The translations under genes and the position numbers were made by a program. Positions 1 to 49,962 of a stretch of DNA of 49,962 nt are shown in pieces. The stretch comes from Thermoleophilaceae bacterium (GTDB lineage: Bacteria > Actinomycetota > Thermoleophilia > Solirubrobacterales > Thermoleophilaceae). Each line of letters starts with the position of its first letter. Within the stretch, counting starts at the first letter, position 1. The notes below the pieces were generated by a model that made no database searches, had not been told where the DNA came from, and saw nothing but the letters and a program-made list of their open reading frames with translations. The stretch covers positions 277,772 to 327,733 of the forward strand of contig JAUJNZ010000003.1 in NCBI GenBank assembly GCA_030447905.1. The letters run 5' to 3'.

Positions 1-2357
1 GAGATGGAGATCTCATCACTCACGGCAAGCACTAGAGCGAGTTGAGGATGGTGCTCCGCGAGCAGCTGGCGCTCCGTCTCGGTCGTATTGAGCACCTCTC
101 CGATCGCCTTCTCCCACTCGACGAAGGCCTCGGGCGTGATCGGGCCCAACTCCGTGTGTCTACCAGCGCTCAGCAAGGTTGACGCGGCGAGGGCAGCCGT
201 GGCGGCGAGTTCTCCGTCGCTGGTGATGACGTCGATGAGAAAATCTCTGACGCGCGCGACAACCACGCCCAAGTGTTCGGGGCCGACTCGCAAAAGTGCC
301 GCCACCATCTGGTCGACCCCAGGGGAAGGGGTGACCCCTACACCCCGAGACGGGGGCGGCCAAGCGGTGGCGCGGCCTGCCGACACGTGTAACGGCAACT
401 TCGAGGGCTTTATCGACGACTGCCCGAGCAACGGCAGGTCGAGGCACGAGAAACGCTAAGCACCGAGCCGCGAAAGAGAGAAGGTTCATTGCTCTGGGAG
501 AGCGCGCCTCCTCGCTCGTGGCGTCTTCGAGCAGCCCGTCGAGGAGCTCGCTTGCCGCGCCAAGTGACGCTCGCCCGCGAAGTTGGTAGGCGATTTGAGC
601 TACGACGTCCCATTCGCGCTCCGCGATGTGGTCGCGCAGTGCTGACCGAAGGGCAGCGGTGTCGTCGAGGGTCGAAACTAGGTGATCAGCGGCGAAGTAC
701 TCGAGGAAAGTTCTATGAGTGAACTGAAACAGCGCCTCCCCTGCGCCCGTTGAGCCGACATCGGTGAACACCCATGCCCGGCCGCGGCAGAAACCTATGA
801 ACGCCTCCGCGGCGTGCCGGGCAGCATGCTCGTCGTCAAACCTCCATTCAAGCAGAAAGCTGACCGCCCGCTCAACCAAGTCCCGCTCAGTCACGCCGGT
901 CTGCAAAGTCTGATCCTCGTATATCCAGTACGCCAAGTGCCTCATCGCGGGGCGGATGTGTTCTGCAATCGGTAGGACAGGCTCGATGCCGCGGCTGCGA
1001 TCCCACGTTTCGAACAACATGCGGGCACAATTCTCATATACGTCGGGGAGATTGCGCGGAAGGTAATTCTGGCCGCGGTAGAAGTTACACATAAGGGCCA
1101 GAAGGAGAGGATTGACCCGCAGATCAGGCACAGCCCGGCTTTCCTCGATGAACGCGTCGGCCCTTTCCCCGTGATCGTCAGAGTTAGGCGTGTCGAGGGC
1201 AAACCACTTATGCGCATACTCGGCGATTTGGTCTTCCGAGAACTCGCTCAACCGAAGTGTGTCGAAGACGTCCGGATCCAACGCCGCCTGCTCGTAGCCC
1301 ACTGAGCGAGAAGTAACCACCACGGGGACGTGCGGGTAGCGACGGCAAAAGCTCTCCACATCGTCTCGAATCTCTTGCCGCCGCGTCGTTTCGAGGAGCT
1401 CGTCTAGCCCGTCAAAAAGCACGATCACTCGGCCCGACAGCAGCAAGTGCTCAAACGCTCTGTCGGGGATGCTCAACTGATAGCTCGCTTGCGCCAACTC
1501 TTCAACGTAGCCTCGAATCGAAACGCCACGATCCTTTTTAACCGTCGCGAACTGGCGCAGCACCACCAAAACCGGCGTGTACGATCGGCCACCGACCCGC
1601 GCTTGGCCATAGCGCGTAGCGAGCAGGTGGCAGAGTTTCTTCGAAAGGGTAGACTTACCTGCGCCCGGGTTCCCGAGCAGCACAGCCCGATGAAGTCTGT
1701 CGAGCCATTCGTCGATTGAAAGCTCTTCGTATTCCCCGCTCTCAGCCCGTGGCCAGGTCGCAAGATTGGGCAGCACGTATAGCCTGTCGATTTCAACCCG
1801 TGGCGCCCCGTAGAAGTCAGGCGGAGTGATATATGCATGTCGACGACCGACCTCTCGCCGGAGCTCCTCCTCAAACTTGTCTACTTCGGCCGCTTTGAGC
1901 GGCCGGTCGTGGGCAAGCAAGCTCATCTGCCGCTCAAGTGCCTCGATGTGCTCGACAGTAAGGCGATGCCGCGCGGCTGACTTAGCCTCGTGAGCCGAAA
2001 GGACGCCTTCCTCGATGGATCGCTGAAGCGTCTCGTCAGTCGCTCGCACCAAGGTTTCGAAAACCGCGGTTGCTGCCGCCTCATCCTCAAGCCCATAGAA
2101 CGTCCAAAGGCCAGAAACTCTCTGCGAGACTCAGCCAGACCCATCTCCGACCCGTCGGAAACGGTGAACAGATACAGAGACTTGACCAGCGTTCGAACCT
2201 CGGCGGTTTCGAGGAAGCGGTAGACCTCCTCCCGAGAGGCCGTAGTCTCCTCAAGGATTTGGTCGATCTCGGCCGAGGCTTTATCGACTGACTCTTGGTA
2301 GAGGGCGGCGCGCTGGCCGGCGTTTCCCCCGAGCAGCCACTTGCCAAGGCCTCTCAT
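1..2357 (-). CDS. NACHT-domain STAND NTPase, partial at left edge, two apparent frame changes
   Basis: Reconstructed as one gene read leftwards from ATG at 2357 and continuing past position 1. An N-terminal helical segment (about 90 residues) precedes a NACHT NTPase core with Walker A GNPGAGKST (about 1650-1675), Walker B VLFDGLDELL and a VVVTSRS sensor. A winged-helix-like section ending near FTHRTFLEYFAADHL follows, as in NACHT proteins, and the C-terminal helices run off the window. The frame changes near 2092-2094 (a GGG run on the coding strand that would need four G) and again between about 300 and 400. After the second change an open, protein-like frame continues to base 1. NACHT proteins are signal-sensing NTPases, and many bacterial ones act in anti-phage defence; no effector partner is visible. 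Base composition is less GC-rich than its neighbours, hinting at transfer. Whether the frame changes are real or sequence errors cannot be told here. Confidence 0.8.
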
Positions 2358-2449
2358 CGCAGGACTAAGGGCGAGTTCCCAGATCGCCTGCGACAGCAGG
2401 TTGACAAGATTCCCTCAAGCATTCCGACACCGTAGCCAATTACCCTCGC

Positions 2450-3130
2450 GCCCTCTCTTCGCTTAGCTCGCTTCCTACAAGCCTCCGCGCACCATTTTCG
2501 CCGCCCACCGATTTCCAGCCCGGACCCCGGGCACGTCCGCGGCCGCGGGTACTCGACGACCCCCTCTTCATCGAGCTCCGCGGGCGGCCTCCGACAGCCG
2601 GTTGCTCTCCTTACCGATTCGCACGATTCCGCTCGGACCCACGTGCCTCGGCGAGAGAAGTCCGCGAGTCCACGGATGGCACGGCTATCCGTCGGGCGCA
2701 GCGCCTCCGCCTCGGGGCGCAGCCGGTAGTCCTCGAAGTAGTCGCATAGCTGAGAACGGCGACGCTTCCTTCGACTACCTCGCGCGTCGGGTCGACGCGT
2801 ATCTTGACCGGTCCAGCGCGGGGATTGCTGCGGTCGATCCAGTCGGCGGCAAGTCGCTTCTCCGGATCGCGCTCGAAAAGGAGCGATGAGGACCTTCGGG
2901 CGGGCCGGTCTCGCACGCTCGGCCTGGGTCGGATGCGCTAGGAAGAGGAAGTTCCAGGGTCGGACCCGTTCGGGATAGGGCTTTCCCGCGTTACAGTCGC
3001 GAAAGCTCGCCTCCTCGCGGGGAGAGGTGACGGTCAGCCGCCGCCCGACCGCCGGGGCGGAGGAGAAACACGGGCTCATGATCATCCAGCCCGACCTCCG
3101 GGCGCAAGAGGTACTACAAGACGTGCGAGG
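2450..3130 (-). pseudogene. Decayed coding sequence with a zinc-finger-like remnant
   Basis: The stretch 2358-3181 holds no intact gene. On the minus strand, protein-like fragments alternate between frames. Around 2830-2960 one reads HPTQAERARP and FERDPEKRLAADWID, continuing to about 2750 with VDPTREVVEGSVAVLSY; around 2640-2750 another reads DYFEDYRLRPEAEALRP. Near 2470-2540 a fragment reads CPGSGLEIGGRRKWCAEACR, which resembles a CPxCG...WCSEACR zinc finger in which the second cysteine has become serine. I do not recognise the parent family. The long minus ORF through this region (to 3595) runs antisense to the PEBP gene and is not a real gene as a whole. It is probably the remains of a gene acquired together with the NACHT gene. 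Confidence 0.35.
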
Positions 3131-3181
3131 GGCTCCACGGGGGCGTGTATGCCAGAACCTCTTGCGGGGTAGTCCCCGACC

Positions 3182-3637
3182 ATGTTCGCTGATCTCAAAA
3201 TCTTCAGCCCCGCGTTCGACAACCTGGGCAGCATCCCCGACCGTCACACCGGGTCGGGCGAGGACGTCTCGCCCGAGCTGGGGTGGACCGGCGTGCCCGA
3301 TGGCACTAGCCAGCTCGCGCTGATCTGCCACGACCCGGACGCCCCGATGCCCGATGGCTTCACCCACTGGGTCATCTACGGGATCCCCGCCGACGAGTCC
3401 GGCCTCAGCGAGGGAGGCGGCGGCCAGTTCGTCGAGGGCCAGAACGACTTCGGGAACTCTGGCTGGAACGGTCCCGCGCCGCCCGAAGGACATGGTGTCC
3501 ACCACTACTACTTCTGGCTCTACGCCCTCGACACGGAGATCGACGCGGGGCCGGGTCTCAGCCGCCTCGAGCTGCTCGATCGGATCCGCGACCACGTGGT
3601 CGAGCAGGCGCGTTTGGTGGGCACCTACGAGATCTAG
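3182..3637 (+). CDS. YbhB/YbcL (PEBP, Raf-kinase-inhibitor-like) family protein
   Basis: 151 residues, the usual size for bacterial YbhB/YbcL proteins. The family fold is visible throughout: SPAFDNLGSIPDRHT near the start, ELGWTGVPDGTSQLALICHDPDAP with the DPDAP anion-binding loop (about residues 50-54), THWVIYGIPAD, and the late HHYYFWLYALD strand that carries the ligand-site histidine. Eukaryotic relatives bind phosphatidylethanolamine and kinases; the bacterial role is poorly known. There is no signal peptide, so it is likely cytoplasmic. The ATG at 3182 fits the conserved N-terminus, although no strong Shine-Dalgarno is seen. The methyltransferase gene follows 20 bases downstream on the same strand. 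Confidence 0.93.
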   Translation: MFADLKIFSPAFDNLGSIPDRHTGSGEDVSPELGWTGVPDGTSQLALICHDPDAPMPDGFTHWVIYGIPADESGLSEGGGGQFVEGQNDFGNSGWNGPAPPEGHGVHHYYFWLYALDTEIDAGPGLSRLELLDRIRDHVVEQARLVGTYEI

Positions 3638-3657
3638 GCGGACGTAGGGCCGCGCCC

Positions 3658-4305
3658 GTGGCCGCGACCGACGGCTACGGGGGCCTCGGCGGGCGCTTCT
3701 ACAGCGGCTATATCGAGCGTCCGCTGCTCGGCCGGGCGGTGATTCGCCTCGTCTGGGGCGGCGATGCGAACCCGATGTACCGAAGCCTCGAAGGGCTCCG
3801 CGACCTCCGCACCGGGCTCACGGTCCTCGACGCAGCGTGCGGAGCCGGGCTCACGCTCAAGTGGCTCGACCCTTCCCGAGTCGGCCGCTACGTCGGCATC
3901 GACAACTCGCCGGCCATGCTCAGGCGTGCCCGGGAGCGCGCGCACCGACGCGGCCTTCGCGCCGTAGAGCTCGAGCTGGCCGACATCGAGGCGATCCCGC
4001 TCGAGGACGAGACTGCGGACATCTGCCTCCTCTACAACGCCCTCCACGTCGTCCCGGACCCAGGCCGGGCCGTGGCCGAGATCGTGCGCTGCCTCAAGCC
4101 GGGTGGCCGACTGGAGGGGAGCATGCTGCTGCGCGGGGAGAGGCGCCGCGTCGATCGCTTCTTCGAGCGCGAGCAGGCCAAGCCGACCGGCCTCCTCGGA
4201 ACCGGTGGGACGCGATCTGACCTTCGCCGCTGGCTCGAGGCCATGTCCGACGTCGAGCTCGAGGTCGGTGGCTCGCTTGCGACCTTCCGGGCAAAGCGGC
4301 CATGA
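3658..4305 (+). CDS. Class I SAM-dependent methyltransferase
   Basis: 215 residues from a GTG start. The Rossmann methyltransferase signature is clear: motif I VLDAACGAGLTLKWL (about residues 56-70) for SAM binding, the acidic strand end GIDNSPAML, then LPLEDETADICLLYNALHVVPD in the motif II/III area, and LKPGGRLEGS. This is the Methyltransf_11/25 type that methylates small molecules, quinones or lipids; the substrate cannot be inferred. The gene lies 20 bases after the PEBP-like gene and may be cotranscribed. It converges on the FMN reductase gene with 7 bases between their stops. Confidence 0.88.
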   Translation: MAATDGYGGLGGRFYSGYIERPLLGRAVIRLVWGGDANPMYRSLEGLRDLRTGLTVLDAACGAGLTLKWLDPSRVGRYVGIDNSPAMLRRARERAHRRGLRAVELELADIEAIPLEDETADICLLYNALHVVPDPGRAVAEIVRCLKPGGRLEGSMLLRGERRRVDRFFEREQAKPTGLLGTGGTRSDLRRWLEAMSDVELEVGGSLATFRAKRP

Positions 4306-4312
4306 CGCGCAG

Positions 4313-4915
4313 CTATGCCGGCTCGGCCACGGGCGCCCGCTTGGGAACCGCTGCCACCAGCGCCTCGAGGAGCGCTTCGATCCCGGCCCTGGTCTGCGGG
4401 TCGTAGGCCCCGTCGTGCTCGTCGATCTTGAGGAACGCCTCGGGTACCCGCAGCTCGCCGCCCTCGACGACGAAGGCGCCGGGGAAGGCGAGCGCCTGGC
4501 GGAGCTGTTCCTGAGCGTTCTTCGTCCCGCTCATCCCCGTCGTGGCGCCCATGACCGCCACCGGTTTGCCCGCAAGCGGTGAGGCCAGGGGCGGGCGGGA
4601 AGCCCAGTCGATCGCGTTCTTGAGCACACCCGGCGTTCCGCGGTTGTACTCGGGCGAGGCGATGAGCAGGGCGTCCGACTCCTTGATCGACTCCTTGAGC
4701 GCGGCCACCGCCGCGGGGTCGCCTTCCGCCTCCAGGTCGCCGTCGTAGGGCGGAACCTCGTGGAGCTCGAAGGTCTCGACCTCGGCGCCCGCGGGCGCCA
4801 GCTCCTGAGCGCTGCGAAGCAGGGCGCGGTTGTAGGAGGCCGAGCGAAGGCTCCCCGGGATTCCGAGGATGCGCACCGCCACGTCCGGAGGCCAACGGAT
4901 GGTCTCGGTCGCCAT
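4313..4915 (-). CDS. NAD(P)H-dependent FMN reductase (flavodoxin-like fold)
   Basis: 200 residues. The N-terminal phosphate-binding loop GIPGSLRSASYNRALL (about residues 18-33) and the later SPEYNRGTPGVLKNAIDW block are diagnostic of the NADPH-dependent FMN reductase/ChrR/azoreductase family, which binds FMN and reduces flavins, quinones, chromate or azo compounds. It begins 2 bases after the stop of the yceI-like gene on the same strand, so the two form an operon behind the promoter region that faces the MarR gene. That context suggests a redox or organic-stress response controlled by the MarR protein (inference). Confidence 0.92.
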   Translation of the reverse strand: MATETIRWPPDVAVRILGIPGSLRSASYNRALLRSAQELAPAGAEVETFELHEVPPYDGDLEAEGDPAAVAALKESIKESDALLIASPEYNRGTPGVLKNAIDWASRPPLASPLAGKPVAVMGATTGMSGTKNAQEQLRQALAFPGAFVVEGGELRVPEAFLKIDEHDGAYDPQTRAGIEALLEALVAAVPKRAPVAEPA

Positions 4916-4917
4916 GG

Positions 4918-5436
4918 CTATGAGCCTTCCTTGATCGTGGTGACGTCGATCGAGAGCCCTACCTTCATCGGCCCGAACCCGATCTCGGACTCCGTGTTGA
5001 TGACCAGGCGCTCACCGCCCTGCGAGCTCTCGCCGAGGCCCACGATGTGCGCCTCGAACTCGATGTCCTGGGGCTGCTCCTTGAGCGTCAGCGTCCCGGC
5101 GATCGTCAGCTTGTCGGCGCCGGAACGCTCGATGCGCGTGGACTCGAAAGTTATGTCGGGGTAGCGGTCGGTGTCGAGGAAGTCGGGCGAGCGCAGGTGC
5201 TGGTCGCGCTGCTCCTGATCGGTGCTGATGCTCCCCGCCTTGACGACTCCGTGGGCGCGCGCGTTCTCGAAGTCCTCCTCGGTCTCGAGCGCCCCCTCGA
5301 ACTCCCGGAAGCGGCCGCGGATCGTCGACATCAGGTCCTGCACATCGGTCACCCGGAACTCGACGCTCGAGTGGACGGGGTCGACGGTCCAGGTTCCGGC
5401 GGGTATCACGGTGGTTTCGGATACGGCTGGGGCCAT
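4918..5436 (-). CDS. YceI family lipocalin-like protein
   Basis: 172 residues. It starts with the hallmark GTWTVDPVHSSVEFRV (about 13-28), then RGRFREFEGAL and the middle strand region with HLRSPDFLDTDRYPDITFES, typical of YceI beta-barrels that bind polyisoprenoid chains in a hydrophobic pocket. No signal peptide is present, so this is a cytoplasmic member as in many actinobacteria. A good ribosome site (AGAGGAGG) precedes the ATG at 5436. It is the first gene of a two-gene operon with the FMN reductase and faces the MarR regulator across an inverted repeat. Confidence 0.95.
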   Translation of the reverse strand: MAPAVSETTVIPAGTWTVDPVHSSVEFRVTDVQDLMSTIRGRFREFEGALETEEDFENARAHGVVKAGSISTDQEQRDQHLRSPDFLDTDRYPDITFESTRIERSGADKLTIAGTLTLKEQPQDIEFEAHIVGLGESSQGGERLVINTESEIGFGPMKVGLSIDVTTIKEGS

Positions 5437-5492
5437 GAGGGCCTCCTCTTGGTGGATCTCGCCCTCCTACCCGGAAACGTCGAGGGCTCGTA

Positions 5493-5538
5493 TACTTGAG
5501 TCTGCAAGCAGTCTAGCAACCCCTTGTGCCCTCAAGTA
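5493..5538. promoter_or_regulatory. Inverted-repeat operator candidate between yceI-like and marR-like genes
   Basis: TACTTGAG at 5493-5500 and its exact reverse complement CTCAAGTA at 5531-5538 lie in the divergent intergenic region; CTTGAGTCTGCAAG (5496-5509) is a second, shorter dyad. On the minus strand TATACG (5489-5494) could be the -10 of the yceI operon and overlaps the left arm. MarR dimers usually bind short inverted repeats that overlap divergent promoters, so autoregulation plus control of the yceI operon is likely. The sites are seen in the sequence; the binding is inferred. Confidence 0.55.
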
Positions 5539-5559
5539 ATAAACGAGCCGGTCCCCGCC

Positions 5560-5997
5560 GTGCCCGCGGCCTGGGTCCGCCTGCTGCGCGCCCACGCGGC
5601 CCTCACACGGCGCATGGACGCGAACCTGCGAAACGTCCATGGACTGACCCTGAGCGACTACGAGGTGCTGGTCCAGCTCGCCAACGCCGACGATCGGTGC
5701 CTGTCGCGAGTGGACCTCGCCGAGCGGATCCTCCTCTCCCAGTCGGGGATCACCCGGCTCCTCGAGGGGCTCGAACGCGTGGGGTTGGTCGAACGCGCGA
5801 GCTGTACGACCGATCGCCGGGTCGTGTACGCCCGGCTCACCGAGGCCGGCCAGGCGAGGTGCCTCGAGGCCGCAGAGACCCACCTGGAGGACGTTCGCCG
5901 GGCTTTCTTCGACCGGTTCTCGGAGGATGAGCTTCGGAGCCTCGCCGAGCTCCTCGGCCGTCTTCCTCAGCAGGCAAGAGAAGCCGACGGCCAGTAG
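5560..5997 (+). CDS. MarR family transcriptional regulator
   Basis: About 145 residues from GTG at 5560; an in-frame TTG lies at 5524, but it would place the right half of the inverted repeat inside the gene. The fold is the MarR winged helix: LLRAHAALTRRMDANL dimer helix, GLTLSDYEVLVQLANA, the recognition helix LLSQSGITRLLEGLERVGLVERA and the wing TDRRVVYARLTEAGQARC, then the C-terminal dimer helix. It is divergent from the yceI-FMN reductase operon and probably represses it and itself until a phenolic or oxidising ligand is present (inference). Its 3' end overlaps the extended 3' end of the opposite mug gene. Confidence 0.92.
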   Translation: MPAAWVRLLRAHAALTRRMDANLRNVHGLTLSDYEVLVQLANADDRCLSRVDLAERILLSQSGITRLLEGLERVGLVERASCTTDRRVVYARLTEAGQARCLEAAETHLEDVRRAFFDRFSEDELRSLAELLGRLPQQAREADGQ

Positions 5998-6526
5998 CGA
6001 GCCCCTCGGCGTACACGCGCGCCTCGGCGTACAGCCGGGCGAAGTCGGCCGGCTTGTAGTGGGCGTTGAGACCGCTCGGATTGGGCAGCACCCAGACCGG
6101 CCGACCGCCGATTTCGTCGGGCTGCAGTCCCATGGTCGCCTTCGGACGCCCGAAAGCGGTGCGGTAGGCGGTCAGCCCGACGACGGCCACGAGAGCCGGC
6201 TGATTTCGGCGAACGGCGGAGTCCAGCTCGGCCGCGCCCTCGCGCAGCTCGTCGCGAGTGAGCTCCGACGCCGCTCTCGTGGGGCGGTCGGCGATGTTGG
6301 TCACGCCGACGCCGTGCTTCGGCAACTCGATGTCCTCGTCGGGGCGAAGGCGCCGAGGCGTGAACCCGGCGGCGTGCAAGGTCGGCCAGAACCGGTTGCC
6401 CGGGCGCGCGAAGTGATGTCCCACTTCCGCCGAGCGCAGTGACGGGTTGACGCCCACGAACAGGATCCGGAGCCCGTATCCGAGGATCGGGCCGAGGACG
6501 GGGCCGGGAGTCGTTCGTCTATCCAC
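5837..6526 (-). CDS. mug: Mug/TDG-type G:U(T) mismatch-specific DNA glycosylase
   Basis: The first roughly 175 residues are a canonical Mug-type uracil/thymine glycosylase: GLRILFVGVNPSLRSA with the GVNPS active-site motif (about 17-32), then FARPGNRFWPTLHAAGF, GVGVTNIADRPTRAASEL, and the late VLPNPSGLNAHY motif that contacts the mismatched strand. It removes uracil or thymine from G:U/G:T pairs in base excision repair. The family normally ends just after the FARLYAEAR segment, but here the frame runs about 50 low-complexity Arg/Gly/Pro residues further, 161 bases into the convergent marR-like gene. The tail is probably non-native and caused by a lost or shifted stop near 5990-6010. Confidence 0.88.
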   Translation of the reverse strand: MDRRTTPGPVLGPILGYGLRILFVGVNPSLRSAEVGHHFARPGNRFWPTLHAAGFTPRRLRPDEDIELPKHGVGVTNIADRPTRAASELTRDELREGAAELDSAVRRNQPALVAVVGLTAYRTAFGRPKATMGLQPDEIGGRPVWVLPNPSGLNAHYKPADFARLYAEARVYAEGLATGRRLLLPAEEDGRGARRGSEAHPPRTGRRKPGERPPGGSLRPRGTSPGRPR

Positions 6527-6565
6527 TGCGCAGGGTCCGGAGACCGCGCCCGGGCGGCAAGGCGG

Positions 6566-6865
6566 CTAGAGCCCCTTCCCGCCCACCGGCCGGAGCTCGG
6601 TGCGGTCGCCGATCTCGGCGATGAGCGGGCGCGCGCGCTCGATGAGCGCTCTGACTCCCTTGTCCTCGAGCGAGCGCTCGTGCTCCTCCCGGCTGGTCCA
6701 GGCTTCCGTCACCCACACGCTCTCCGGCTCCTCGGGGGAGCGGCTCACGACGTACAGCCGGCACGCCTCGCGCTCGCCGAGGGCTTCGGCCGCCTCGAGC
6801 AGGATCGCCTCGAGCGCGTCCCCCTGGCCGGGCTGGGCGACGAAGCGGCCGTGGAGTCCGAACAT
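6566..6865 (-). CDS. Antibiotic biosynthesis monooxygenase (ABM) family protein, quinol monooxygenase-like
   Basis: 99 residues forming one ferredoxin-like ABM domain: GLHGRFVAQPGQGDALEAILLEA, then CRLYVVSRSPEEPESVWVTEAWTSREEHERSLE, and a final helix with VRALIERARPLIA. Relatives such as YgiN oxidise quinols or polycyclic aromatics without a cofactor; others are of unknown role. It is a dimeric cytoplasmic protein by family. It lies 39 bases downstream of mug on the same strand; no functional link is evident. Confidence 0.85.
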   Translation of the reverse strand: MFGLHGRFVAQPGQGDALEAILLEAAEALGEREACRLYVVSRSPEEPESVWVTEAWTSREEHERSLEDKGVRALIERARPLIAEIGDRTELRPVGGKGL

Positions 6866-6883
6866 CCCGCGCCTGTTAGCCGC

Positions 6884-7360
6884 TTACCCGGTGGCCACCG
6901 AGGCGACGGGCGAGTCGGGCGTCTGCGCTTCCTCTGCGGCACGCCGCGTCGCCCGCTCCTGCCGGCGCAGGAAGACGACGATCCCGAGCACGATCCCGGC
7001 GATCGTGAAGAGGCTCCAGAAGACTCCCTGAGCGAGCTGACCCGCGACCGGAGCGGGGCATGAGTCGGAGATCGCCCACCCGAGGCCGAAGAGGGCGGCG
7101 CCCACCACGTGGCGGCGCTCGGGTTTCGAGCGGTCGAGCGACAGAGGCTCACCGGTGAGAAGAGCGCGCGCCCGTGTTCGGCGCAACAGCCACGTGCCCC
7201 CGAAGGCGACGGCGATCGCGCTGAACATCATCAGGTAGAGATACGGATCCTCGAGCAGCAGCATGTCGCGGATGCGGTCCGGGTCGGTGAACTGACCCCA
7301 GGAGATCAGGAAGCCGAAGGCGACACCGAACGCTGCGGCGGCGACGCGGACGGGGCTCAT
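6884..7360 (-). CDS. YeeE/YedE family transporter, second half
   Basis: 158 residues starting at ATG 7360, which overlaps the stop of the upstream half by four bases (ATGA). Four hydrophobic segments are seen: VRVAAAAFGVAFGFLISW, LYLMMFSAIAVAFGGTWLL, VVGAALFGLGWAISDSCP and LFTIAGIVLGIVVFL. The conserved cysteine signature lies at SDSCPAPVAG. In thiosulfate/sulfur-relay transporters of the YeeE/YedE type the two halves are often separate genes that assemble together. It probably imports a reduced sulfur compound (family inference). Confidence 0.85.
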   Translation of the reverse strand: MSPVRVAAAAFGVAFGFLISWGQFTDPDRIRDMLLLEDPYLYLMMFSAIAVAFGGTWLLRRTRARALLTGEPLSLDRSKPERRHVVGAALFGLGWAISDSCPAPVAGQLAQGVFWSLFTIAGIVLGIVVFLRRQERATRRAAEEAQTPDSPVASVATG

Positions 7361-7830
7361 GTCAGCGCCTGGAGGACGAACGTCGCCGCGATCGCCGTCC
7401 CCATGAACGTGGCCGTGGCGACAAAGCCCGCGGTCGAGCCGGCCGAGCAGGCGCCGAGCCCGTTGCCCGACGTGCACCCTCCGGCGGTCTTGGCTCCGAA
7501 CCCGATCAGGGCTCCGGCGACGAGCAGCAACAGGCCGACGACGATCTCGCCCGAGCCGGTGAAGGTGCGGGTGAGCCAGCCGTAGCCGTCGGCGACGGTC
7601 GGAGCCCCCGCGAGCAGCCGGAAGAGCAGGGCGCCACCGAGGACGCCGAAGAGCAGCCACCCCTTCCATCCCACGGTCGGGCTGCGGCCGGTGACTCGCT
7701 CGACGAGGTTGGAGTAGCCGCCCAGCACGCCGAAGCGCTCGTTGATCGTGGCGAGCAGCCCGACCACGACGAGACCGATGAGCGGTCCGAGGACGTACCA
7801 GGCAGGACGGTCGAGAAGGGTTTCAGCCAT
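7357..7830 (-). CDS. YeeE/YedE family transporter, first half
   Basis: 157 residues with four to five membrane spans (AWYVLGPLIGLVVVGLLA, WLLFGVLGGALLFRLLAG, IVVGLLLLVAGALIGFGA, AGFVATATFMGTAIAATFVL). The family hallmark GGCTSGNGLGACS is present near residue 115, with the cysteine that in YeeE handles the sulfur substrate. The partner half follows with a 4-base overlap, so the pair is translationally coupled. A divergent YibE/F gene begins 143 bases away on the other strand. Confidence 0.88.
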   Translation of the reverse strand: MAETLLDRPAWYVLGPLIGLVVVGLLATINERFGVLGGYSNLVERVTGRSPTVGWKGWLLFGVLGGALLFRLLAGAPTVADGYGWLTRTFTGSGEIVVGLLLLVAGALIGFGAKTAGGCTSGNGLGACSAGSTAGFVATATFMGTAIAATFVLQALT

Positions 7831-7973
7831 CGGATCGGGAAGGGGCGGCGAGTGGTGCCTTCAGCCTACTCGGAGCCGCCCCTCGCGCGGCCCGGCCGCG
7901 CCTTCAAGCCGTCGCTCGACCCGTCCGCGTCGGCTGTTGCAATGGCCCGATCCGACTCCTTCTCGATTCGGGC

Positions 7974-9116
7974 GTGGGGAGGCTGTACGTGGCTGTGGCC
8001 GCCGCGATCGCGGTGGGTACGGTCGTGGCGCTCGTCCTGCTCTGGCCCACCGAAAGACCCGACTCGCGACTCGCGGGCTTCTCCGCCGAGACCGAACAGG
8101 CCACGGTCGAGCGAATCGTGCAGTTCCGCTGCTCGGAGTCCCCAACCGAAGGTTGCCGCCGGGCCGCCGTCCGTCTCAACGAGGGCGCCGAGGCCGGGAA
8201 GACCGTCGCCCTCGAGCTCGAGACGGGCGGTCTCGCTCCGAAGCTCGAGCGCGGAGACGAGGTCCGGGTCGCCAAGGACGTGCCGCCGCCCGGAGTTCCC
8301 GGCGGGACGCTCTACTCCCTGGCCGACTTCGAGCGCCGCGCCCCGATGCTCTGGCTCGCGCTCGCGTTCGGGCTCCTAGTGGTCGTGCTCGGCCGGCTCC
8401 GCGGCGCTCTGTCGCTCCTCGGTCTCGGGGTCAGCCTCGCCGTGGTGCTCGCGTTCCTCATCCCCGCCATCCTCGGCGGCCGCCCGCCCCTGGCCGTCGC
8501 CATCGTCGGAGCGACGGCGATCATGCTCGCCACGATCCTGCTCGCCCACGGGGTCAACGGCAAGAGCCTGGCGGCGGTCCTCGGCACGACCGCCAGCCTG
8601 CTGCTCACCGTTGCGCTCGCGGTCGCCTTCACCCAGCTCACGCACCTGACCGGCTTCGCCACGGAGGAGGCAGTGCTCCTGCAGTCAAACGACGCGGGGA
8701 TTCCCCTCGAGGGCCTTCTCGTCGCCGGCATGGTGATCGCAGCCCTCGGAGTTCTCGACGACCTCACGATCAGCCAGGCCTCCACGGTGATGGCCCTCCA
8801 CGCCGCTCGCCCTGAGCAGGCCTTCGGTGAGCTCTACCGGCGCGGGATCGAGGTCGGTCGCGACCACGTGACGGCCACGGTGAACACGCTCGTCCTCGCC
8901 TATGTAGGGGCGTCCCTGCCCGTCCTGCTCGTGCTCACCCTCGGAGAGGTCGACACGCTCGAGGCGATCAACTTCGAGATCATCGCCAGCGAGATCGTCG
9001 CGACGCTGGTCGGCTCGATCGGCCTCATAGCCGCGGTCCCGGTGACCACAGCGCTCGCGGCGTTGCTGCCGGCACGCATCGGCGCCGGCTCACCGGCGCC
9101 GTCCCACGCTCACTGA
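7974..9116 (+). CDS. YibE/F family integral membrane protein
   Basis: 380 residues from GTG at 7974. An N-terminal span (LYVAVAAAIAVGTVVALVLL) is followed by an extracytoplasmic domain of about 90 residues with LERGDEVRVAKD, and then at least six spans. The conserved YibE/F core is clear: LVVVLGRLRGALSLLGLG, AILLAHGVNGKSLAAVLGT, GVLDDLTISQASTVMAL and ATVNTLVLAYVGASLPVLL. The biochemical function is unknown; in other bacteria YibE/F proteins are multispan permease-like proteins. The gene stands alone and its stop is followed by a duplicated gene fragment on the other strand. Confidence 0.93.
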   Translation: MGRLYVAVAAAIAVGTVVALVLLWPTERPDSRLAGFSAETEQATVERIVQFRCSESPTEGCRRAAVRLNEGAEAGKTVALELETGGLAPKLERGDEVRVAKDVPPPGVPGGTLYSLADFERRAPMLWLALAFGLLVVVLGRLRGALSLLGLGVSLAVVLAFLIPAILGGRPPLAVAIVGATAIMLATILLAHGVNGKSLAAVLGTTASLLLTVALAVAFTQLTHLTGFATEEAVLLQSNDAGIPLEGLLVAGMVIAALGVLDDLTISQASTVMALHAARPEQAFGELYRRGIEVGRDHVTATVNTLVLAYVGASLPVLLVLTLGEVDTLEAINFEIIASEIVATLVGSIGLIAAVPVTTALAALLPARIGAGSPAPSHAH

Positions 9117-9126
9117 TGGGAGAGGG

Positions 9127-9283
9127 CTAGACGGGGCTGGGAGAGCCGGTGACCCGCAGGCTCTCGAGGGCCTGGTCACAAGCCCGCATGACCTCGGCCC
9201 GCCGGGCGGCGGTGAACTGGCGGTTCAGTTGATGCTCCTCGCGACCGTGGAGTAGAAAGATTCAGCGACTGCGCACGCCGGAC
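9127..9283 (-). pseudogene. Fragment duplicated from the 3' end of the DUF2510 membrane-protein gene at 15247
   Basis: About 157 bases here match 15246-15402 at roughly 92% by eye, in the same orientation and including the stop codon. The encoded C-terminus (QFTAARRAEVMRACDQALES and on to LRVTGSPSPV) is shared. A codon that is TCG in the full copy is TGA here, near 9270, so this copy is a dead fragment. It is positioned between the yibE/F-like stop and the DUF1707 gene. It probably arose by segmental duplication from the neighbouring locus. Confidence 0.85.
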
Positions 9284-9300
9284 TGATGGGGCTCTCTCGG

Positions 9301-9795
9301 TCAGAGGCGCCAAACACTCACCCAGCCGCGGTCCCTCGGCGTGGTGGGCACTCGATGCGAGTGGCCGGAGGGACCCAAGCGGGGGGGTTCGCTCCCGCCT
9401 CGCGTCAGCAGGAACGCAGCGAGCGCTGGGATGGCCAGCGGGAGGATCGTGAAGAGGGCAAGCACCCCGAAGGGGATGACCAACATGAGGAGAAGCGCCC
9501 AAAGCTCCGCCGGGACAATGGAGACGGCAGCGAGGGCGAGGATCCCGATCAGCCCAAGACCCGCGAGGGCCACCACTGGACGGGTTATGCCCCGGGAGCG
9601 GGCCGGCGGCGCGACGGGCGGCGGGGCCGGTTCGTTCGGCAGATCGGTGGTGAGCCGCTCGAGGTCGCTGACGGTGACGGCTCGGTACGCGGCCTCCGCC
9701 CGAGCGTTGAGCTCGTCGTCGTCGATGCGTCCTTCGGCGTAGTGGCGCCTGAGGAAGGCGGTGACCTCCTCGCGCTCGGCGTCGGAGGCGCGCAT
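9301..9795 (-). CDS. DUF1707 (SHOCT-like) domain membrane protein
   Basis: Best start is ATG at 9795, giving MRASDAEREEVTAFLRRHYA, the exact opening of DUF1707 domains; the domain runs through RIDDDELNARAEAAYRAVTVSDLERLTTDLP (about 1-55). A proline-rich linker and two membrane spans follow (VVALAGLGLIGILALAAVSIV and LWALLLMLVIPFGVLALFTI and beyond). A longer reading from 10011 exists but adds about 70 residues with no family likeness. The last 25 residues look out of frame, so the native end may lie a little earlier. The function of DUF1707 is unknown; it is common in actinobacterial membrane proteins. Confidence 0.82.
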   Translation of the reverse strand: MRASDAEREEVTAFLRRHYAEGRIDDDELNARAEAAYRAVTVSDLERLTTDLPNEPAPPPVAPPARSRGITRPVVALAGLGLIGILALAAVSIVPAELWALLLMLVIPFGVLALFTILPLAIPALAAFLLTRGGSEPPRLGPSGHSHRVPTTPRDRGWVSVWRL

Positions 9796-10039
9796 GCGGG
9801 CTCCGGGGGCCGAGCGTGCGGTGCCGAAGCCCGCCTCCATCCAGTCGAACAGCGAGTGGAACCCCGACGGGCGAGGCCGGGCGCGGGCAGGAGGTGCTTG
9901 GGCATGGCCAAGGATGCGGCGCAGGGCGTGGTCGAGGACTAGGTGACGAAGCATGTACACGGTGCGACTCCAGATCTCCGTGGCTTGAGACGAGCGGTGG
10001 GGCGCTATCACCGCTGCCTCCCGTTCCTACGACTTACAT

Positions 10040-10065
10040 GCACCACCTTAGCACGAGTTGGTGCT
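10040..10065. promoter_or_regulatory. Dyad symmetry upstream of the TetR-type gene
   Basis: GCACCA (10040-10045) pairs with TGGTGC (10059-10064), and nested within it AGCAC (10050-10054) pairs with GTGCT (10061-10065). It lies about 75 bases before the TTG start of the TetR-SpoIIE gene, where a TetR-type autoregulatory operator would be expected. The dyad is seen in the sequence; its role is inferred. Confidence 0.35.
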
Positions 10066-10138
10066 TTAGTGTAAGACTTGGTCCCCGTTTTGGGCAAAAT
10101 CGCGACTACCGAGTCCTAGTTAGAGGGGTATCGGACAC

Positions 10139-11665
10139 TTGGCCAGAAAAGCGAGGGAACCAGGAGGGACGGGGCCTCTCGATAACTCCGAGGCTCAGCG
10201 ACCCGAGCCGCCTGCCAGACCGCAGCGGCGGCGTGCCGACGCCCGACGCAGTCGCGCGCTGATCCTCCGCACCGCCGCCATGCTCCTCGAGCGCGACCCG
10301 CGCATCCCGGTCTCGGAGATCGCGGCGGCGGCCGGCATCAGCCGGTCGACCCTGCATCGCCACTTCGCCACGCGCGAAGCCTTGGTCCGGGCGGTCGCCG
10401 AGGAGAAAGCCGGCGACACGCGACCCTGGTCGCCCCCCAACGGATGGGCGGAGGCGGACGGTCCCGCACTCTCCGCTCCCAGTTCCGACGCACTCAAGCC
10501 GCCCGGCCTGCTGGGACGGGCCGAGCCGCTGGCGCTCGAGGCCATCCACGTCCTCGACGAGGTTCCGCCGCACCTCGTGGCCGAGCAGCTGGTCGCCGAG
10601 GCCCAGCGCACCGCGGGCGTCCCGGTCGCCCTCTACGTGATCGACGTGGACGGCTCGGGTTTGCTGCGCCTGGCCGGGGAGGACGCGCATCTGCCCGCGC
10701 GACTCGAGGTAACGCTCGGCCTGGGCCAGGAGATCGCGCCGGAGAGCCTTCCCGACCTGTACGCCCACCTCGAGCAAGAGCTTCCCGGCTGCCTACCGGC
10801 CCCCTTGTGGCTGCGCGGGCGCGCCACTGGAATTCTGCTCGCGGTGGGAACGCCGAGGCACCCGCTGACCGAGATCGCTCGCCAGGGCGCCGCGGCGCTC
10901 GAGCTTGCGAACGGCTACACCGACGTCTTCGAGAGCGTGCGCCGACGACGGGCGACGAGCCCGGCCGCGGAGATGCAGCTGAACCTCCTCCCCGCCGCCC
11001 GGATCGCCCGTGTCGCCGGTGGCGAGCTCGCCGGCGGCCTGCTCCCGAGCCCGGAGGTCGGCGGCGACTGGCTCGACTTCGCCGAGAACCGCGACGGGAC
11101 CTGGCTCGCCATCGCCGATGCCGCCGGTGAGGGACCGGTTGCCGCGGGCCGGGCCGCGGTCTCGCTGGGGGCGCTGCGCTCCGCTCGCCGTCAGGGCCTC
11201 GGACTTGAGGAGTCGGCGCTCGCCGTCCACCAGCTCGTTCACGACCTCGGCGACGACTTCTCGGTGGCGGCGATCCTCGCCCACTGGCAGGCGGCGGCGT
11301 CCGTCTTCAGCTGGATCGAGTGCGGCCACGAGGCTCCGCTGATCGTGAACCGAGACGGTCAGGTCGAGGAGCTCGGAGGGCGTGCCGACCTAGCTCTTGG
11401 CGCCTCACACCGGGAGCGCGAGTTTCGCCGCGACGAGCGACGGCTGCACCGGGGCGAGCGGGTGGTCCTGCTCAGCGATGGGGTGTCCGACCGGCTCAGG
11501 AGCGACGGTCGCCCCTTCGGCTTGTCGGGAGTCGAGCGGGCGGTGGCAGCCGCCCGCGGAAGCTCGGCCGCAGCCACTGCCCGCTCGATTCAGGAAGCGG
11601 TGGCGACGGCCTCTGGGCGGCCGGTCGAGGACGACGCGACGGTGCTGGTCTTCGCCGCGGGCTGA
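10139..11665 (+). CDS. TetR-type HTH fused to GAF-like and SpoIIE/PP2C phosphatase domains
   Basis: 508 residues from TTG at 10139, preceded by GAGGGG. Residues 32-90 form a TetR helix-turn-helix (ALILRTAAMLLERDP, VSEIAAAAGISRSTLHRHFA, TREALVRAV). Residues about 130-262 look like a GAF sensor. Residues 279-508 are a SpoIIE-type PP2C phosphatase: MQLNLLP (279-285), VGGDWLDF with the first metal Asp (310), IADAAGEG (325-332; IADVSGHG in the family), IECGHEAPLIV (393-403), LLSDGVSD (444-451) and EDDATVLVF (497-505). The main metal-binding aspartates appear intact, so it is likely active. SpoIIE phosphatases usually dephosphorylate anti-sigma-factor antagonists; here the same chain carries a DNA-binding domain in place of the usual PAS/response-regulator input. 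No anti-sigma partner lies nearby. Confidence 0.88.
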   Translation: MARKAREPGGTGPLDNSEAQRPEPPARPQRRRADARRSRALILRTAAMLLERDPRIPVSEIAAAAGISRSTLHRHFATREALVRAVAEEKAGDTRPWSPPNGWAEADGPALSAPSSDALKPPGLLGRAEPLALEAIHVLDEVPPHLVAEQLVAEAQRTAGVPVALYVIDVDGSGLLRLAGEDAHLPARLEVTLGLGQEIAPESLPDLYAHLEQELPGCLPAPLWLRGRATGILLAVGTPRHPLTEIARQGAAALELANGYTDVFESVRRRRATSPAAEMQLNLLPAARIARVAGGELAGGLLPSPEVGGDWLDFAENRDGTWLAIADAAGEGPVAAGRAAVSLGALRSARRQGLGLEESALAVHQLVHDLGDDFSVAAILAHWQAAASVFSWIECGHEAPLIVNRDGQVEELGGRADLALGASHREREFRRDERRLHRGERVVLLSDGVSDRLRSDGRPFGLSGVERAVAAARGSSAAATARSIQEAVATASGRPVEDDATVLVFAAG

Positions 11666-11821
11666 TCAGGCTCGAAGAGTCCGAAGAAAGCCGCCCTGTG
11701 TTGTTGACTTACGGGCTGTCGTCCCCGGTGAGCCAGGCCGGCTTTCACGGAACCGGAACTGGGTGGACACTTCTTCGTCGTCCCTGTCTTATCAGCGGTG
11801 AAGAAGCGTCGGGACGGGTGC

Positions 11822-13108
11822 TCACCGGCGCAGCCGCACGGGGGCAGGGGGCAGCGCGATGAGTCCGCGCAGGTGCCCAAGCGGACCGTGACCTTCGGTC
11901 AGTGCCCGGCGCAGCCCCCGCCGGTCGAGGCCCGGCGACCGGCCCTCTACGAGCGCACCACCGAAGCGCCGCTCGCGCAGGCGACGGGCGTACCGGGCGG
12001 CGGCCGGCCCCGCCCCCTCGTCCAGCCGATGCTCGAGATCGATCAGGGTGGTGTCAGGAGGAACGCTCCAGCCGAGCCGCTCGAGCGCGATGCGCAGCTC
12101 CTCGGCCTCGTCGGCGACCGAGCCTCGATGCCGCCCTCGCGGGCGGACGCGGCGGGCGACCAGCAGAGAGACAGCCAAAGCGACGACTAGGCCGAGGAGA
12201 ATCGCGGCACTGGCAGGAAAACCATCCTCGCGCTCCGGTCTCTGGGGTAAGCGAGGACGGTTGGCCGACCGGCTGCGCGAGCCGCCACGGCGTCGCTGCT
12301 GGGCCCTGCGGGGCTTTCGCCGGGAGCGCGAGCGCTCCCCACGCTCGGGCTCGGGACTCGCCGAAGGCGCCGTCGCCCTCTGCTCCTGCGCTGGGCGGTC
12401 GGGCGCCGGGCGGCCCGGCTCGAGCGCCGTGGCGAGCGGCAGGGAGGCCAGACCGGCCAAGATCACAACCGCGCTCGCGGCCAGAGCCACCGTCGGCTGC
12501 GCGCGCACCCTGGGTAGAAAGAGCCACGCCGCGAGTGCGAGCAGGAGCAGGGCGCCGTACGCGGCCGGATCGGACTGCGGGCGCTCGGCCGCGGCGAAGC
12601 CGGTTAGGCTCAACATGATCAGCAGGGCGCCCGCTCGGCGTGCCGCGGCGGCCTCGGATCCGCCCGGGCCCGTCGCCGGCGGCCAGAGGGCGAACGCCGC
12701 CGCGGGCACGGTCATGAGCGGTATCGCGAGGAGCACGGTCCGCCGCACCCAGGGATCACCGCCGCCGTAGGGCCAGCGGCTCGGCAGGTCGGCCGCTAGC
12801 AGCTGGTCCCATCCCGGTGGGGCGAGCACCGCGGGGGGCACTCCGACGGCCAGCGGTCCGCCGATCACCGCGACGGCCACGGTGGCGACTCGCACGATCC
12901 GCGCCTCGACGTGGCCGTAGGGCTCGAGATGCTTCGACAGGGCGAGCACGAGGCCACAAGTCGAGGCGATCGCGACCACTGCCGCGATCCGCCCCGCGGG
13001 AGGGTCGACCAGCAGCTCCCCCCAGTACGCAGACGCGACCGCGCACAGAGGCGCAAAGGCCGCGACCTGGCGCCAGGGCGATGGCCCCTCCCGCTCGCTC
13101 GAGCTCAT
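11822..13108 (-). CDS. TgpA-like membrane protein (DUF3488 plus DUF4129) apparently lacking the transglutaminase core
   Basis: 428 residues from ATG at 13108, which overlaps the stop of the DUF58 gene (ATGA). The N-terminal half has about six membrane spans, as in the DUF3488 part of TgpA. Normally a periplasmic transglutaminase core follows; here there is only a roughly 70-residue Arg/Ser/Pro-rich linker (about 275-345), then one span (ASAAILLGLVVALAVSLLVA) and a DUF4129 tail (LRIALERLGWSVPPDTTLID, ARYARRLRERRFG). No Cys-His-Asp triad segment was found. The MoxR-DUF58-TgpA gene order is the classic one. The protein may be a structural relic or a natural short form. Confidence 0.75.
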   Translation of the reverse strand: MSSSEREGPSPWRQVAAFAPLCAVASAYWGELLVDPPAGRIAAVVAIASTCGLVLALSKHLEPYGHVEARIVRVATVAVAVIGGPLAVGVPPAVLAPPGWDQLLAADLPSRWPYGGGDPWVRRTVLLAIPLMTVPAAAFALWPPATGPGGSEAAAARRAGALLIMLSLTGFAAAERPQSDPAAYGALLLLALAAWLFLPRVRAQPTVALAASAVVILAGLASLPLATALEPGRPAPDRPAQEQRATAPSASPEPERGERSRSRRKPRRAQQRRRGGSRSRSANRPRLPQRPEREDGFPASAAILLGLVVALAVSLLVARRVRPRGRHRGSVADEAEELRIALERLGWSVPPDTTLIDLEHRLDEGAGPAAARYARRLRERRFGGALVEGRSPGLDRRGLRRALTEGHGPLGHLRGLIALPPAPVRLRR

Positions 13109-14193
13109 GCCGTCCGTCTCGACGCCGGGCCCAGGCGTCGCCCGTGACAGCCGGCCACGGTGAACGCCGACGACGCGGTCGCCGGGCCAGGAGTCACAAG
13201 GAACCGGGCAAGGCCGCGCGCGAGGCTCTTGGGGATGGCTACGCCGTCGTCCTCGGCGCCGTGAGCGGCGACCCAAAAGATCGCTCCAGTGCGGCCGAGC
13301 CGGGTCGGGACGACGGCGTGCCCGCCAGCCTCGACCAGCGCGAGATGGGCGTGCATGATCGGCCAGGCGGCGAGCGTCGCGTCGACGTGCGACGGGCGCC
13401 GCTCACCGGGCAGGAGCAGGTCACAGCCACCGGCGCGCGCGAGCGAGACGCAGAGCGATGCGGCGGCGCGAACGGCGCTGTCGAGTGCGTCGACCGAGGA
13501 AGGGCTCGACGCGTCCAGGACCACGAGCGGCCGGCGGTCGGTCTGCACGAGCAGGCTCGACTCCACGAGCGTCCCGGTGCGCGCTACAGCCGGCCAGTGG
13601 ATGCGGGTGAGCGGGGTCTCCGGCCGGGCCTCACGTAGCGTGTCGAAGTCGACTCGCGGCCCCTCCTCGGAACCGTCCCCCGTCAGCCGCGACAGCGCTG
13701 AGAGGTTGTTGACTCCCGCGCGTGTGGGGCGCACGGCCTCGATACGGGGCAGCGCGAGCACCTCCTGCCCGGGGGAGGACCGGATCTCGCGAGAGGCGAC
13801 GCCGAGCGGGTCACGCGCGACGAACCGAGCCGGCTCGAGCACGTGGCGTCCACGGCGCGGGAAGCGCGCCTCGGTCTCGAGGCGATGAGTCCGCCCCCAG
13901 CCGACCGGTCGCCCGGGCGCTCGGGTCAGGGGCTCCACGATCTCGCTGCCAGGTGGGGAGGGCAGAAGCAATCGGGCGTGGAGGGTGATCGGGCACGGCT
14001 CGTCCTCGACTACCGAAGCGGCCTCGATCCGGCGCTCGAGGCGCCCCCGGGCGGCGAGCGCCGCCCAGCACGCCCCGATCAGCGCGAGGACGACGAGTGC
14101 ACAGCCGGGGAGCAGCAGCGCCGAGGCACCGAACCCGGCCCCGACGCCGGCGAGCGCCAGGCCGAGCAGCCCGGTCAGCAGCGCGCGGCCCAC
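13105..14193 (-). CDS. DUF58 domain-containing protein (MoxR-cluster)
   Basis: 362 residues. Two N-terminal membrane spans (GLLGLALAGVGAGFGASALLL and LVVLALIGACWAALAA) precede a long extracytoplasmic/cytoplasmic beta-rich region with FPRRGRHVLEPARFVARDPLGV. The DUF58 signature DFDTLREARPETPLTRIHWPA follows (the R-Y-x-x-G-D-x-x-R-x-I-H/D-W motif of the family), then a von Willebrand-like VVLDAS segment. DUF58 proteins pair with MoxR ATPases, which are thought to act as chaperones for cofactor insertion or complex assembly. It begins 7 bases after the MoxR stop and overlaps the TgpA-like start. Confidence 0.9.
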   Translation of the reverse strand: MGRALLTGLLGLALAGVGAGFGASALLLPGCALVVLALIGACWAALAARGRLERRIEAASVVEDEPCPITLHARLLLPSPPGSEIVEPLTRAPGRPVGWGRTHRLETEARFPRRGRHVLEPARFVARDPLGVASREIRSSPGQEVLALPRIEAVRPTRAGVNNLSALSRLTGDGSEEGPRVDFDTLREARPETPLTRIHWPAVARTGTLVESSLLVQTDRRPLVVLDASSPSSVDALDSAVRAAASLCVSLARAGGCDLLLPGERRPSHVDATLAAWPIMHAHLALVEAGGHAVVPTRLGRTGAIFWVAAHGAEDDGVAIPKSLARGLARFLVTPGPATASSAFTVAGCHGRRLGPASRRTA

Positions 14194-14200
14194 CGAAGAC

Positions 14201-15151
14201 TCAGAGAGCCGGCACGCGCTCCACGGCGTCGCCCACCACGGCGGCGGCCCCGCCGGAGAGGGCGATCTCGGGCGCGAGCATCAGCCGGTGTGAGAGCACC
14301 GACCCCGCGAGCGCCTGGACGTCGTCGGGAAGGGCGTGGTCGCGACCTGAGAGTGCCGCGTGGGCCTTGGCGGCGCGCAGCAGCATGAGGCCCGCGCGCG
14401 GGCTCGCTCCGAGGTCGGTGCGCGGGTCGGCGCGGGTGTGGTCTAAGACCGCGACCACGTAGCGGCGCAGGGCATCGCTCGCGTGCACGTGGGCGACCGC
14501 GGTCTGGGCGGCCACCACCTCGCCCACGTCGCACACCGCCCCGAGCTCGAGCACGCGATCGCCCGAGCCGTGGTCGGCGAGCATCTCGGCCTCGTCGTCG
14601 GGGGCGGGATAGCCGAGCGAGACGCGGACCATGAAGCGGTCGAGCTGGGCCTCGGGAAGCGGGTAGGTGCCTTCGTAGTCGAGCGGGTTCTGGGTGGCGA
14701 TGACGAGGAACGGGCGGGCGAGCTCGTGGGTGTGCACGTCGACGGTCACCTGGCCCTCCTGCATGCACTCGAGCAGGCCCGACTGGGTCTTCGGCGACGC
14801 GCGGTTTACCTCGTCGACCAACACGACGTTGGCGAACACCGGGCCGGGGCGAAACTCAAACCGCGTCTCGCGCTGGTTGAAGACGCTCGTGCCCACGACG
14901 TCTGGGGAGCAGGTCGGCGGTGCACTGGATGCGCGCGTACTCGGCGGCCACCGAGCGCGACAGCGCCCGAGCCAGGGCGGTCTTTCCCACCCCGGGTGGT
15001 CTTCGATCAGCACGTGGCCCTCGGCGAGCAGGGCGACCAGGACGTCGCGGACGACCTCGTCGTCGGCCTTGATGGCCCGGCGGACGTTGGCGGCGAGGCG
15101 GGCGCCGAGGGAGGCGACGCCGGCGAGGTCCGATCGGGGAGGCCCGGTCAT
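14201..15151 (-). CDS. MoxR family AAA+ ATPase with two close frame changes
   Basis: About 317 residues from ATG at 15151. The N-terminus (LAANVRRAIKADDEVVRDVLVALLAEGHVLIEDHPG) and everything after VVGTSVFNQRETRFEF are in one frame. Between about 14993 and 14910 the Walker A and following residues (GVGKTALARALSRS, IQCTADLLP) sit in a neighbouring frame. The first shift is a G-run one base short at the Walker A glycines (14990-14993); the second is at the LLP/DVVG join near 14901-14905. Together they restore frame, so the protein reconstructs perfectly: Walker B LVDEVNRAS, sensor ATQNPLDYEGTYPLPEAQLDRF and the C-terminal lid. As written, the ATPase would be dead. First gene of the moxR-DUF58-tgpA-like operon. 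Confidence 0.88.
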   Translation of the reverse strand: MTGPPRSDLAGVASLGARLAANVRRAIKADDEVVRDVLVALLAEGHVLIEDHPGWERPPWLGRCRARWPPSTRASSAPPTCSPDVVGTSVFNQRETRFEFRPGPVFANVVLVDEVNRASPKTQSGLLECMQEGQVTVDVHTHELARPFLVIATQNPLDYEGTYPLPEAQLDRFMVRVSLGYPAPDDEAEMLADHGSGDRVLELGAVCDVGEVVAAQTAVAHVHASDALRRYVVAVLDHTRADPRTDLGASPRAGLMLLRAAKAHAALSGRDHALPDDVQALAGSVLSHRLMLAPEIALSGGAAAVVGDAVERVPAL

Positions 15152-15245
15152 GGGGGGCGATCTTAGGGATGCCGCCGCGGGACGATCGGCGGGTGCGGAG
15201 GCAGGCCATCGTCGTCATCACGTCGTCCCCTTCTGGGCGGATTGG

Positions 15246-15402
15246 GCTAGACGGGGCTGGGAGAGCCGGTGACCCGCAAGCTCTCGAGGGCTTGGTCACA
15301 AGCACGCATGACCTCGGCCCGCCGGGCGGCGGTGAACTGGCAGTTCAGTTGGTACTCGTCGCGACCGTGGAACAGGAAGATCGAGCGACTGCGCACGCCT
15401 GG
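15246..15402 (-). repeat. Source copy of a 157-bp duplicated segment
   Basis: This 3' segment of the DUF2510 gene is repeated in the same orientation at 9127-9283 with about a dozen differences. The two copies are about 6.1 kb apart and bracket the DUF1707, TetR-SpoIIE, TgpA-like, DUF58 and MoxR genes, so recombination between them would delete that block. Confidence 0.85.
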
Positions 15403-15965
15403 CATGCCCTTGGGGACGAGCTCGTACTCGAACCCGGGCAGTCCGCCCACGGTCACCCGCCGCGCTTGGTTCGGAGGCCGTGCGGACAGCTGGCGGACCA
15501 CCCCATCGAGCACCGACTTCGTCAGGCCGACGTTGCTCTCGGTGACGACGGTCTGCTGTTCGTACTTCGAGATCGCGAGGCCGTTGAGATCGTCCACCAG
15601 AAGGCTCACCTTCTTGTCCGCGTTAGTTGCTGAGATCTCGCTTCCTGGAACTGACTGGGATAGTCGAAGCCGATGTCGAACTCGGCGTCGGTGAAGGAGC
15701 GCTCCCCGGACGAGCTCGACAGCAGCACGCCGACACCGTGCGACGACGACTACCCCACCGACTATGGCCAGGGTCAGCCATCGGGCGATCCGGCCCGCGC
15801 GCGACCGAGTCGCCCCCGCGGGCGCGGACACCTCGCCCCGGCCGGCCGAAGGGGCAGCGGCCGGATGGAGGTACCCGGTCCAGCGCTCGCCGTCCCAGTA
15901 GCGAAACTGCGCCTAGCCCCAGGGGTCGGGATGCCAGCCGGGCGGATGGTGAGTGTGCTGTTCAC
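15247..15965 (-). pseudogene. DUF2510 membrane-anchored protein, several frame breaks and a stop
   Basis: GTG at 15965 has a strong AGGAGG site 8 bases upstream. The N-terminus reconstructs as a DUF2510 domain (PAGWHPDPWG, then FRYWDGERWTGYLHP), but this needs a frame change near 15940 and contains an in-frame TAG near 15912. A basic/proline linker and one membrane span (IARWLTLAIVGGVVVV) follow. Then comes an outer domain: FTDAEFDIGFDYPSQF in one frame (about 15640-15690), continuing as DKKVSLLVDDLNGLAISKYE in another, through VGGLPGFEYELVPK to SLRVTGSPSPV. The arrangement is a membrane-tethered sensor-like or lipoprotein-like protein of unknown function, found in this lineage by resemblance. 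At least three lesions; the stop codon argues for true decay or poor sequence. Confidence 0.72.
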
Positions 15966-16313
15966 GGTCGCCTCCTCTTGCGTCGCTTCGTTGACGCGAT
16001 GAGGATCTCGCTTGAGCCGGCGCCACGCATCGGTGCGACCCAAGCCGCGACCCCAAACTTTCTCGGCGCTCCCCTAGACGCGTAGGAGCTCGTGGCGCGC
16101 CGTGCGACTAGCCGGTCCTTCTCGTGGCCCTCGATGGTCTCTTCGGAAGGCATCGGTCGGGCGACGGCTACCGCGTCCCAGCTACCACCACGGCAGCCAG
16201 GCCACCTGCATCGCGACTGAACGACTTCGACTTCCGCTGGAACGCGCGTCATGCGACCGGTAGCGCCAGGTAGCCGGTCGACGCTTGGTTGACGGTTCTC
16301 GACCTTACCCGGT
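15966..16313. other. No gene seen
   Basis: About 350 bases with only ORFs of improbable composition. TTGACG at 16289-16294 could be a -35 element for the small interrupted gene to its right, but no convincing -10 is seen at the right spacing. Confidence 0.4.
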
Positions 16314-16539
16314 TTGCCGGCATCTAGGGAAGCTGACCCGAACCGAACGCGAGGCGAGCGAGCCCACATCGCGGAACCCGAGCGGCCCCAAGACGGCACG
16401 GAGCCGAGGGAGGAAGAGCGAGCGGACGGCGACGGTATCGGGAGCTCCGACCCAAAGCCTCCTTTCGCCAAGGGGTGGCGGTGGCCGCTCATCATCCTCG
16501 TGGTGGAATCATCGCCCTCACGGCGTTCGTGACGCTCGT
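16314..16539 (+). pseudogene. Small membrane protein gene split by the IS1595-type element (5' part)
   Basis: A basic/acidic N-terminal region (ERPQDGTEPREEERADGDG and on to SSDPKPPFAKGWRWP) leads to one membrane span LIILVV, continuing after a one-base frame change near 16505 as GIIALTAFVTLVT. The element then interrupts it at 16532-16539. After excision of the element in silico the frame would continue at 18657 with TQPEGPLHRRLLRPRPGF and a stop near 18725. The start (TTG 16314) is uncertain. Probable function unknown: a single-span protein of about 100 residues. Confidence 0.5.
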
Positions 16540-16552
16540 CACGCATTATGTC
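16532..16552. repeat. Left end of IS: target duplication plus terminal inverted repeat
   Basis: ACGCTCGT (16532-16539) is repeated exactly at 18649-18656. Directly inside it, CACGCATTATGTC (16540-16552) is the reverse complement of 18636-18648. Weaker similarity (a shared GTATGTA block) extends the inverted repeat to about 26 bases. Confidence 0.93.
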
Positions 16553-16601
16553 ACCAAGGTATGTAGACTCAGACGAGCATGGCAAGCAGACGACCGGCGA
16601 A

Positions 16602-17570
16602 CTATGGGCGGCGGAAGTGTGCTGCCGGGATCACGAACCCTCGCTCACGGGCGACTGTTTCGTCAGGCATGGTGCTGATCGCTGTGGTGTAGGCGGTGAA
16701 CAGCCGGGGGTCTATCGGCTGCTGCCACGAGACGGTGGGGAAGATAGACAGCAGGCCCCACGCGTACGAGCAGCACAGGAATAGCTCGTGCACGAGGTCG
16801 ATACCACCCTCGCCAGGTACCTCCACGGCCGTCAGCATGTACATATCCATGTGCGGATTCGGCCCCGACGCCTCAATGCGGGTCCGTACGAGTTCTGCGC
16901 CCTCTACAAGGCGCACCCCAACACGGGTACGGCGCTCCGTGACCGCTGCGATGTCTCGGTAGGGACGCTGCTGACCGGTCCCGAGCGACATCGCTTGGGT
17001 TACGGGCATGGGGATGAGCACTTGATGCTTGTCGCGATTCCAGAGGCGGTCGAGAATTGCGAGCGGGTGGTCGTGAGCGCCGTACGGCTGCATTGCCTCG
17101 ATTAGGTCCGACCAGTCGTCGGGGATGTATTTCGCAAGACGATCGGTCGCTCTCCGGCCAGCTCCCCCGGGACTGGTTTTGATCGGGAAGCCCAGGCGAC
17201 TTGGAGGGGACTTGGGGTGCATGTGCCAGCACGCGAGTGCCCATACGAGGTTGTCGAAGATAGACCGCACCTGGTGGACGACTTCGCCGGTCAGAACGCC
17301 GATCCGGAGGGGTGGCTGCCGGAGGGGCTCAGCGCGGAAGACATACCAGCCATGCTCTCCCTCGACTTTGCCGAGGGCTCTATAGGGGTCGGAGTTGAAG
17401 AACATCCGGAGTTTCTGGTCGAGGTCCGCGAGATGCTCGTGCGCCCGGCGAAGCTTCTCTATGCACCCGTCCAGATCCAGCGGGAGGCTGCTTGCGTCCA
17501 CGACCGCGTTGCCGACCCGCAGCGTCGACCCTGATATAAGGAGCGTGCCAATGGCGTTCGGCTCGGACAA
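16602..17570 (-). CDS. Passenger protein of the IS1595-type element, unknown function
   Basis: Up to 322 residues from TTG at 17570 (GGGTGA seven bases before); GTG at 17501 would give about 299 and avoid the overlap with the small plus-strand gene. No signal peptide. Visible features: a helical start (GCIEKLRRAHEHLADLDQKL), a central VVHQVRSIFDNLVWALACWH with FPIKTSP, then IPDDWSDLIEAMQPYGAHDH followed by PLAILDRLWNRDKHQVLIPM, and a long C-terminal half with one hydrophobic stretch. The pattern R-S-x-x-D-N-L-x-W ... Q-P-Y ... L-W-N-x-D-K-H-x is that of a family of unnamed proteins I have seen annotated only as hypothetical; a helical, HEPN-like fold is possible but not shown. Being inside the IS, it travels with the transposase. 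Confidence 0.8.
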   Translation of the reverse strand: MSEPNAIGTLLISGSTLRVGNAVVDASSLPLDLDGCIEKLRRAHEHLADLDQKLRMFFNSDPYRALGKVEGEHGWYVFRAEPLRQPPLRIGVLTGEVVHQVRSIFDNLVWALACWHMHPKSPPSRLGFPIKTSPGGAGRRATDRLAKYIPDDWSDLIEAMQPYGAHDHPLAILDRLWNRDKHQVLIPMPVTQAMSLGTGQQRPYRDIAAVTERRTRVGVRLVEGAELVRTRIEASGPNPHMDMYMLTAVEVPGEGGIDLVHELFLCCSYAWGLLSIFPTVSWQQPIDPRLFTAYTTAISTMPDETVARERGFVIPAAHFRRP

Positions 17571-17706
17571 AGCAGGTCACCCTACTCAGAAGACCCGCCC
17601 CAAGAAGGGCAAGCCCATTGAGATCCCCGTGCCCAAGCGCGAGGCCTTCGACAAGCTCCTCCGCCGGGCTGAGAAGGGCTCAGCTACCCGCCGCCCGAGC
17701 AAGTAG
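17551..17706 (+). CDS. Small lysine/arginine-rich passenger protein
   Basis: 51 residues from ATG at 17551 with AAGGAG (17538-17543) at ideal spacing. The sequence is basic and probably partly disordered at the start (MAFGSDKAGHPTQKTRPKKG), then KREAFDKLLRRAEKGSATRR. Its start region overlaps the start of the leftward passenger gene and its last 27 bases overlap the end of the transposase gene. The strong ribosome site argues it is real. A DNA-binding or transposase-accessory role is possible but only a guess. Confidence 0.62.
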   Translation: MAFGSDKAGHPTQKTRPKKGKPIEIPVPKREAFDKLLRRAEKGSATRRPSK

Positions 17707-18612
17707 CTGAGCGAACAGGGCTTTGCCCTCGCGGCGCGCGTTGTGGCGCCAGGCGTACTCGTTGACGTAGGACTGCAGGTAGTGCGGCGAGACCTTCTTG
17801 TACGCCCCGCGCATGCCGGTCTTGAGGTTGCCGAAGAAGCCCTCGATGGTGTTCGTGTGGACTGCGCCCACGACGTACTCGCCGGTCGAGTGGTTGATGA
17901 TCCGGTGGTCGAGGAACTGGCCTCGCAGCGGCTTGTAGGCCACCCAGTCGTCGGTGAAGATCATGGCCGAGGGGTTGACGTTCGCCACCACTTCTCTACT
18001 AAGCGCCGGGCCACGGCGCGAGGGGATGACACGGGCACGGACGCGCCCGCCGCGCTCGACCATTCCGAGGACGGTGGACTTTGCCTCACGAAATGCCGCC
18101 GCCTCGGCGCGAGAATGAGCATGGCGTGGCTTGCCACCCCAGGAGGTCTCGTCGATCTCCACGTCGCCCGACAGCGGCTCGTCGTCCGCGTCGGTCATCA
18201 GCTCGGTCCTGATCTTCTTCATCATCCGGTGAGCGGTCTTGTAGCCCACGCCCAGCTCGCGCTCTAGCTGCTTGGCAGAGATTCCGCACCGAGTGCTAGC
18301 GATCAGGTACATCGCGTAGAACCAGAGCTGCAGCGAGGTCGTCGACTTCTCGAAGATCGTGCCCTTCATCGGGTGGATATGGAGACCGCAGGTGTCGCAG
18401 GTGTAGGAGGTCCGCGTCTTGGTCCGGTGAAAGCGCCGGGGCCGCTCGCACTTCGGGCAGTCGGCCGTGTGCCCGTCCGGGGCGAAGCGGTCCCGCCAGA
18501 GCCGGTCTAGGCAGGCAGCATCGTCCGGGTACTCGCGCATGAACTCGATGAGCGAGTAGTCCGACTCCGAGGAGGGACGGCGGAATGGATCGTTTCGGTC
18601 GTTTGCGGCCAT
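17680..18612 (-). CDS. IS1595 family (ISXO2-like) transposase
   Basis: 310 residues from ATG at 18612. The N-terminus has a zinc ribbon (CPKCERPRRFHRTKTRTSYT, then CDTCG), as expected for IS1595. The catalytic domain shows GDVEIDETSWGGK (first Asp), IFTDDWVAYKPL (second Asp) and HTNTIEGFFGNLKTGMRGAY (third acidic/Asn position), then LQSYVNEYAWRHN. This is the DDE/D-D-N fold that catalyses cut or copy of the element. A TATAAT at 18619-18624 sits only six bases before the ATG, so the mRNA may be leaderless. Longer readings upstream cross the IS end and can be discounted. Confidence 0.95.
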   Translation of the reverse strand: MAANDRNDPFRRPSSESDYSLIEFMREYPDDAACLDRLWRDRFAPDGHTADCPKCERPRRFHRTKTRTSYTCDTCGLHIHPMKGTIFEKSTTSLQLWFYAMYLIASTRCGISAKQLERELGVGYKTAHRMMKKIRTELMTDADDEPLSGDVEIDETSWGGKPRHAHSRAEAAAFREAKSTVLGMVERGGRVRARVIPSRRGPALSREVVANVNPSAMIFTDDWVAYKPLRGQFLDHRIINHSTGEYVVGAVHTNTIEGFFGNLKTGMRGAYKKVSPHYLQSYVNEYAWRHNARREGKALFAQLLARAAGS

Positions 18613-18618
18613 GCCGAT

Positions 18619-18624
18619 ATTATA
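18619..18624 (-). promoter_or_regulatory. Consensus -10 box for the transposase, leaderless arrangement
   Basis: A perfect TATAAT on the minus strand ends six bases from the transposase ATG, placing the expected transcript start at or next to the start codon. The -35 region would fall inside the terminal repeat, so the IS end itself would carry half the promoter. Confidence 0.5.
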
Positions 18625-18635
18625 CATACTCCGAC

Positions 18636-18656
18636 GACATAATGCGTGACGCTCGT
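18636..18656. repeat. Right end of IS: terminal inverted repeat plus target duplication
   Basis: GACATAATGCGTG (18636-18648) is the reverse complement of the left terminal repeat and is followed by the target duplication ACGCTCGT (18649-18656). Confidence 0.93.
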
Positions 18657-19143
18657 CACTCAGCCAGAGGGGCCCCTGCACCGCCGCCTCCTCCGCCCCC
18701 GGCCGGGCTTCGTCGCCCCGAGGGCCTGAAAGGCCTGGGCCCCGCCCGACGATCCTCGACGCGAGCACGTGGCCCGCCGGGGACGTGGCCCGTGCGACCC
18801 GGACGACTTCGCCTGGGCGCGGCTCGGAGGGTAGAAGCAGCGCGCACGGCTGTGGGCGCGAGCTGCTGGATGCAGCTACCTCGCCCTCCCAGCCTCTGGC
18901 CGCGGCGACCCCGGGAGGCCAGCGTATACCTTCTCCTTCGACACGATAACCGACCTCGACGGACTGAGTGCGGGATCGAGCGCCCGGCCTTCGGCCGCTG
19001 CCGGTATGGATGATCGCGGTGGGTGCTCTCCCACTCTGGCCCTGAGCGCATCCGCCGCGGACGCCGCGCGCCGGCCCCCTCCAAGGCCGCGGCTAGGCGA
19101 GAAGCGACCCCCCGGGGACCAGGCGCCCGGGTAGGATCTCGTC
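18657..19143. other. 3' remainder of the split gene, then no gene seen
   Basis: The first 70 bases or so continue the small membrane-protein frame broken by the IS. From about 18730 to 19143 I see only GC-rich ORFs without any protein-like pattern on either strand. Confidence 0.45.
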
Positions 19144-19569
19144 ATGCCCGACTGGGTTGTCTGGCTGCTCGTCGCGGTCGCCCTCGCCGTCGGAGAGGTC
19201 TTCACCCTCGGCTTCTTCCTCGGGCCCGTCGCGCTCGCGGCCGGCGTCGCGGCGCTCGCGGCCGTCGCGGGCTTCGGGACCGAGGTTCAGGTGGGCACGT
19301 TCGCGATGGCCTCGCTCGCCTCTCTGTTGCTCGTGCGACCAATCGCCAGGCGACATGTGCGCACGCCCGCTCGCCTGCGCACCGGCACGGCGGCGCTCGT
19401 GGGAGCCTCGGCCGTCGTGGTCGACCGAGTCGACGCTGACCGCGGCAGCGTCCGCTTGCGTGGCGAGGTCTGGTCGGCGCGCACCTTCGACGCCGACCGC
19501 GTGGTCGAGCCCGGTGTGCGCGTCGAGGTGATGGAGATAGACGGGGCTACAGCCGTGGTCGCCGACTGA
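19144..19569 (+). CDS. NfeD-like C-terminal domain membrane protein
   Basis: 141 residues. Two to three membrane spans (VVWLLVAVALAVGEVFTLGFF, VALAAGVAALAAVAGFG, FAMASLASLLLV) are followed by an OB-fold domain with TPARLRTGTAALVGASAVVV, GSVRLRGEVWSARTFD and GVRVEVMEIDGATAVV. This is the short NfeD form. NfeD proteins are almost always encoded next to an SPFH/stomatin gene, exactly as here (45 bases downstream), and the two are thought to work together in membrane microdomain organisation or quality control. Confidence 0.92.
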   Translation: MPDWVVWLLVAVALAVGEVFTLGFFLGPVALAAGVAALAAVAGFGTEVQVGTFAMASLASLLLVRPIARRHVRTPARLRTGTAALVGASAVVVDRVDADRGSVRLRGEVWSARTFDADRVVEPGVRVEVMEIDGATAVVAD

Positions 19570-19614
19570 TCCGGGCTGCGAGAATCTCGGTGACCGATAC
19601 CGCAGGAGGAAGCC

Positions 19615-20574
19615 ATGTCCCCTGGAGCCATAGCCCTGATCGCGCTCGCCGTTCTCGTCCTGATCGTGCTCTCGCGCGCGATTCGGATCGTCCCGCAGGC
19701 GCGCTCGGGCATCGTCGAGCGCCTCGGCCGCTATCAGCGTACGCTCGACGCGGGCCTCGCGATCATCGTGCCGTTCGTCGATCGCCTGCGGCCGCTGATC
19801 GACCTCCGCGAGCAGGTCGTCTCCTTCCCGCCCCAGCCGGTGATCACCGAGGAGAACCTGACCGTCTCGATCGACTCGGTCATCTACTTCCAGGTCACCA
19901 ACCCCAAGGACGCAAGCTACGAGATCGCCGACTACATTGCCGCGGTCGAGCAGCTGACCGTGACCACCATGCGGAACGTGATCGGCGGCATGACCCTCGA
20001 GGAGACGCTCACCTCGCGCGACAAGATCAGCGGTCAGCTGCGCGGGGTGCTCGACGAGGCCACCGGCCGCTGGGGCATCCGCGTGAACCGTGTCGAGCTC
20101 AAGGCGATCGACCCGCCCGTGACCATCCAGGAGGCGATGGAGAAGCAGATGCGCGCAGAGCGCGACCGCCGCGCCGCGATCCTCACCGCCGAGGGCGTCA
20201 AGCAGTCCCAGATCCTCACCGCCGAGGGCGAGAAGCAGTCGGCGATCCTCCGGGCCCAGGGCCAGCGGGAGTCGGCGATCCTCGAGGCCGAGGGCCAGTC
20301 GAGGGCGATCGAGACGGTGTTCGAGGCGATTCACCGCGGGGATGCCGATCCGAAGCTGCTGGCGTATCAGTACCTGCAGACCCTGCCGCAGATCGCGCAG
20401 GGCGAGGCGAACAAGATGTGGATCATCCCGAGCGAGTTCACCGAGGCGATCGGGAGATTGGGGGCGGTCCTGCCCGGGGTGGGCGGCGCGGAGGGCGACG
20501 GGCGCGGGGCCGATGGACGGGGCACTGAGCGGCCCCACCGCGGCGAAGCACCGAGCACGAGCGGACAGGGGTGA
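19615..20574 (+). CDS. SPFH/stomatin (band 7) family protein, QmcA-like
   Basis: 319 residues. One N-terminal span (AIALIALAVLVLIVLSRAI) anchors an SPFH domain from about residue 22: IVPQARSGIVERLGRYQRTL, then PFVDRLRPLIDLREQVV, the conserved TEENLTVSIDSVIYFQV, and GMTLEETLTSRDKIS. A coiled segment carries the repeating ILTAEGxKQSxIL units (about 180-230). The C-terminus is glycine-rich. By family, it forms oligomeric membrane scaffolds. It has AGGAGG seven bases before the ATG, and lies 45 bases after the NfeD-like gene, its usual partner. Confidence 0.95.
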   Translation: MSPGAIALIALAVLVLIVLSRAIRIVPQARSGIVERLGRYQRTLDAGLAIIVPFVDRLRPLIDLREQVVSFPPQPVITEENLTVSIDSVIYFQVTNPKDASYEIADYIAAVEQLTVTTMRNVIGGMTLEETLTSRDKISGQLRGVLDEATGRWGIRVNRVELKAIDPPVTIQEAMEKQMRAERDRRAAILTAEGVKQSQILTAEGEKQSAILRAQGQRESAILEAEGQSRAIETVFEAIHRGDADPKLLAYQYLQTLPQIAQGEANKMWIIPSEFTEAIGRLGAVLPGVGGAEGDGRGADGRGTERPHRGEAPSTSGQG

Positions 20575-21450
20575 ACGCCTCCGGCGTACGAGCCAGCGTA
20601 TGGGCTTCTCGAGTTGGTCGTCAAAGCGGCGGCTACGCCCGCCTCAGTTTCCCCCGGATGTGGGACGGCACCCAGGGTGAGCCGGCCGCCCTCATCGCGA
20701 TCGCCGCTGGCCTGTTCGAAGGCATCGTGGCCGGGTGCCGCCGGGAGGTCGGCTCCGGGCCAGACCGCTGCGTCCAGAGCGCATCCGAAGAGGACAGCGC
20801 CATGCCGGACGTTAGCTCGAGCGCTCCTGCCAGCCCTCGCGGAGAGCGACTTGTTGGAGCGCCGCGGCGCCATGCTCGCTAGCTCGGGCAGGACCTTGGT
20901 CCTGAGCGCCTGCTCGCAGCTGCGAAGCGCCGAGGGCTTGTAAGGGACGGCGAGCGGGTTCTCGCGATCCCGGCCTTGGCGGCGCTTCGTCAAGCCGTTC
21001 GTGGCGTTCCGCCGGGTGGGGACAAACCGGGCCCTCCCGGGCCGCTTCCACACGTCGATGAGACCGCTGCAAGGGTACGCCCACTGCGGCGCGGCTGGTC
21101 TTACCGCGAGGGCTGCGAGCACGGGAGGGGCGTGCTCGCCTACTTGGAGCAGCGCCGACGCAACCGCCTAGCGCGTGAGTGCCGGCGACCAGCTACCCGA
21201 GCCCTGGGGAGGGCTCTCCACGGATTCGGAACCGCCCCACGGGGCCGCTTCGTCCGCCCAGTCCGCGCGAGGCCCGTGTCGGTTCCTCCAGGATCCCGAT
21301 CGAAGAGCCGTGTGTCTGCGCCGTCTGGAGGAGGAAGCACTAAGCCCCGCCCTAGCCCACCTCGCGCGTCACCGCGACCTCGCGGCGTTGACCGCCGCGC
21401 ACGACCGTGAGGTCCGGGCGGTCACCCGCGCGCGGGCGAAGCACAGCGGC
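20575..21450. other. No intact gene
   Basis: About 875 bases between the SPFH gene and the PDZ remnant. Both strands have ORFs of 60-250 codons but with strongly biased, non-protein-like composition and no motif. It may be eroded coding DNA; I could not identify a parent. Confidence 0.4.
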
Positions 21451-21567
21451 CTAAATATGCTCTCCACGGCGTCGACCGGTCGTCCGTTCACCGCGACGAT
21501 AACGTCTCCCCGGCGGAGGCCAGCTTCCGCAGCGGGGGCGGGCTCGACCTCGAGCACGCTCGGTTTG
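21451..21567 (-). pseudogene. PDZ-domain remnant
   Basis: On the minus strand the fragment EPAPAAEAGLRRGDVIVAVN then GRPVDAVESI is an unmistakable piece of a PDZ domain of the HtrA/DegP type (the AGLxxGDVIxAxNGxPV core). No protease domain precedes it: upstream on that strand is the start of the YihY gene. It is therefore the tail end of a lost trypsin-like protease gene. Confidence 0.65.
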
Positions 21568-21588
21568 CGCCGCGATGGGAAGGACGCG

Positions 21589-22557
21589 ATGCAGGGTCGC
21601 CTAACGGCAAGGCTGCGGCGAGCGGGGAGGCACAGCCGGCAGCTCGGCGAGCGCTCGATCGCCGAGTTCTTCACCGACGACGGACCGCAGGCGGCCGCGG
21701 CGGTCTCCTACTTCGCGATCTTCTCGCTCTTCCCGCTGGCGATCATCACGGTCGCCGTCTACGGGCTCTTCCTCGGGGGTGAGGAGGCGCGCGAGCAGGT
21801 CATCGACTTTGTGCTCGACCGGGTGGCCCTCGATGAAGTGCAGGGCTCCCGCGACCTTCGCGGCGCGCTCTCGGCAGTCACCGGCAACGCCACGGCGTTC
21901 GGAGCCGTCGGCATCATCGGGCTGGTCTTCTCGGCCAGCGGCCTCATGGGGGCCATCCGCGGCGCCCTCAATGCGGCCTGGGAGACCTCGGACGCCCGCC
22001 CGCCCCTGATCGGCAAGCTCCTCGACATACTGCTGGTCCTCGGGCTCGGCCTTGTGATCGCGTTCTCGCTGGCGCTCACGCTGGTGAGTAGGCTCGCCGT
22101 CTCGGTGGGAGACGAGGTCGGGCAGGCGTTCGGCCCGGTGGGATCGGCCCTGCCGCGCGTGCTGCTGACGCTGGGCCAGCTCACCCCCGTCGTCGTATCC
22201 TTTGCGGTCTTCGCGTTCCTCTACCGTGTCGTCCCCGCCGCGGACGTCCGGATCCGGGACGTCTGGCCCGGCGCGCTGGTAGGAGCGCTCGGCTTCGAGC
22301 TCGTCAAGATCGGCTTCTCCTTCTATCTCGGGAGCTTCGCGAACTTTGGGGCGGTCTATGGGTCGCTCGCCACTGTCGTCGCCTTCCTGGTCTTCGTCTT
22401 CCTCGCGGCGAACGTCATGGTGCTGGGCGCTGAGGCGGCGTCGGAGTGGCGGGCGGTGCGAGAGGGGGTCGTCGACGCGGAGGAGGCCGCGGAGCGCGAT
22501 GTGCCGGTTGGCGAGCGGTTGAGCGGGTTCCTGCGGTCGCTCGTCCGGCGCGAGTGA
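21589..22557 (+). CDS. YihY/virulence factor BrkB family membrane protein
   Basis: 322 residues from ATG at 21589, with GGGAAGGA just upstream; a longer reading from 21175 runs over non-coding sequence. Family pattern: FFTDDGPQAAAAVSYFAIFS and SLFPLAIITVAVYGLFLG, then AFGAVGIIGLVFSASGLMGA, and FLYRVVPAADVRIRDVWPGA, with about six membrane spans, and a charged C-terminal tail (EEAAERDVPVGERLSGFLRS). Once thought to be ribonuclease BN, this family is now regarded as membrane proteins of uncertain function, possibly transporters. Confidence 0.93.
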   Translation: MQGRLTARLRRAGRHSRQLGERSIAEFFTDDGPQAAAAVSYFAIFSLFPLAIITVAVYGLFLGGEEAREQVIDFVLDRVALDEVQGSRDLRGALSAVTGNATAFGAVGIIGLVFSASGLMGAIRGALNAAWETSDARPPLIGKLLDILLVLGLGLVIAFSLALTLVSRLAVSVGDEVGQAFGPVGSALPRVLLTLGQLTPVVVSFAVFAFLYRVVPAADVRIRDVWPGALVGALGFELVKIGFSFYLGSFANFGAVYGSLATVVAFLVFVFLAANVMVLGAEAASEWRAVREGVVDAEEAAERDVPVGERLSGFLRSLVRRE

Positions 22558-22658
22558 GCCGGGGTGAGGCGGCAAGCTGCCGCACACCCGCCTCCAAGCG
22601 CCCGCGAAGCTGCGCCGAAGCGCAGAGCCATGACTCAGCTCGCGGGCGGACCGCCCTC

Positions 22659-23092
22659 TTACTCAGGGCCGCTATTCACGCAGACGCAGACAAGCCTGTC
22701 CTCCGGCTCGAGACGGCGTGCGCGTTCGTCGTCGAAGCCGATCACCTCGCCGTCGCGGACGACCGCCACGAGAACCTGGTCTTGCGGTGGCCTCCCCTCA
22801 GGCCCGAGCTCCTCGGATCGAGGCGGCCGCTCCACGAGGTCGAGGCCCGTCCCGGCCTCGAGCAGATCCTCGAGCACCCTGACCGAAGTCGGCGAGTGTG
22901 TGGCGATGCCGAGGAGCCGTCCGGCGGCGCCGGAGGAGGTGATCACCGAGTCGGCGCCACTCTCCCGCAGCAGATGGACGTTCTGGGCCTCGCGCACCGC
23001 AGAGACGATGGTGGGGTGGCGGTTCAGTTCTCGGGCAGTCAGGGTGACGAGGACCGAGGTGTCGTCGCGGTCGGGCGCAACCACGACCGCCG
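22659..23092 (-). pseudogene. C-terminal RCK fragment of a potassium channel (TrkA-N/TrkA-C type)
   Basis: The frame reads TAVVVAPDRDDTSVLVTLTA then RELNRHPTIVSAVREAQNVH, LLRESGADSVITSSGAAGRL and on to a C-terminal EDRLVCVCVNSGPE. These are the late NAD-binding part and following segment of an RCK domain from a Kch-type channel. The pore helices and the nucleotide-binding GxGxxG are absent. The frame upstream of about 23092 is filled by a different, lipoprotein-like coding sequence, so this is the 3' half of a gene cut at that point. Confidence 0.72.
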
Positions 23093-23339
23093 TACCAGCT
23101 GGCCCACGAACCGCCTGGGGGTGTCGTTCAGCTCGTCGAGGGTCACCTCGCGCTGCTGCAGTAGACCTCCGCCTTCCCCGGCCGTACATCCTCCGGCCCC
23201 TGCGCCGCGCGCCTCGGGTCCGGCCGACTCCTCTCCGCATGCGACCGCTCCGAGGGCACCCAGAGCAAGGGCTAGGGCCCCGACCCACTGCGCCCGATGG
23301 CCCGGCCCGGCCAGTCGAGTTGTCCTCTGCCCGTCCCAT
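23093..23339 (-). pseudogene. N-terminal half of a lipoprotein gene
   Basis: ATG at 23339 has AGGAGG (23346-23351) at good spacing. After one frame change near 23300 the frame gives a signal peptide (RAQWVGALALALGALGAVAC) with the lipobox LGAVAC, then GEESAGPEARGAG and EVTLDELNDTPRRFVGQLV. The last part resembles the start of an OB-like extracytoplasmic domain (VGQLVTVSGE in relatives). It stops being protein-like where the RCK fragment begins, so the gene is truncated by a rearrangement. Confidence 0.6.
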
Positions 23340-23351
23340 GGTGACCTCCTC

Positions 23352-23683
23352 GCTCAAGGGTTTATCCGATTCGCCGCCAGGATTCCCATCACGGAAAGCC
23401 GTGCAGGAGCCCCAGGGCGACTGTCAGTTCGCGGACGTCGCTGGCTCCGGCCACGGGGGTTACGCCCGGTGGAAGACCGAACCCACTTCGAGGGTGTTGC
23501 ACGATCTCCGGGCTGGAGCTACGAGGATGGCGCTGGGAACTTCTGGCTGACTATGCCCTTATGCCAGGCGACAGCAGGCCCGAGCGCGAGGACCCACTCG
23601 GGGACCTACTGGGAGGGAGGGCCCTAGTCGGGACGAGGCCTCACAGGACCCCGATCTGGCTTTGCGACGCGTCTTCCGACCAA
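23352..23683. other. No gene seen
   Basis: Spacer between the lipoprotein start and tRNA-Val. No ORF with protein-like pattern or obvious structured element was found. Confidence 0.4.
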
Positions 23684-23756
<73 letters not shown>

Positions 23757-23826
23757 GATGGAGGCGCGGGCGCTTCCGGGCCCAGTGTAGGGCCGGGGAA
23801 GTTCCAGGCTTCTTTACGATGAATCT

Positions 23827-24157
23827 ATGGCGGCTTCGATCCTCTGGCGCGCGTGCGCGGCCCAAGCCCTCGTGGTCGGCGCGCTGTTCGCCCTGCTCGT
23901 CGCCCTGCCGCTTCCCAGGATCTCTTCCGCGAGTTCGGCGCGCTCGTCGGGCCGCTCTCCTGGCCCTGCTGTCCTGCGGCGGTCGCCTGCCGCTCCCGCC
24001 CTTGCCGCCGGCGTCGGGCTCGGGGCCGTCGGCCGGATCTCTTCCGCGGAGTGGGGGCGCGCTCGTCCATCGGGAATTTCGTCGCTCTCTGCCTGGGATG
24101 CTCGCCGTCGTGGTGCGGGTCCTGCGCCTGCGGGTGGGATCGGCCCACGGCTCGTGA
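23827..24157 (+). pseudogene. Small multi-span membrane protein, frame-shifted
   Basis: ATG at 23827 opens with a convincing membrane segment (ILWRACAAQALVVGALFALLVALPLP). Protein-like sequence continues in the next frame (LFREFGALVGPLSW, about 23924-23965) and then in the third (LSCGGRLPLP and, later, PGMLAVVVRVLRLRVG to the stop near 24157). This is a small integral membrane protein with at least two frame breaks. I do not recognise its family with certainty. Confidence 0.5.
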
Positions 24158-24826
24158 GCCCGTTTGCCAGCCAACCGCGGTGTCGGGGTCTCGTGCCGCC
24201 GCTTCCGCCGACCTCAACGCCGGTCGGGTCACGCGGCGGGCTTGATGCGCGGGTGTCCCGATCGCCGTACTTCGGCGGCGTCCTGTGCATCGCGGGACTG
24301 GCGTCGACCTCCTGCGCCGCCGACGGACTCACGATGGCGACGGCCCGCGGCCGGTAGCGATCACGCCCGGCAGCATGCCGGCGGCCGTCCAGCGCGGCAC
24401 GGACCCCAGCCGCTCATCGAGCTGGCGTGAGCCGCCGCAGCCCCGAGGCGGGTGACCTCTCGCCCGCGCAGCGAGGTGGCCGCCGGTGCGACGCGCAGTT
24501 GCTCGACGCCGACGCTCCCGCTGCATCGTCCCGGAATTTCCGTCAGGCGGCCGCGGGTCTTGGACATTCCGCTCCTTGTTTCGTCGAGCCGAGCACGTCG
24601 CGCACCGCCTTAGCGCCTTCGCGCCCGATCACGACTCACCCTGGGAACGGTGTCGACTCGGCCAGCAGCGCGTGGCGCGGCCGCCTCGGTCCCAGAGCCC
24701 GAACTTGAAGAGCGAACCGCTTCGATTCCCGAGCATTGGCCAGGAGCATCGTCGACGTAGGGCGGCGAGGTCTTCGGCGAGACGTGAGTTGTCCCGTTGC
24801 CCGAGGCGGCACTCGTAGACGCCGCA
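24158..24826. other. No intact gene
   Basis: About 670 bases between the broken membrane gene and the metalloprotease remnant. All frames give arginine/proline-rich translations without motifs. Confidence 0.4.
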
Positions 24827-25730
24827 TCACCGTGGAGCACGACGTCGCTCGAAGTGGAGAAGGTCGCTCGCTCGTCGTCGGCCTTCCACGCAGGACGCGA
24901 TCAAGACACGTCGTCCTTCAGAGAACGGCGCGAACCGCTTCTTCCCTTGGCCGAGATCCTCGACGTACACGTCGTGGAGAGATTGGGGCGCGGGAGTTGT
25001 CCCTTGTTGCCCGCAGGCGGCCGGATCGGTCGGCGCCGGTTCCTCCTCGACTCGTCTTGGTCGTCGAGCTCCCATCGGAGCCGAGGAGAGGACCGCCGAC
25101 CTCTTGGCAGCTCCGAGGCGGCACTCATGCTGTTCACCGTCGTCGTCGAGTCGAGGTGGGAGTAGATGAGGGTCCCGGATCAAGCAGGTTGGGGGCGTCG
25201 AGCCACTCCCAGTCGTGGAAGTTGGGCTCGGGTTGACAAGGCCCTTCGCGTAGTCCATGCAGGTGTCGAGGTCGGCGCCGGACTCGTCTTGGTGGTCGAG
25301 CCCGAAGGTGTGCCCGACCTCTGGCAGAGGACATGCTGCCGGTCGGCTTGACTGTAGGACGGCTCGCCAGGTAGGTGTCGTTGACCTTCGTAGTCCCTTG
25401 AACGATGTGGCCCCCCGAGGTCCGACGCGAGCCAGCCGTTGTAGCCGTACTTGCCGTTGCAGACCTCGACTCGGCCGGACGAGGGCTTGCAGCGCCTGTT
25501 GTCGCTCTTCTGAGAGGTCAGCGAAGTCGTGAGGGCGCGGTCCCACCCCATTAGCTTGCTCCAGTCGGTGCTGACGGCCCGCCCGAGACTGTCCCAGTTA
25601 CCCGTGGTGAGGTTGTTGTCGAGCGTCAAGACGAACGGGTTCGAGGCCCTGGCCCAGTGATAGTCGGCCCACGAGTGTTTCGCCGACGCCGGGCGGCAGC
25701 GGCGGCGCTGAAGGCGGCAGGCGTTCCGCT
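24827..25730 (-). pseudogene. Truncated zinc metalloprotease, frame break inside the HExxH motif
   Basis: From the right: an AFSAAAAA segment like the end of a signal peptide, then SWADYHWARASNPFVLTLDN, DWSKLMGWDRALTTSLTS and CNGKYGYNGWLAS. In the next frame follow VGHTFGLDHQDESGADLDTC and MDYAKG. Restoring one C at about 25327 gives CHEVGHTFGLDH, a metzincin-type HExxHxxGxxH zinc site with a downstream CMDY turn. A further frame change gives the C-terminal region with SLHDVYVEDLGQGKKRF. No start codon or full signal peptide exists before the gene meets the tRNA-Glu attachment repeat at 25731, so the 5' end was lost there. It would have been a secreted peptidase. Confidence 0.72.
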
Positions 25731-25775
25731 CAGTAGGGGCGACGGGGATCGCACCCGTGACCTCCGGCTTGAAAG
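25731..25775. repeat. Distal attachment repeat: displaced 3' end of tRNA-Glu
   Basis: 45 bases identical to 30060-30104 apart from one base (C at 25752, A at 30081). They correspond to the 3' half of the tRNA-Glu gene (T-arm, variable region and part of the anticodon stem). No 5' half of a tRNA adjoins it, so it is an attachment-site scar and not a gene. Confidence 0.95.
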
Positions 25776-25882
25776 CTCGTCTCCTGAGTCCGGCTGAGTA
25801 CGGCTGAGTCTGAATTTTGCTCTACAGAGCGGGCTCGCTCGCTTCCGGCTCGTCCACCCTGACCCCACCGGATGCGGCCGAA

Positions 25883-25901
25883 GTTGCCACTTCGTTGCCA
25901 C
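25883..25901. promoter_or_regulatory. Paired GTTGCCAC sites near the left end (candidate integrase arm sites)
   Basis: GTTGCCAC at 25883-25890 and 25894-25901, three bases apart in direct orientation and followed by CTA. The same pair occurs near the other end of the element (29972-29991). They are about 108 bases inside the attachment repeat and immediately after the stop of the ParB-like gene. Confidence 0.6.
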
Positions 25902-26333
25902 CTACTGGCGCAACTCGGGGTGCAGATCGAGCATGCCCTCCGGCGCCAGTCGCACCGGCACGTCGAGCGAGGGAAAGGAGGGCGGGTCGAGCAAGTAGAG
26001 CGCCGAGGCGCGGTGGCAGCCGTCCGCGAGCAGGTAGCCACCGTCAGGCAACTCGTACAGCGGTCCGATCAGCAGGCGCCCCGGCTGCATGTCCCTCAGC
26101 ACCTTGACATAGGTGCTGATAAGGCCGAAGTGACTCCACGCACCGTACTCACCCTTCTCCCCCACCCGTAGGGCGGTGCCCACGTCTTCGCCGCGCTCAA
26201 CCTCCCGAAGCCGAAGCTGCCTGGCCGCCCGGAACTCTCGTTCGAGGCTCGTGATCGGCTGCCACGGGGAGTCTCGACGTACGTGCCACGGGAGCCACAG
26301 CTCCCCGAGCGCGGATCGAGATTCAACGCGCAC
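25902..26333 (-). CDS. ParB-like (DGxHR) domain protein of the integrative element
   Basis: 143 residues. The middle (SHFGLISTYVKVLRDMQPGR, LLIGPLYELPDGGYLLADGC, HRASALYLLD) carries DGCHRASAL, matching the DGxHR motif of ParB/Srx-type nucleotide-binding folds, but the protein has no HTH or C-terminal partition domain. Stand-alone ParB-fold proteins can be CTP-dependent switches, nucleases or phosphotransferases. Its start overlaps the end of the integrase gene by 11 bases, so it is coupled to integrase expression and may modulate integration (inference). Confidence 0.62.
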   Translation of the reverse strand: MRVESRSALGELWLPWHVRRDSPWQPITSLEREFRAARQLRLREVERGEDVGTALRVGEKGEYGAWSHFGLISTYVKVLRDMQPGRLLIGPLYELPDGGYLLADGCHRASALYLLDPPSFPSLDVPVRLAPEGMLDLHPELRQ

Positions 26334-27585
26334 CGCTTGCCCCTAAGCCCGGCACCGGCTGGACGGTCGTGCGCTCGGGCAGCTCCGCTACGAGGCTGAC
26401 TGGCTCCGGCAGGCGCTCATCGAGCAGGTGAACGTAGGTGTCGAGCGTGAAGCTCGGCGAGTGGTGGCCGAGCCATCGCTGGACCTGCTTTACGTTGAGC
26501 CCGCGGTCGAAGAGGATCGCCGCGCAGGTGTGGCGGAAGGTGTGGAAGCCAGCCCACGGCGCCCCGGCCTCCTCGGCTGCCGGTCGAACCACTCGGCGGC
26601 GCAGGTTCTCCGGGCTCAGCACGTTGCCTGCTAGCGACGCGAACACGAGATCCTCGTCGCGGTTCCACTCAGCCTGCCGGCGACGCTCCCGAAGCTCTGA
26701 GACGAGCTCGGGGCCGAGCGGCACGTCGCGGCGGCCGTGGCGTGACTTCGGCGGCTCGACTCGATCGCGGACGATCGCCCGCCGTACCCGCACGGCCGGC
26801 TCAGAGCCGTCGAGGCGCAGATGTCGCCACTCGAGGGCGATCAGCTCGGAGACCCGGAGCCCGGTGGCCGCGAGCAGCCGGAACATCACGCGGTGGCGTG
26901 AATGGACGACGGCCAGGAAGGCGGCGAGCTGCTCCCGCGTGAGCGCCCGGACCTCCTCGCCGTCGTCGTCGCGGACCTGCTCGCGGTGCGGCAACGTCGC
27001 GCTGACGGTGGGGTTGTGGCGGACCTTTCCTTCGCGGACTGCGGTGGCGAAGCAGGCACGGATCGGGTTGAGGGCGTTGCGCACCGTCGAATCCGATAGG
27101 TGGCGCTCGGTCCTGCGCTTTCGCGGTGCCCGTTGCCCAGCGGCCTCCGCGCGAGCGACCGCGTGCTCGTGCTCGAGGTCGGCCATCGCTCGCTCGTCGC
27201 ACAACCAGGAGATGAACTCGGCTACGTCGGAGGGCGTGACCTCCGACAGTCGCCGGCGCCGGCGCTCGTCGAAGAACGGGAAGGCGAACTCTCGGAGCAG
27301 ACGCCGGTAGTCGTCGCGCGTCGACTCACGGAACCCGCGGCGCCCGGTCCCCTGGTAGCGCTCCACCCACGCCTCGGCGTACTCGCGGAAGCGCTCTCGG
27401 CTCAGTGGGTGGAACTCGCCTCGTGCTACGTCGGCCGAGCGTGCTGACTTCAGCTTGCGGGCCTCGTCGAGCGTGCGGACGGACTCCTTGCGCTGGCGAC
27501 CGTCCGCTCCTCGGTAGACGACGACGTACCGGCCACCCCGGCGATAGATGCCGGGGTGGCGCGTCTTCTCCATAGGGGCGGCCAT
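26323..27585 (-). CDS. int: Tyrosine-type site-specific integrase
   Basis: 420 residues. N-terminal arm-binding region with GRYVVVYRGADGRQRKESVR (about 19-38) and LDEARKLKSARSADVARGEF (40-58), a SAM-like core-binding domain (about 65-200), then the catalytic domain. All catalytic positions are visible: R244 (TGLRVSEL), K280, H348 and R351 (FHTFRH), H374 (WLGHH) and nucleophile Y384 (LDTYVHL). It would recombine at tRNA-Glu. The gene starts where the upstream 97-codon gene ends (overlapping stop/start) and its own stop is overlapped by the ParB-like gene, so it is an internal cistron of an operon. Fully open, so it may still be active. Confidence 0.96.
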   Translation of the reverse strand: MAAPMEKTRHPGIYRRGGRYVVVYRGADGRQRKESVRTLDEARKLKSARSADVARGEFHPLSRERFREYAEAWVERYQGTGRRGFRESTRDDYRRLLREFAFPFFDERRRRRLSEVTPSDVAEFISWLCDERAMADLEHEHAVARAEAAGQRAPRKRRTERHLSDSTVRNALNPIRACFATAVREGKVRHNPTVSATLPHREQVRDDDGEEVRALTREQLAAFLAVVHSRHRVMFRLLAATGLRVSELIALEWRHLRLDGSEPAVRVRRAIVRDRVEPPKSRHGRRDVPLGPELVSELRERRRQAEWNRDEDLVFASLAGNVLSPENLRRRVVRPAAEEAGAPWAGFHTFRHTCAAILFDRGLNVKQVQRWLGHHSPSFTLDTYVHLLDERLPEPVSLVAELPERTTVQPVPGLGASGAR

Positions 27586-27878
27586 CAGCGCCTCACCGCG
27601 TTGACGTGATCGAGTGCCCGCCTGACCTCCACCTGAAAGGTGCTCAGCCGCCCCTCGAGCGGGTGCTCGCCGCGCTTGGCCTTCGACTCAGCCTCGCTCG
27701 GGGGCGAGCTCTCGAGCAGGAGGGACACGAAGGCCCTCTCCCGCTCGATTGCCTCCTGCGCGTCCTCAGCGGCCTCATGGAGCCGCTCTTCGGCCGCACG
27801 CCGCCTCTCGACCTCGACCGGGTCCATGCCCGCCGCGAGGGCGTCGCGCTCCCACGGGAGCTGCTCGCGGGCGGCCAT
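27585..27878 (-). CDS. Charged helical protein of the integrative element
   Basis: 97 residues, rich in Glu/Arg/Ala with heptad-like spacing (VEVERRRAAEERLHEAAEDA then QEAIERERAFVSLLLES), predicted coiled coil; a second helix VEVRRALDHVNAV ends it. The gene overlaps the stop of the 238-codon gene at 27878 and the integrase start at 27585, one base each. Not recognised. It may be a small partner or directionality factor for the integrase, but it lacks a visible HTH. Confidence 0.65.
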   Translation of the reverse strand: MAAREQLPWERDALAAGMDPVEVERRRAAEERLHEAAEDAQEAIERERAFVSLLLESSPPSEAESKAKRGEHPLEGRLSTFQVEVRRALDHVNAVRR

Positions 27879-28594
27879 CAGTCGCCCCCTCCGCTCGGGC
27901 TCATGGCCTTGAGCACGTCAGCGTGCGCGGAGAGGGTGGCGAGTCGGTTGTCCCGTAGCTGGATCTCGGGGTCGATGCGCTCGGCGTCGGCGACCAGGCC
28001 GTCCTCCGCGTGCTCATGGAGCCGGCGCATGATGCGCGCAAGGCGCACGCTCCGTCGCGAGCCGTCCCAGCCGGAGGGCTGCTCGCCGACCTCGGACATG
28101 ATCGGGAACACGCGGTCCTGATGCTCCGCCCACTCAGCGTGGTCCCAGAACCGTGTGGGCTCGCTCTCGTCGTCGGCCAGGGCGGCATAGAGCTCGAGCG
28201 CGTCCTCCACGAGCTCCCGCTTAGCGGCCAGGGCGTCGATGGAGCGGTCCGTCTCCTGGTAGACGAGCGCGTCGAGCTGATCGAGCAGGGCGTCGCGCTG
28301 CTCGCGGGTGAAGGTAACGATGGGCGCTCCCGTCGAGCTGCGAGGCACGTCCTCCCCCAGGGCCTCGAGCACCTGCTCTGCCACCGCGAGCAGGCTGCGC
28401 GAGCGCCGCTCCCACCAGTCGCGCTCGGGGTAGTTGTCGAGGTCGCTGAGGGTGTTCTCGGCGTCTCTCTTCGCCGCCTCGGCCCATTCGCGCAGGTGCC
28501 GGCGGTCGCCGGCGAAACGGCTAGCGAAACGGCCGAGCTTCCATACCCGGCCGTTCCGCGAGACGGCGGCATGCGCGCTCGTGCGGTAGCGCAA
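27878..28594 (-). CDS. Hypothetical protein, first gene of the integrase operon
   Basis: 238 residues from TTG at 28594, supported by AGGAAGG just upstream. Contents are mostly charged helices (WAEAAKRDAENTLSDLDNYP, TREQRDALLDQLDALVYQET, RSVRLARIMRRLHEHAED). There is no membrane span or signal. No family recognised. A perfect CCTCATGAGG palindrome lies 14 bases before the start. As the promoter-proximal gene of the integrase operon, it could be a regulator or replication/maintenance protein, which the sequence alone does not settle. Confidence 0.7.
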   Translation of the reverse strand: MRYRTSAHAAVSRNGRVWKLGRFASRFAGDRRHLREWAEAAKRDAENTLSDLDNYPERDWWERRSRSLLAVAEQVLEALGEDVPRSSTGAPIVTFTREQRDALLDQLDALVYQETDRSIDALAAKRELVEDALELYAALADDESEPTRFWDHAEWAEHQDRVFPIMSEVGEQPSGWDGSRRSVRLARIMRRLHEHAEDGLVADAERIDPEIQLRDNRLATLSAHADVLKAMSPSGGGD

Positions 28595-28607
28595 GCCCTT
28601 CCTATCG

Positions 28608-28617
28608 CCTCATGAGG
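28608..28617. promoter_or_regulatory. Perfect 10-bp palindrome before the integrase operon
   Basis: CCTCATGAGG sits 14 bases upstream of the first codon of the operon, between the presumed promoter and the ribosome site. It could be an operator; it is short, so chance is possible. Confidence 0.3.
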
Positions 28618-28731
28618 TAAAACGCGCGGCCCGGTGGAAGGTTGGGCAGATACCCGGACAGCAACGGCAGGGGACGGGGAGGCATCACCGTCGATGACCG
28701 CTTAGGCCACCGGTCGGGCGGGCGTCTGTTT

Positions 28732-28765
28732 GGGGTAAAACCGCCCTGATCTTGGAGAAGGGCGG
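28732..28765 (-). terminator. Rho-independent terminator of the coiled-coil gene
   Basis: On the minus strand CCGCCCT (28759-28765) and AGGGCGG (28741-28747) form a 7-bp stem with an 11-base loop followed by TTTTA (28736-28740). It lies 22 bases after the stop of the gene at 28787. The 24-base segment 28732-28755 recurs at 29400-29423 with two differences. Confidence 0.72.
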
Positions 28766-28786
28766 GCTATCGCGAGCGGTCTCTGC

Positions 28787-29356
28787 TCAGCCGTCGTCGC
28801 TCGTGAAGAAGTCGCGGGTCTTCTCGAGCGGTCCGCGGTTGGGGTCGGGCATCCGCTCGGTGAGCTTCTCGACGTCCCCCTTGATGCCGGTGACGGTCTC
28901 GTGCATGGTTCGTAGGTCGCCGAGCAGCTCGCCCACCGTGTGGTGGAGGTAGGAGTCCTCGCCCTCGAGCGACTCGACGAGCACGTGGAGTGAGTCGAGC
29001 CGCTCCTCGAGACTCTTCTCGAGGCCCTCCACGGTGGAGAGGAGTTGGGCAAGCAGCTTGGTCTGCCTGCTGATGCGCTCCACCACCGAGAGTATCTCGG
29101 GGACCTGCTCGGTGTGCTCAAGCACGGGCAACAGGCCGGTCAGTGTCTCGGTGTTCTTGCGCACGCGTGCAAGGTCCGTGCGTATCGGCCCTACCTCGCG
29201 CGCTGCGTCGGCCAGCGACTCGAGCGTCTCGATGACCCGCTCGGGGATGCGCAGCGGCGCGAGCAGGCCGTTGAGCACGCTTCCGCCGCGACTGTCCGAT
29301 GGCTCGCCTGCCGCCACTGCGGGCAGCCTACAGAACCCGTCCCGGAAAGGCGCCAA
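28787..29356 (-). CDS. Coiled-coil protein of the integrative element
   Basis: Up to 189 residues; a GTG about 26 codons in (before LNGLLAPLRIPERVIETLES) is a likely true start, giving about 163. The rest is nearly continuous amphipathic helix: LADAAREVGPIRTDLARVRK, TETLTGLLPVLEHTEQVPEI, LSTVEGLEKSLEERLDSLHV and so on, ending FFTSDDG. No signal or span. The pattern resembles small coiled-coil proteins common in this lineage, of unknown function. Its own terminator follows, so it is a separate transcription unit from the integrase operon. Confidence 0.72.
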   Translation of the reverse strand: MAPFRDGFCRLPAVAAGEPSDSRGGSVLNGLLAPLRIPERVIETLESLADAAREVGPIRTDLARVRKNTETLTGLLPVLEHTEQVPEILSVVERISRQTKLLAQLLSTVEGLEKSLEERLDSLHVLVESLEGEDSYLHHTVGELLGDLRTMHETVTGIKGDVEKLTERMPDPNRGPLEKTRDFFTSDDG

Positions 29357-29399
29357 TCAACCGTCTGCTCCAAGCGAGTTCTCGGCGTGGACCCCCCGT

Positions 29400-29440
29400 G
29401 GGGTAAAAGCGGCCTGATCTTGGGGTAACCGCCTGCGCCG
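29400..29440 (-). terminator. Second terminator-like element, repeat of the 28732 segment
   Basis: 29400-29423 matches 28732-28755 at 22 of 24 positions. On the minus strand GCGGC and GCCGC can pair around the loop and are followed by TTTTA. It would end transcription from the 82-codon gene before the coiled-coil gene. Confidence 0.5.
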
Positions 29441-29502
29441 CCTGCTTAGATCCCCGCATGGGAAGCGGGATTCCGAGTTTCGCTAGACCCTCCTAGTCAC
29501 TG

Positions 29503-29541
29503 CTCTGCCGCCCTCTGAGTCCCTGCGAGCGTCGATCCGAC
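29503..29541. repeat. Direct repeat downstream of the 82-codon gene
   Basis: CTCTGCCGCCCTCTGAG and what follows to 29541 recurs at 29856-29895 with a few substitutions and one indel. The two copies flank the gene at 29580-29828. Confidence 0.7.
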
Positions 29542-29579
29542 CGTTCCCTTGCCCCGGCGGTCGCGGCGGGGGAGCTGGC

Positions 29580-29828
29580 CTAGCTCCAGCGGGCGGCGAT
29601 CGCGTCGAGCAACTCGGCCCGCTCGCGGGGCGTCAACGCCCTGAGACGCGGCAGCAGAGTCGAGGCCCCGCGCAGTTTCAAGCGCCTTGCCTCGTCTCCC
29701 CAAGGCCCGGCTAGGAAGCGCTCGGTGGCCTCCACTAGCTCGTCAAAGCCCAACGCCTGAGAGTGTTCCTCGGGGTGGCCGGTGATCCACGCCAGATTGG
29801 CCATGTCGGTCTCGTCGAACTTCACCAC
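29580..29828 (-). CDS. Small hypothetical protein of the integrative element
   Basis: 82 residues from GTG at 29828 (the second codon GTG or the ATG nine codons in are alternatives). Acidic first half (VKFDETDMANLAWITGHPEE), then LGFDELVEATERFLAG and a basic helix RLRALTPRERAELLDAIAARW. Soluble; family not recognised. Flanked on both sides by copies of a roughly 39-base repeat, which suggests it moves or duplicates as a unit. Confidence 0.6.
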   Translation of the reverse strand: MVKFDETDMANLAWITGHPEEHSQALGFDELVEATERFLAGPWGDEARRLKLRGASTLLPRLRALTPRERAELLDAIAARWS

Positions 29829-29855
29829 TGGTGATCCTACGGCTAGCGGGCGACG

Positions 29856-29895
29856 CCTCTGCCGCCCTCTAAGCCCTGCAAGCGCCGATCCGGTC
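29856..29895. repeat. Direct repeat upstream of the 82-codon gene
   Basis: Second copy of the 29503-29541 sequence, beginning CCTCTGCCGCCCTCTAAG. Confidence 0.7.
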
Positions 29896-29971
29896 CTTTC
29901 CCCCTTTTCGGTGCGACGGTGTCCTCAGCCGCCCGTAGGACACACGAGAGAGGGGGTCCCAGCGCCGGCGT

Positions 29972-29991
29972 GTTGCCACTTTCGTTGCCAC
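29972..29991. promoter_or_regulatory. Paired GTTGCCAC sites near the right end (candidate integrase arm sites)
   Basis: GTTGCCAC at 29972-29979 and 29984-29991, four bases apart in direct orientation and followed by CTA, as at the left end. About 70 bases inside the attachment repeat. Confidence 0.6.
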
Positions 29992-30059
29992 CTAGCCCTC
30001 TTGAGCGTCCTCGGCTACACACCACGAGCACGAGAACCCGAATTGAGCAGGGCTTTTAC

Positions 30060-30104
30060 CAGTAGGGGCGACGGGGATCGAACCCGTGACCTCCGGCTTG
30101 AAAG
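30060..30104. repeat. Proximal attachment repeat inside tRNA-Glu
   Basis: The copy of the 45-bp repeat that completes the functional tRNA-Glu gene; it extends three bases beyond the tRNA 3' end (30063). Confidence 0.95.
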
Positions 30105-30135
30105 GCCGGCGTCCTAACCACTAGACCACGCCCCC
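30063..30135 (-). tRNA. tRNA-Glu (anticodon UUC)
   Basis: 73 bases on the minus strand. Acceptor GGGGGCG pairs with CGCCCCT (one G-U), the anticodon stem CCGGC/GCCGG surrounds CTTTCAA (anticodon TTC), and the T-arm has GGTTCGATCC. CCA is not encoded. Its 3' half is the integration site of the element to its left. Confidence 0.95.
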
Positions 30136-30201
30136 GCAACGCGGATTCTAGGGGCGCGGGCCCCGTCGGTCGGCGCCGCCGCGAACGATACCCTTCACCG
30201 C

Positions 30202-30438
30202 ATGGCCCAAGAAGATCTCAACCCGAAGACCGAGGACGTGCCTGCGGGCGGGTCCAACACCGAGAAGGACCCGACCGACTGGGTCACCGGCGAGGAGCCC
30301 ATGACCGGCGCTCAGGCCTCCTACCTGAAGACCCTCTCCGAGGAGGCCGGCGAGTCGTTCGACGCCGGGATGACCAAGGCCCAGGCCTCGCAGCGGATCG
30401 ACGAGCTGCGCGAACGCTCGGGGCGCGCCGGGCGCTGA
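30202..30438 (+). CDS. DUF3072 domain-containing protein
   Basis: 78 residues. The family motif PMTGAQASYLKTLSEEAGES (about 34-53) followed by KAQASQRIDELRERSGR is diagnostic of DUF3072, small acidic proteins common in actinobacteria and of unknown role. The first half is polar and probably disordered (TEDVPAGGSNTEKDPTDWVT). Free-standing between two tRNA genes. Confidence 0.9.
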   Translation: MAQEDLNPKTEDVPAGGSNTEKDPTDWVTGEEPMTGAQASYLKTLSEEAGESFDAGMTKAQASQRIDELRERSGRAGR

Positions 30439-30473
30439 GCTCCGAGCCTCCGCGACCTATGATCGGTCGCCCG

Positions 30474-30547
30474 GCCCCCGTAGCTCAGTTGGTCAGAGCG
30501 GCGGACTTTTAATCCGCGCGGCGAAGGTTCGAGTCCTTCCGGGGGCA
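30474..30547 (+). tRNA. tRNA-Lys (anticodon UUU)
   Basis: 74 bases. Acceptor GCCCCCG pairs with CGGGGGC, the D-arm is AGCTCAGTTGGTCAGAGC, the anticodon stem CGGA/TCCG flanks CTTTTAA (anticodon TTT), and the T-arm has GGTTCGAGTCC. Confidence 0.96.
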
Positions 30548-30570
30548 TCCCGTCCCCATCGGCTAAAGGC

Positions 30571-32205
30571 TCAGTGGCGGAAGTGGCGCCTCGAGGTCAG
30601 AACCATCGCCACCCCGGCGCGCTCACACGCCTCGACGACCTCGGGGTCGCGGCGCGAGCCGCCCGGCTGGATGATGCAGCACACGCCGGCCTCGATCGCC
30701 ACCTCGGGTCCGTCGGCGAAGGGGAAGAACGCGTCGGAGGCCATCACCCCGCCCGCGACCTTCGAGCCGGCCTTCTCGAGGGCGAGACCGACCGAGTCGA
30801 CGCGGCTCATCTGGCCGGCGCCGATCCCCACCGTGGCGAGGTTGCGCGCGAGCACGATCGCGTTCGAGCGCACGTGCTTGCAGACCTTCCAGGCAAACAG
30901 CAGGTCGCCCCACTCGGCCTCGCTCGGCCGGTGCTCGGTGACGACCTCCATCTCGTCACGCAGTTCGAGCGCCTCGTCGCGGTCCTGCAGGAGCATGCCG
31001 CCGCGCACGCGCCTGAACTCGTGCTCGGTCTCGGGCCAGTTGCGGCGCTCAGCGTCGCGCAGGATGCGGAGGTTCTCCTTGCGCTGGAGGATCTCGCCGG
31101 CCTCGTCGTCGTACCCGGGGGCGAAGATCATCTCGGTGAACATCGAGCTGAGCCGCTCGGCCAGGGCGGCGTCGACGGGTCGGTTGAGGCAGACCACCCC
31201 CCCGAAGGCGCTCGTCGGGTCGGTGTCGAGGGCTCGCTCGAAGGCCTCGCTTGCGGTCTCGGCGAGTGCGCACCCAGACGGGTTGTTGTGCTTGACGATC
31301 GCCGCGGCCGGGACCTCGAACTCGCCGATCAGGCGCCGCACCGAGTCGAGGTCGAGCAGGTTGTTGAACGAGAGCTCGCGCCCGTGGAGCTTCGAGACCA
31401 TGGACAGGAGGTGGGTACGGGCACCGGTCTGCGCGTAGTAGGCGGCGCGCTGGTGCGGGTTCTCGCCGTAGGAGAGATCGAGCACCTTCTCGTAGGCGCG
31501 CACGTAGAGCGCGGGGAAGTCCTCCTCCCGCTCGGAGAACCACCGCGCCACCTCCGCGTCGTAGCGGGCGGTGAGCGAGAACGCCTCGAGGGCGAGCGCC
31601 GCGCGCGTCTGGGCGGAGATCCGACAGCCGAGGCTGTGGAGCTCCTCGAGCACCGCGTCGTAACTCTCGGGCTTGACCACCGCCGCCACGAAGGCGTGGT
31701 TCTTGGCGGCGGCGCGGATCAGGGTCGGCCCGCCGACGTCGATGTCCTCGATTACCTCGGCGTCGCTCGCGCCACGGCGGTTCGCAGTGCGCTCGAACGG
31801 ATACAGGTTCACGCACACGAGGTCGATCGGCTCGATCTCGTGCTCGTCGAGGGTGGCGGAGTGATCCGGATCGGAGCGCACGGCGAGAAGGCCAGCGTGG
31901 ATGCGCGGATTGAGGGTCTTGACGCGACCTTCGAGCACCTCGGGAAAGCCGGTCAGGTCCTCGACCGTCCGGCTCTCGATGCCCGCGTCGGCGAGCTCGC
32001 GCGCCGTCCCGCCGGTCGAGATGAGCTCGACCCCGAGATCCGCGAGGCCCCGGGCGAAGTCGACGACCCCGCGCTTGTCGGAGACGCTGAGCAGGGCGCG
32101 GCGCACGCGCACCTCGGCGGGCGGGCTGAGCGGAGGCGCGCTCTGGGGAGCGCAGGCGCCGGCCTCGGGGTCGGCCGCGTCGGCCCGCGGCTCAGCGCTC
32201 GCCAC
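30571..32205 (-). CDS. purH: Bifunctional AICAR formyltransferase / IMP cyclohydrolase
   Basis: 544 residues, slightly longer than usual because of a 30-residue Ala/Pro-rich N-terminal extension; VRRALLSVSDKRGVVDFARG opens the conserved part. The MGS-like cyclohydrolase domain follows (SVSDKRG, ISTGGTARELADAG, FPEVLEGRVKTLNPRIHAGL), then the transformylase with KHNNPSGCA and, near the end, GDLLFAWKVCKHVRSNAIVL and IGAGQMSRVDS. It catalyses the last two steps of IMP synthesis. Its start overlaps the end of purN by 14 bases. Confidence 0.97.
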   Translation of the reverse strand: MASAEPRADAADPEAGACAPQSAPPLSPPAEVRVRRALLSVSDKRGVVDFARGLADLGVELISTGGTARELADAGIESRTVEDLTGFPEVLEGRVKTLNPRIHAGLLAVRSDPDHSATLDEHEIEPIDLVCVNLYPFERTANRRGASDAEVIEDIDVGGPTLIRAAAKNHAFVAAVVKPESYDAVLEELHSLGCRISAQTRAALALEAFSLTARYDAEVARWFSEREEDFPALYVRAYEKVLDLSYGENPHQRAAYYAQTGARTHLLSMVSKLHGRELSFNNLLDLDSVRRLIGEFEVPAAAIVKHNNPSGCALAETASEAFERALDTDPTSAFGGVVCLNRPVDAALAERLSSMFTEMIFAPGYDDEAGEILQRKENLRILRDAERRNWPETEHEFRRVRGGMLLQDRDEALELRDEMEVVTEHRPSEAEWGDLLFAWKVCKHVRSNAIVLARNLATVGIGAGQMSRVDSVGLALEKAGSKVAGGVMASDAFFPFADGPEVAIEAGVCCIIQPGGSRRDPEVVEACERAGVAMVLTSRRHFRH

Positions 32206-32836
32206 GTCGCTCCCCCTCGATGGTTACTCGCCGGCGCGCTCCCGACTCGGCCGTCTCTATCCGCACGGTACCCCCGGCGATCAGGCGGATCGCCTCGGGA
32301 AGAAGCCGGTGCTCCACGGCATGGACCCTCTCCTCGACGCGCGCGATGTCAAGAGCATACGGAAGCTCGATCGCCTCTTGCGCCACGATCGGCCCCGTGT
32401 CGATCCCCTCGTCGACGAAGTGGATGGTCACGCCGGTCACCCGCACACCGTAGTCGAGGGCCTGCTCTATGGCCCGCAGCCCGGGGAAGGCGGGAAGCAG
32501 GGAGGGATGCACGTTGATCACGCGCCCGTCGAAGTGGCGGACGAAGGCGGAGTCGAGCAGCTCCATGAAGCCGGCGAGGACGACGAGATCGACGCCGTGG
32601 GCGGTCAGGAACTCCGCCAGCGCCTCGTCGCGGGCGGCACGGCCGGGGTGATCGCTCGCCGCGAAGACCCCCGTCGGGACGCCGGCCGCGCGCGCCCGCG
32701 CGAGGGCAGGTGCGTCAGGGCGGCTGGCGGCCACGCATGCGACCTCGATCCCGTCGCGGCCGTGGAGCGAGTCGAGCACGGCCTGGAGGTTCGAGCCCTC
32801 CCCGGAGACGAGCACCCCGAGCCGGAAGGGCGTCAC
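32192..32836 (-). CDS. purN: Phosphoribosylglycinamide formyltransferase
   Basis: 214 residues. FRLGVLVSGEGSNLQAVLDS (phosphate loop), then VVLAGFMELL, the catalytic NVHPSLLPAFPG (Asn and His) and HFVDEGIDTGPIVAQ with the catalytic Asp. It transfers formyl from 10-formyl-THF to GAR, step 3 of purine synthesis. The ATG overlaps the recQ stop (ATGA) and its end overlaps purH, making a coupled recQ-purN-purH unit. Confidence 0.97.
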   Translation of the reverse strand: MTPFRLGVLVSGEGSNLQAVLDSLHGRDGIEVACVAASRPDAPALARARAAGVPTGVFAASDHPGRAARDEALAEFLTAHGVDLVVLAGFMELLDSAFVRHFDGRVINVHPSLLPAFPGLRAIEQALDYGVRVTGVTIHFVDEGIDTGPIVAQEAIELPYALDIARVEERVHAVEHRLLPEAIRLIAGGTVRIETAESGARRRVTIEGERRGER

Positions 32837-34599
32837 CCCGCGGTGGCCACCGGCGCCCGCAGCACCGGGTAGGCGCCTCCGGTCGTCCCGAGCCTCCCCT
32901 CCTCGATCAGCTCGTCGATGCGCGTGAGGATGTCGGCGCGGCGCCGCCGCGGGGAGACCGCGTAGGCGGGCAGTCCGTCGTAGGAGTTGCGCTCGATCTT
33001 CTTGGTGCGGGCCCCGTGGAGGATCTCGGCGCAGGTGGTGCGACCGACCGCCGGTCGCGCCCCTCGAGCGACCGACAGGATCGCCTCGTCGAGGTCGCTC
33101 AGCTCGGCCGGCTCGGAGGCGGGCGCAGACGGGACGATCGCGGGATCGCAGGAGTCACAGCAGGCGCCCTCGGCCTCGGGGCTCGCGCGATCGCCGAAGT
33201 GACGCAGGATGGCGCTGCGCCGGCACGAGCCCGTCTCGACGTAGCCCCATATCTCGCGGTACTGGCGCCAGCGGGCCCGCGTGCCCTCGGCGGCCAGCGC
33301 GTGGCACTGGGCAGCGGCCCGACTGTCGAACCGGCGAGCGAGGCGCCCCGCGACCCGGTCGGGTGGCGAGGGCGCCGGCTCGACGACTCCCGCGCGCGCG
33401 AGGTGGCCGAGCAGCGCGCGAAGCTGGTCGGCGTTGACCTTGAGATCGCGGGCGAGCTCGTCGGCGGCAACGCCGTATCGGCCCTCGAGATCGACCGAGG
33501 CGTCGGCGAGTCGCTCGGCGAGGCGGCCCGGCAGGCGCTCGTCGAGCTCGTCGCGCCGGATGAAGTGGACATGCAGCGCCTTGTCGCGGTTCTCGGCCAG
33601 CAGCAGCGCTCGCGACAGCTCGCCGTCGCGTCCCGCGCGGCCCGCCTCCTGATAGTAGGCCTCGAGCGAGCCGGGAACGCTCGCGTGCACGACGGTGCGT
33701 ACGTTTGGCTTGTCGACTCCCATGCCGAAGGCGTTGGTGGCCACCACCACGGCCACCTCGTCGGCCAGGAAGCGGCGCTGCACCGCCGCCCGACGCTCGC
33801 GCTCGAGGCCGGCGTGGTAGGGGAGGACCTCCTCGCCGAGCGCCCCCGCCAGCTCCTGAGCGAGCTCCTCGGAGCCCGCGCGCGTTCCCGCGTAGACGAT
33901 CGCCGGCAGGGCGCGGTCTCGCGACAGCTCGGCGGCGATCAGTCGCGCCTTCTCGTGTCCCGCGGGGCGGGCGACGGCGAACGAAAGGTTCGGGCGGTCG
34001 AAGCCCGTGGTAACCCGCACGGGGTCCCGAAGGGCCAGGCGGGCCTCGATGTCCGCCGCTACGCGTGGCGTCGCGGTGGCCGTCGAGGCCAGCAGGGAGC
34101 GCGCACCGAGGTAGCGCGCGGCGTCGGCGAGGCGAAAGTAGTCGGGACGGAAGTCATGACCCCACTGCGATACGCAGTGGGCCTCGTCGACCACGAAGAG
34201 CCCCACCTCGGCCTCGCGGATCCCCGCCACGAAGCGCGGGGAGGAGAAGCGCTCGGGGGCGACGTAGAGCAGGCGCAGCTCGCCGCGCGCCGCGCGGGCG
34301 AGCGCCTGCTCGTTGGCCGTCTTCTCCTGCTGCGAGTTGACGAGCGCCACCCGCTCGCCGAAGCCGCGGGCCGCCAGCGCCTCGACCTGGTCCTGCATGA
34401 GCGACACGAGCGGGGAGACGACGATCGTGAGGTCGTCGCCCATCAGCGCGGGGAGCTGGTAGCAGAGCGACTTGCCCGACCCGGTCGGCATGACGACGAG
34501 GGCGTCGCGGCCGCTCAGCGCCGCGGCAGACGCCTCGCGTTGGCCCGCGCGGAAGCCGGGGAAGCCGAAGTACTCGCGGAGAGCGGCCTCGAGGTCCAT
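32833..34599 (-). CDS. recQ: RecQ family ATP-dependent DNA helicase
   Basis: 588 residues from ATG at 34599 (LEAALREYFGFPGFRAGQRE). Helicase motifs in order: MPTGSGKSLCYQLPAL (I), FVVDEAHCVSQWGHDFRPDY (II), LLASTATATPRV (III), GFDRPNLSFAV, then VVVATNAFGMGVDKPNVRTV, and YYQEAGRAGRDG (VI). A zinc-binding region (GSCRRSAILRHF, then ACCDSCDPAI) and a winged-helix RQC part follow; no HRDC domain. It unwinds DNA 3'-5' in recombination repair. Placement in a purine operon is unusual but the 4-base overlap with purN is plain. Confidence 0.94.
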   Translation of the reverse strand: MDLEAALREYFGFPGFRAGQREASAAALSGRDALVVMPTGSGKSLCYQLPALMGDDLTIVVSPLVSLMQDQVEALAARGFGERVALVNSQQEKTANEQALARAARGELRLLYVAPERFSSPRFVAGIREAEVGLFVVDEAHCVSQWGHDFRPDYFRLADAARYLGARSLLASTATATPRVAADIEARLALRDPVRVTTGFDRPNLSFAVARPAGHEKARLIAAELSRDRALPAIVYAGTRAGSEELAQELAGALGEEVLPYHAGLERERRAAVQRRFLADEVAVVVATNAFGMGVDKPNVRTVVHASVPGSLEAYYQEAGRAGRDGELSRALLLAENRDKALHVHFIRRDELDERLPGRLAERLADASVDLEGRYGVAADELARDLKVNADQLRALLGHLARAGVVEPAPSPPDRVAGRLARRFDSRAAAQCHALAAEGTRARWRQYREIWGYVETGSCRRSAILRHFGDRASPEAEGACCDSCDPAIVPSAPASEPAELSDLDEAILSVARGARPAVGRTTCAEILHGARTKKIERNSYDGLPAYAVSPRRRRADILTRIDELIEEGRLGTTGGAYPVLRAPVATAG

Positions 34600-34724
34600 G
34601 GTCGCCACCCTACCGAGGCCGTCGGCCGCCGCGGGAGCGAGGTTTACGCTCGCTTCGCGCTCGTGCCCGAGTAGTCGCGCGCGGTTTGCGAATGCGCCTC
34701 GAAGGCGACGAGCGCGGCACAGAC

Positions 34725-35786
34725 CTAAGCCACGCAGACCAGGGCCGCCCACGCGGGAAGCGCGGTGGCGAGCGGGACGAGCGCGAGGCACGCGCCGGCC
34801 GCGACGAGGCGCTGGCGATCGATGCGCCCCCCGAGGCCGCGCCAACGGAAGGCGACATCGGCCAGGAAGTAGAGCGCCACTCCCCCGCAGAGCGCCATCG
34901 CGGGGACGAGCTTCAGAGGGTTCCTCCACGCTCCCGATCGTCTTCTTGACCCGAGGGCGAGCAGGACGATGCCCGCCACGAGCGGCAGATGGAGGAAGCT
35001 GAAGGAGTCACGGGCCGTGACGTTGCGGGCGCGTCCGGTGGCTGCGTGCAGGCGGCGCTCGACCTCGCCCACCGCGTCGTCGAAGTAGGTCGACCACAAC
35101 GCCGAGGCGACGACGAGGCCCAGTGCGGCCGAGACGAGAACTCCGCCGCCGAGCTCTATCCCTGCCGCCCCGACCCCCGATCGCGACGATCGACTCGCCG
35201 AGCGCGATGATCACGATCAGCCCGTGGCGCTCCGCGAAGTGGCCGGGCGACAGCCGCCAGCCCTCGATGCCCCGCAGCGCGGCGCCGACGTAGTCGACGA
35301 GCAGCGCCACGATCCACAACCCGACCTGGGCAGTCCCGTCGAGTGCGCCGGCGACCACGAGCAGAGCGGGGGCGAGAATCGCGGTCGGAGCGAGCGCCCG
35401 CGCGGCCTGGCGTACGTCGACGTCGTCGCTGCGGCGGCGAACACGACGATGTGGAGCACGCGTACGGCGAGGTAGGCACACGCGAACAAGAGGGCGTCGC
35501 CGTCGAAGGCGCCGGGAATGGCGAGCGAGGCGAGGAGCATCGCCGCCATCGCGGCGAACATCGCGAGGCGGACGGCCTGGCGTCGCGAACCGACCTCGTT
35601 CGTAAGCCAGGCGTAGGCCGCCCACGCCCACCAGATCGCCGCGAGCACGAGCAGGCCGCGGAGCAGGCCGCCCCACGACGGGTCGTCGGACATGAGCGCC
35701 GTGACCTGCGTGATCGCGAAGACGAATACGAGGTCGAAGAAGAGCTCGAGCGTCTCGACCCGCTTGTCGGTCTGCGGAGCGGCCAC
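34725..35786 (-). CDS. Low temperature requirement protein A (LtrA) family, two frame changes
   Basis: Reconstructs to about 353 residues from GTG at 35786 (GGAGGCGGG upstream). The LtrA opening RVETLELFFDLVFVFAITQV is followed by multiple membrane spans (LAAIWWAWAAYAWLTNEVGS, LAMFAAMAAMLLASLAIPGA). A one-base loss near 35430 moves the frame before LAPTAILAPALLVVAGA, AERHGLIVIIALGESIVAIG. An extra G in a G-run near 35177-35182 moves it again before IELGGGVLVSAALGLVVASA, LWSTYFDD and the last spans. The family is a membrane protein of unknown activity. It follows purF by 35 bases on the same strand. Confidence 0.85.
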
Positions 35787-35821
35787 CTGCCCGCCTCCCG
35801 CCTCCGCTTGGAAACTGCCGC

Positions 35822-37258
35822 TCAGGCCGGCGCCACCGCCAGCTCCTCGAGCGCGTACTTCCCGCCCGCCGCGTCCGTGCGCTCGAGCGGGTAGTCGCCC
35901 GTGAAGCACGCGTCGCAGTGGTTGGTGCGGTCGGTCCCCACCGCCTCATAGACGCCGTCGAGCGACAGATAGGCGAGCGAGTCGCAGCCGAGCTCGGCGG
36001 CGACCTCGTCGGCCGTGCGGTGATGGGCGATCATCTCCTGGGGCGTCGACATGTCGATCCCGTAGTGGCACGGATGGCGGATCGCCGGCGCCGAGATGCG
36101 CAGGTGGACCTCGATCGCCCCGGCGTCGCGCAGCATCCCGACGATCTGGCGGGTGGTGTTGCCGCGCACGATCGAATCGTCGACGACCACTACGCGCCGT
36201 CCCCCGACGACCTCCGGCAGCGGGTTGAACTTCATGCGCAGGCCGTGCTTTCGCAGCTCCTGGCCCGGCTGGATGAAGGTGCGGGCCACGTAGCGATTCT
36301 TGATCAGACCGTCGTCACGGGGGATCCCGGAGGCCAGCGAGTAGCCGGCGGCCGCCGGGTTGCCCGAGTCGGGCACGGCGACGACGACGTCGGCTTCGAC
36401 CGGGGCCTCGCGCCAGAGGATCTCGCCCATGCGCCGCCGGGCCACCTGGGTGCGGGAGCCCTCGAGGACCGAGTCGGGCCGAGCGAAGTAGATGTGCTCG
36501 AACACGCAGAACGCCCGCCGGTCGGAGTGCGCGACCTGGCGGGCCTCGAGCCCGCGCTCGGACAGCGACACCATCTCGCCCGGGGCGACCTCACGCACGA
36601 GCTCGGCGCCGATGATGTCGAAGGCACAGCTCTCGGAGGCGACGCAGTAGCGCTCGCCGATCCGCCCGAGCGAGAGCGGGCGCAGGCCGGTGGGATCGCG
36701 GAAGGCGACGACCGCGTCGGGGGTCAGCACCACCGTGGAGAGCGCTCCCTCGAGGCGTGGGACCACCTCGGCCACCGCGTCCTCGATGCGGTCGGCCTCG
36801 TGGGTGGATAGGAGCGCGGCGATCAGCTCGGAGTCGGAGGTCGAGCGCAGCTGGACGCCCTGCTCGCGCAGCTCCTCGTGCAGGTCCACCGCGTTGATCA
36901 GGTTGCCGTTGTGGGCCAGGGCGAGCTCCCGGCGGTCGGAGCGGTAGATCGGCTGGGCGTTCTCCCACGCCGACGACCCGGTGGTCGAGTAGCGCACGTG
37001 GCCGACGGCCATCGTCCCGCCGAGCGCCCGCAGCTTCGACTCGTCGAAGACCTGGGACACGAGGCCGAGGTCCCGCAGGGTCATGATGTGGCCCGATTCG
37101 CTCGTGGCGATTCCGGCCGACTCCTGGCCGCGGTGCTGGAGCGCGTAGAGGGCGAAGTAGGTGAGCCGGGCGACCTCGGACTCGGGCGCGTACACGCCGA
37201 AAACGCCGCACTCGTCGCGCGGTCCGTCCCGCTCGGGAATCGCGTCCGGAGTGGTCAT
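35822..37258 (-). CDS. purF: Amidophosphoribosyltransferase
   Basis: 478 residues. The catalytic cysteine is C17 in DECGVFGVYAP, after a 16-residue propeptide that is cleaved. Glutaminase part: RGQESAGIATS, VGHVRYSTTG, AHNGNLINAVDL. PRPP-binding part: VVVVDDSIVRGNTTRQIV. The four [4Fe-4S] ligands known from the Bacillus enzyme are present (FCVFEHIYF, HPCHYGID and both cysteines of CDACFTGDYP), so an iron-sulfur form. First committed step of purine synthesis. The ATG overlaps the purL stop (ATGA). Confidence 0.97.
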   Translation of the reverse strand: MTTPDAIPERDGPRDECGVFGVYAPESEVARLTYFALYALQHRGQESAGIATSESGHIMTLRDLGLVSQVFDESKLRALGGTMAVGHVRYSTTGSSAWENAQPIYRSDRRELALAHNGNLINAVDLHEELREQGVQLRSTSDSELIAALLSTHEADRIEDAVAEVVPRLEGALSTVVLTPDAVVAFRDPTGLRPLSLGRIGERYCVASESCAFDIIGAELVREVAPGEMVSLSERGLEARQVAHSDRRAFCVFEHIYFARPDSVLEGSRTQVARRRMGEILWREAPVEADVVVAVPDSGNPAAAGYSLASGIPRDDGLIKNRYVARTFIQPGQELRKHGLRMKFNPLPEVVGGRRVVVVDDSIVRGNTTRQIVGMLRDAGAIEVHLRISAPAIRHPCHYGIDMSTPQEMIAHHRTADEVAAELGCDSLAYLSLDGVYEAVGTDRTNHCDACFTGDYPLERTDAAGGKYALEELAVAPA

Positions 37259-39492
37259 GAGAAGTGGTCGGCGACGCCGCGCTCGAAGGCCTCTCGCGCG
37301 GCTGCGACCGCGATCTCGAGTCTAGCGTGGGAGCCGGTCTCGATGGCGAGGGTGTCGCCGCCCGTCTCCCCGATGACGAGGCCGGTGCCGGGAGCCAGGC
37401 TCGCGACGAGCTGCTCGACCGAGCCGTGCGGCCCGGCGACGATGACCCCGCCGGGGCCCTCGCCGAAGAGCGCGGCGTCGGCGCCCTCCTCGCCGAGGCG
37501 CTCGACGAGGGCGCGCAGATCCACGCGCGCACCGACTCTCCCGGCCAGACAGCACTCGGCGAGCGCGCAGGCGAGACCTCCGTCGGAGACGTCGTGAGCG
37601 GTGGGGAGCTCACCGGCGCGCACGGCGGCGCGGGCGGCGTCGAGCGCGCGCGCGTGGGCCGCGAGGTCGATCTCCGGAAGTACGGGCGCGAGCCGCCCGC
37701 GCAGGGCCTCGAGCTCGGAGCCCGCAAGCGCCGGGCGAAACGGCCCGAGCAGGGCGATCGAGTGATCCTCCGCGAGGAAAGCGGCCAGAGGTACAGACGC
37801 CGGATCGGGAACCCCGCCCACCATCCCGACGATCGGCGTCGGGTAGATCGGTCCACCACCGCCCTCGTTGTAGAGCGACACGTTGCCGCCCACCACCGGC
37901 ACCCCGAGCGCCAGGCAGGCGTCGGCGAGCCCCGCTACCGAGCGCTCGAGCTGCCACGCGATGTGCGGCTTCTCCGGATTGCCGAAGTTGAGGCAGTTGG
38001 TCAGGCCGAGTGGCTCGGCGCCGACGCAGGCGAGGTTGCGAGCGCACTCGAGCACGGCCTCGGCCGCGCCGACGTAGGGATCGCAGGCGACGCGGCGGCC
38101 GTTTCCGTCGATCGACACGGCGATCGCGCCGGTCCCCGCGTCGTGCTCGAGGTGCAGGACCGCGGCGTCGGCGGCCCCCGGGCGGCGCACCGTGCGCGAG
38201 CCGACGAGCCCGTCGTACTGCTCGAAGGCCCACCGCTTCGAGGCGACGTTCTCGGAGCGCAGGAGCGCGAGCAGGACCTCCTCGGGGGCGGCGGTCTGGG
38301 CGAGCCGCGCTCGCGGTGTCGCGTACACCGGCTCGGCCGGCGGCTCGGGCTCGAGGTCGTAGAGCGGACAGTCGTCGACGAGCGCCTCGACGGGCATGTC
38401 GCCCACCGGCTCGCCCTCCTCGAGGACCCGCAGGCGATGGGTCTCGGTGACCGCGCCGATCGCCGTCGCGCGCACATCCCACTCGTTGCAGACCGCGCGC
38501 ACCGCGTCGAGACGTCCGGGATCGACCACGCACAGCATCCGCTCTTGGGACTCCGAGACCATGACCTCGAACGGCTCCATCCCGGGCTCGCGCCGCGGCA
38601 CCCGCGCCACGTCGAGGTCGATCCCCACCCCGCCCTTCGAGGCCATCTCCGAGGCGCTCGACGAGAGGCCCGCGGCGCCCAGGTCCTGGAGGGATTCGAG
38701 CAGCCCGCGCTCGAGCAGCTCGAGGCAGCACTCGAGCAGCTTCTTCTCCTCGAAGGGATCGCCGATCTGGACGCTCGGGCGCTTCTCCGCGCTCTGTGTG
38801 CCGAGCTCGGCGCTCGCGAGCACCGACGCCCCGCCGATCCCGTCGCGCCCGGTGAGCGCGCCCAACAGGACCAGCAGGTTGCCCACCCCGGCGGCGGCGC
38901 TGCGCACGAGCCGCTCGCGCGGCGCCACTCCCACGCACATCGCGTTCACCAGGCAGTTGCTCTCGTAAGGCTCGCCGAACAGGATCTCTCCCCCCACGGT
39001 GGCGACGCCGACCGAGTTCCCGTAGTGGCCGATCCCCGCCACCGCCCCGTTCATGAGGTAGCGCGAGCGGGCCGAGTCGAGGTCCCCGAAGCGCAGCGAG
39101 TCGAGCACGGCGATCGGCCGGGCGCCGATCGCGAACACGTCCCGCAGGATGCCGCCGACGCCCGTCGCCGCTCCCTGAAACGGCTCGACCGCGCTCGGGT
39201 GGTTGTGCGACTCGACCTTGAACGCGACCGCGAGACCGTTGCCCACGTCGACCGCGCCGGCGTTCTCGCCCGGACCCATCACCACGTGGTCGCCCTCCGT
39301 GGGCAGCCTCCCGAGCAGCTTGCGCGAGTGCTTGTAGGCGCAGTGCTCAGACCACATGAGCGAGAAGACCGCCAGCTCGACCTCGTTGGGCTCGCGCCCG
39401 AGGCGATCGACGATGCGCTCGTACTCGTAGTCGGTGAGCCCGAGCTCGCGGTGGCGAAGCGTCGGAAGCTCGACTGCGGAGGCGCCGCTCAC
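37255..39492 (-). CDS. purL: Phosphoribosylformylglycinamidine synthase, large subunit
   Basis: 745 residues from GTG at 39492 (GTGA overlap with purQ stop); longer readings run into purQ. Small-type PurL for a three-part enzyme: LMWSEHCAYKHSRKLL, KVESHNHPSAVEPFQGAATG, VGVATVGGEI, LQDLGAAGLSSSASEMA, and a second half with VVGGNVSLYNEGGGGPIYPT and AHDVSDGGLACALAE. It aminates FGAR using ammonia delivered by PurQ, with PurS as a structural link. Confidence 0.97.
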   Translation of the reverse strand: MSGASAVELPTLRHRELGLTDYEYERIVDRLGREPNEVELAVFSLMWSEHCAYKHSRKLLGRLPTEGDHVVMGPGENAGAVDVGNGLAVAFKVESHNHPSAVEPFQGAATGVGGILRDVFAIGARPIAVLDSLRFGDLDSARSRYLMNGAVAGIGHYGNSVGVATVGGEILFGEPYESNCLVNAMCVGVAPRERLVRSAAAGVGNLLVLLGALTGRDGIGGASVLASAELGTQSAEKRPSVQIGDPFEEKKLLECCLELLERGLLESLQDLGAAGLSSSASEMASKGGVGIDLDVARVPRREPGMEPFEVMVSESQERMLCVVDPGRLDAVRAVCNEWDVRATAIGAVTETHRLRVLEEGEPVGDMPVEALVDDCPLYDLEPEPPAEPVYATPRARLAQTAAPEEVLLALLRSENVASKRWAFEQYDGLVGSRTVRRPGAADAAVLHLEHDAGTGAIAVSIDGNGRRVACDPYVGAAEAVLECARNLACVGAEPLGLTNCLNFGNPEKPHIAWQLERSVAGLADACLALGVPVVGGNVSLYNEGGGGPIYPTPIVGMVGGVPDPASVPLAAFLAEDHSIALLGPFRPALAGSELEALRGRLAPVLPEIDLAAHARALDAARAAVRAGELPTAHDVSDGGLACALAECCLAGRVGARVDLRALVERLGEEGADAALFGEGPGGVIVAGPHGSVEQLVASLAPGTGLVIGETGGDTLAIETGSHARLEIAVAAAREAFERGVADHFS

Positions 39493-40172
39493 GCGGCCAC
39501 CGCTGCGCCCTCGGCCATATGCTCGACCGCGGACGCGAACAGCCGGCCTCCGTCGGTCGAGCCCGTCAGCGGGTCGGTCGCGTGCTCGGGGTGGGGCATG
39601 AGGCCAAGCACATTGCCCGCCTCGTTGGTGACTCCGGCCGCATTGCGGGCCGAGCCGTTGGGGTTGTGGCCGGAGGCGTAGCGTAGGGCGATCTGACCGT
39701 TGGCCTCGATCGCATCGAGCACCTCGTCGGGGGCGTAGAACCGACCGGCGCCGTGCTTGACCGGCAACGACAACCGCTCGTCTCGGCCGCACGCGCGCGT
39801 GAAGGAGGTATCGGCGCTGGCGACGTGGACGTCGACCTGGCGACACAGAAATCGCAGCCCGGTGTTGGGCAGCAGCGCACCCGGCAACAGGCGGGCCTCG
39901 CACAGCACCTGGAAGCCGTTGCAGATACCCAGCACGGGGCCGCCGGCGGCGGCGAACTCGACGATCGCCCGCATGATCGGGGAGAAGCGCGCGATCGCGC
40001 CCACGCGCAGGTAGTCCCCGAAGGAGAACCCGCCGGGGAGGACCACGGCGTCGACCCCGTGCAGATCGCGCTCGCGGTGCCAAACGATGTCCGCGTCGGC
40101 GAAGCGACGGCAGGCCAGCAGGGCGTCCATATCGTCGCAGGAGCCTGGGAAACGGACCACACCGAACCTCAT
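39489..40172 (-). CDS. purQ: Phosphoribosylformylglycinamidine synthase, glutaminase subunit
   Basis: 227 residues from ATG at 40172. Class I glutamine amidotransferase with the nucleophile elbow GICNGFQVL, the FSFGDYLRVGAIARFSP segment and the final His/Glu in LMPHPEHATDP. N-terminus VVRFPGSCDDMDALLACRRF fits the family. It overlaps purS by four bases (ATGA) upstream and purL by four bases downstream. Confidence 0.97.
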   Translation of the reverse strand: MRFGVVRFPGSCDDMDALLACRRFADADIVWHRERDLHGVDAVVLPGGFSFGDYLRVGAIARFSPIMRAIVEFAAAGGPVLGICNGFQVLCEARLLPGALLPNTGLRFLCRQVDVHVASADTSFTRACGRDERLSLPVKHGAGRFYAPDEVLDAIEANGQIALRYASGHNPNGSARNAAGVTNEAGNVLGLMPHPEHATDPLTGSTDGGRLFASAVEHMAEGAAVAA

Positions 40173-40405
40173 CGCGCGGCACCGTCCTCGAGCTCGACCT
40201 CGTAGTCCTCCACGAGCGGGTTGGCGAGCAGCTGCTCGCACATCTCCCCGAGGCGGCTGGGATCGGCGACCTCGAGCTCGACGAGCCGGCCGACGTGGAC
40301 GGACTCGACGCCCTCGAACCCGAGCGCGGGGAGGGCACGCTCGACGGCCTGGCCCTGGGGGTCGAGGATGCCCTCCTTGGGCCGGATGAGCACGCGCGCC
40401 TTCAC
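40169..40405 (-). CDS. purS: Phosphoribosylformylglycinamidine synthase subunit PurS
   Basis: 78 residues: KARVLIRPKEGILDPQGQAV, then ALGFEGVESVHVGRLVELEV and NPLVEDYEVELE. A small ferredoxin-like dimer that bridges PurQ and PurL. First gene of the tightly coupled purS-purQ-purL-purF block. Confidence 0.95.
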   Translation of the reverse strand: MKARVLIRPKEGILDPQGQAVERALPALGFEGVESVHVGRLVELEVADPSRLGEMCEQLLANPLVEDYEVELEDGAAR

Positions 40406-40587
40406 CGCTCCGAGGCGTCGCCGGCTCGATGCGACGGATGAGTCACCACCTCATCGTAGGACCTCGAGCGGGGCACTCTCCGCTCCTGCCGGTCGTCGGG
40501 GGAGGATCGCGAAGGTCCCGCCTTGCCGGGTCCGGCCCCCCCCATCCGTCACGCTCAGCGGACGAGAACGGTCTGGCAGCTCGTCCC

Positions 40588-40950
40588 CTACGTTCGCCCC
40601 GCGCTCCTCGTGGTGGGTCTCGTGACGAGAAACGCCACGGCTAGCGCGAGGGCAACGAACACAACGACGAAGGTCTCCCCGATCGCGAGGTTGGCGAGGT
40701 TGAAGATGAGGTGGAGGGCGACGAGAGTCAGCACGACGGGAACGGCCCACGTACGTCCAAGTACGAGAGCCAGGGCGCCGACGAGCATCCCCAGTCCCAC
40801 TGCGAGAACAAGGATGGCGAGCGGCACAGCCTGGGTGTCGTCCCAATCGGCGAACATGAAGGTGCCGAAGACGGTGAAGGCGCAGAGCGCGACGAGCAGC
40901 GCAGCGCCGATCTTCACCCGGGCGGGGATCACGGCCCGAGAATACTTCAC
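40588..40950 (-). CDS. Small four-span membrane protein, unknown function
   Basis: 120 residues, about four spans: VKIGAALLVALCAFTVFGTF, QAVPLAILVLAVGLGMLVGA, WAVPVVLTLVALHLIFNLAN and FVVVFVALALAVAFLV. No family recognised. It sits alone between purC and purS on the same strand. Confidence 0.75.
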   Translation of the reverse strand: MKYSRAVIPARVKIGAALLVALCAFTVFGTFMFADWDDTQAVPLAILVLAVGLGMLVGALALVLGRTWAVPVVLTLVALHLIFNLANLAIGETFVVVFVALALAVAFLVTRPTTRSAGRT

Positions 40951-41034
40951 ATGAGGGGAGAACGACGACCGTCGGAGGCCTATGCGGCCGCACGATGAAG
41001 CGAAGCTTGGACAGGGAGGTTAGGGAGGGACGGC

Positions 41035-41919
41035 CTACCCCCTCGTCCGCTCGATCCAGTTCGAGAACGGCTCGCCGGTGATGCGCTCGTAGGCCTCGAT
41101 GTAGCGGCGACGCGTCCCCCCGCACACGTCTTCGGGCAGCGGCGGGGCTGGTGGTCGGCGGTCCCACCCCGCGCTCGTGACCCAGTCGCGTAGGAACTGC
41201 TTGTCGAAGGACCGCTGGCCGCGGCCGGGCGCGTACTCGTCGGCGGGCCAGAAGCGCGAGGAGTCGGGGGTGAAGACCTCGTCGCCGAGCACGATCGCGC
41301 CGTCGGGGTCGCGGCCGAACTCGAGCTTCGTGTCGGCGAGGATGATCCCGCGCTCGCGCGCGTGGTCGGCCGCGAAGCGGTAGAGCTCGAGCGACAGCCG
41401 GCGCAGCTCCTCGAGCAGCTCGCGGTCGCCGACGATCTCGGCCGCACGGTCGAAGTCGACGTTCTCGTCGTGGTCGCCCTGCTCGGCCTTGGTCGCCGGG
41501 GTGAAGATCGGCTCCGGTAGCTCGGCGGACTCCTCGAGCCCGGCGGGCAGCTCGATCCCGCACACGACGCCCGTCTCCAGGTAGTCCTTCCACCCAGAGC
41601 CCGTCACGTAGCCGCGTACCACGCACTCGACGGGGACCATCTCGAGCTCGTCCACGAGCAGGCCCCGCCCTCGGGCCTCGTCGGGTACCTCGGTGGAGGA
41701 GATCAGGTGGTTCGCACAGATCTCGGCCGTCCGCTCGAACCAGAACGCCGAGAGACCGGCCAGCACCTTGCCCTTGTCCGGGACCGGGGTGGGGTGGACG
41801 ACGTCGTAGGTGGAGACCCGGTCGGAGGCGACCATGAGCAGGCGTCCGTCGGTGCGGTACATGTCCCGCACCTTGCCGCTGGCGACGAGCTCGAGCTGGT
41901 CGAGGGTGGGTCCGGCCAT
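41035..41919 (-). CDS. purC: Phosphoribosylaminoimidazole-succinocarboxamide synthase
   Basis: 294 residues from ATG at 41919 (AGPTLDQLELVASGKVRDMY); the longer reading to 41979 lacks family support. Motifs: ASGKVRDMY, MVPVECVVRGYVTGSGWKDY, IFTPATKAEQGDHDENVDFD, ILADTKLEFG and SFDKQFLRDWV. This is the long (about 290-residue) eukaryote-like PurC, as usual in actinobacteria. It ligates aspartate to CAIR. Confidence 0.96.
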   Translation of the reverse strand: MAGPTLDQLELVASGKVRDMYRTDGRLLMVASDRVSTYDVVHPTPVPDKGKVLAGLSAFWFERTAEICANHLISSTEVPDEARGRGLLVDELEMVPVECVVRGYVTGSGWKDYLETGVVCGIELPAGLEESAELPEPIFTPATKAEQGDHDENVDFDRAAEIVGDRELLEELRRLSLELYRFAADHARERGIILADTKLEFGRDPDGAIVLGDEVFTPDSSRFWPADEYAPGRGQRSFDKQFLRDWVTSAGWDRRPPAPPLPEDVCGGTRRRYIEAYERITGEPFSNWIERTRG

Positions 41920-42067
41920 CGAAGCCGACGGTACCAGTCTCGGAGGTCGGCTGGGAGCGCCGAGTCGCTCCGTCCCCACGGCGCGCGATGCTTGCGCCTT
42001 GGCATAGCGAGGCTGCTGGGATGGTGCCCGCTAACCGAACCGGATCGAACCACCGAGGAGGCGCGCC

Positions 42068-43348
42068 ATGGCCGTCACCCACGCCCCGAGATCAGCCACC
42101 GACCACATCAGCTACGAGGACCTCTACGCCCGCTGGGAGCGCGGCAACTGGCGCGCCGCCGAGATCGACTTCTCGGTCGACCACGCACACTGGCGGGAGC
42201 GCTTCTCCGAGTTCGAGCGTCGCGCGGCCCTCTGGAACTACTCGCTGTTCTTCTGGGGTGAAGATGCCGTGGCCGACAACCTCTCCCCCTACATCGACGC
42301 CGCGCCCCGCGAGGAGCAGAGGTACTTCCTGGCCACTCAGCAGGTCGACGAGGCTCGCCACGCCGTCTTCTTCGCGCGCTTCATGCGCGAGGTCGCCGAG
42401 GTGGGGGGCGACGACTCGATCGGCGGCGCGCTCGGCGCCATCGAGCCCGAGCTGACGTGGGGCTTTCGCCAGCTCTTCGGCCGCCTCGACGAGATGGCGG
42501 ACGAGTTGCGCAAGGACCGCTCGAGGCCCAAGCTCGCCGCCGCGGTGGCGCTCTACCACATCCTCATCGAGGCGAGCATCGCCCAGCCGGGACAGCACTT
42601 CATCGCCAGCTACCTCGAGCGGCGCGACGTGATGCCCGGCTTGCGCTTTGGCATCGAGAAGGTCGCCCACGACGAGCAGCGCCACATCGGCTTCGGCGTG
42701 AAGCTCCTGTCGGATCTCCAGGCCGAGGACCCCGACTGCCGCTACGCGGTCGCCGAGGAGCTGCGCGAGTCCGCGCGCCGCGCGGCCGGGCTGTTCGTGC
42801 CGCCCCGCTGGGACCGCCGCTACACCGAGTGCTTCGGGTACACGCTCGAGGAGATCTATGCCGACGGCGTCCGCTCGTTCGACGGGAGGCTGCGCGCCGC
42901 CGGCATGGCGCTCGAGGAGCTGCCGGGTCCGGCGATCCTCCCGCTCCGCCTTACCCCGGAGCAGCGCTCGGAGAAGATGATCGCGCTCCTGCGGGCCGGC
43001 TACCTGGGCGAGAAGACCGGTCCCCCGGCCTCCGACCCGGAGTCCCAGAGGCGCCTCTTCGACGCCCTCGCCCGCTCGGTGGCGCCCAACCACGGCATCG
43101 ACCGCCCGGTGACCTTCCAGTGGGACTTCCGCGACGCCGCCCCGTGGTTCGTCCGCCTCGAGAACGGCTCGGCGCGCGCCGAGCAGGGACGCCTGGAAGA
43201 TCCCGACGTGCGCCTGCGCTGCCGGTTCGAGGACTGGGCCGACATCTTCGCGGGCCGCCTCGACGCCCGGCGCGCGATGGCGACCGGTCGGCTGCGGCCG
43301 GGCGGGAGCGTGAAGATGCTGCTGCGGATGCCGCGCTTGTTCGGCTGA
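42068..43348 (+). CDS. R2/ferritin-like diiron protein fused to an SCP2 sterol-carrier domain
   Basis: 426 residues with GAGGAGG before the ATG. The first about 260 residues are a ferritin-like helical bundle. The six expected diiron ligands are visible: E65 (FFWGEDAVAD), E95 and H98 (QVDEARH), E168 (HILIEAS), and E203 and H206 (HDEQRH). The C-terminal roughly 100 residues form an SCP2-like lipid-binding domain (PVTFQWDFRDAAPWFVRLEN, DPDVRLRCRFEDWADIFAGR, LRPGGSVKMLLRMPRLFG). It is probably an oxidase or hydroxylase presented with a hydrophobic substrate or product by the SCP2 domain (inference). It converges on a fatty-acid desaturase gene with 18 bases between stops. Confidence 0.88.
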   Translation: MAVTHAPRSATDHISYEDLYARWERGNWRAAEIDFSVDHAHWRERFSEFERRAALWNYSLFFWGEDAVADNLSPYIDAAPREEQRYFLATQQVDEARHAVFFARFMREVAEVGGDDSIGGALGAIEPELTWGFRQLFGRLDEMADELRKDRSRPKLAAAVALYHILIEASIAQPGQHFIASYLERRDVMPGLRFGIEKVAHDEQRHIGFGVKLLSDLQAEDPDCRYAVAEELRESARRAAGLFVPPRWDRRYTECFGYTLEEIYADGVRSFDGRLRAAGMALEELPGPAILPLRLTPEQRSEKMIALLRAGYLGEKTGPPASDPESQRRLFDALARSVAPNHGIDRPVTFQWDFRDAAPWFVRLENGSARAEQGRLEDPDVRLRCRFEDWADIFAGRLDARRAMATGRLRPGGSVKMLLRMPRLFG

Positions 43349-43366
43349 GTTAGAGTCCGCGCCGCC

Positions 43367-44338
43367 TCAGAGCGCTCGGCCGCGCTGGGCCACGGCCGAC
43401 GGTCGCACGACGTTCCAGGCCAGGCCGACACGCTCGAGCAGGCGAATGACCAGGGCCGACACGTCGAGCTCGCGCCGCGCGAGCCCATGCTCGGCGGAGG
43501 TGGGAAAGGCGTGGTGGTTGTTGTGCCAGGCCTCTCCGAGTGAGGGCAGGGCGAGCCACCAGACGTTCCCCGAGTGGTCGTCGGAGGTGAAGCGGCGACG
43601 GCCGAAGAAGTGGCAGATCGAGTTGATGCTGTAGGTGACGTGGTGCAGCAGGAAGACCCGCACCGCCCCGCCCCACAGCAGGCCGGTGAGGCCGCCCATG
43701 AGGGTCCCGCTGAGCAGGAGCCCGAGCGCGAAGGGAAACGCAAGCCCGAGTACCGCCCAGAGCGGAAACAGCCGGTCGATCAGCACCATCGCCGGGTCGC
43801 GGACGAGGTCGCGGGCATAGCGGTCCCACTCGCCACGCGTGTCGTAGCGAAAGAGCCAACCCAGATGCGCATGGAACAGCCCGCGCAGCGCTCCGGCCAT
43901 GCCTTCGCCATGTCCGACGTGGGGGCTGTGCGGGTCGCCCGGCTCGTCGGCGAAGGCGTGGTGGCGGCGATGGTCGGCGACCCACTTGATCACCGAGCCC
44001 TCGATCGCCGCCGAGCCGAGGATCGCGAGCAGGCCGCGAACCGCCCGAGGGGTCTCGAAGCTGCGATGCGTGAGGTGGCGATGGAAGCCGACCGTCACGC
44101 CCAGAGCGGTGAGGGGGTAGGTCACCCCGAGCACCACGAGGTCATGCCAGCGCAGCGCCTCGTTCCAGAGCTGGGCTGCCGCAACGGCGAGCAGGAGCAA
44201 CGGCACGACCGTCACGACCAGGGTCACGGCCCGCTGGACGCGGAAATCCTTCGCCTGGAGGCGGTCGAATACCTCTGCTTCGGCATTGGCGTCGGACGAG
44301 GATGGAGGTGCCGAACTGGTGGTGGGGGGAGTGCTCAT
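43367..44338 (-). CDS. Fatty-acid (acyl-CoA/acyl-lipid) delta-9-type desaturase
   Basis: 323 residues from ATG at 44338. Three histidine boxes are intact: VGFHRHLTHRSF, ADHRRHHAFAD and WHNNHHAFPTSAEHG, plus about four membrane spans (VTLVVTVVPLLLLAVAAAQL; LVVLGVTYPLTALGVTVGF; VLGLAFPFALGLLLSGTLMG). A membrane diiron enzyme that inserts a double bond into a fatty acyl chain. It starts 4 bases after the purB stop and so is probably cotranscribed with the purine genes. Confidence 0.95.
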   Translation of the reverse strand: MSTPPTTSSAPPSSSDANAEAEVFDRLQAKDFRVQRAVTLVVTVVPLLLLAVAAAQLWNEALRWHDLVVLGVTYPLTALGVTVGFHRHLTHRSFETPRAVRGLLAILGSAAIEGSVIKWVADHRRHHAFADEPGDPHSPHVGHGEGMAGALRGLFHAHLGWLFRYDTRGEWDRYARDLVRDPAMVLIDRLFPLWAVLGLAFPFALGLLLSGTLMGGLTGLLWGGAVRVFLLHHVTYSINSICHFFGRRRFTSDDHSGNVWWLALPSLGEAWHNNHHAFPTSAEHGLARRELDVSALVIRLLERVGLAWNVVRPSAVAQRGRAL

Positions 44339-44342
44339 CTGC

Positions 44343-45668
44343 TCAGGATGCCCGCGGGAGGGCCCGCTCACTCGCATCAGCCGCTCCAGGCTCGTGCTCG
44401 TCCAGGCGTCCGACGATCTCCTCCGCATGCCGCACGAAGGCCTGGGCGTCGAAGATCGCCTCGAGCTCGATATCGGGCGCCGCCCCGGCGAGCAGCTCGC
44501 GGAAGGGCGTGCCGGTGTCCCAGGCGAGCTGGGCGTTCTCCTGGACGATCCGGTAGGCCTCGTCGCGCGAGCGTCCGCTCTCGACGAGCGCGAGCAGCGC
44601 GCGCTGGGAGAAGAGGGCGCCGTGGGTGAGATCGAGGTTGGCGCGCATGCGCTCGGCGTGCACCGTCATGCCGCCCACGACGCGGGTCGCGAGCGAGTGC
44701 ATGTAGTCGAGGACGACGGTGGCGTCGGGGAGGGCGACGCGCTCGACCGACGAGTGCGAGATGTCTCGCTCGTGCCAGAGGGCGACGTTCTCGACCCCCT
44801 CCTGGGCGTAGCCGCGCAGCAGCCGCGCCAGGCCGCTCACCCGCTCGCTGACGATCGGGTTGCGCTTGTGGGGCATGGCCGACGAGCCCTTCTGGCCCTC
44901 GCGAAAGGGCTCCTCGACCTCGCGCACCTCGGTCCGCTGGAGGTGGCGCACCTCGGTCGCAAACCGCTCGAGCCCCGCGCCTGACAGGGCGATCGCAGTC
45001 AGCAGCTCGGCGTGGCGATCGCGCGCGACGACCTGCGTCGAGACCTCCTCGCGCGCGAGGCCGAGTCGCGCTAGCACGGCGGCCTCGACCTCGGGCCCGT
45101 TGGCCGAATAGGTCCCGACCGCGCCCGAGAGCGCGCCGACGGCCACCCCGGCGAAGGCCCGCTCGAGCCGCTCCACGTTGCGCTGGGCCTCGAAGGCGAA
45201 GCCGGCGAGCTTGACGCCGAAGGTCGTCGGCTCGGCGTGGACGCCGTGCGTGCGTCCGACGCACAGGGTTCCGCGGTGCTCGCGCGCCCGCTCGGCTAGG
45301 GCGTCGCGGTAGGCCCGCGCCCCCGCGAGGCAGATCTCGCCCGCGGCGCGAAGCTGGAGCGCCAGCGCGGTGTCGAGCACGTCGGAGGAGGTGAGGCCGT
45401 GATGGACCCAGCGGCCCGGCTCCCCCACCGAGGCCGCCACCACGTCGACGAACGCCGCGACGTCGTGGTCGGTCACCCGCTCGCGCTCGCGCACGGACTC
45501 GACGGTGAAGGAGGCGCGCTCGCGGACGGCGGCGGCGTCGCCCGCGGGAACCACCTCGCGCTCGGCCAGGGCGTCGACCACGGCGAGCTCGACCTCGAGC
45601 CAGGTCGCGAGCTTGCGCTCCTCCGACCAGACCGCGCCGATCTCCGGGCGCGTGTAGCGCTCGATCAC
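44343..45668 (-). CDS. purB: Adenylosuccinate lyase
   Basis: 441 residues. Signature [12 protein letters not shown] (the flexible catalytic loop), catalytic-histidine segment [14 protein letters not shown], and [20 protein letters not shown]. It splits SAICAR to AICAR plus fumarate and adenylosuccinate to AMP. Coupled closely (10 bases) with purE upstream. Confidence 0.97.
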
Positions 45669-45678
45669 GGCGGCGGCG

Positions 45679-46167
45679 TCACGCGCCGATGATGCGCGCG
45701 GCGAGCACCGCCGCGTTGCGCGCGGCGTTTACCCCCACGCAGGCCACCGGCACTCCCGGCGGCATCTGGGCGATGGCCAGGAGCGCGTCGAGCCCGCCCC
45801 CCACCGACGTGGCGGTGACGAGTGGCACGCCGATCACGGGCAGGTCGGTGTGCGCGGCCACGACGCCGGGCAGGGCGGCGGCGAGCCCCGCTCCCGCGAT
45901 GATCGCCTGCAGCCCCCGCATACGAGCGTTGCGCGCGTACTCGGCGACTATGTCGGGATCGCGGTGGGCGCTCATGACGCGCGTCTCCTTCCGGATCCCG
46001 CGCTCGTCGAGCTCGCGGCCGGCGGGCTCCATCGCCGGCATGTCGCTCTTAGAGCCCATGACGATCCCCACGCGGGGGACGTCGACCTCGAGCTCGTCGA
46101 ACTCGCTCGCGATCTCGGGTCGATCCTCGAGCTCCGGCGCTGAAGGGAACGGGCGGGGGTCGGTCAC
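45679..46167 (-). CDS. purE: N5-carboxyaminoimidazole ribonucleotide mutase
   Basis: 162 residues from GTG at 46167, overlapping the purD stop (GTGA). [12 protein letters not shown], the catalytic [11 protein letters not shown], and [20 protein letters not shown], with [20 protein letters not shown]. Class I PurE, which needs PurK; purK is not in the window. An acidic N-terminal leader of about 30 residues precedes the domain. Confidence 0.96.
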
Positions 46168-47450
46168 GCGCCGACCGGCTCGCCCGCCTCGGCGGCGATG
46201 TCGCGTCGAAGCTGGCGGCCCTCGAACTCGATCCGATCGGCGGCGGCATAAGCTCGCGAACGGGCCTCCGCGAGCGTGGCACCGACCGCGGTGACGTCGA
46301 GCACCCGCCCGCCCGCGGTCACATAGCCCCCCGTCCCGTCGTCGGCGGTGCCGGCGTGCAGCACCTCGACGTCGGGCGCGGCGGCCGCCTCGTCGATTCC
46401 GGAGATGCGGTCGCCGCTCGAAGAAGTCGCCGGGTAGCCGCGCGAGGCGAGGACCACGGTGACCGCCGGATCGGGCGACCACTCGAGCTCGAAGCCCTCG
46501 AGACCCCCGGGCCGCACGGCGGCCTCGAGCAGCTCGAGCAGGTCGGAGCGCAGCCGCGGCAGGATGGCCTGGGTCTCCGGGTCCCCGAAACGGCAGTTGA
46601 ACTCGAGCACCTGCGGTCCGCCGAGGGTGAGCATGAGCCCCGCGTAGAGGACACCGTGGTAGGGGGTCCCCCGCCCGCGCAGCTCGTCGAGCACGGGTTG
46701 GTGGACCGACCGCGCGAGCTCCTCGGCCCGCTCGGCATCGATTCCGGCCACCGGCGAGTAGCTTCCCATGCCGCCCGTGTTCGACCCGCGGTCGCCGTCG
46801 CCGATTCGCTTGAAGTCCCGGGCGGGGGCCATGGGCAGCGCGCGCTCGCCGTCGCAGAGCGCGAGCAGGGAGATCTCCTCGCCGTCGACGAACTCCTCGA
46901 GGACGACCACCGTGTCCCCGAAGCGCCGCTCGCCGAAGAAGTCATCGAGGGCGGAGCCGGCCTCGGCCCGGTTCGCGCATACGACCACGCCCTTGCCGCC
47001 GGCGAGCATGTCGGCCTTCAGCACGAGCGGATAGGCGGCGTCTTCGATAGCGGCGAGCGCCGCCTCGTGATCGCCGAGGACGACGTGGCCGGGGGTCGCA
47101 ACCCCGGCGGCTTCCATCACCTCTTTGGCGTAGGCCTTCGAGCCCTCGATCCGCGCGGCCGCGCCCGTGGGCCCGAACGCGCGCACCTGGCCGTCGGCCA
47201 GCTCGTCCACGAGGCCGTCGACGAGCGGGGCCTCGGGGCCGATGACGACGAGGTCGCAGTCCTCCTCTCGGGCGACCACGACGAGCCCCTCGAGGTCACC
47301 GGTCCCCACGTCGAGGCAACGCACCCCTTCCCGCGCGATGCCCGCGCTGCCCGGTGCGCACAGCACCTCGGGCGCGCGCGGACCCCGGCGCAGGGCGCGC
47401 ACGAGCGCGTGCTCGCGACCTCCCCCGCCGACCACGAGGACACGGCTCAC
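46164..47450 (-). CDS. purD: Phosphoribosylamine-glycine ligase
   Basis: 428 residues. [20 protein letters not shown] at the start, the ATP-grasp core ([37 protein letters not shown]), GGMGSYSPV and [13 protein letters not shown] near the C-terminus. Second step of purine synthesis. First of a purD-purE-purB-desaturase run and 41 bases after the GYD gene. Confidence 0.97.
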
Positions 47451-47491
47451 GGTCGCCCCGCGCTATCGACCCTAGACGGCGAGAGAGTCAC

Positions 47492-47773
47492 TTAGAGCGC
47501 GGAGATGAAGTCGTCGACCGGGATCGCGGGCAGCGACTCGTACTTCGCCGTTCCGCGCGAGCCGAGCTCGAGCGAGACCCGCGCCATCGTCTGCTCGTCG
47601 GGCGCCTCGATGATGTTGACGAAGTCGAACTGCCCCAGGGTGGCCCACTGCTGCTTGACCTCCGCGCCGAGCTGCTCGATCTCCTGGTTTACCTCCTTGA
47701 TCCGCTGCGGATTGTTCTTGATTGCCTGTACTCCCTCGGGAGACAGCCGGCTCAGCATGACGAAGGTCGGCAT
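47492..47773 (-). CDS. GYD domain-containing protein
   Basis: 93 residues from ATG at 47773. PTFVMLSRLSPEGVQAIKNN, then GAEVKQQWATLGQFDFVNII and LGSRGTAKYESLPAIPVDDF match the GYD domain, a small ferredoxin-like fold of unknown role. Longer readings lack family support. It precedes purD by 41 bases and may head the operon. Confidence 0.88.
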   Translation of the reverse strand: MPTFVMLSRLSPEGVQAIKNNPQRIKEVNQEIEQLGAEVKQQWATLGQFDFVNIIEAPDEQTMARVSLELGSRGTAKYESLPAIPVDDFISAL

Positions 47774-47922
47774 CCACGGTCCTTTCGCTCGCGGTAGGGC
47801 GGGCCTGCGCCTCCATTGTTGCGCGCTCGGCGCCATGGCGGTGTCCGCCCGGCCGAGCGTCTCGGCGTCCAACTCGGTCGCGGCACTTGGGTGGGGCAGG
47901 GCGGCTGCCGATAACCGCAGCG

Positions 47923-48622
47923 ATGAGCGTCCAGGATCTCGCCCTCGTCCGGGGCATCGACGACACGCGAGCGACGCTCAAGCGCTGGAGCGCCCACCCG
48001 GGGCCCGTGATCGGAGAGTGGGCTTGGAAGTCGTTCGTCGTGGCGTGCGGCCTGTTGATCGCGGTGTACGTGATCGCGAGCTTCGCGACACTGGACCCCA
48101 CGCCCCTGTTGATTCCGGGCGTGACCCGCCCTGCGCAGGCTTCCCAGATCGGCGAGGTGCTCTTTCGCAACGCGCTGGTGCTCGCCCTGCACGGCTTCGC
48201 CTGCGTCGCCGGCTTCATCGCCGGCAGCTCGATGCCGCTCGAAGCCGCCCGCCGGAGCGGGCCCTGGAAGGCGATCCACGACTGGGCGGGGACGCTCGCG
48301 ATCTGGTTCGTGGTGCTCGCCACGGCGTTCTCGCTCGTCACCCAGGCATTGGTTCTCGGCGAGGGCACCGCGGCGGTCGCGCACAGCTCGAGATCAGCCC
48401 GGCGTCCTGCTCGCGACCCTCTCGCTGCATGCCGTTCCGGAGCTCACCGCCCTCTTCCTGCCGCTCGCCGCCTGGCTCGTGGCGAGCCGCCGCGGCCGCT
48501 GGAGCGAGCTGCTCGCCGCCACCTTCGTGACCGTGGCGATCGCCGTGCCGGTGCTCGTCGCCTCCGCGTTCGTCGAGACCTACGTGACGCCGGACCTGAT
48601 TCGAGCGCTCGTCGCCGCCTGA
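47923..48622 (+). CDS. SpoIIM-like multi-span membrane protein, two frame changes
   Basis: About 233 residues if two single-base losses (near 48385 and 48403) are restored. N-terminal half in one frame: SFVVACGLLIAVYVIASFAT, VLFRNALVLALHGFACVAGF and TLAIWFVVLATAFSLVTQAL. After the shifts: GVLLATLSLHAVPELTALFL, PLAAWLVASRRGRWSELLAA, TFVTVAIAVPVLVASAFVET to the stop. The LHAVPELTA segment and five to six spans match the stage II sporulation protein M (DUF95) fold, found widely in non-sporing bacteria. Role unknown. Confidence 0.65.
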
Positions 48623-48656
48623 CTGAGGCGAGTCGGCGCTCAGGCTGTCTCGACCC

Positions 48657-49091
48657 TCAGGGCGTCTCGAGCGCGTCCGCGCCCGCGCGCGCGGCCTCGC
48701 GCCCCGGCGCGGCCGGACCGGCATCGGCTGAGCGGACGAGCCAGGCGCCGAGCGCCACGCCGCTGCCGGCGAGGGCGCCCACGAGGATCCGCCCCGAGAG
48801 GGGGAGGTCGTCTCCCGCGGTCAACGTGGCCGCGAAGTCGGTTCCGTCGGCGACCAGACCGCCCTCGAGCCAGCCGCGCGTGGGCGCGTCGCGGTCGAGC
48901 GAGGCCTTGAGCCCAAACCCGAGCGCGAGGTCCCGGGCGCCGAGGCCGCGCAGAAGGACCCGGGCGCCGCGGTCACCCGCAGCGCCGAAGCCGATCCACG
49001 GGCCGCCGACCACTCTGGGAACGAGGAGCAGGGCGGCGCCGAGGGCGATGCGTCCGAGCGCAAAGCCTCGAGCGAGCGCGCGATCTTCCAT
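48657..49091 (-). CDS. Small membrane protein, unknown function
   Basis: 144 residues. Hydrophobic segments FALGRIALGAALLLVPRVVG and LSGRILVGALAGSGVALGAW bracket a glycine-rich middle with RVLLRGLGARDLALGFGLKA. The overall pattern resembles the DUF4267-like small membrane proteins of actinobacteria. It is divergent from the SARP-type regulator. Confidence 0.7.
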   Translation of the reverse strand: MEDRALARGFALGRIALGAALLLVPRVVGGPWIGFGAAGDRGARVLLRGLGARDLALGFGLKASLDRDAPTRGWLEGGLVADGTDFAATLTAGDDLPLSGRILVGALAGSGVALGAWLVRSADAGPAAPGREAARAGADALETP

Positions 49092-49145
49092 GCGAACGCC
49101 TTACCCAGGCCGAGGGGCGGTCTATCGCGCGGGCCGCCCGCTATC

Positions 49146-49962
49146 GTGTTCGGCGCGCCGATTGTGGTCTTCCGCGCGTGGCTCCCCGAGTACGCTGCGT
49201 CCGCCTTGGACGCATCGCACACTACGGTCATCACGCTGTGCGGGGACCTGACGCTCGAGGTGGCGGGGACCCGGATCGAACAGCGACTCCCGAGTCGACA
49301 GGGCCGGATACTGTTCGCCTACCTCGTCCTCCACCGCGGTCGAGCCGTGACTCGGAGCGAGCTGATCGAGGCCCTCTGGCCGGGGCGGCCGCTGGCGGAC
49401 CCGGGCGGCTGTCTCAACCCACTCGTCTCCAAGCTGCGCCGTGCCCTCGGCGCAGACGCGCTGGTCGGCCGGCATGAACTGCGTCTGCAGCTTGGCCCCG
49501 CGGCATGGATCGACGTCGAGGCCGCCGAGGAAACGATGAACCGCGCCCAGGCCGCGCTCGCCGGTGGCGAATGCCAGACGGCGCTGGCGTCGGCGGAGTC
49601 CGTGCTCGCAATGCTCGAGGAGGAGCTGCTGCCTGGCGTGGACCTGGCCTGGGTCGACGAGCGCCGCCACGAGCTCGGGGAACTCAGGCTCGCCGCGCTC
49701 GAGTGCGCCGCCGCGGGTGCGTTGGCCGGGGGGAACCCCAACCTCGCGGTCGCCGAGCGCGCCGCGCGCTCGCTGATCGCAGGCGCGCCGTTCCGCGAGA
49801 GCGGCTACCGCTTCCTGATGGAGGCTCACGAGCGGAAGGGCAACATCGCCGAGGGACTGATCGTGTTCGAGCTACTTCGCTCGCTGCTGCGCGACGAGCT
49901 CGGGGCCCTGCCCGGTCACGCGTCCCAGCGCGTTCACGAGCGACTCCTCGCCCAGGGCGACG
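49146..49962 (+). CDS. SARP/BTAD-type transcriptional regulator, N-terminal part (runs off the right edge)
   Basis: An open frame from GTG at 49146 to the end, with no stop in the window (272 codons; TTG at 49206 is another possible start). Residues about 28-115 are an OmpR-like winged helix (ITLCGDLTLEVAGTRIEQRL, LVLHRGRAVTRSELIEALWP, LNPLVSKLRRALGADALVGR). A bacterial transcriptional activation domain of TPR-like helices follows (ESVLAMLEEELLPGVDLAWV, ESGYRFLMEAHERKGNIAEG, LIVFELLRSLLRDELGALPG). These are activators of the AfsR/SARP type; large members have more domains beyond, which this window does not show. Confidence 0.82.
   Translation, partial: MFGAPIVVFRAWLPEYAASALDASHTTVITLCGDLTLEVAGTRIEQRLPSRQGRILFAYLVLHRGRAVTRSELIEALWPGRPLADPGGCLNPLVSKLRRALGADALVGRHELRLQLGPAAWIDVEAAEETMNRAQAALAGGECQTALASAESVLAMLEEELLPGVDLAWVDERRHELGELRLAALECAAAGALAGGNPNLAVAERAARSLIAGAPFRESGYRFLMEAHERKGNIAEGLIVFELLRSLLRDELGALPGHASQRVHERLLAQGD

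Follow-up and report, generated by a model that had tools for sequence, protein, structure and literature searches.

The tRNA-Glu(TTC) locus of this Thermoleophilaceae genome raises the question of how little DNA suffices for an integrative element. In the window (the whole stretch of 49,962 nucleotides analyzed here), two copies of a 45-bp repeat frame a handful of small genes and an integrase, and taken as a whole the locus is, in our view with good confidence, best explained as a compact element that is driven by this tyrosine integrase, likely a reduced member of its lineage with cargo on board. Being precisely bounded and near-minimal, with an empty site in relatives and predicted integrase arms, it is also a convenient case on which to ask that question.

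The element with both copies of its core repeat occupies 25731..30104 (from the repeat finder and the empty sites), and the unit from the start of one copy to the start of the other measures 4,329 bp. The copy on the tRNA side (30060..30104) runs from the anticodon loop, just past the anticodon, to the 3' end of tRNA-Glu(TTC) plus 2 nt. That tRNA gene (30062..30135, minus strand; ARAGORN and Rfam) is intact, with its 3' part coming from the element, while the distal copy (25731..25775) holds the original 3' part of tRNA-Glu, now displaced. The two copies are identical at 44/45 positions, and the sole mismatch falls in the T-loop of the left, displaced copy, as expected of a fragment that no longer makes a tRNA. 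Chance is a poor explanation for the repeat: even for a 19-nt part of it just 0.1 matches are expected in the window, and the full 45-bp match occurs at only these two places in the 2.58-Mb genome, a third match being short, weaker, and located elsewhere. Islands of the tRNA-borne tyrosine-integrase kind are recognized, as here, by an integrase gene that lies between a tRNA gene and a displaced piece of its 3' part; the anticodon loop is one of their recorded crossover sub-sites (PMC4383910). Thus, both the one-mismatch repeat and the integrative element with exact boundaries in tRNA-Glu, as proposed by the first-pass annotation, are borne out, the latter by the tRNA-Glu 3' repeat together with the empty sites. 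A search of viral contigs for the expected attP junction found no match.

The comparison of related genomes at tRNA-Glu that had been suggested at the same time did turn up an empty site in two members of the same genus, G002 (L046) and G003 (L047). In both, the tRNA-Glu/DUF3072/tRNA-Lys block (89% identical in G002 and 80% in G003) is uninterrupted and has a single tRNA-Glu, with no second copy of the 45-bp repeat in the stretch read. The weak point of this argument is the flank to the left of the distal repeat, where about 1.7 kb (24000-25730) cannot be aligned to the empty site of G002. The alignment picks up again only near tRNA-Val, which lies about 430 bp past tRNA-Glu in G002 and at 23684 in the window, about 2 kb to the left of the distal repeat; hence, 24000-25730 is separate, unmatched DNA, and synteny on this side rests on the tRNA-Val further out. 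Directly to the left of the element, overlapping minus-strand frames (24827-25629), between which a metallopeptidase-like stretch (VGHTFGLDHQDE) is split, look like a decayed gene. At the tRNA-Val of G002 (L046 6900-7707), the pair TGCTTCCAC-AA-TGCTTCCACC is similar to variant arm sites of the kind considered below, which suggests another island at the end of that contig.

The 420-aa tyrosine integrase (26323..27585, minus strand) matches PF00589 (9.9e-26) and phrog_1 (7.6e-64), and its alignment with seven relatives, 54-59% identical, retains the catalytic R, K, HxxR, H, and Y, so that its earlier description as intact holds. Just inside the two ends of the element lie paired direct repeats in the same orientation: TTGCCAC-TTCG-TTGCCAC with a 4-nt spacer on the distal side (25884..25901, plus strand; about 110-130 nt from the core) and TTGCCAC-TTTCG-TTGCCAC with a 5-nt spacer on the tRNA side (29973..29991, plus strand; 68 nt from the core). 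The window has no other such pair (0 are expected from shuffles), and the entire genome has only three. These pairs are the predicted arm-type sites, to which the integrase would bind. The TTGCCAC motif also lies near related integrases in the order (e.g., in G432, G053, and G022). In a looser scan of six tRNA-borne elements or relics, four have a matching repeat pair at each end: the present element, two others of this genome, which sit in tRNA-Glu(CTC) and tRNA-Met, and a G022 element in tRNA-Asp. Distances to the core in these four are 27-84 nt and 114-129 nt, and the arm motif varies between some of them, being of TGGCTAGCA- and GGGCAAC-type in two. Since random pairs of segments pass the looser scan 1.8-3.1% of the time per element, its single cases are not counted as proof, and the exact TTGCCAC pairs are the stronger evidence. 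Pairs of direct repeats set comparable distances inside the two ends furnish a signature that can help in finding and bounding related elements in the poorly studied order that hosts them. A 13.4-kb element or relic with a broken integrase lies in tRNA-Met at L133 6131-19660 (C1).

Six genes, all on the minus strand, all with open frames and each with high third-position GC, make up the content of the element. Four of them form a coupled series, in which the genes for a 238-aa protein (27878..28594), a charged helical 97-aa protein (27585..27878), the integrase, and a 143-aa protein (25902..26333) overlap by 1, 1, and 11 nt, the last overlap being that of the 143-aa gene start with the integrase stop. 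The other two, coding for a 189-aa coiled-coil protein (28787..29356) and an 82-aa protein (29580..29828, an open reading frame), stand alone, so that the reading frames agree with the operon and the two stand-alone genes described at the outset. For the proteins of the element other than the integrase, Pfam, PHROGs, NCBIfam, and PADLOC give no credible match, and these searches recognize no replication, transfer, virion, or defense gene, just as the first-pass annotation had said. Its label of "ParB-like" for the 143-aa protein is not supported: the DGCHR motif (part of DGCHRASAL) alone was behind it, and no ParB match is found in Pfam, PHROGs, NCBIfam, PADLOC, or PDB sequences, the structure model (pLDDT 48) being unusable.

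In the same genome, the 238-aa gene recurs upstream of integrase relics. A decayed 9.7-kb element in tRNA-Arg(ACG) (L044, C24:29001-49000) has the same 238-aa/97-aa/integrase order adjoining its distal repeat; like the compact element it has a tRNA 3' repeat and paired arms, the latter degenerate as judged by eye, and it differs in its size, in the remnant of a D5_N primase-helicase, and in its frameshifted genes. Because L044 combines this shared gene order with D5-type primase-helicase remnants, we regard the compact element as a probable member of the same lineage, reduced and non-replicating. We infer the reduction from a larger element from this one decayed relative, and the small form may instead be the ancestral one. 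Scattered pieces of the 238-aa, 97-aa, and integrase genes also lie at L045 (C13). There, 141 bp (5407-5547) are 100% identical to 28510-28650 of the window, other relic copies being more diverged, and the identity breaks off within the 238-aa gene, at codon 28/29.

Searches for the 238-aa protein found no match in 100 relatives and only chance ones in 399 genomes of the class, and for the 97-aa protein the 232 genomes of the order likewise yielded chance matches at most; thus, as far as sampled, the module occurs in this lineage alone. The weak class-wide matches of the 238-aa protein (E 5e-4 or worse), which have no closely related integrase alongside, were judged to be chance, as was a match of the 97-aa protein in G431 (E 4e-4) with no matching neighbors or integrase around it. 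Neither protein contains a known domain that could be found, and the structure model of the 238-aa protein (pLDDT 48) is unusable. In seven of eleven relatives inspected, an HTH_17-type excisionase gene lies shortly upstream of the integrase (as read from translations, with two confirmed by Pfam), and the element in the window has none. As the 97-aa gene sits in this excisionase position, its product is, by location, the likeliest candidate for an accessory role or for control of directionality. A further speculation, which we regard as quite unlikely, is that the 238-aa and 97-aa proteins together form a new accessory pair, which replaces the HTH excisionase and steers the direction of recombination in lineage-specific tRNA-borne elements.

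The remaining genes can be seen as cargo. The 189-aa gene is cargo from a multi-copy host family on the chromosome: the same genome has paralogues on C18 (80%), C20 (71%), and C24:272462 (70%), and G002 a homologue (71%). The C18 copy is itself inside a 3.3-kb element in tRNA-Glu(CTC) (L161 13837-17256), which has an integrase fragment, an AAA_25 gene, and paired arms of its own. Changes among the 189-aa genes fall mostly at codon positions 1 and 3, and the sparing of position 2 suggests selection on the protein, whose profile matches are all weak and of the sort that coiled coils usually give. The 143-aa and 82-aa genes probably belong to the cargo as well. The former has one clear homologue (40%), in G015, inside a 12.9-kb element in tRNA-Asp (L048 5292-18247) that also has a 739-aa orphan, an HNH gene, and a serine-recombinase fragment, and the latter is an orphan among 101 genomes. 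Hence, the description of the element as having no obvious cargo holds only by half: the 189-aa gene comes from a host family and recurs in a second element, and the 143-aa protein has a homologue in another.

Among known systems, the anticodon-site class of Islander-type tRNA-borne islands (PMC4383910) shares with this element the regenerated tRNA, the displaced 3' fragment, the internal tyrosine integrase, and the anticodon-loop core. The reported sizes of such islands peak at 13.6 and 39.9 kbp (PMC4383910), whereas this element has only 4.3 kb and mostly orphan genes; as a genomic island it is of an ordinary kind and unusually small, and most of its genes are without known relatives outside this genome. 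A tyrosine integrase, a tRNA target, and an actinobacterial host are also features of AICEs of the pSAM2 type, which are defined by a replication initiator, RepSA, RepAM, or prim-pol (PMC3218068). Unlike them, this element has no replication initiator and no FtsK/SpoIIIE translocase that Pfam, PHROGs, or NCBIfam detects, and no recognizable excisionase.

PICI-like phage satellites are small integrated elements with their own integrase and no virion genes. This description suits the locus, and a satellite that retains integration functions only, and depends on a helper phage or conjugative element for its replication and its packaging or transfer, would be small, with an intact integrase and no replication or transfer gene, in an order that does have larger elements of this integrase family and arm type. 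Plausible as this suggestion of the first-pass annotation is, we consider it less likely than not, as no primase, packaging, relaxase, or regulator gene is recognized in the element, and relatives of the integrase, the 238-aa, and the 143-aa proteins were not found in phage, plasmid, or viral-contig collections. Moreover, no helper is known: the genome yields no intact one, and the sole larger 238-aa/97-aa/integrase relative there is decayed. The absence of an HTH_17 excisionase, which many related integrases have just upstream, and the several other decayed elements in the genome would suit a stranded remnant, in which deletion stripped a larger element of its genes for replication, excision, and transfer and left it fixed in tRNA-Glu, its integrase intact but unused. 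To this we would grant a tentative place short of an even chance, for the locus shows little decay: none of the six frames is interrupted, each arm pair is preserved, the displaced repeat has one mismatch, and a comparison of integrase fragments finds substitutions mainly at third codon positions. Finally, the 143-aa, 189-aa, and 82-aa genes might constitute an unrecognized system for defense or competition, with the element as its delivery vehicle. The G015 homologue of the 143-aa protein, beside the 739-aa orphan and near the HNH gene, would fit such a system, which is nonetheless improbable given that PADLOC returns no credible match, that the chromosomal paralogues of the 189-aa gene sit among ordinary host genes, and that the three genes are not found together at any other locus seen.

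The locus is a genuine compact integrative element, probably still competent, and part of a local lineage of elements with orphan accessory genes. In the mechanism that we propose for it, the N-terminal domain of the integrase would bind both paired TTGCCAC arm sites, and the enzyme, taken to be active, would recombine the 45-bp core that the circular form carries (attP) with that of the tRNA gene, in its 3' part at the anticodon loop. Such recombination would rebuild tRNA-Glu and displace its old 3' part to 25731-25775. The 238-aa, 97-aa, and integrase genes form one coupled module, in which the part of the missing HTH_17 excisionase may be taken by the 97-aa and 238-aa proteins. The compact element would have lost, or never had, its own replication, and would have picked up the 189-aa gene as cargo from the host gene family; the function of this cargo and the movement of the element between cells are likewise presumed.

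As to expression, promoter and terminator scans of the element gave nothing above chance. A motif, GGGGTAAAAnCGnCCTGATCTTGG, is repeated at 28731-28755 and 29399-29423 of the window, upstream of the 238-aa and 189-aa genes, and is possibly a control site that the two share. A further repeat of 47 bp (85%) lies at 29503-29548 and 29857-29902, upstream of the 189-aa and 82-aa genes.
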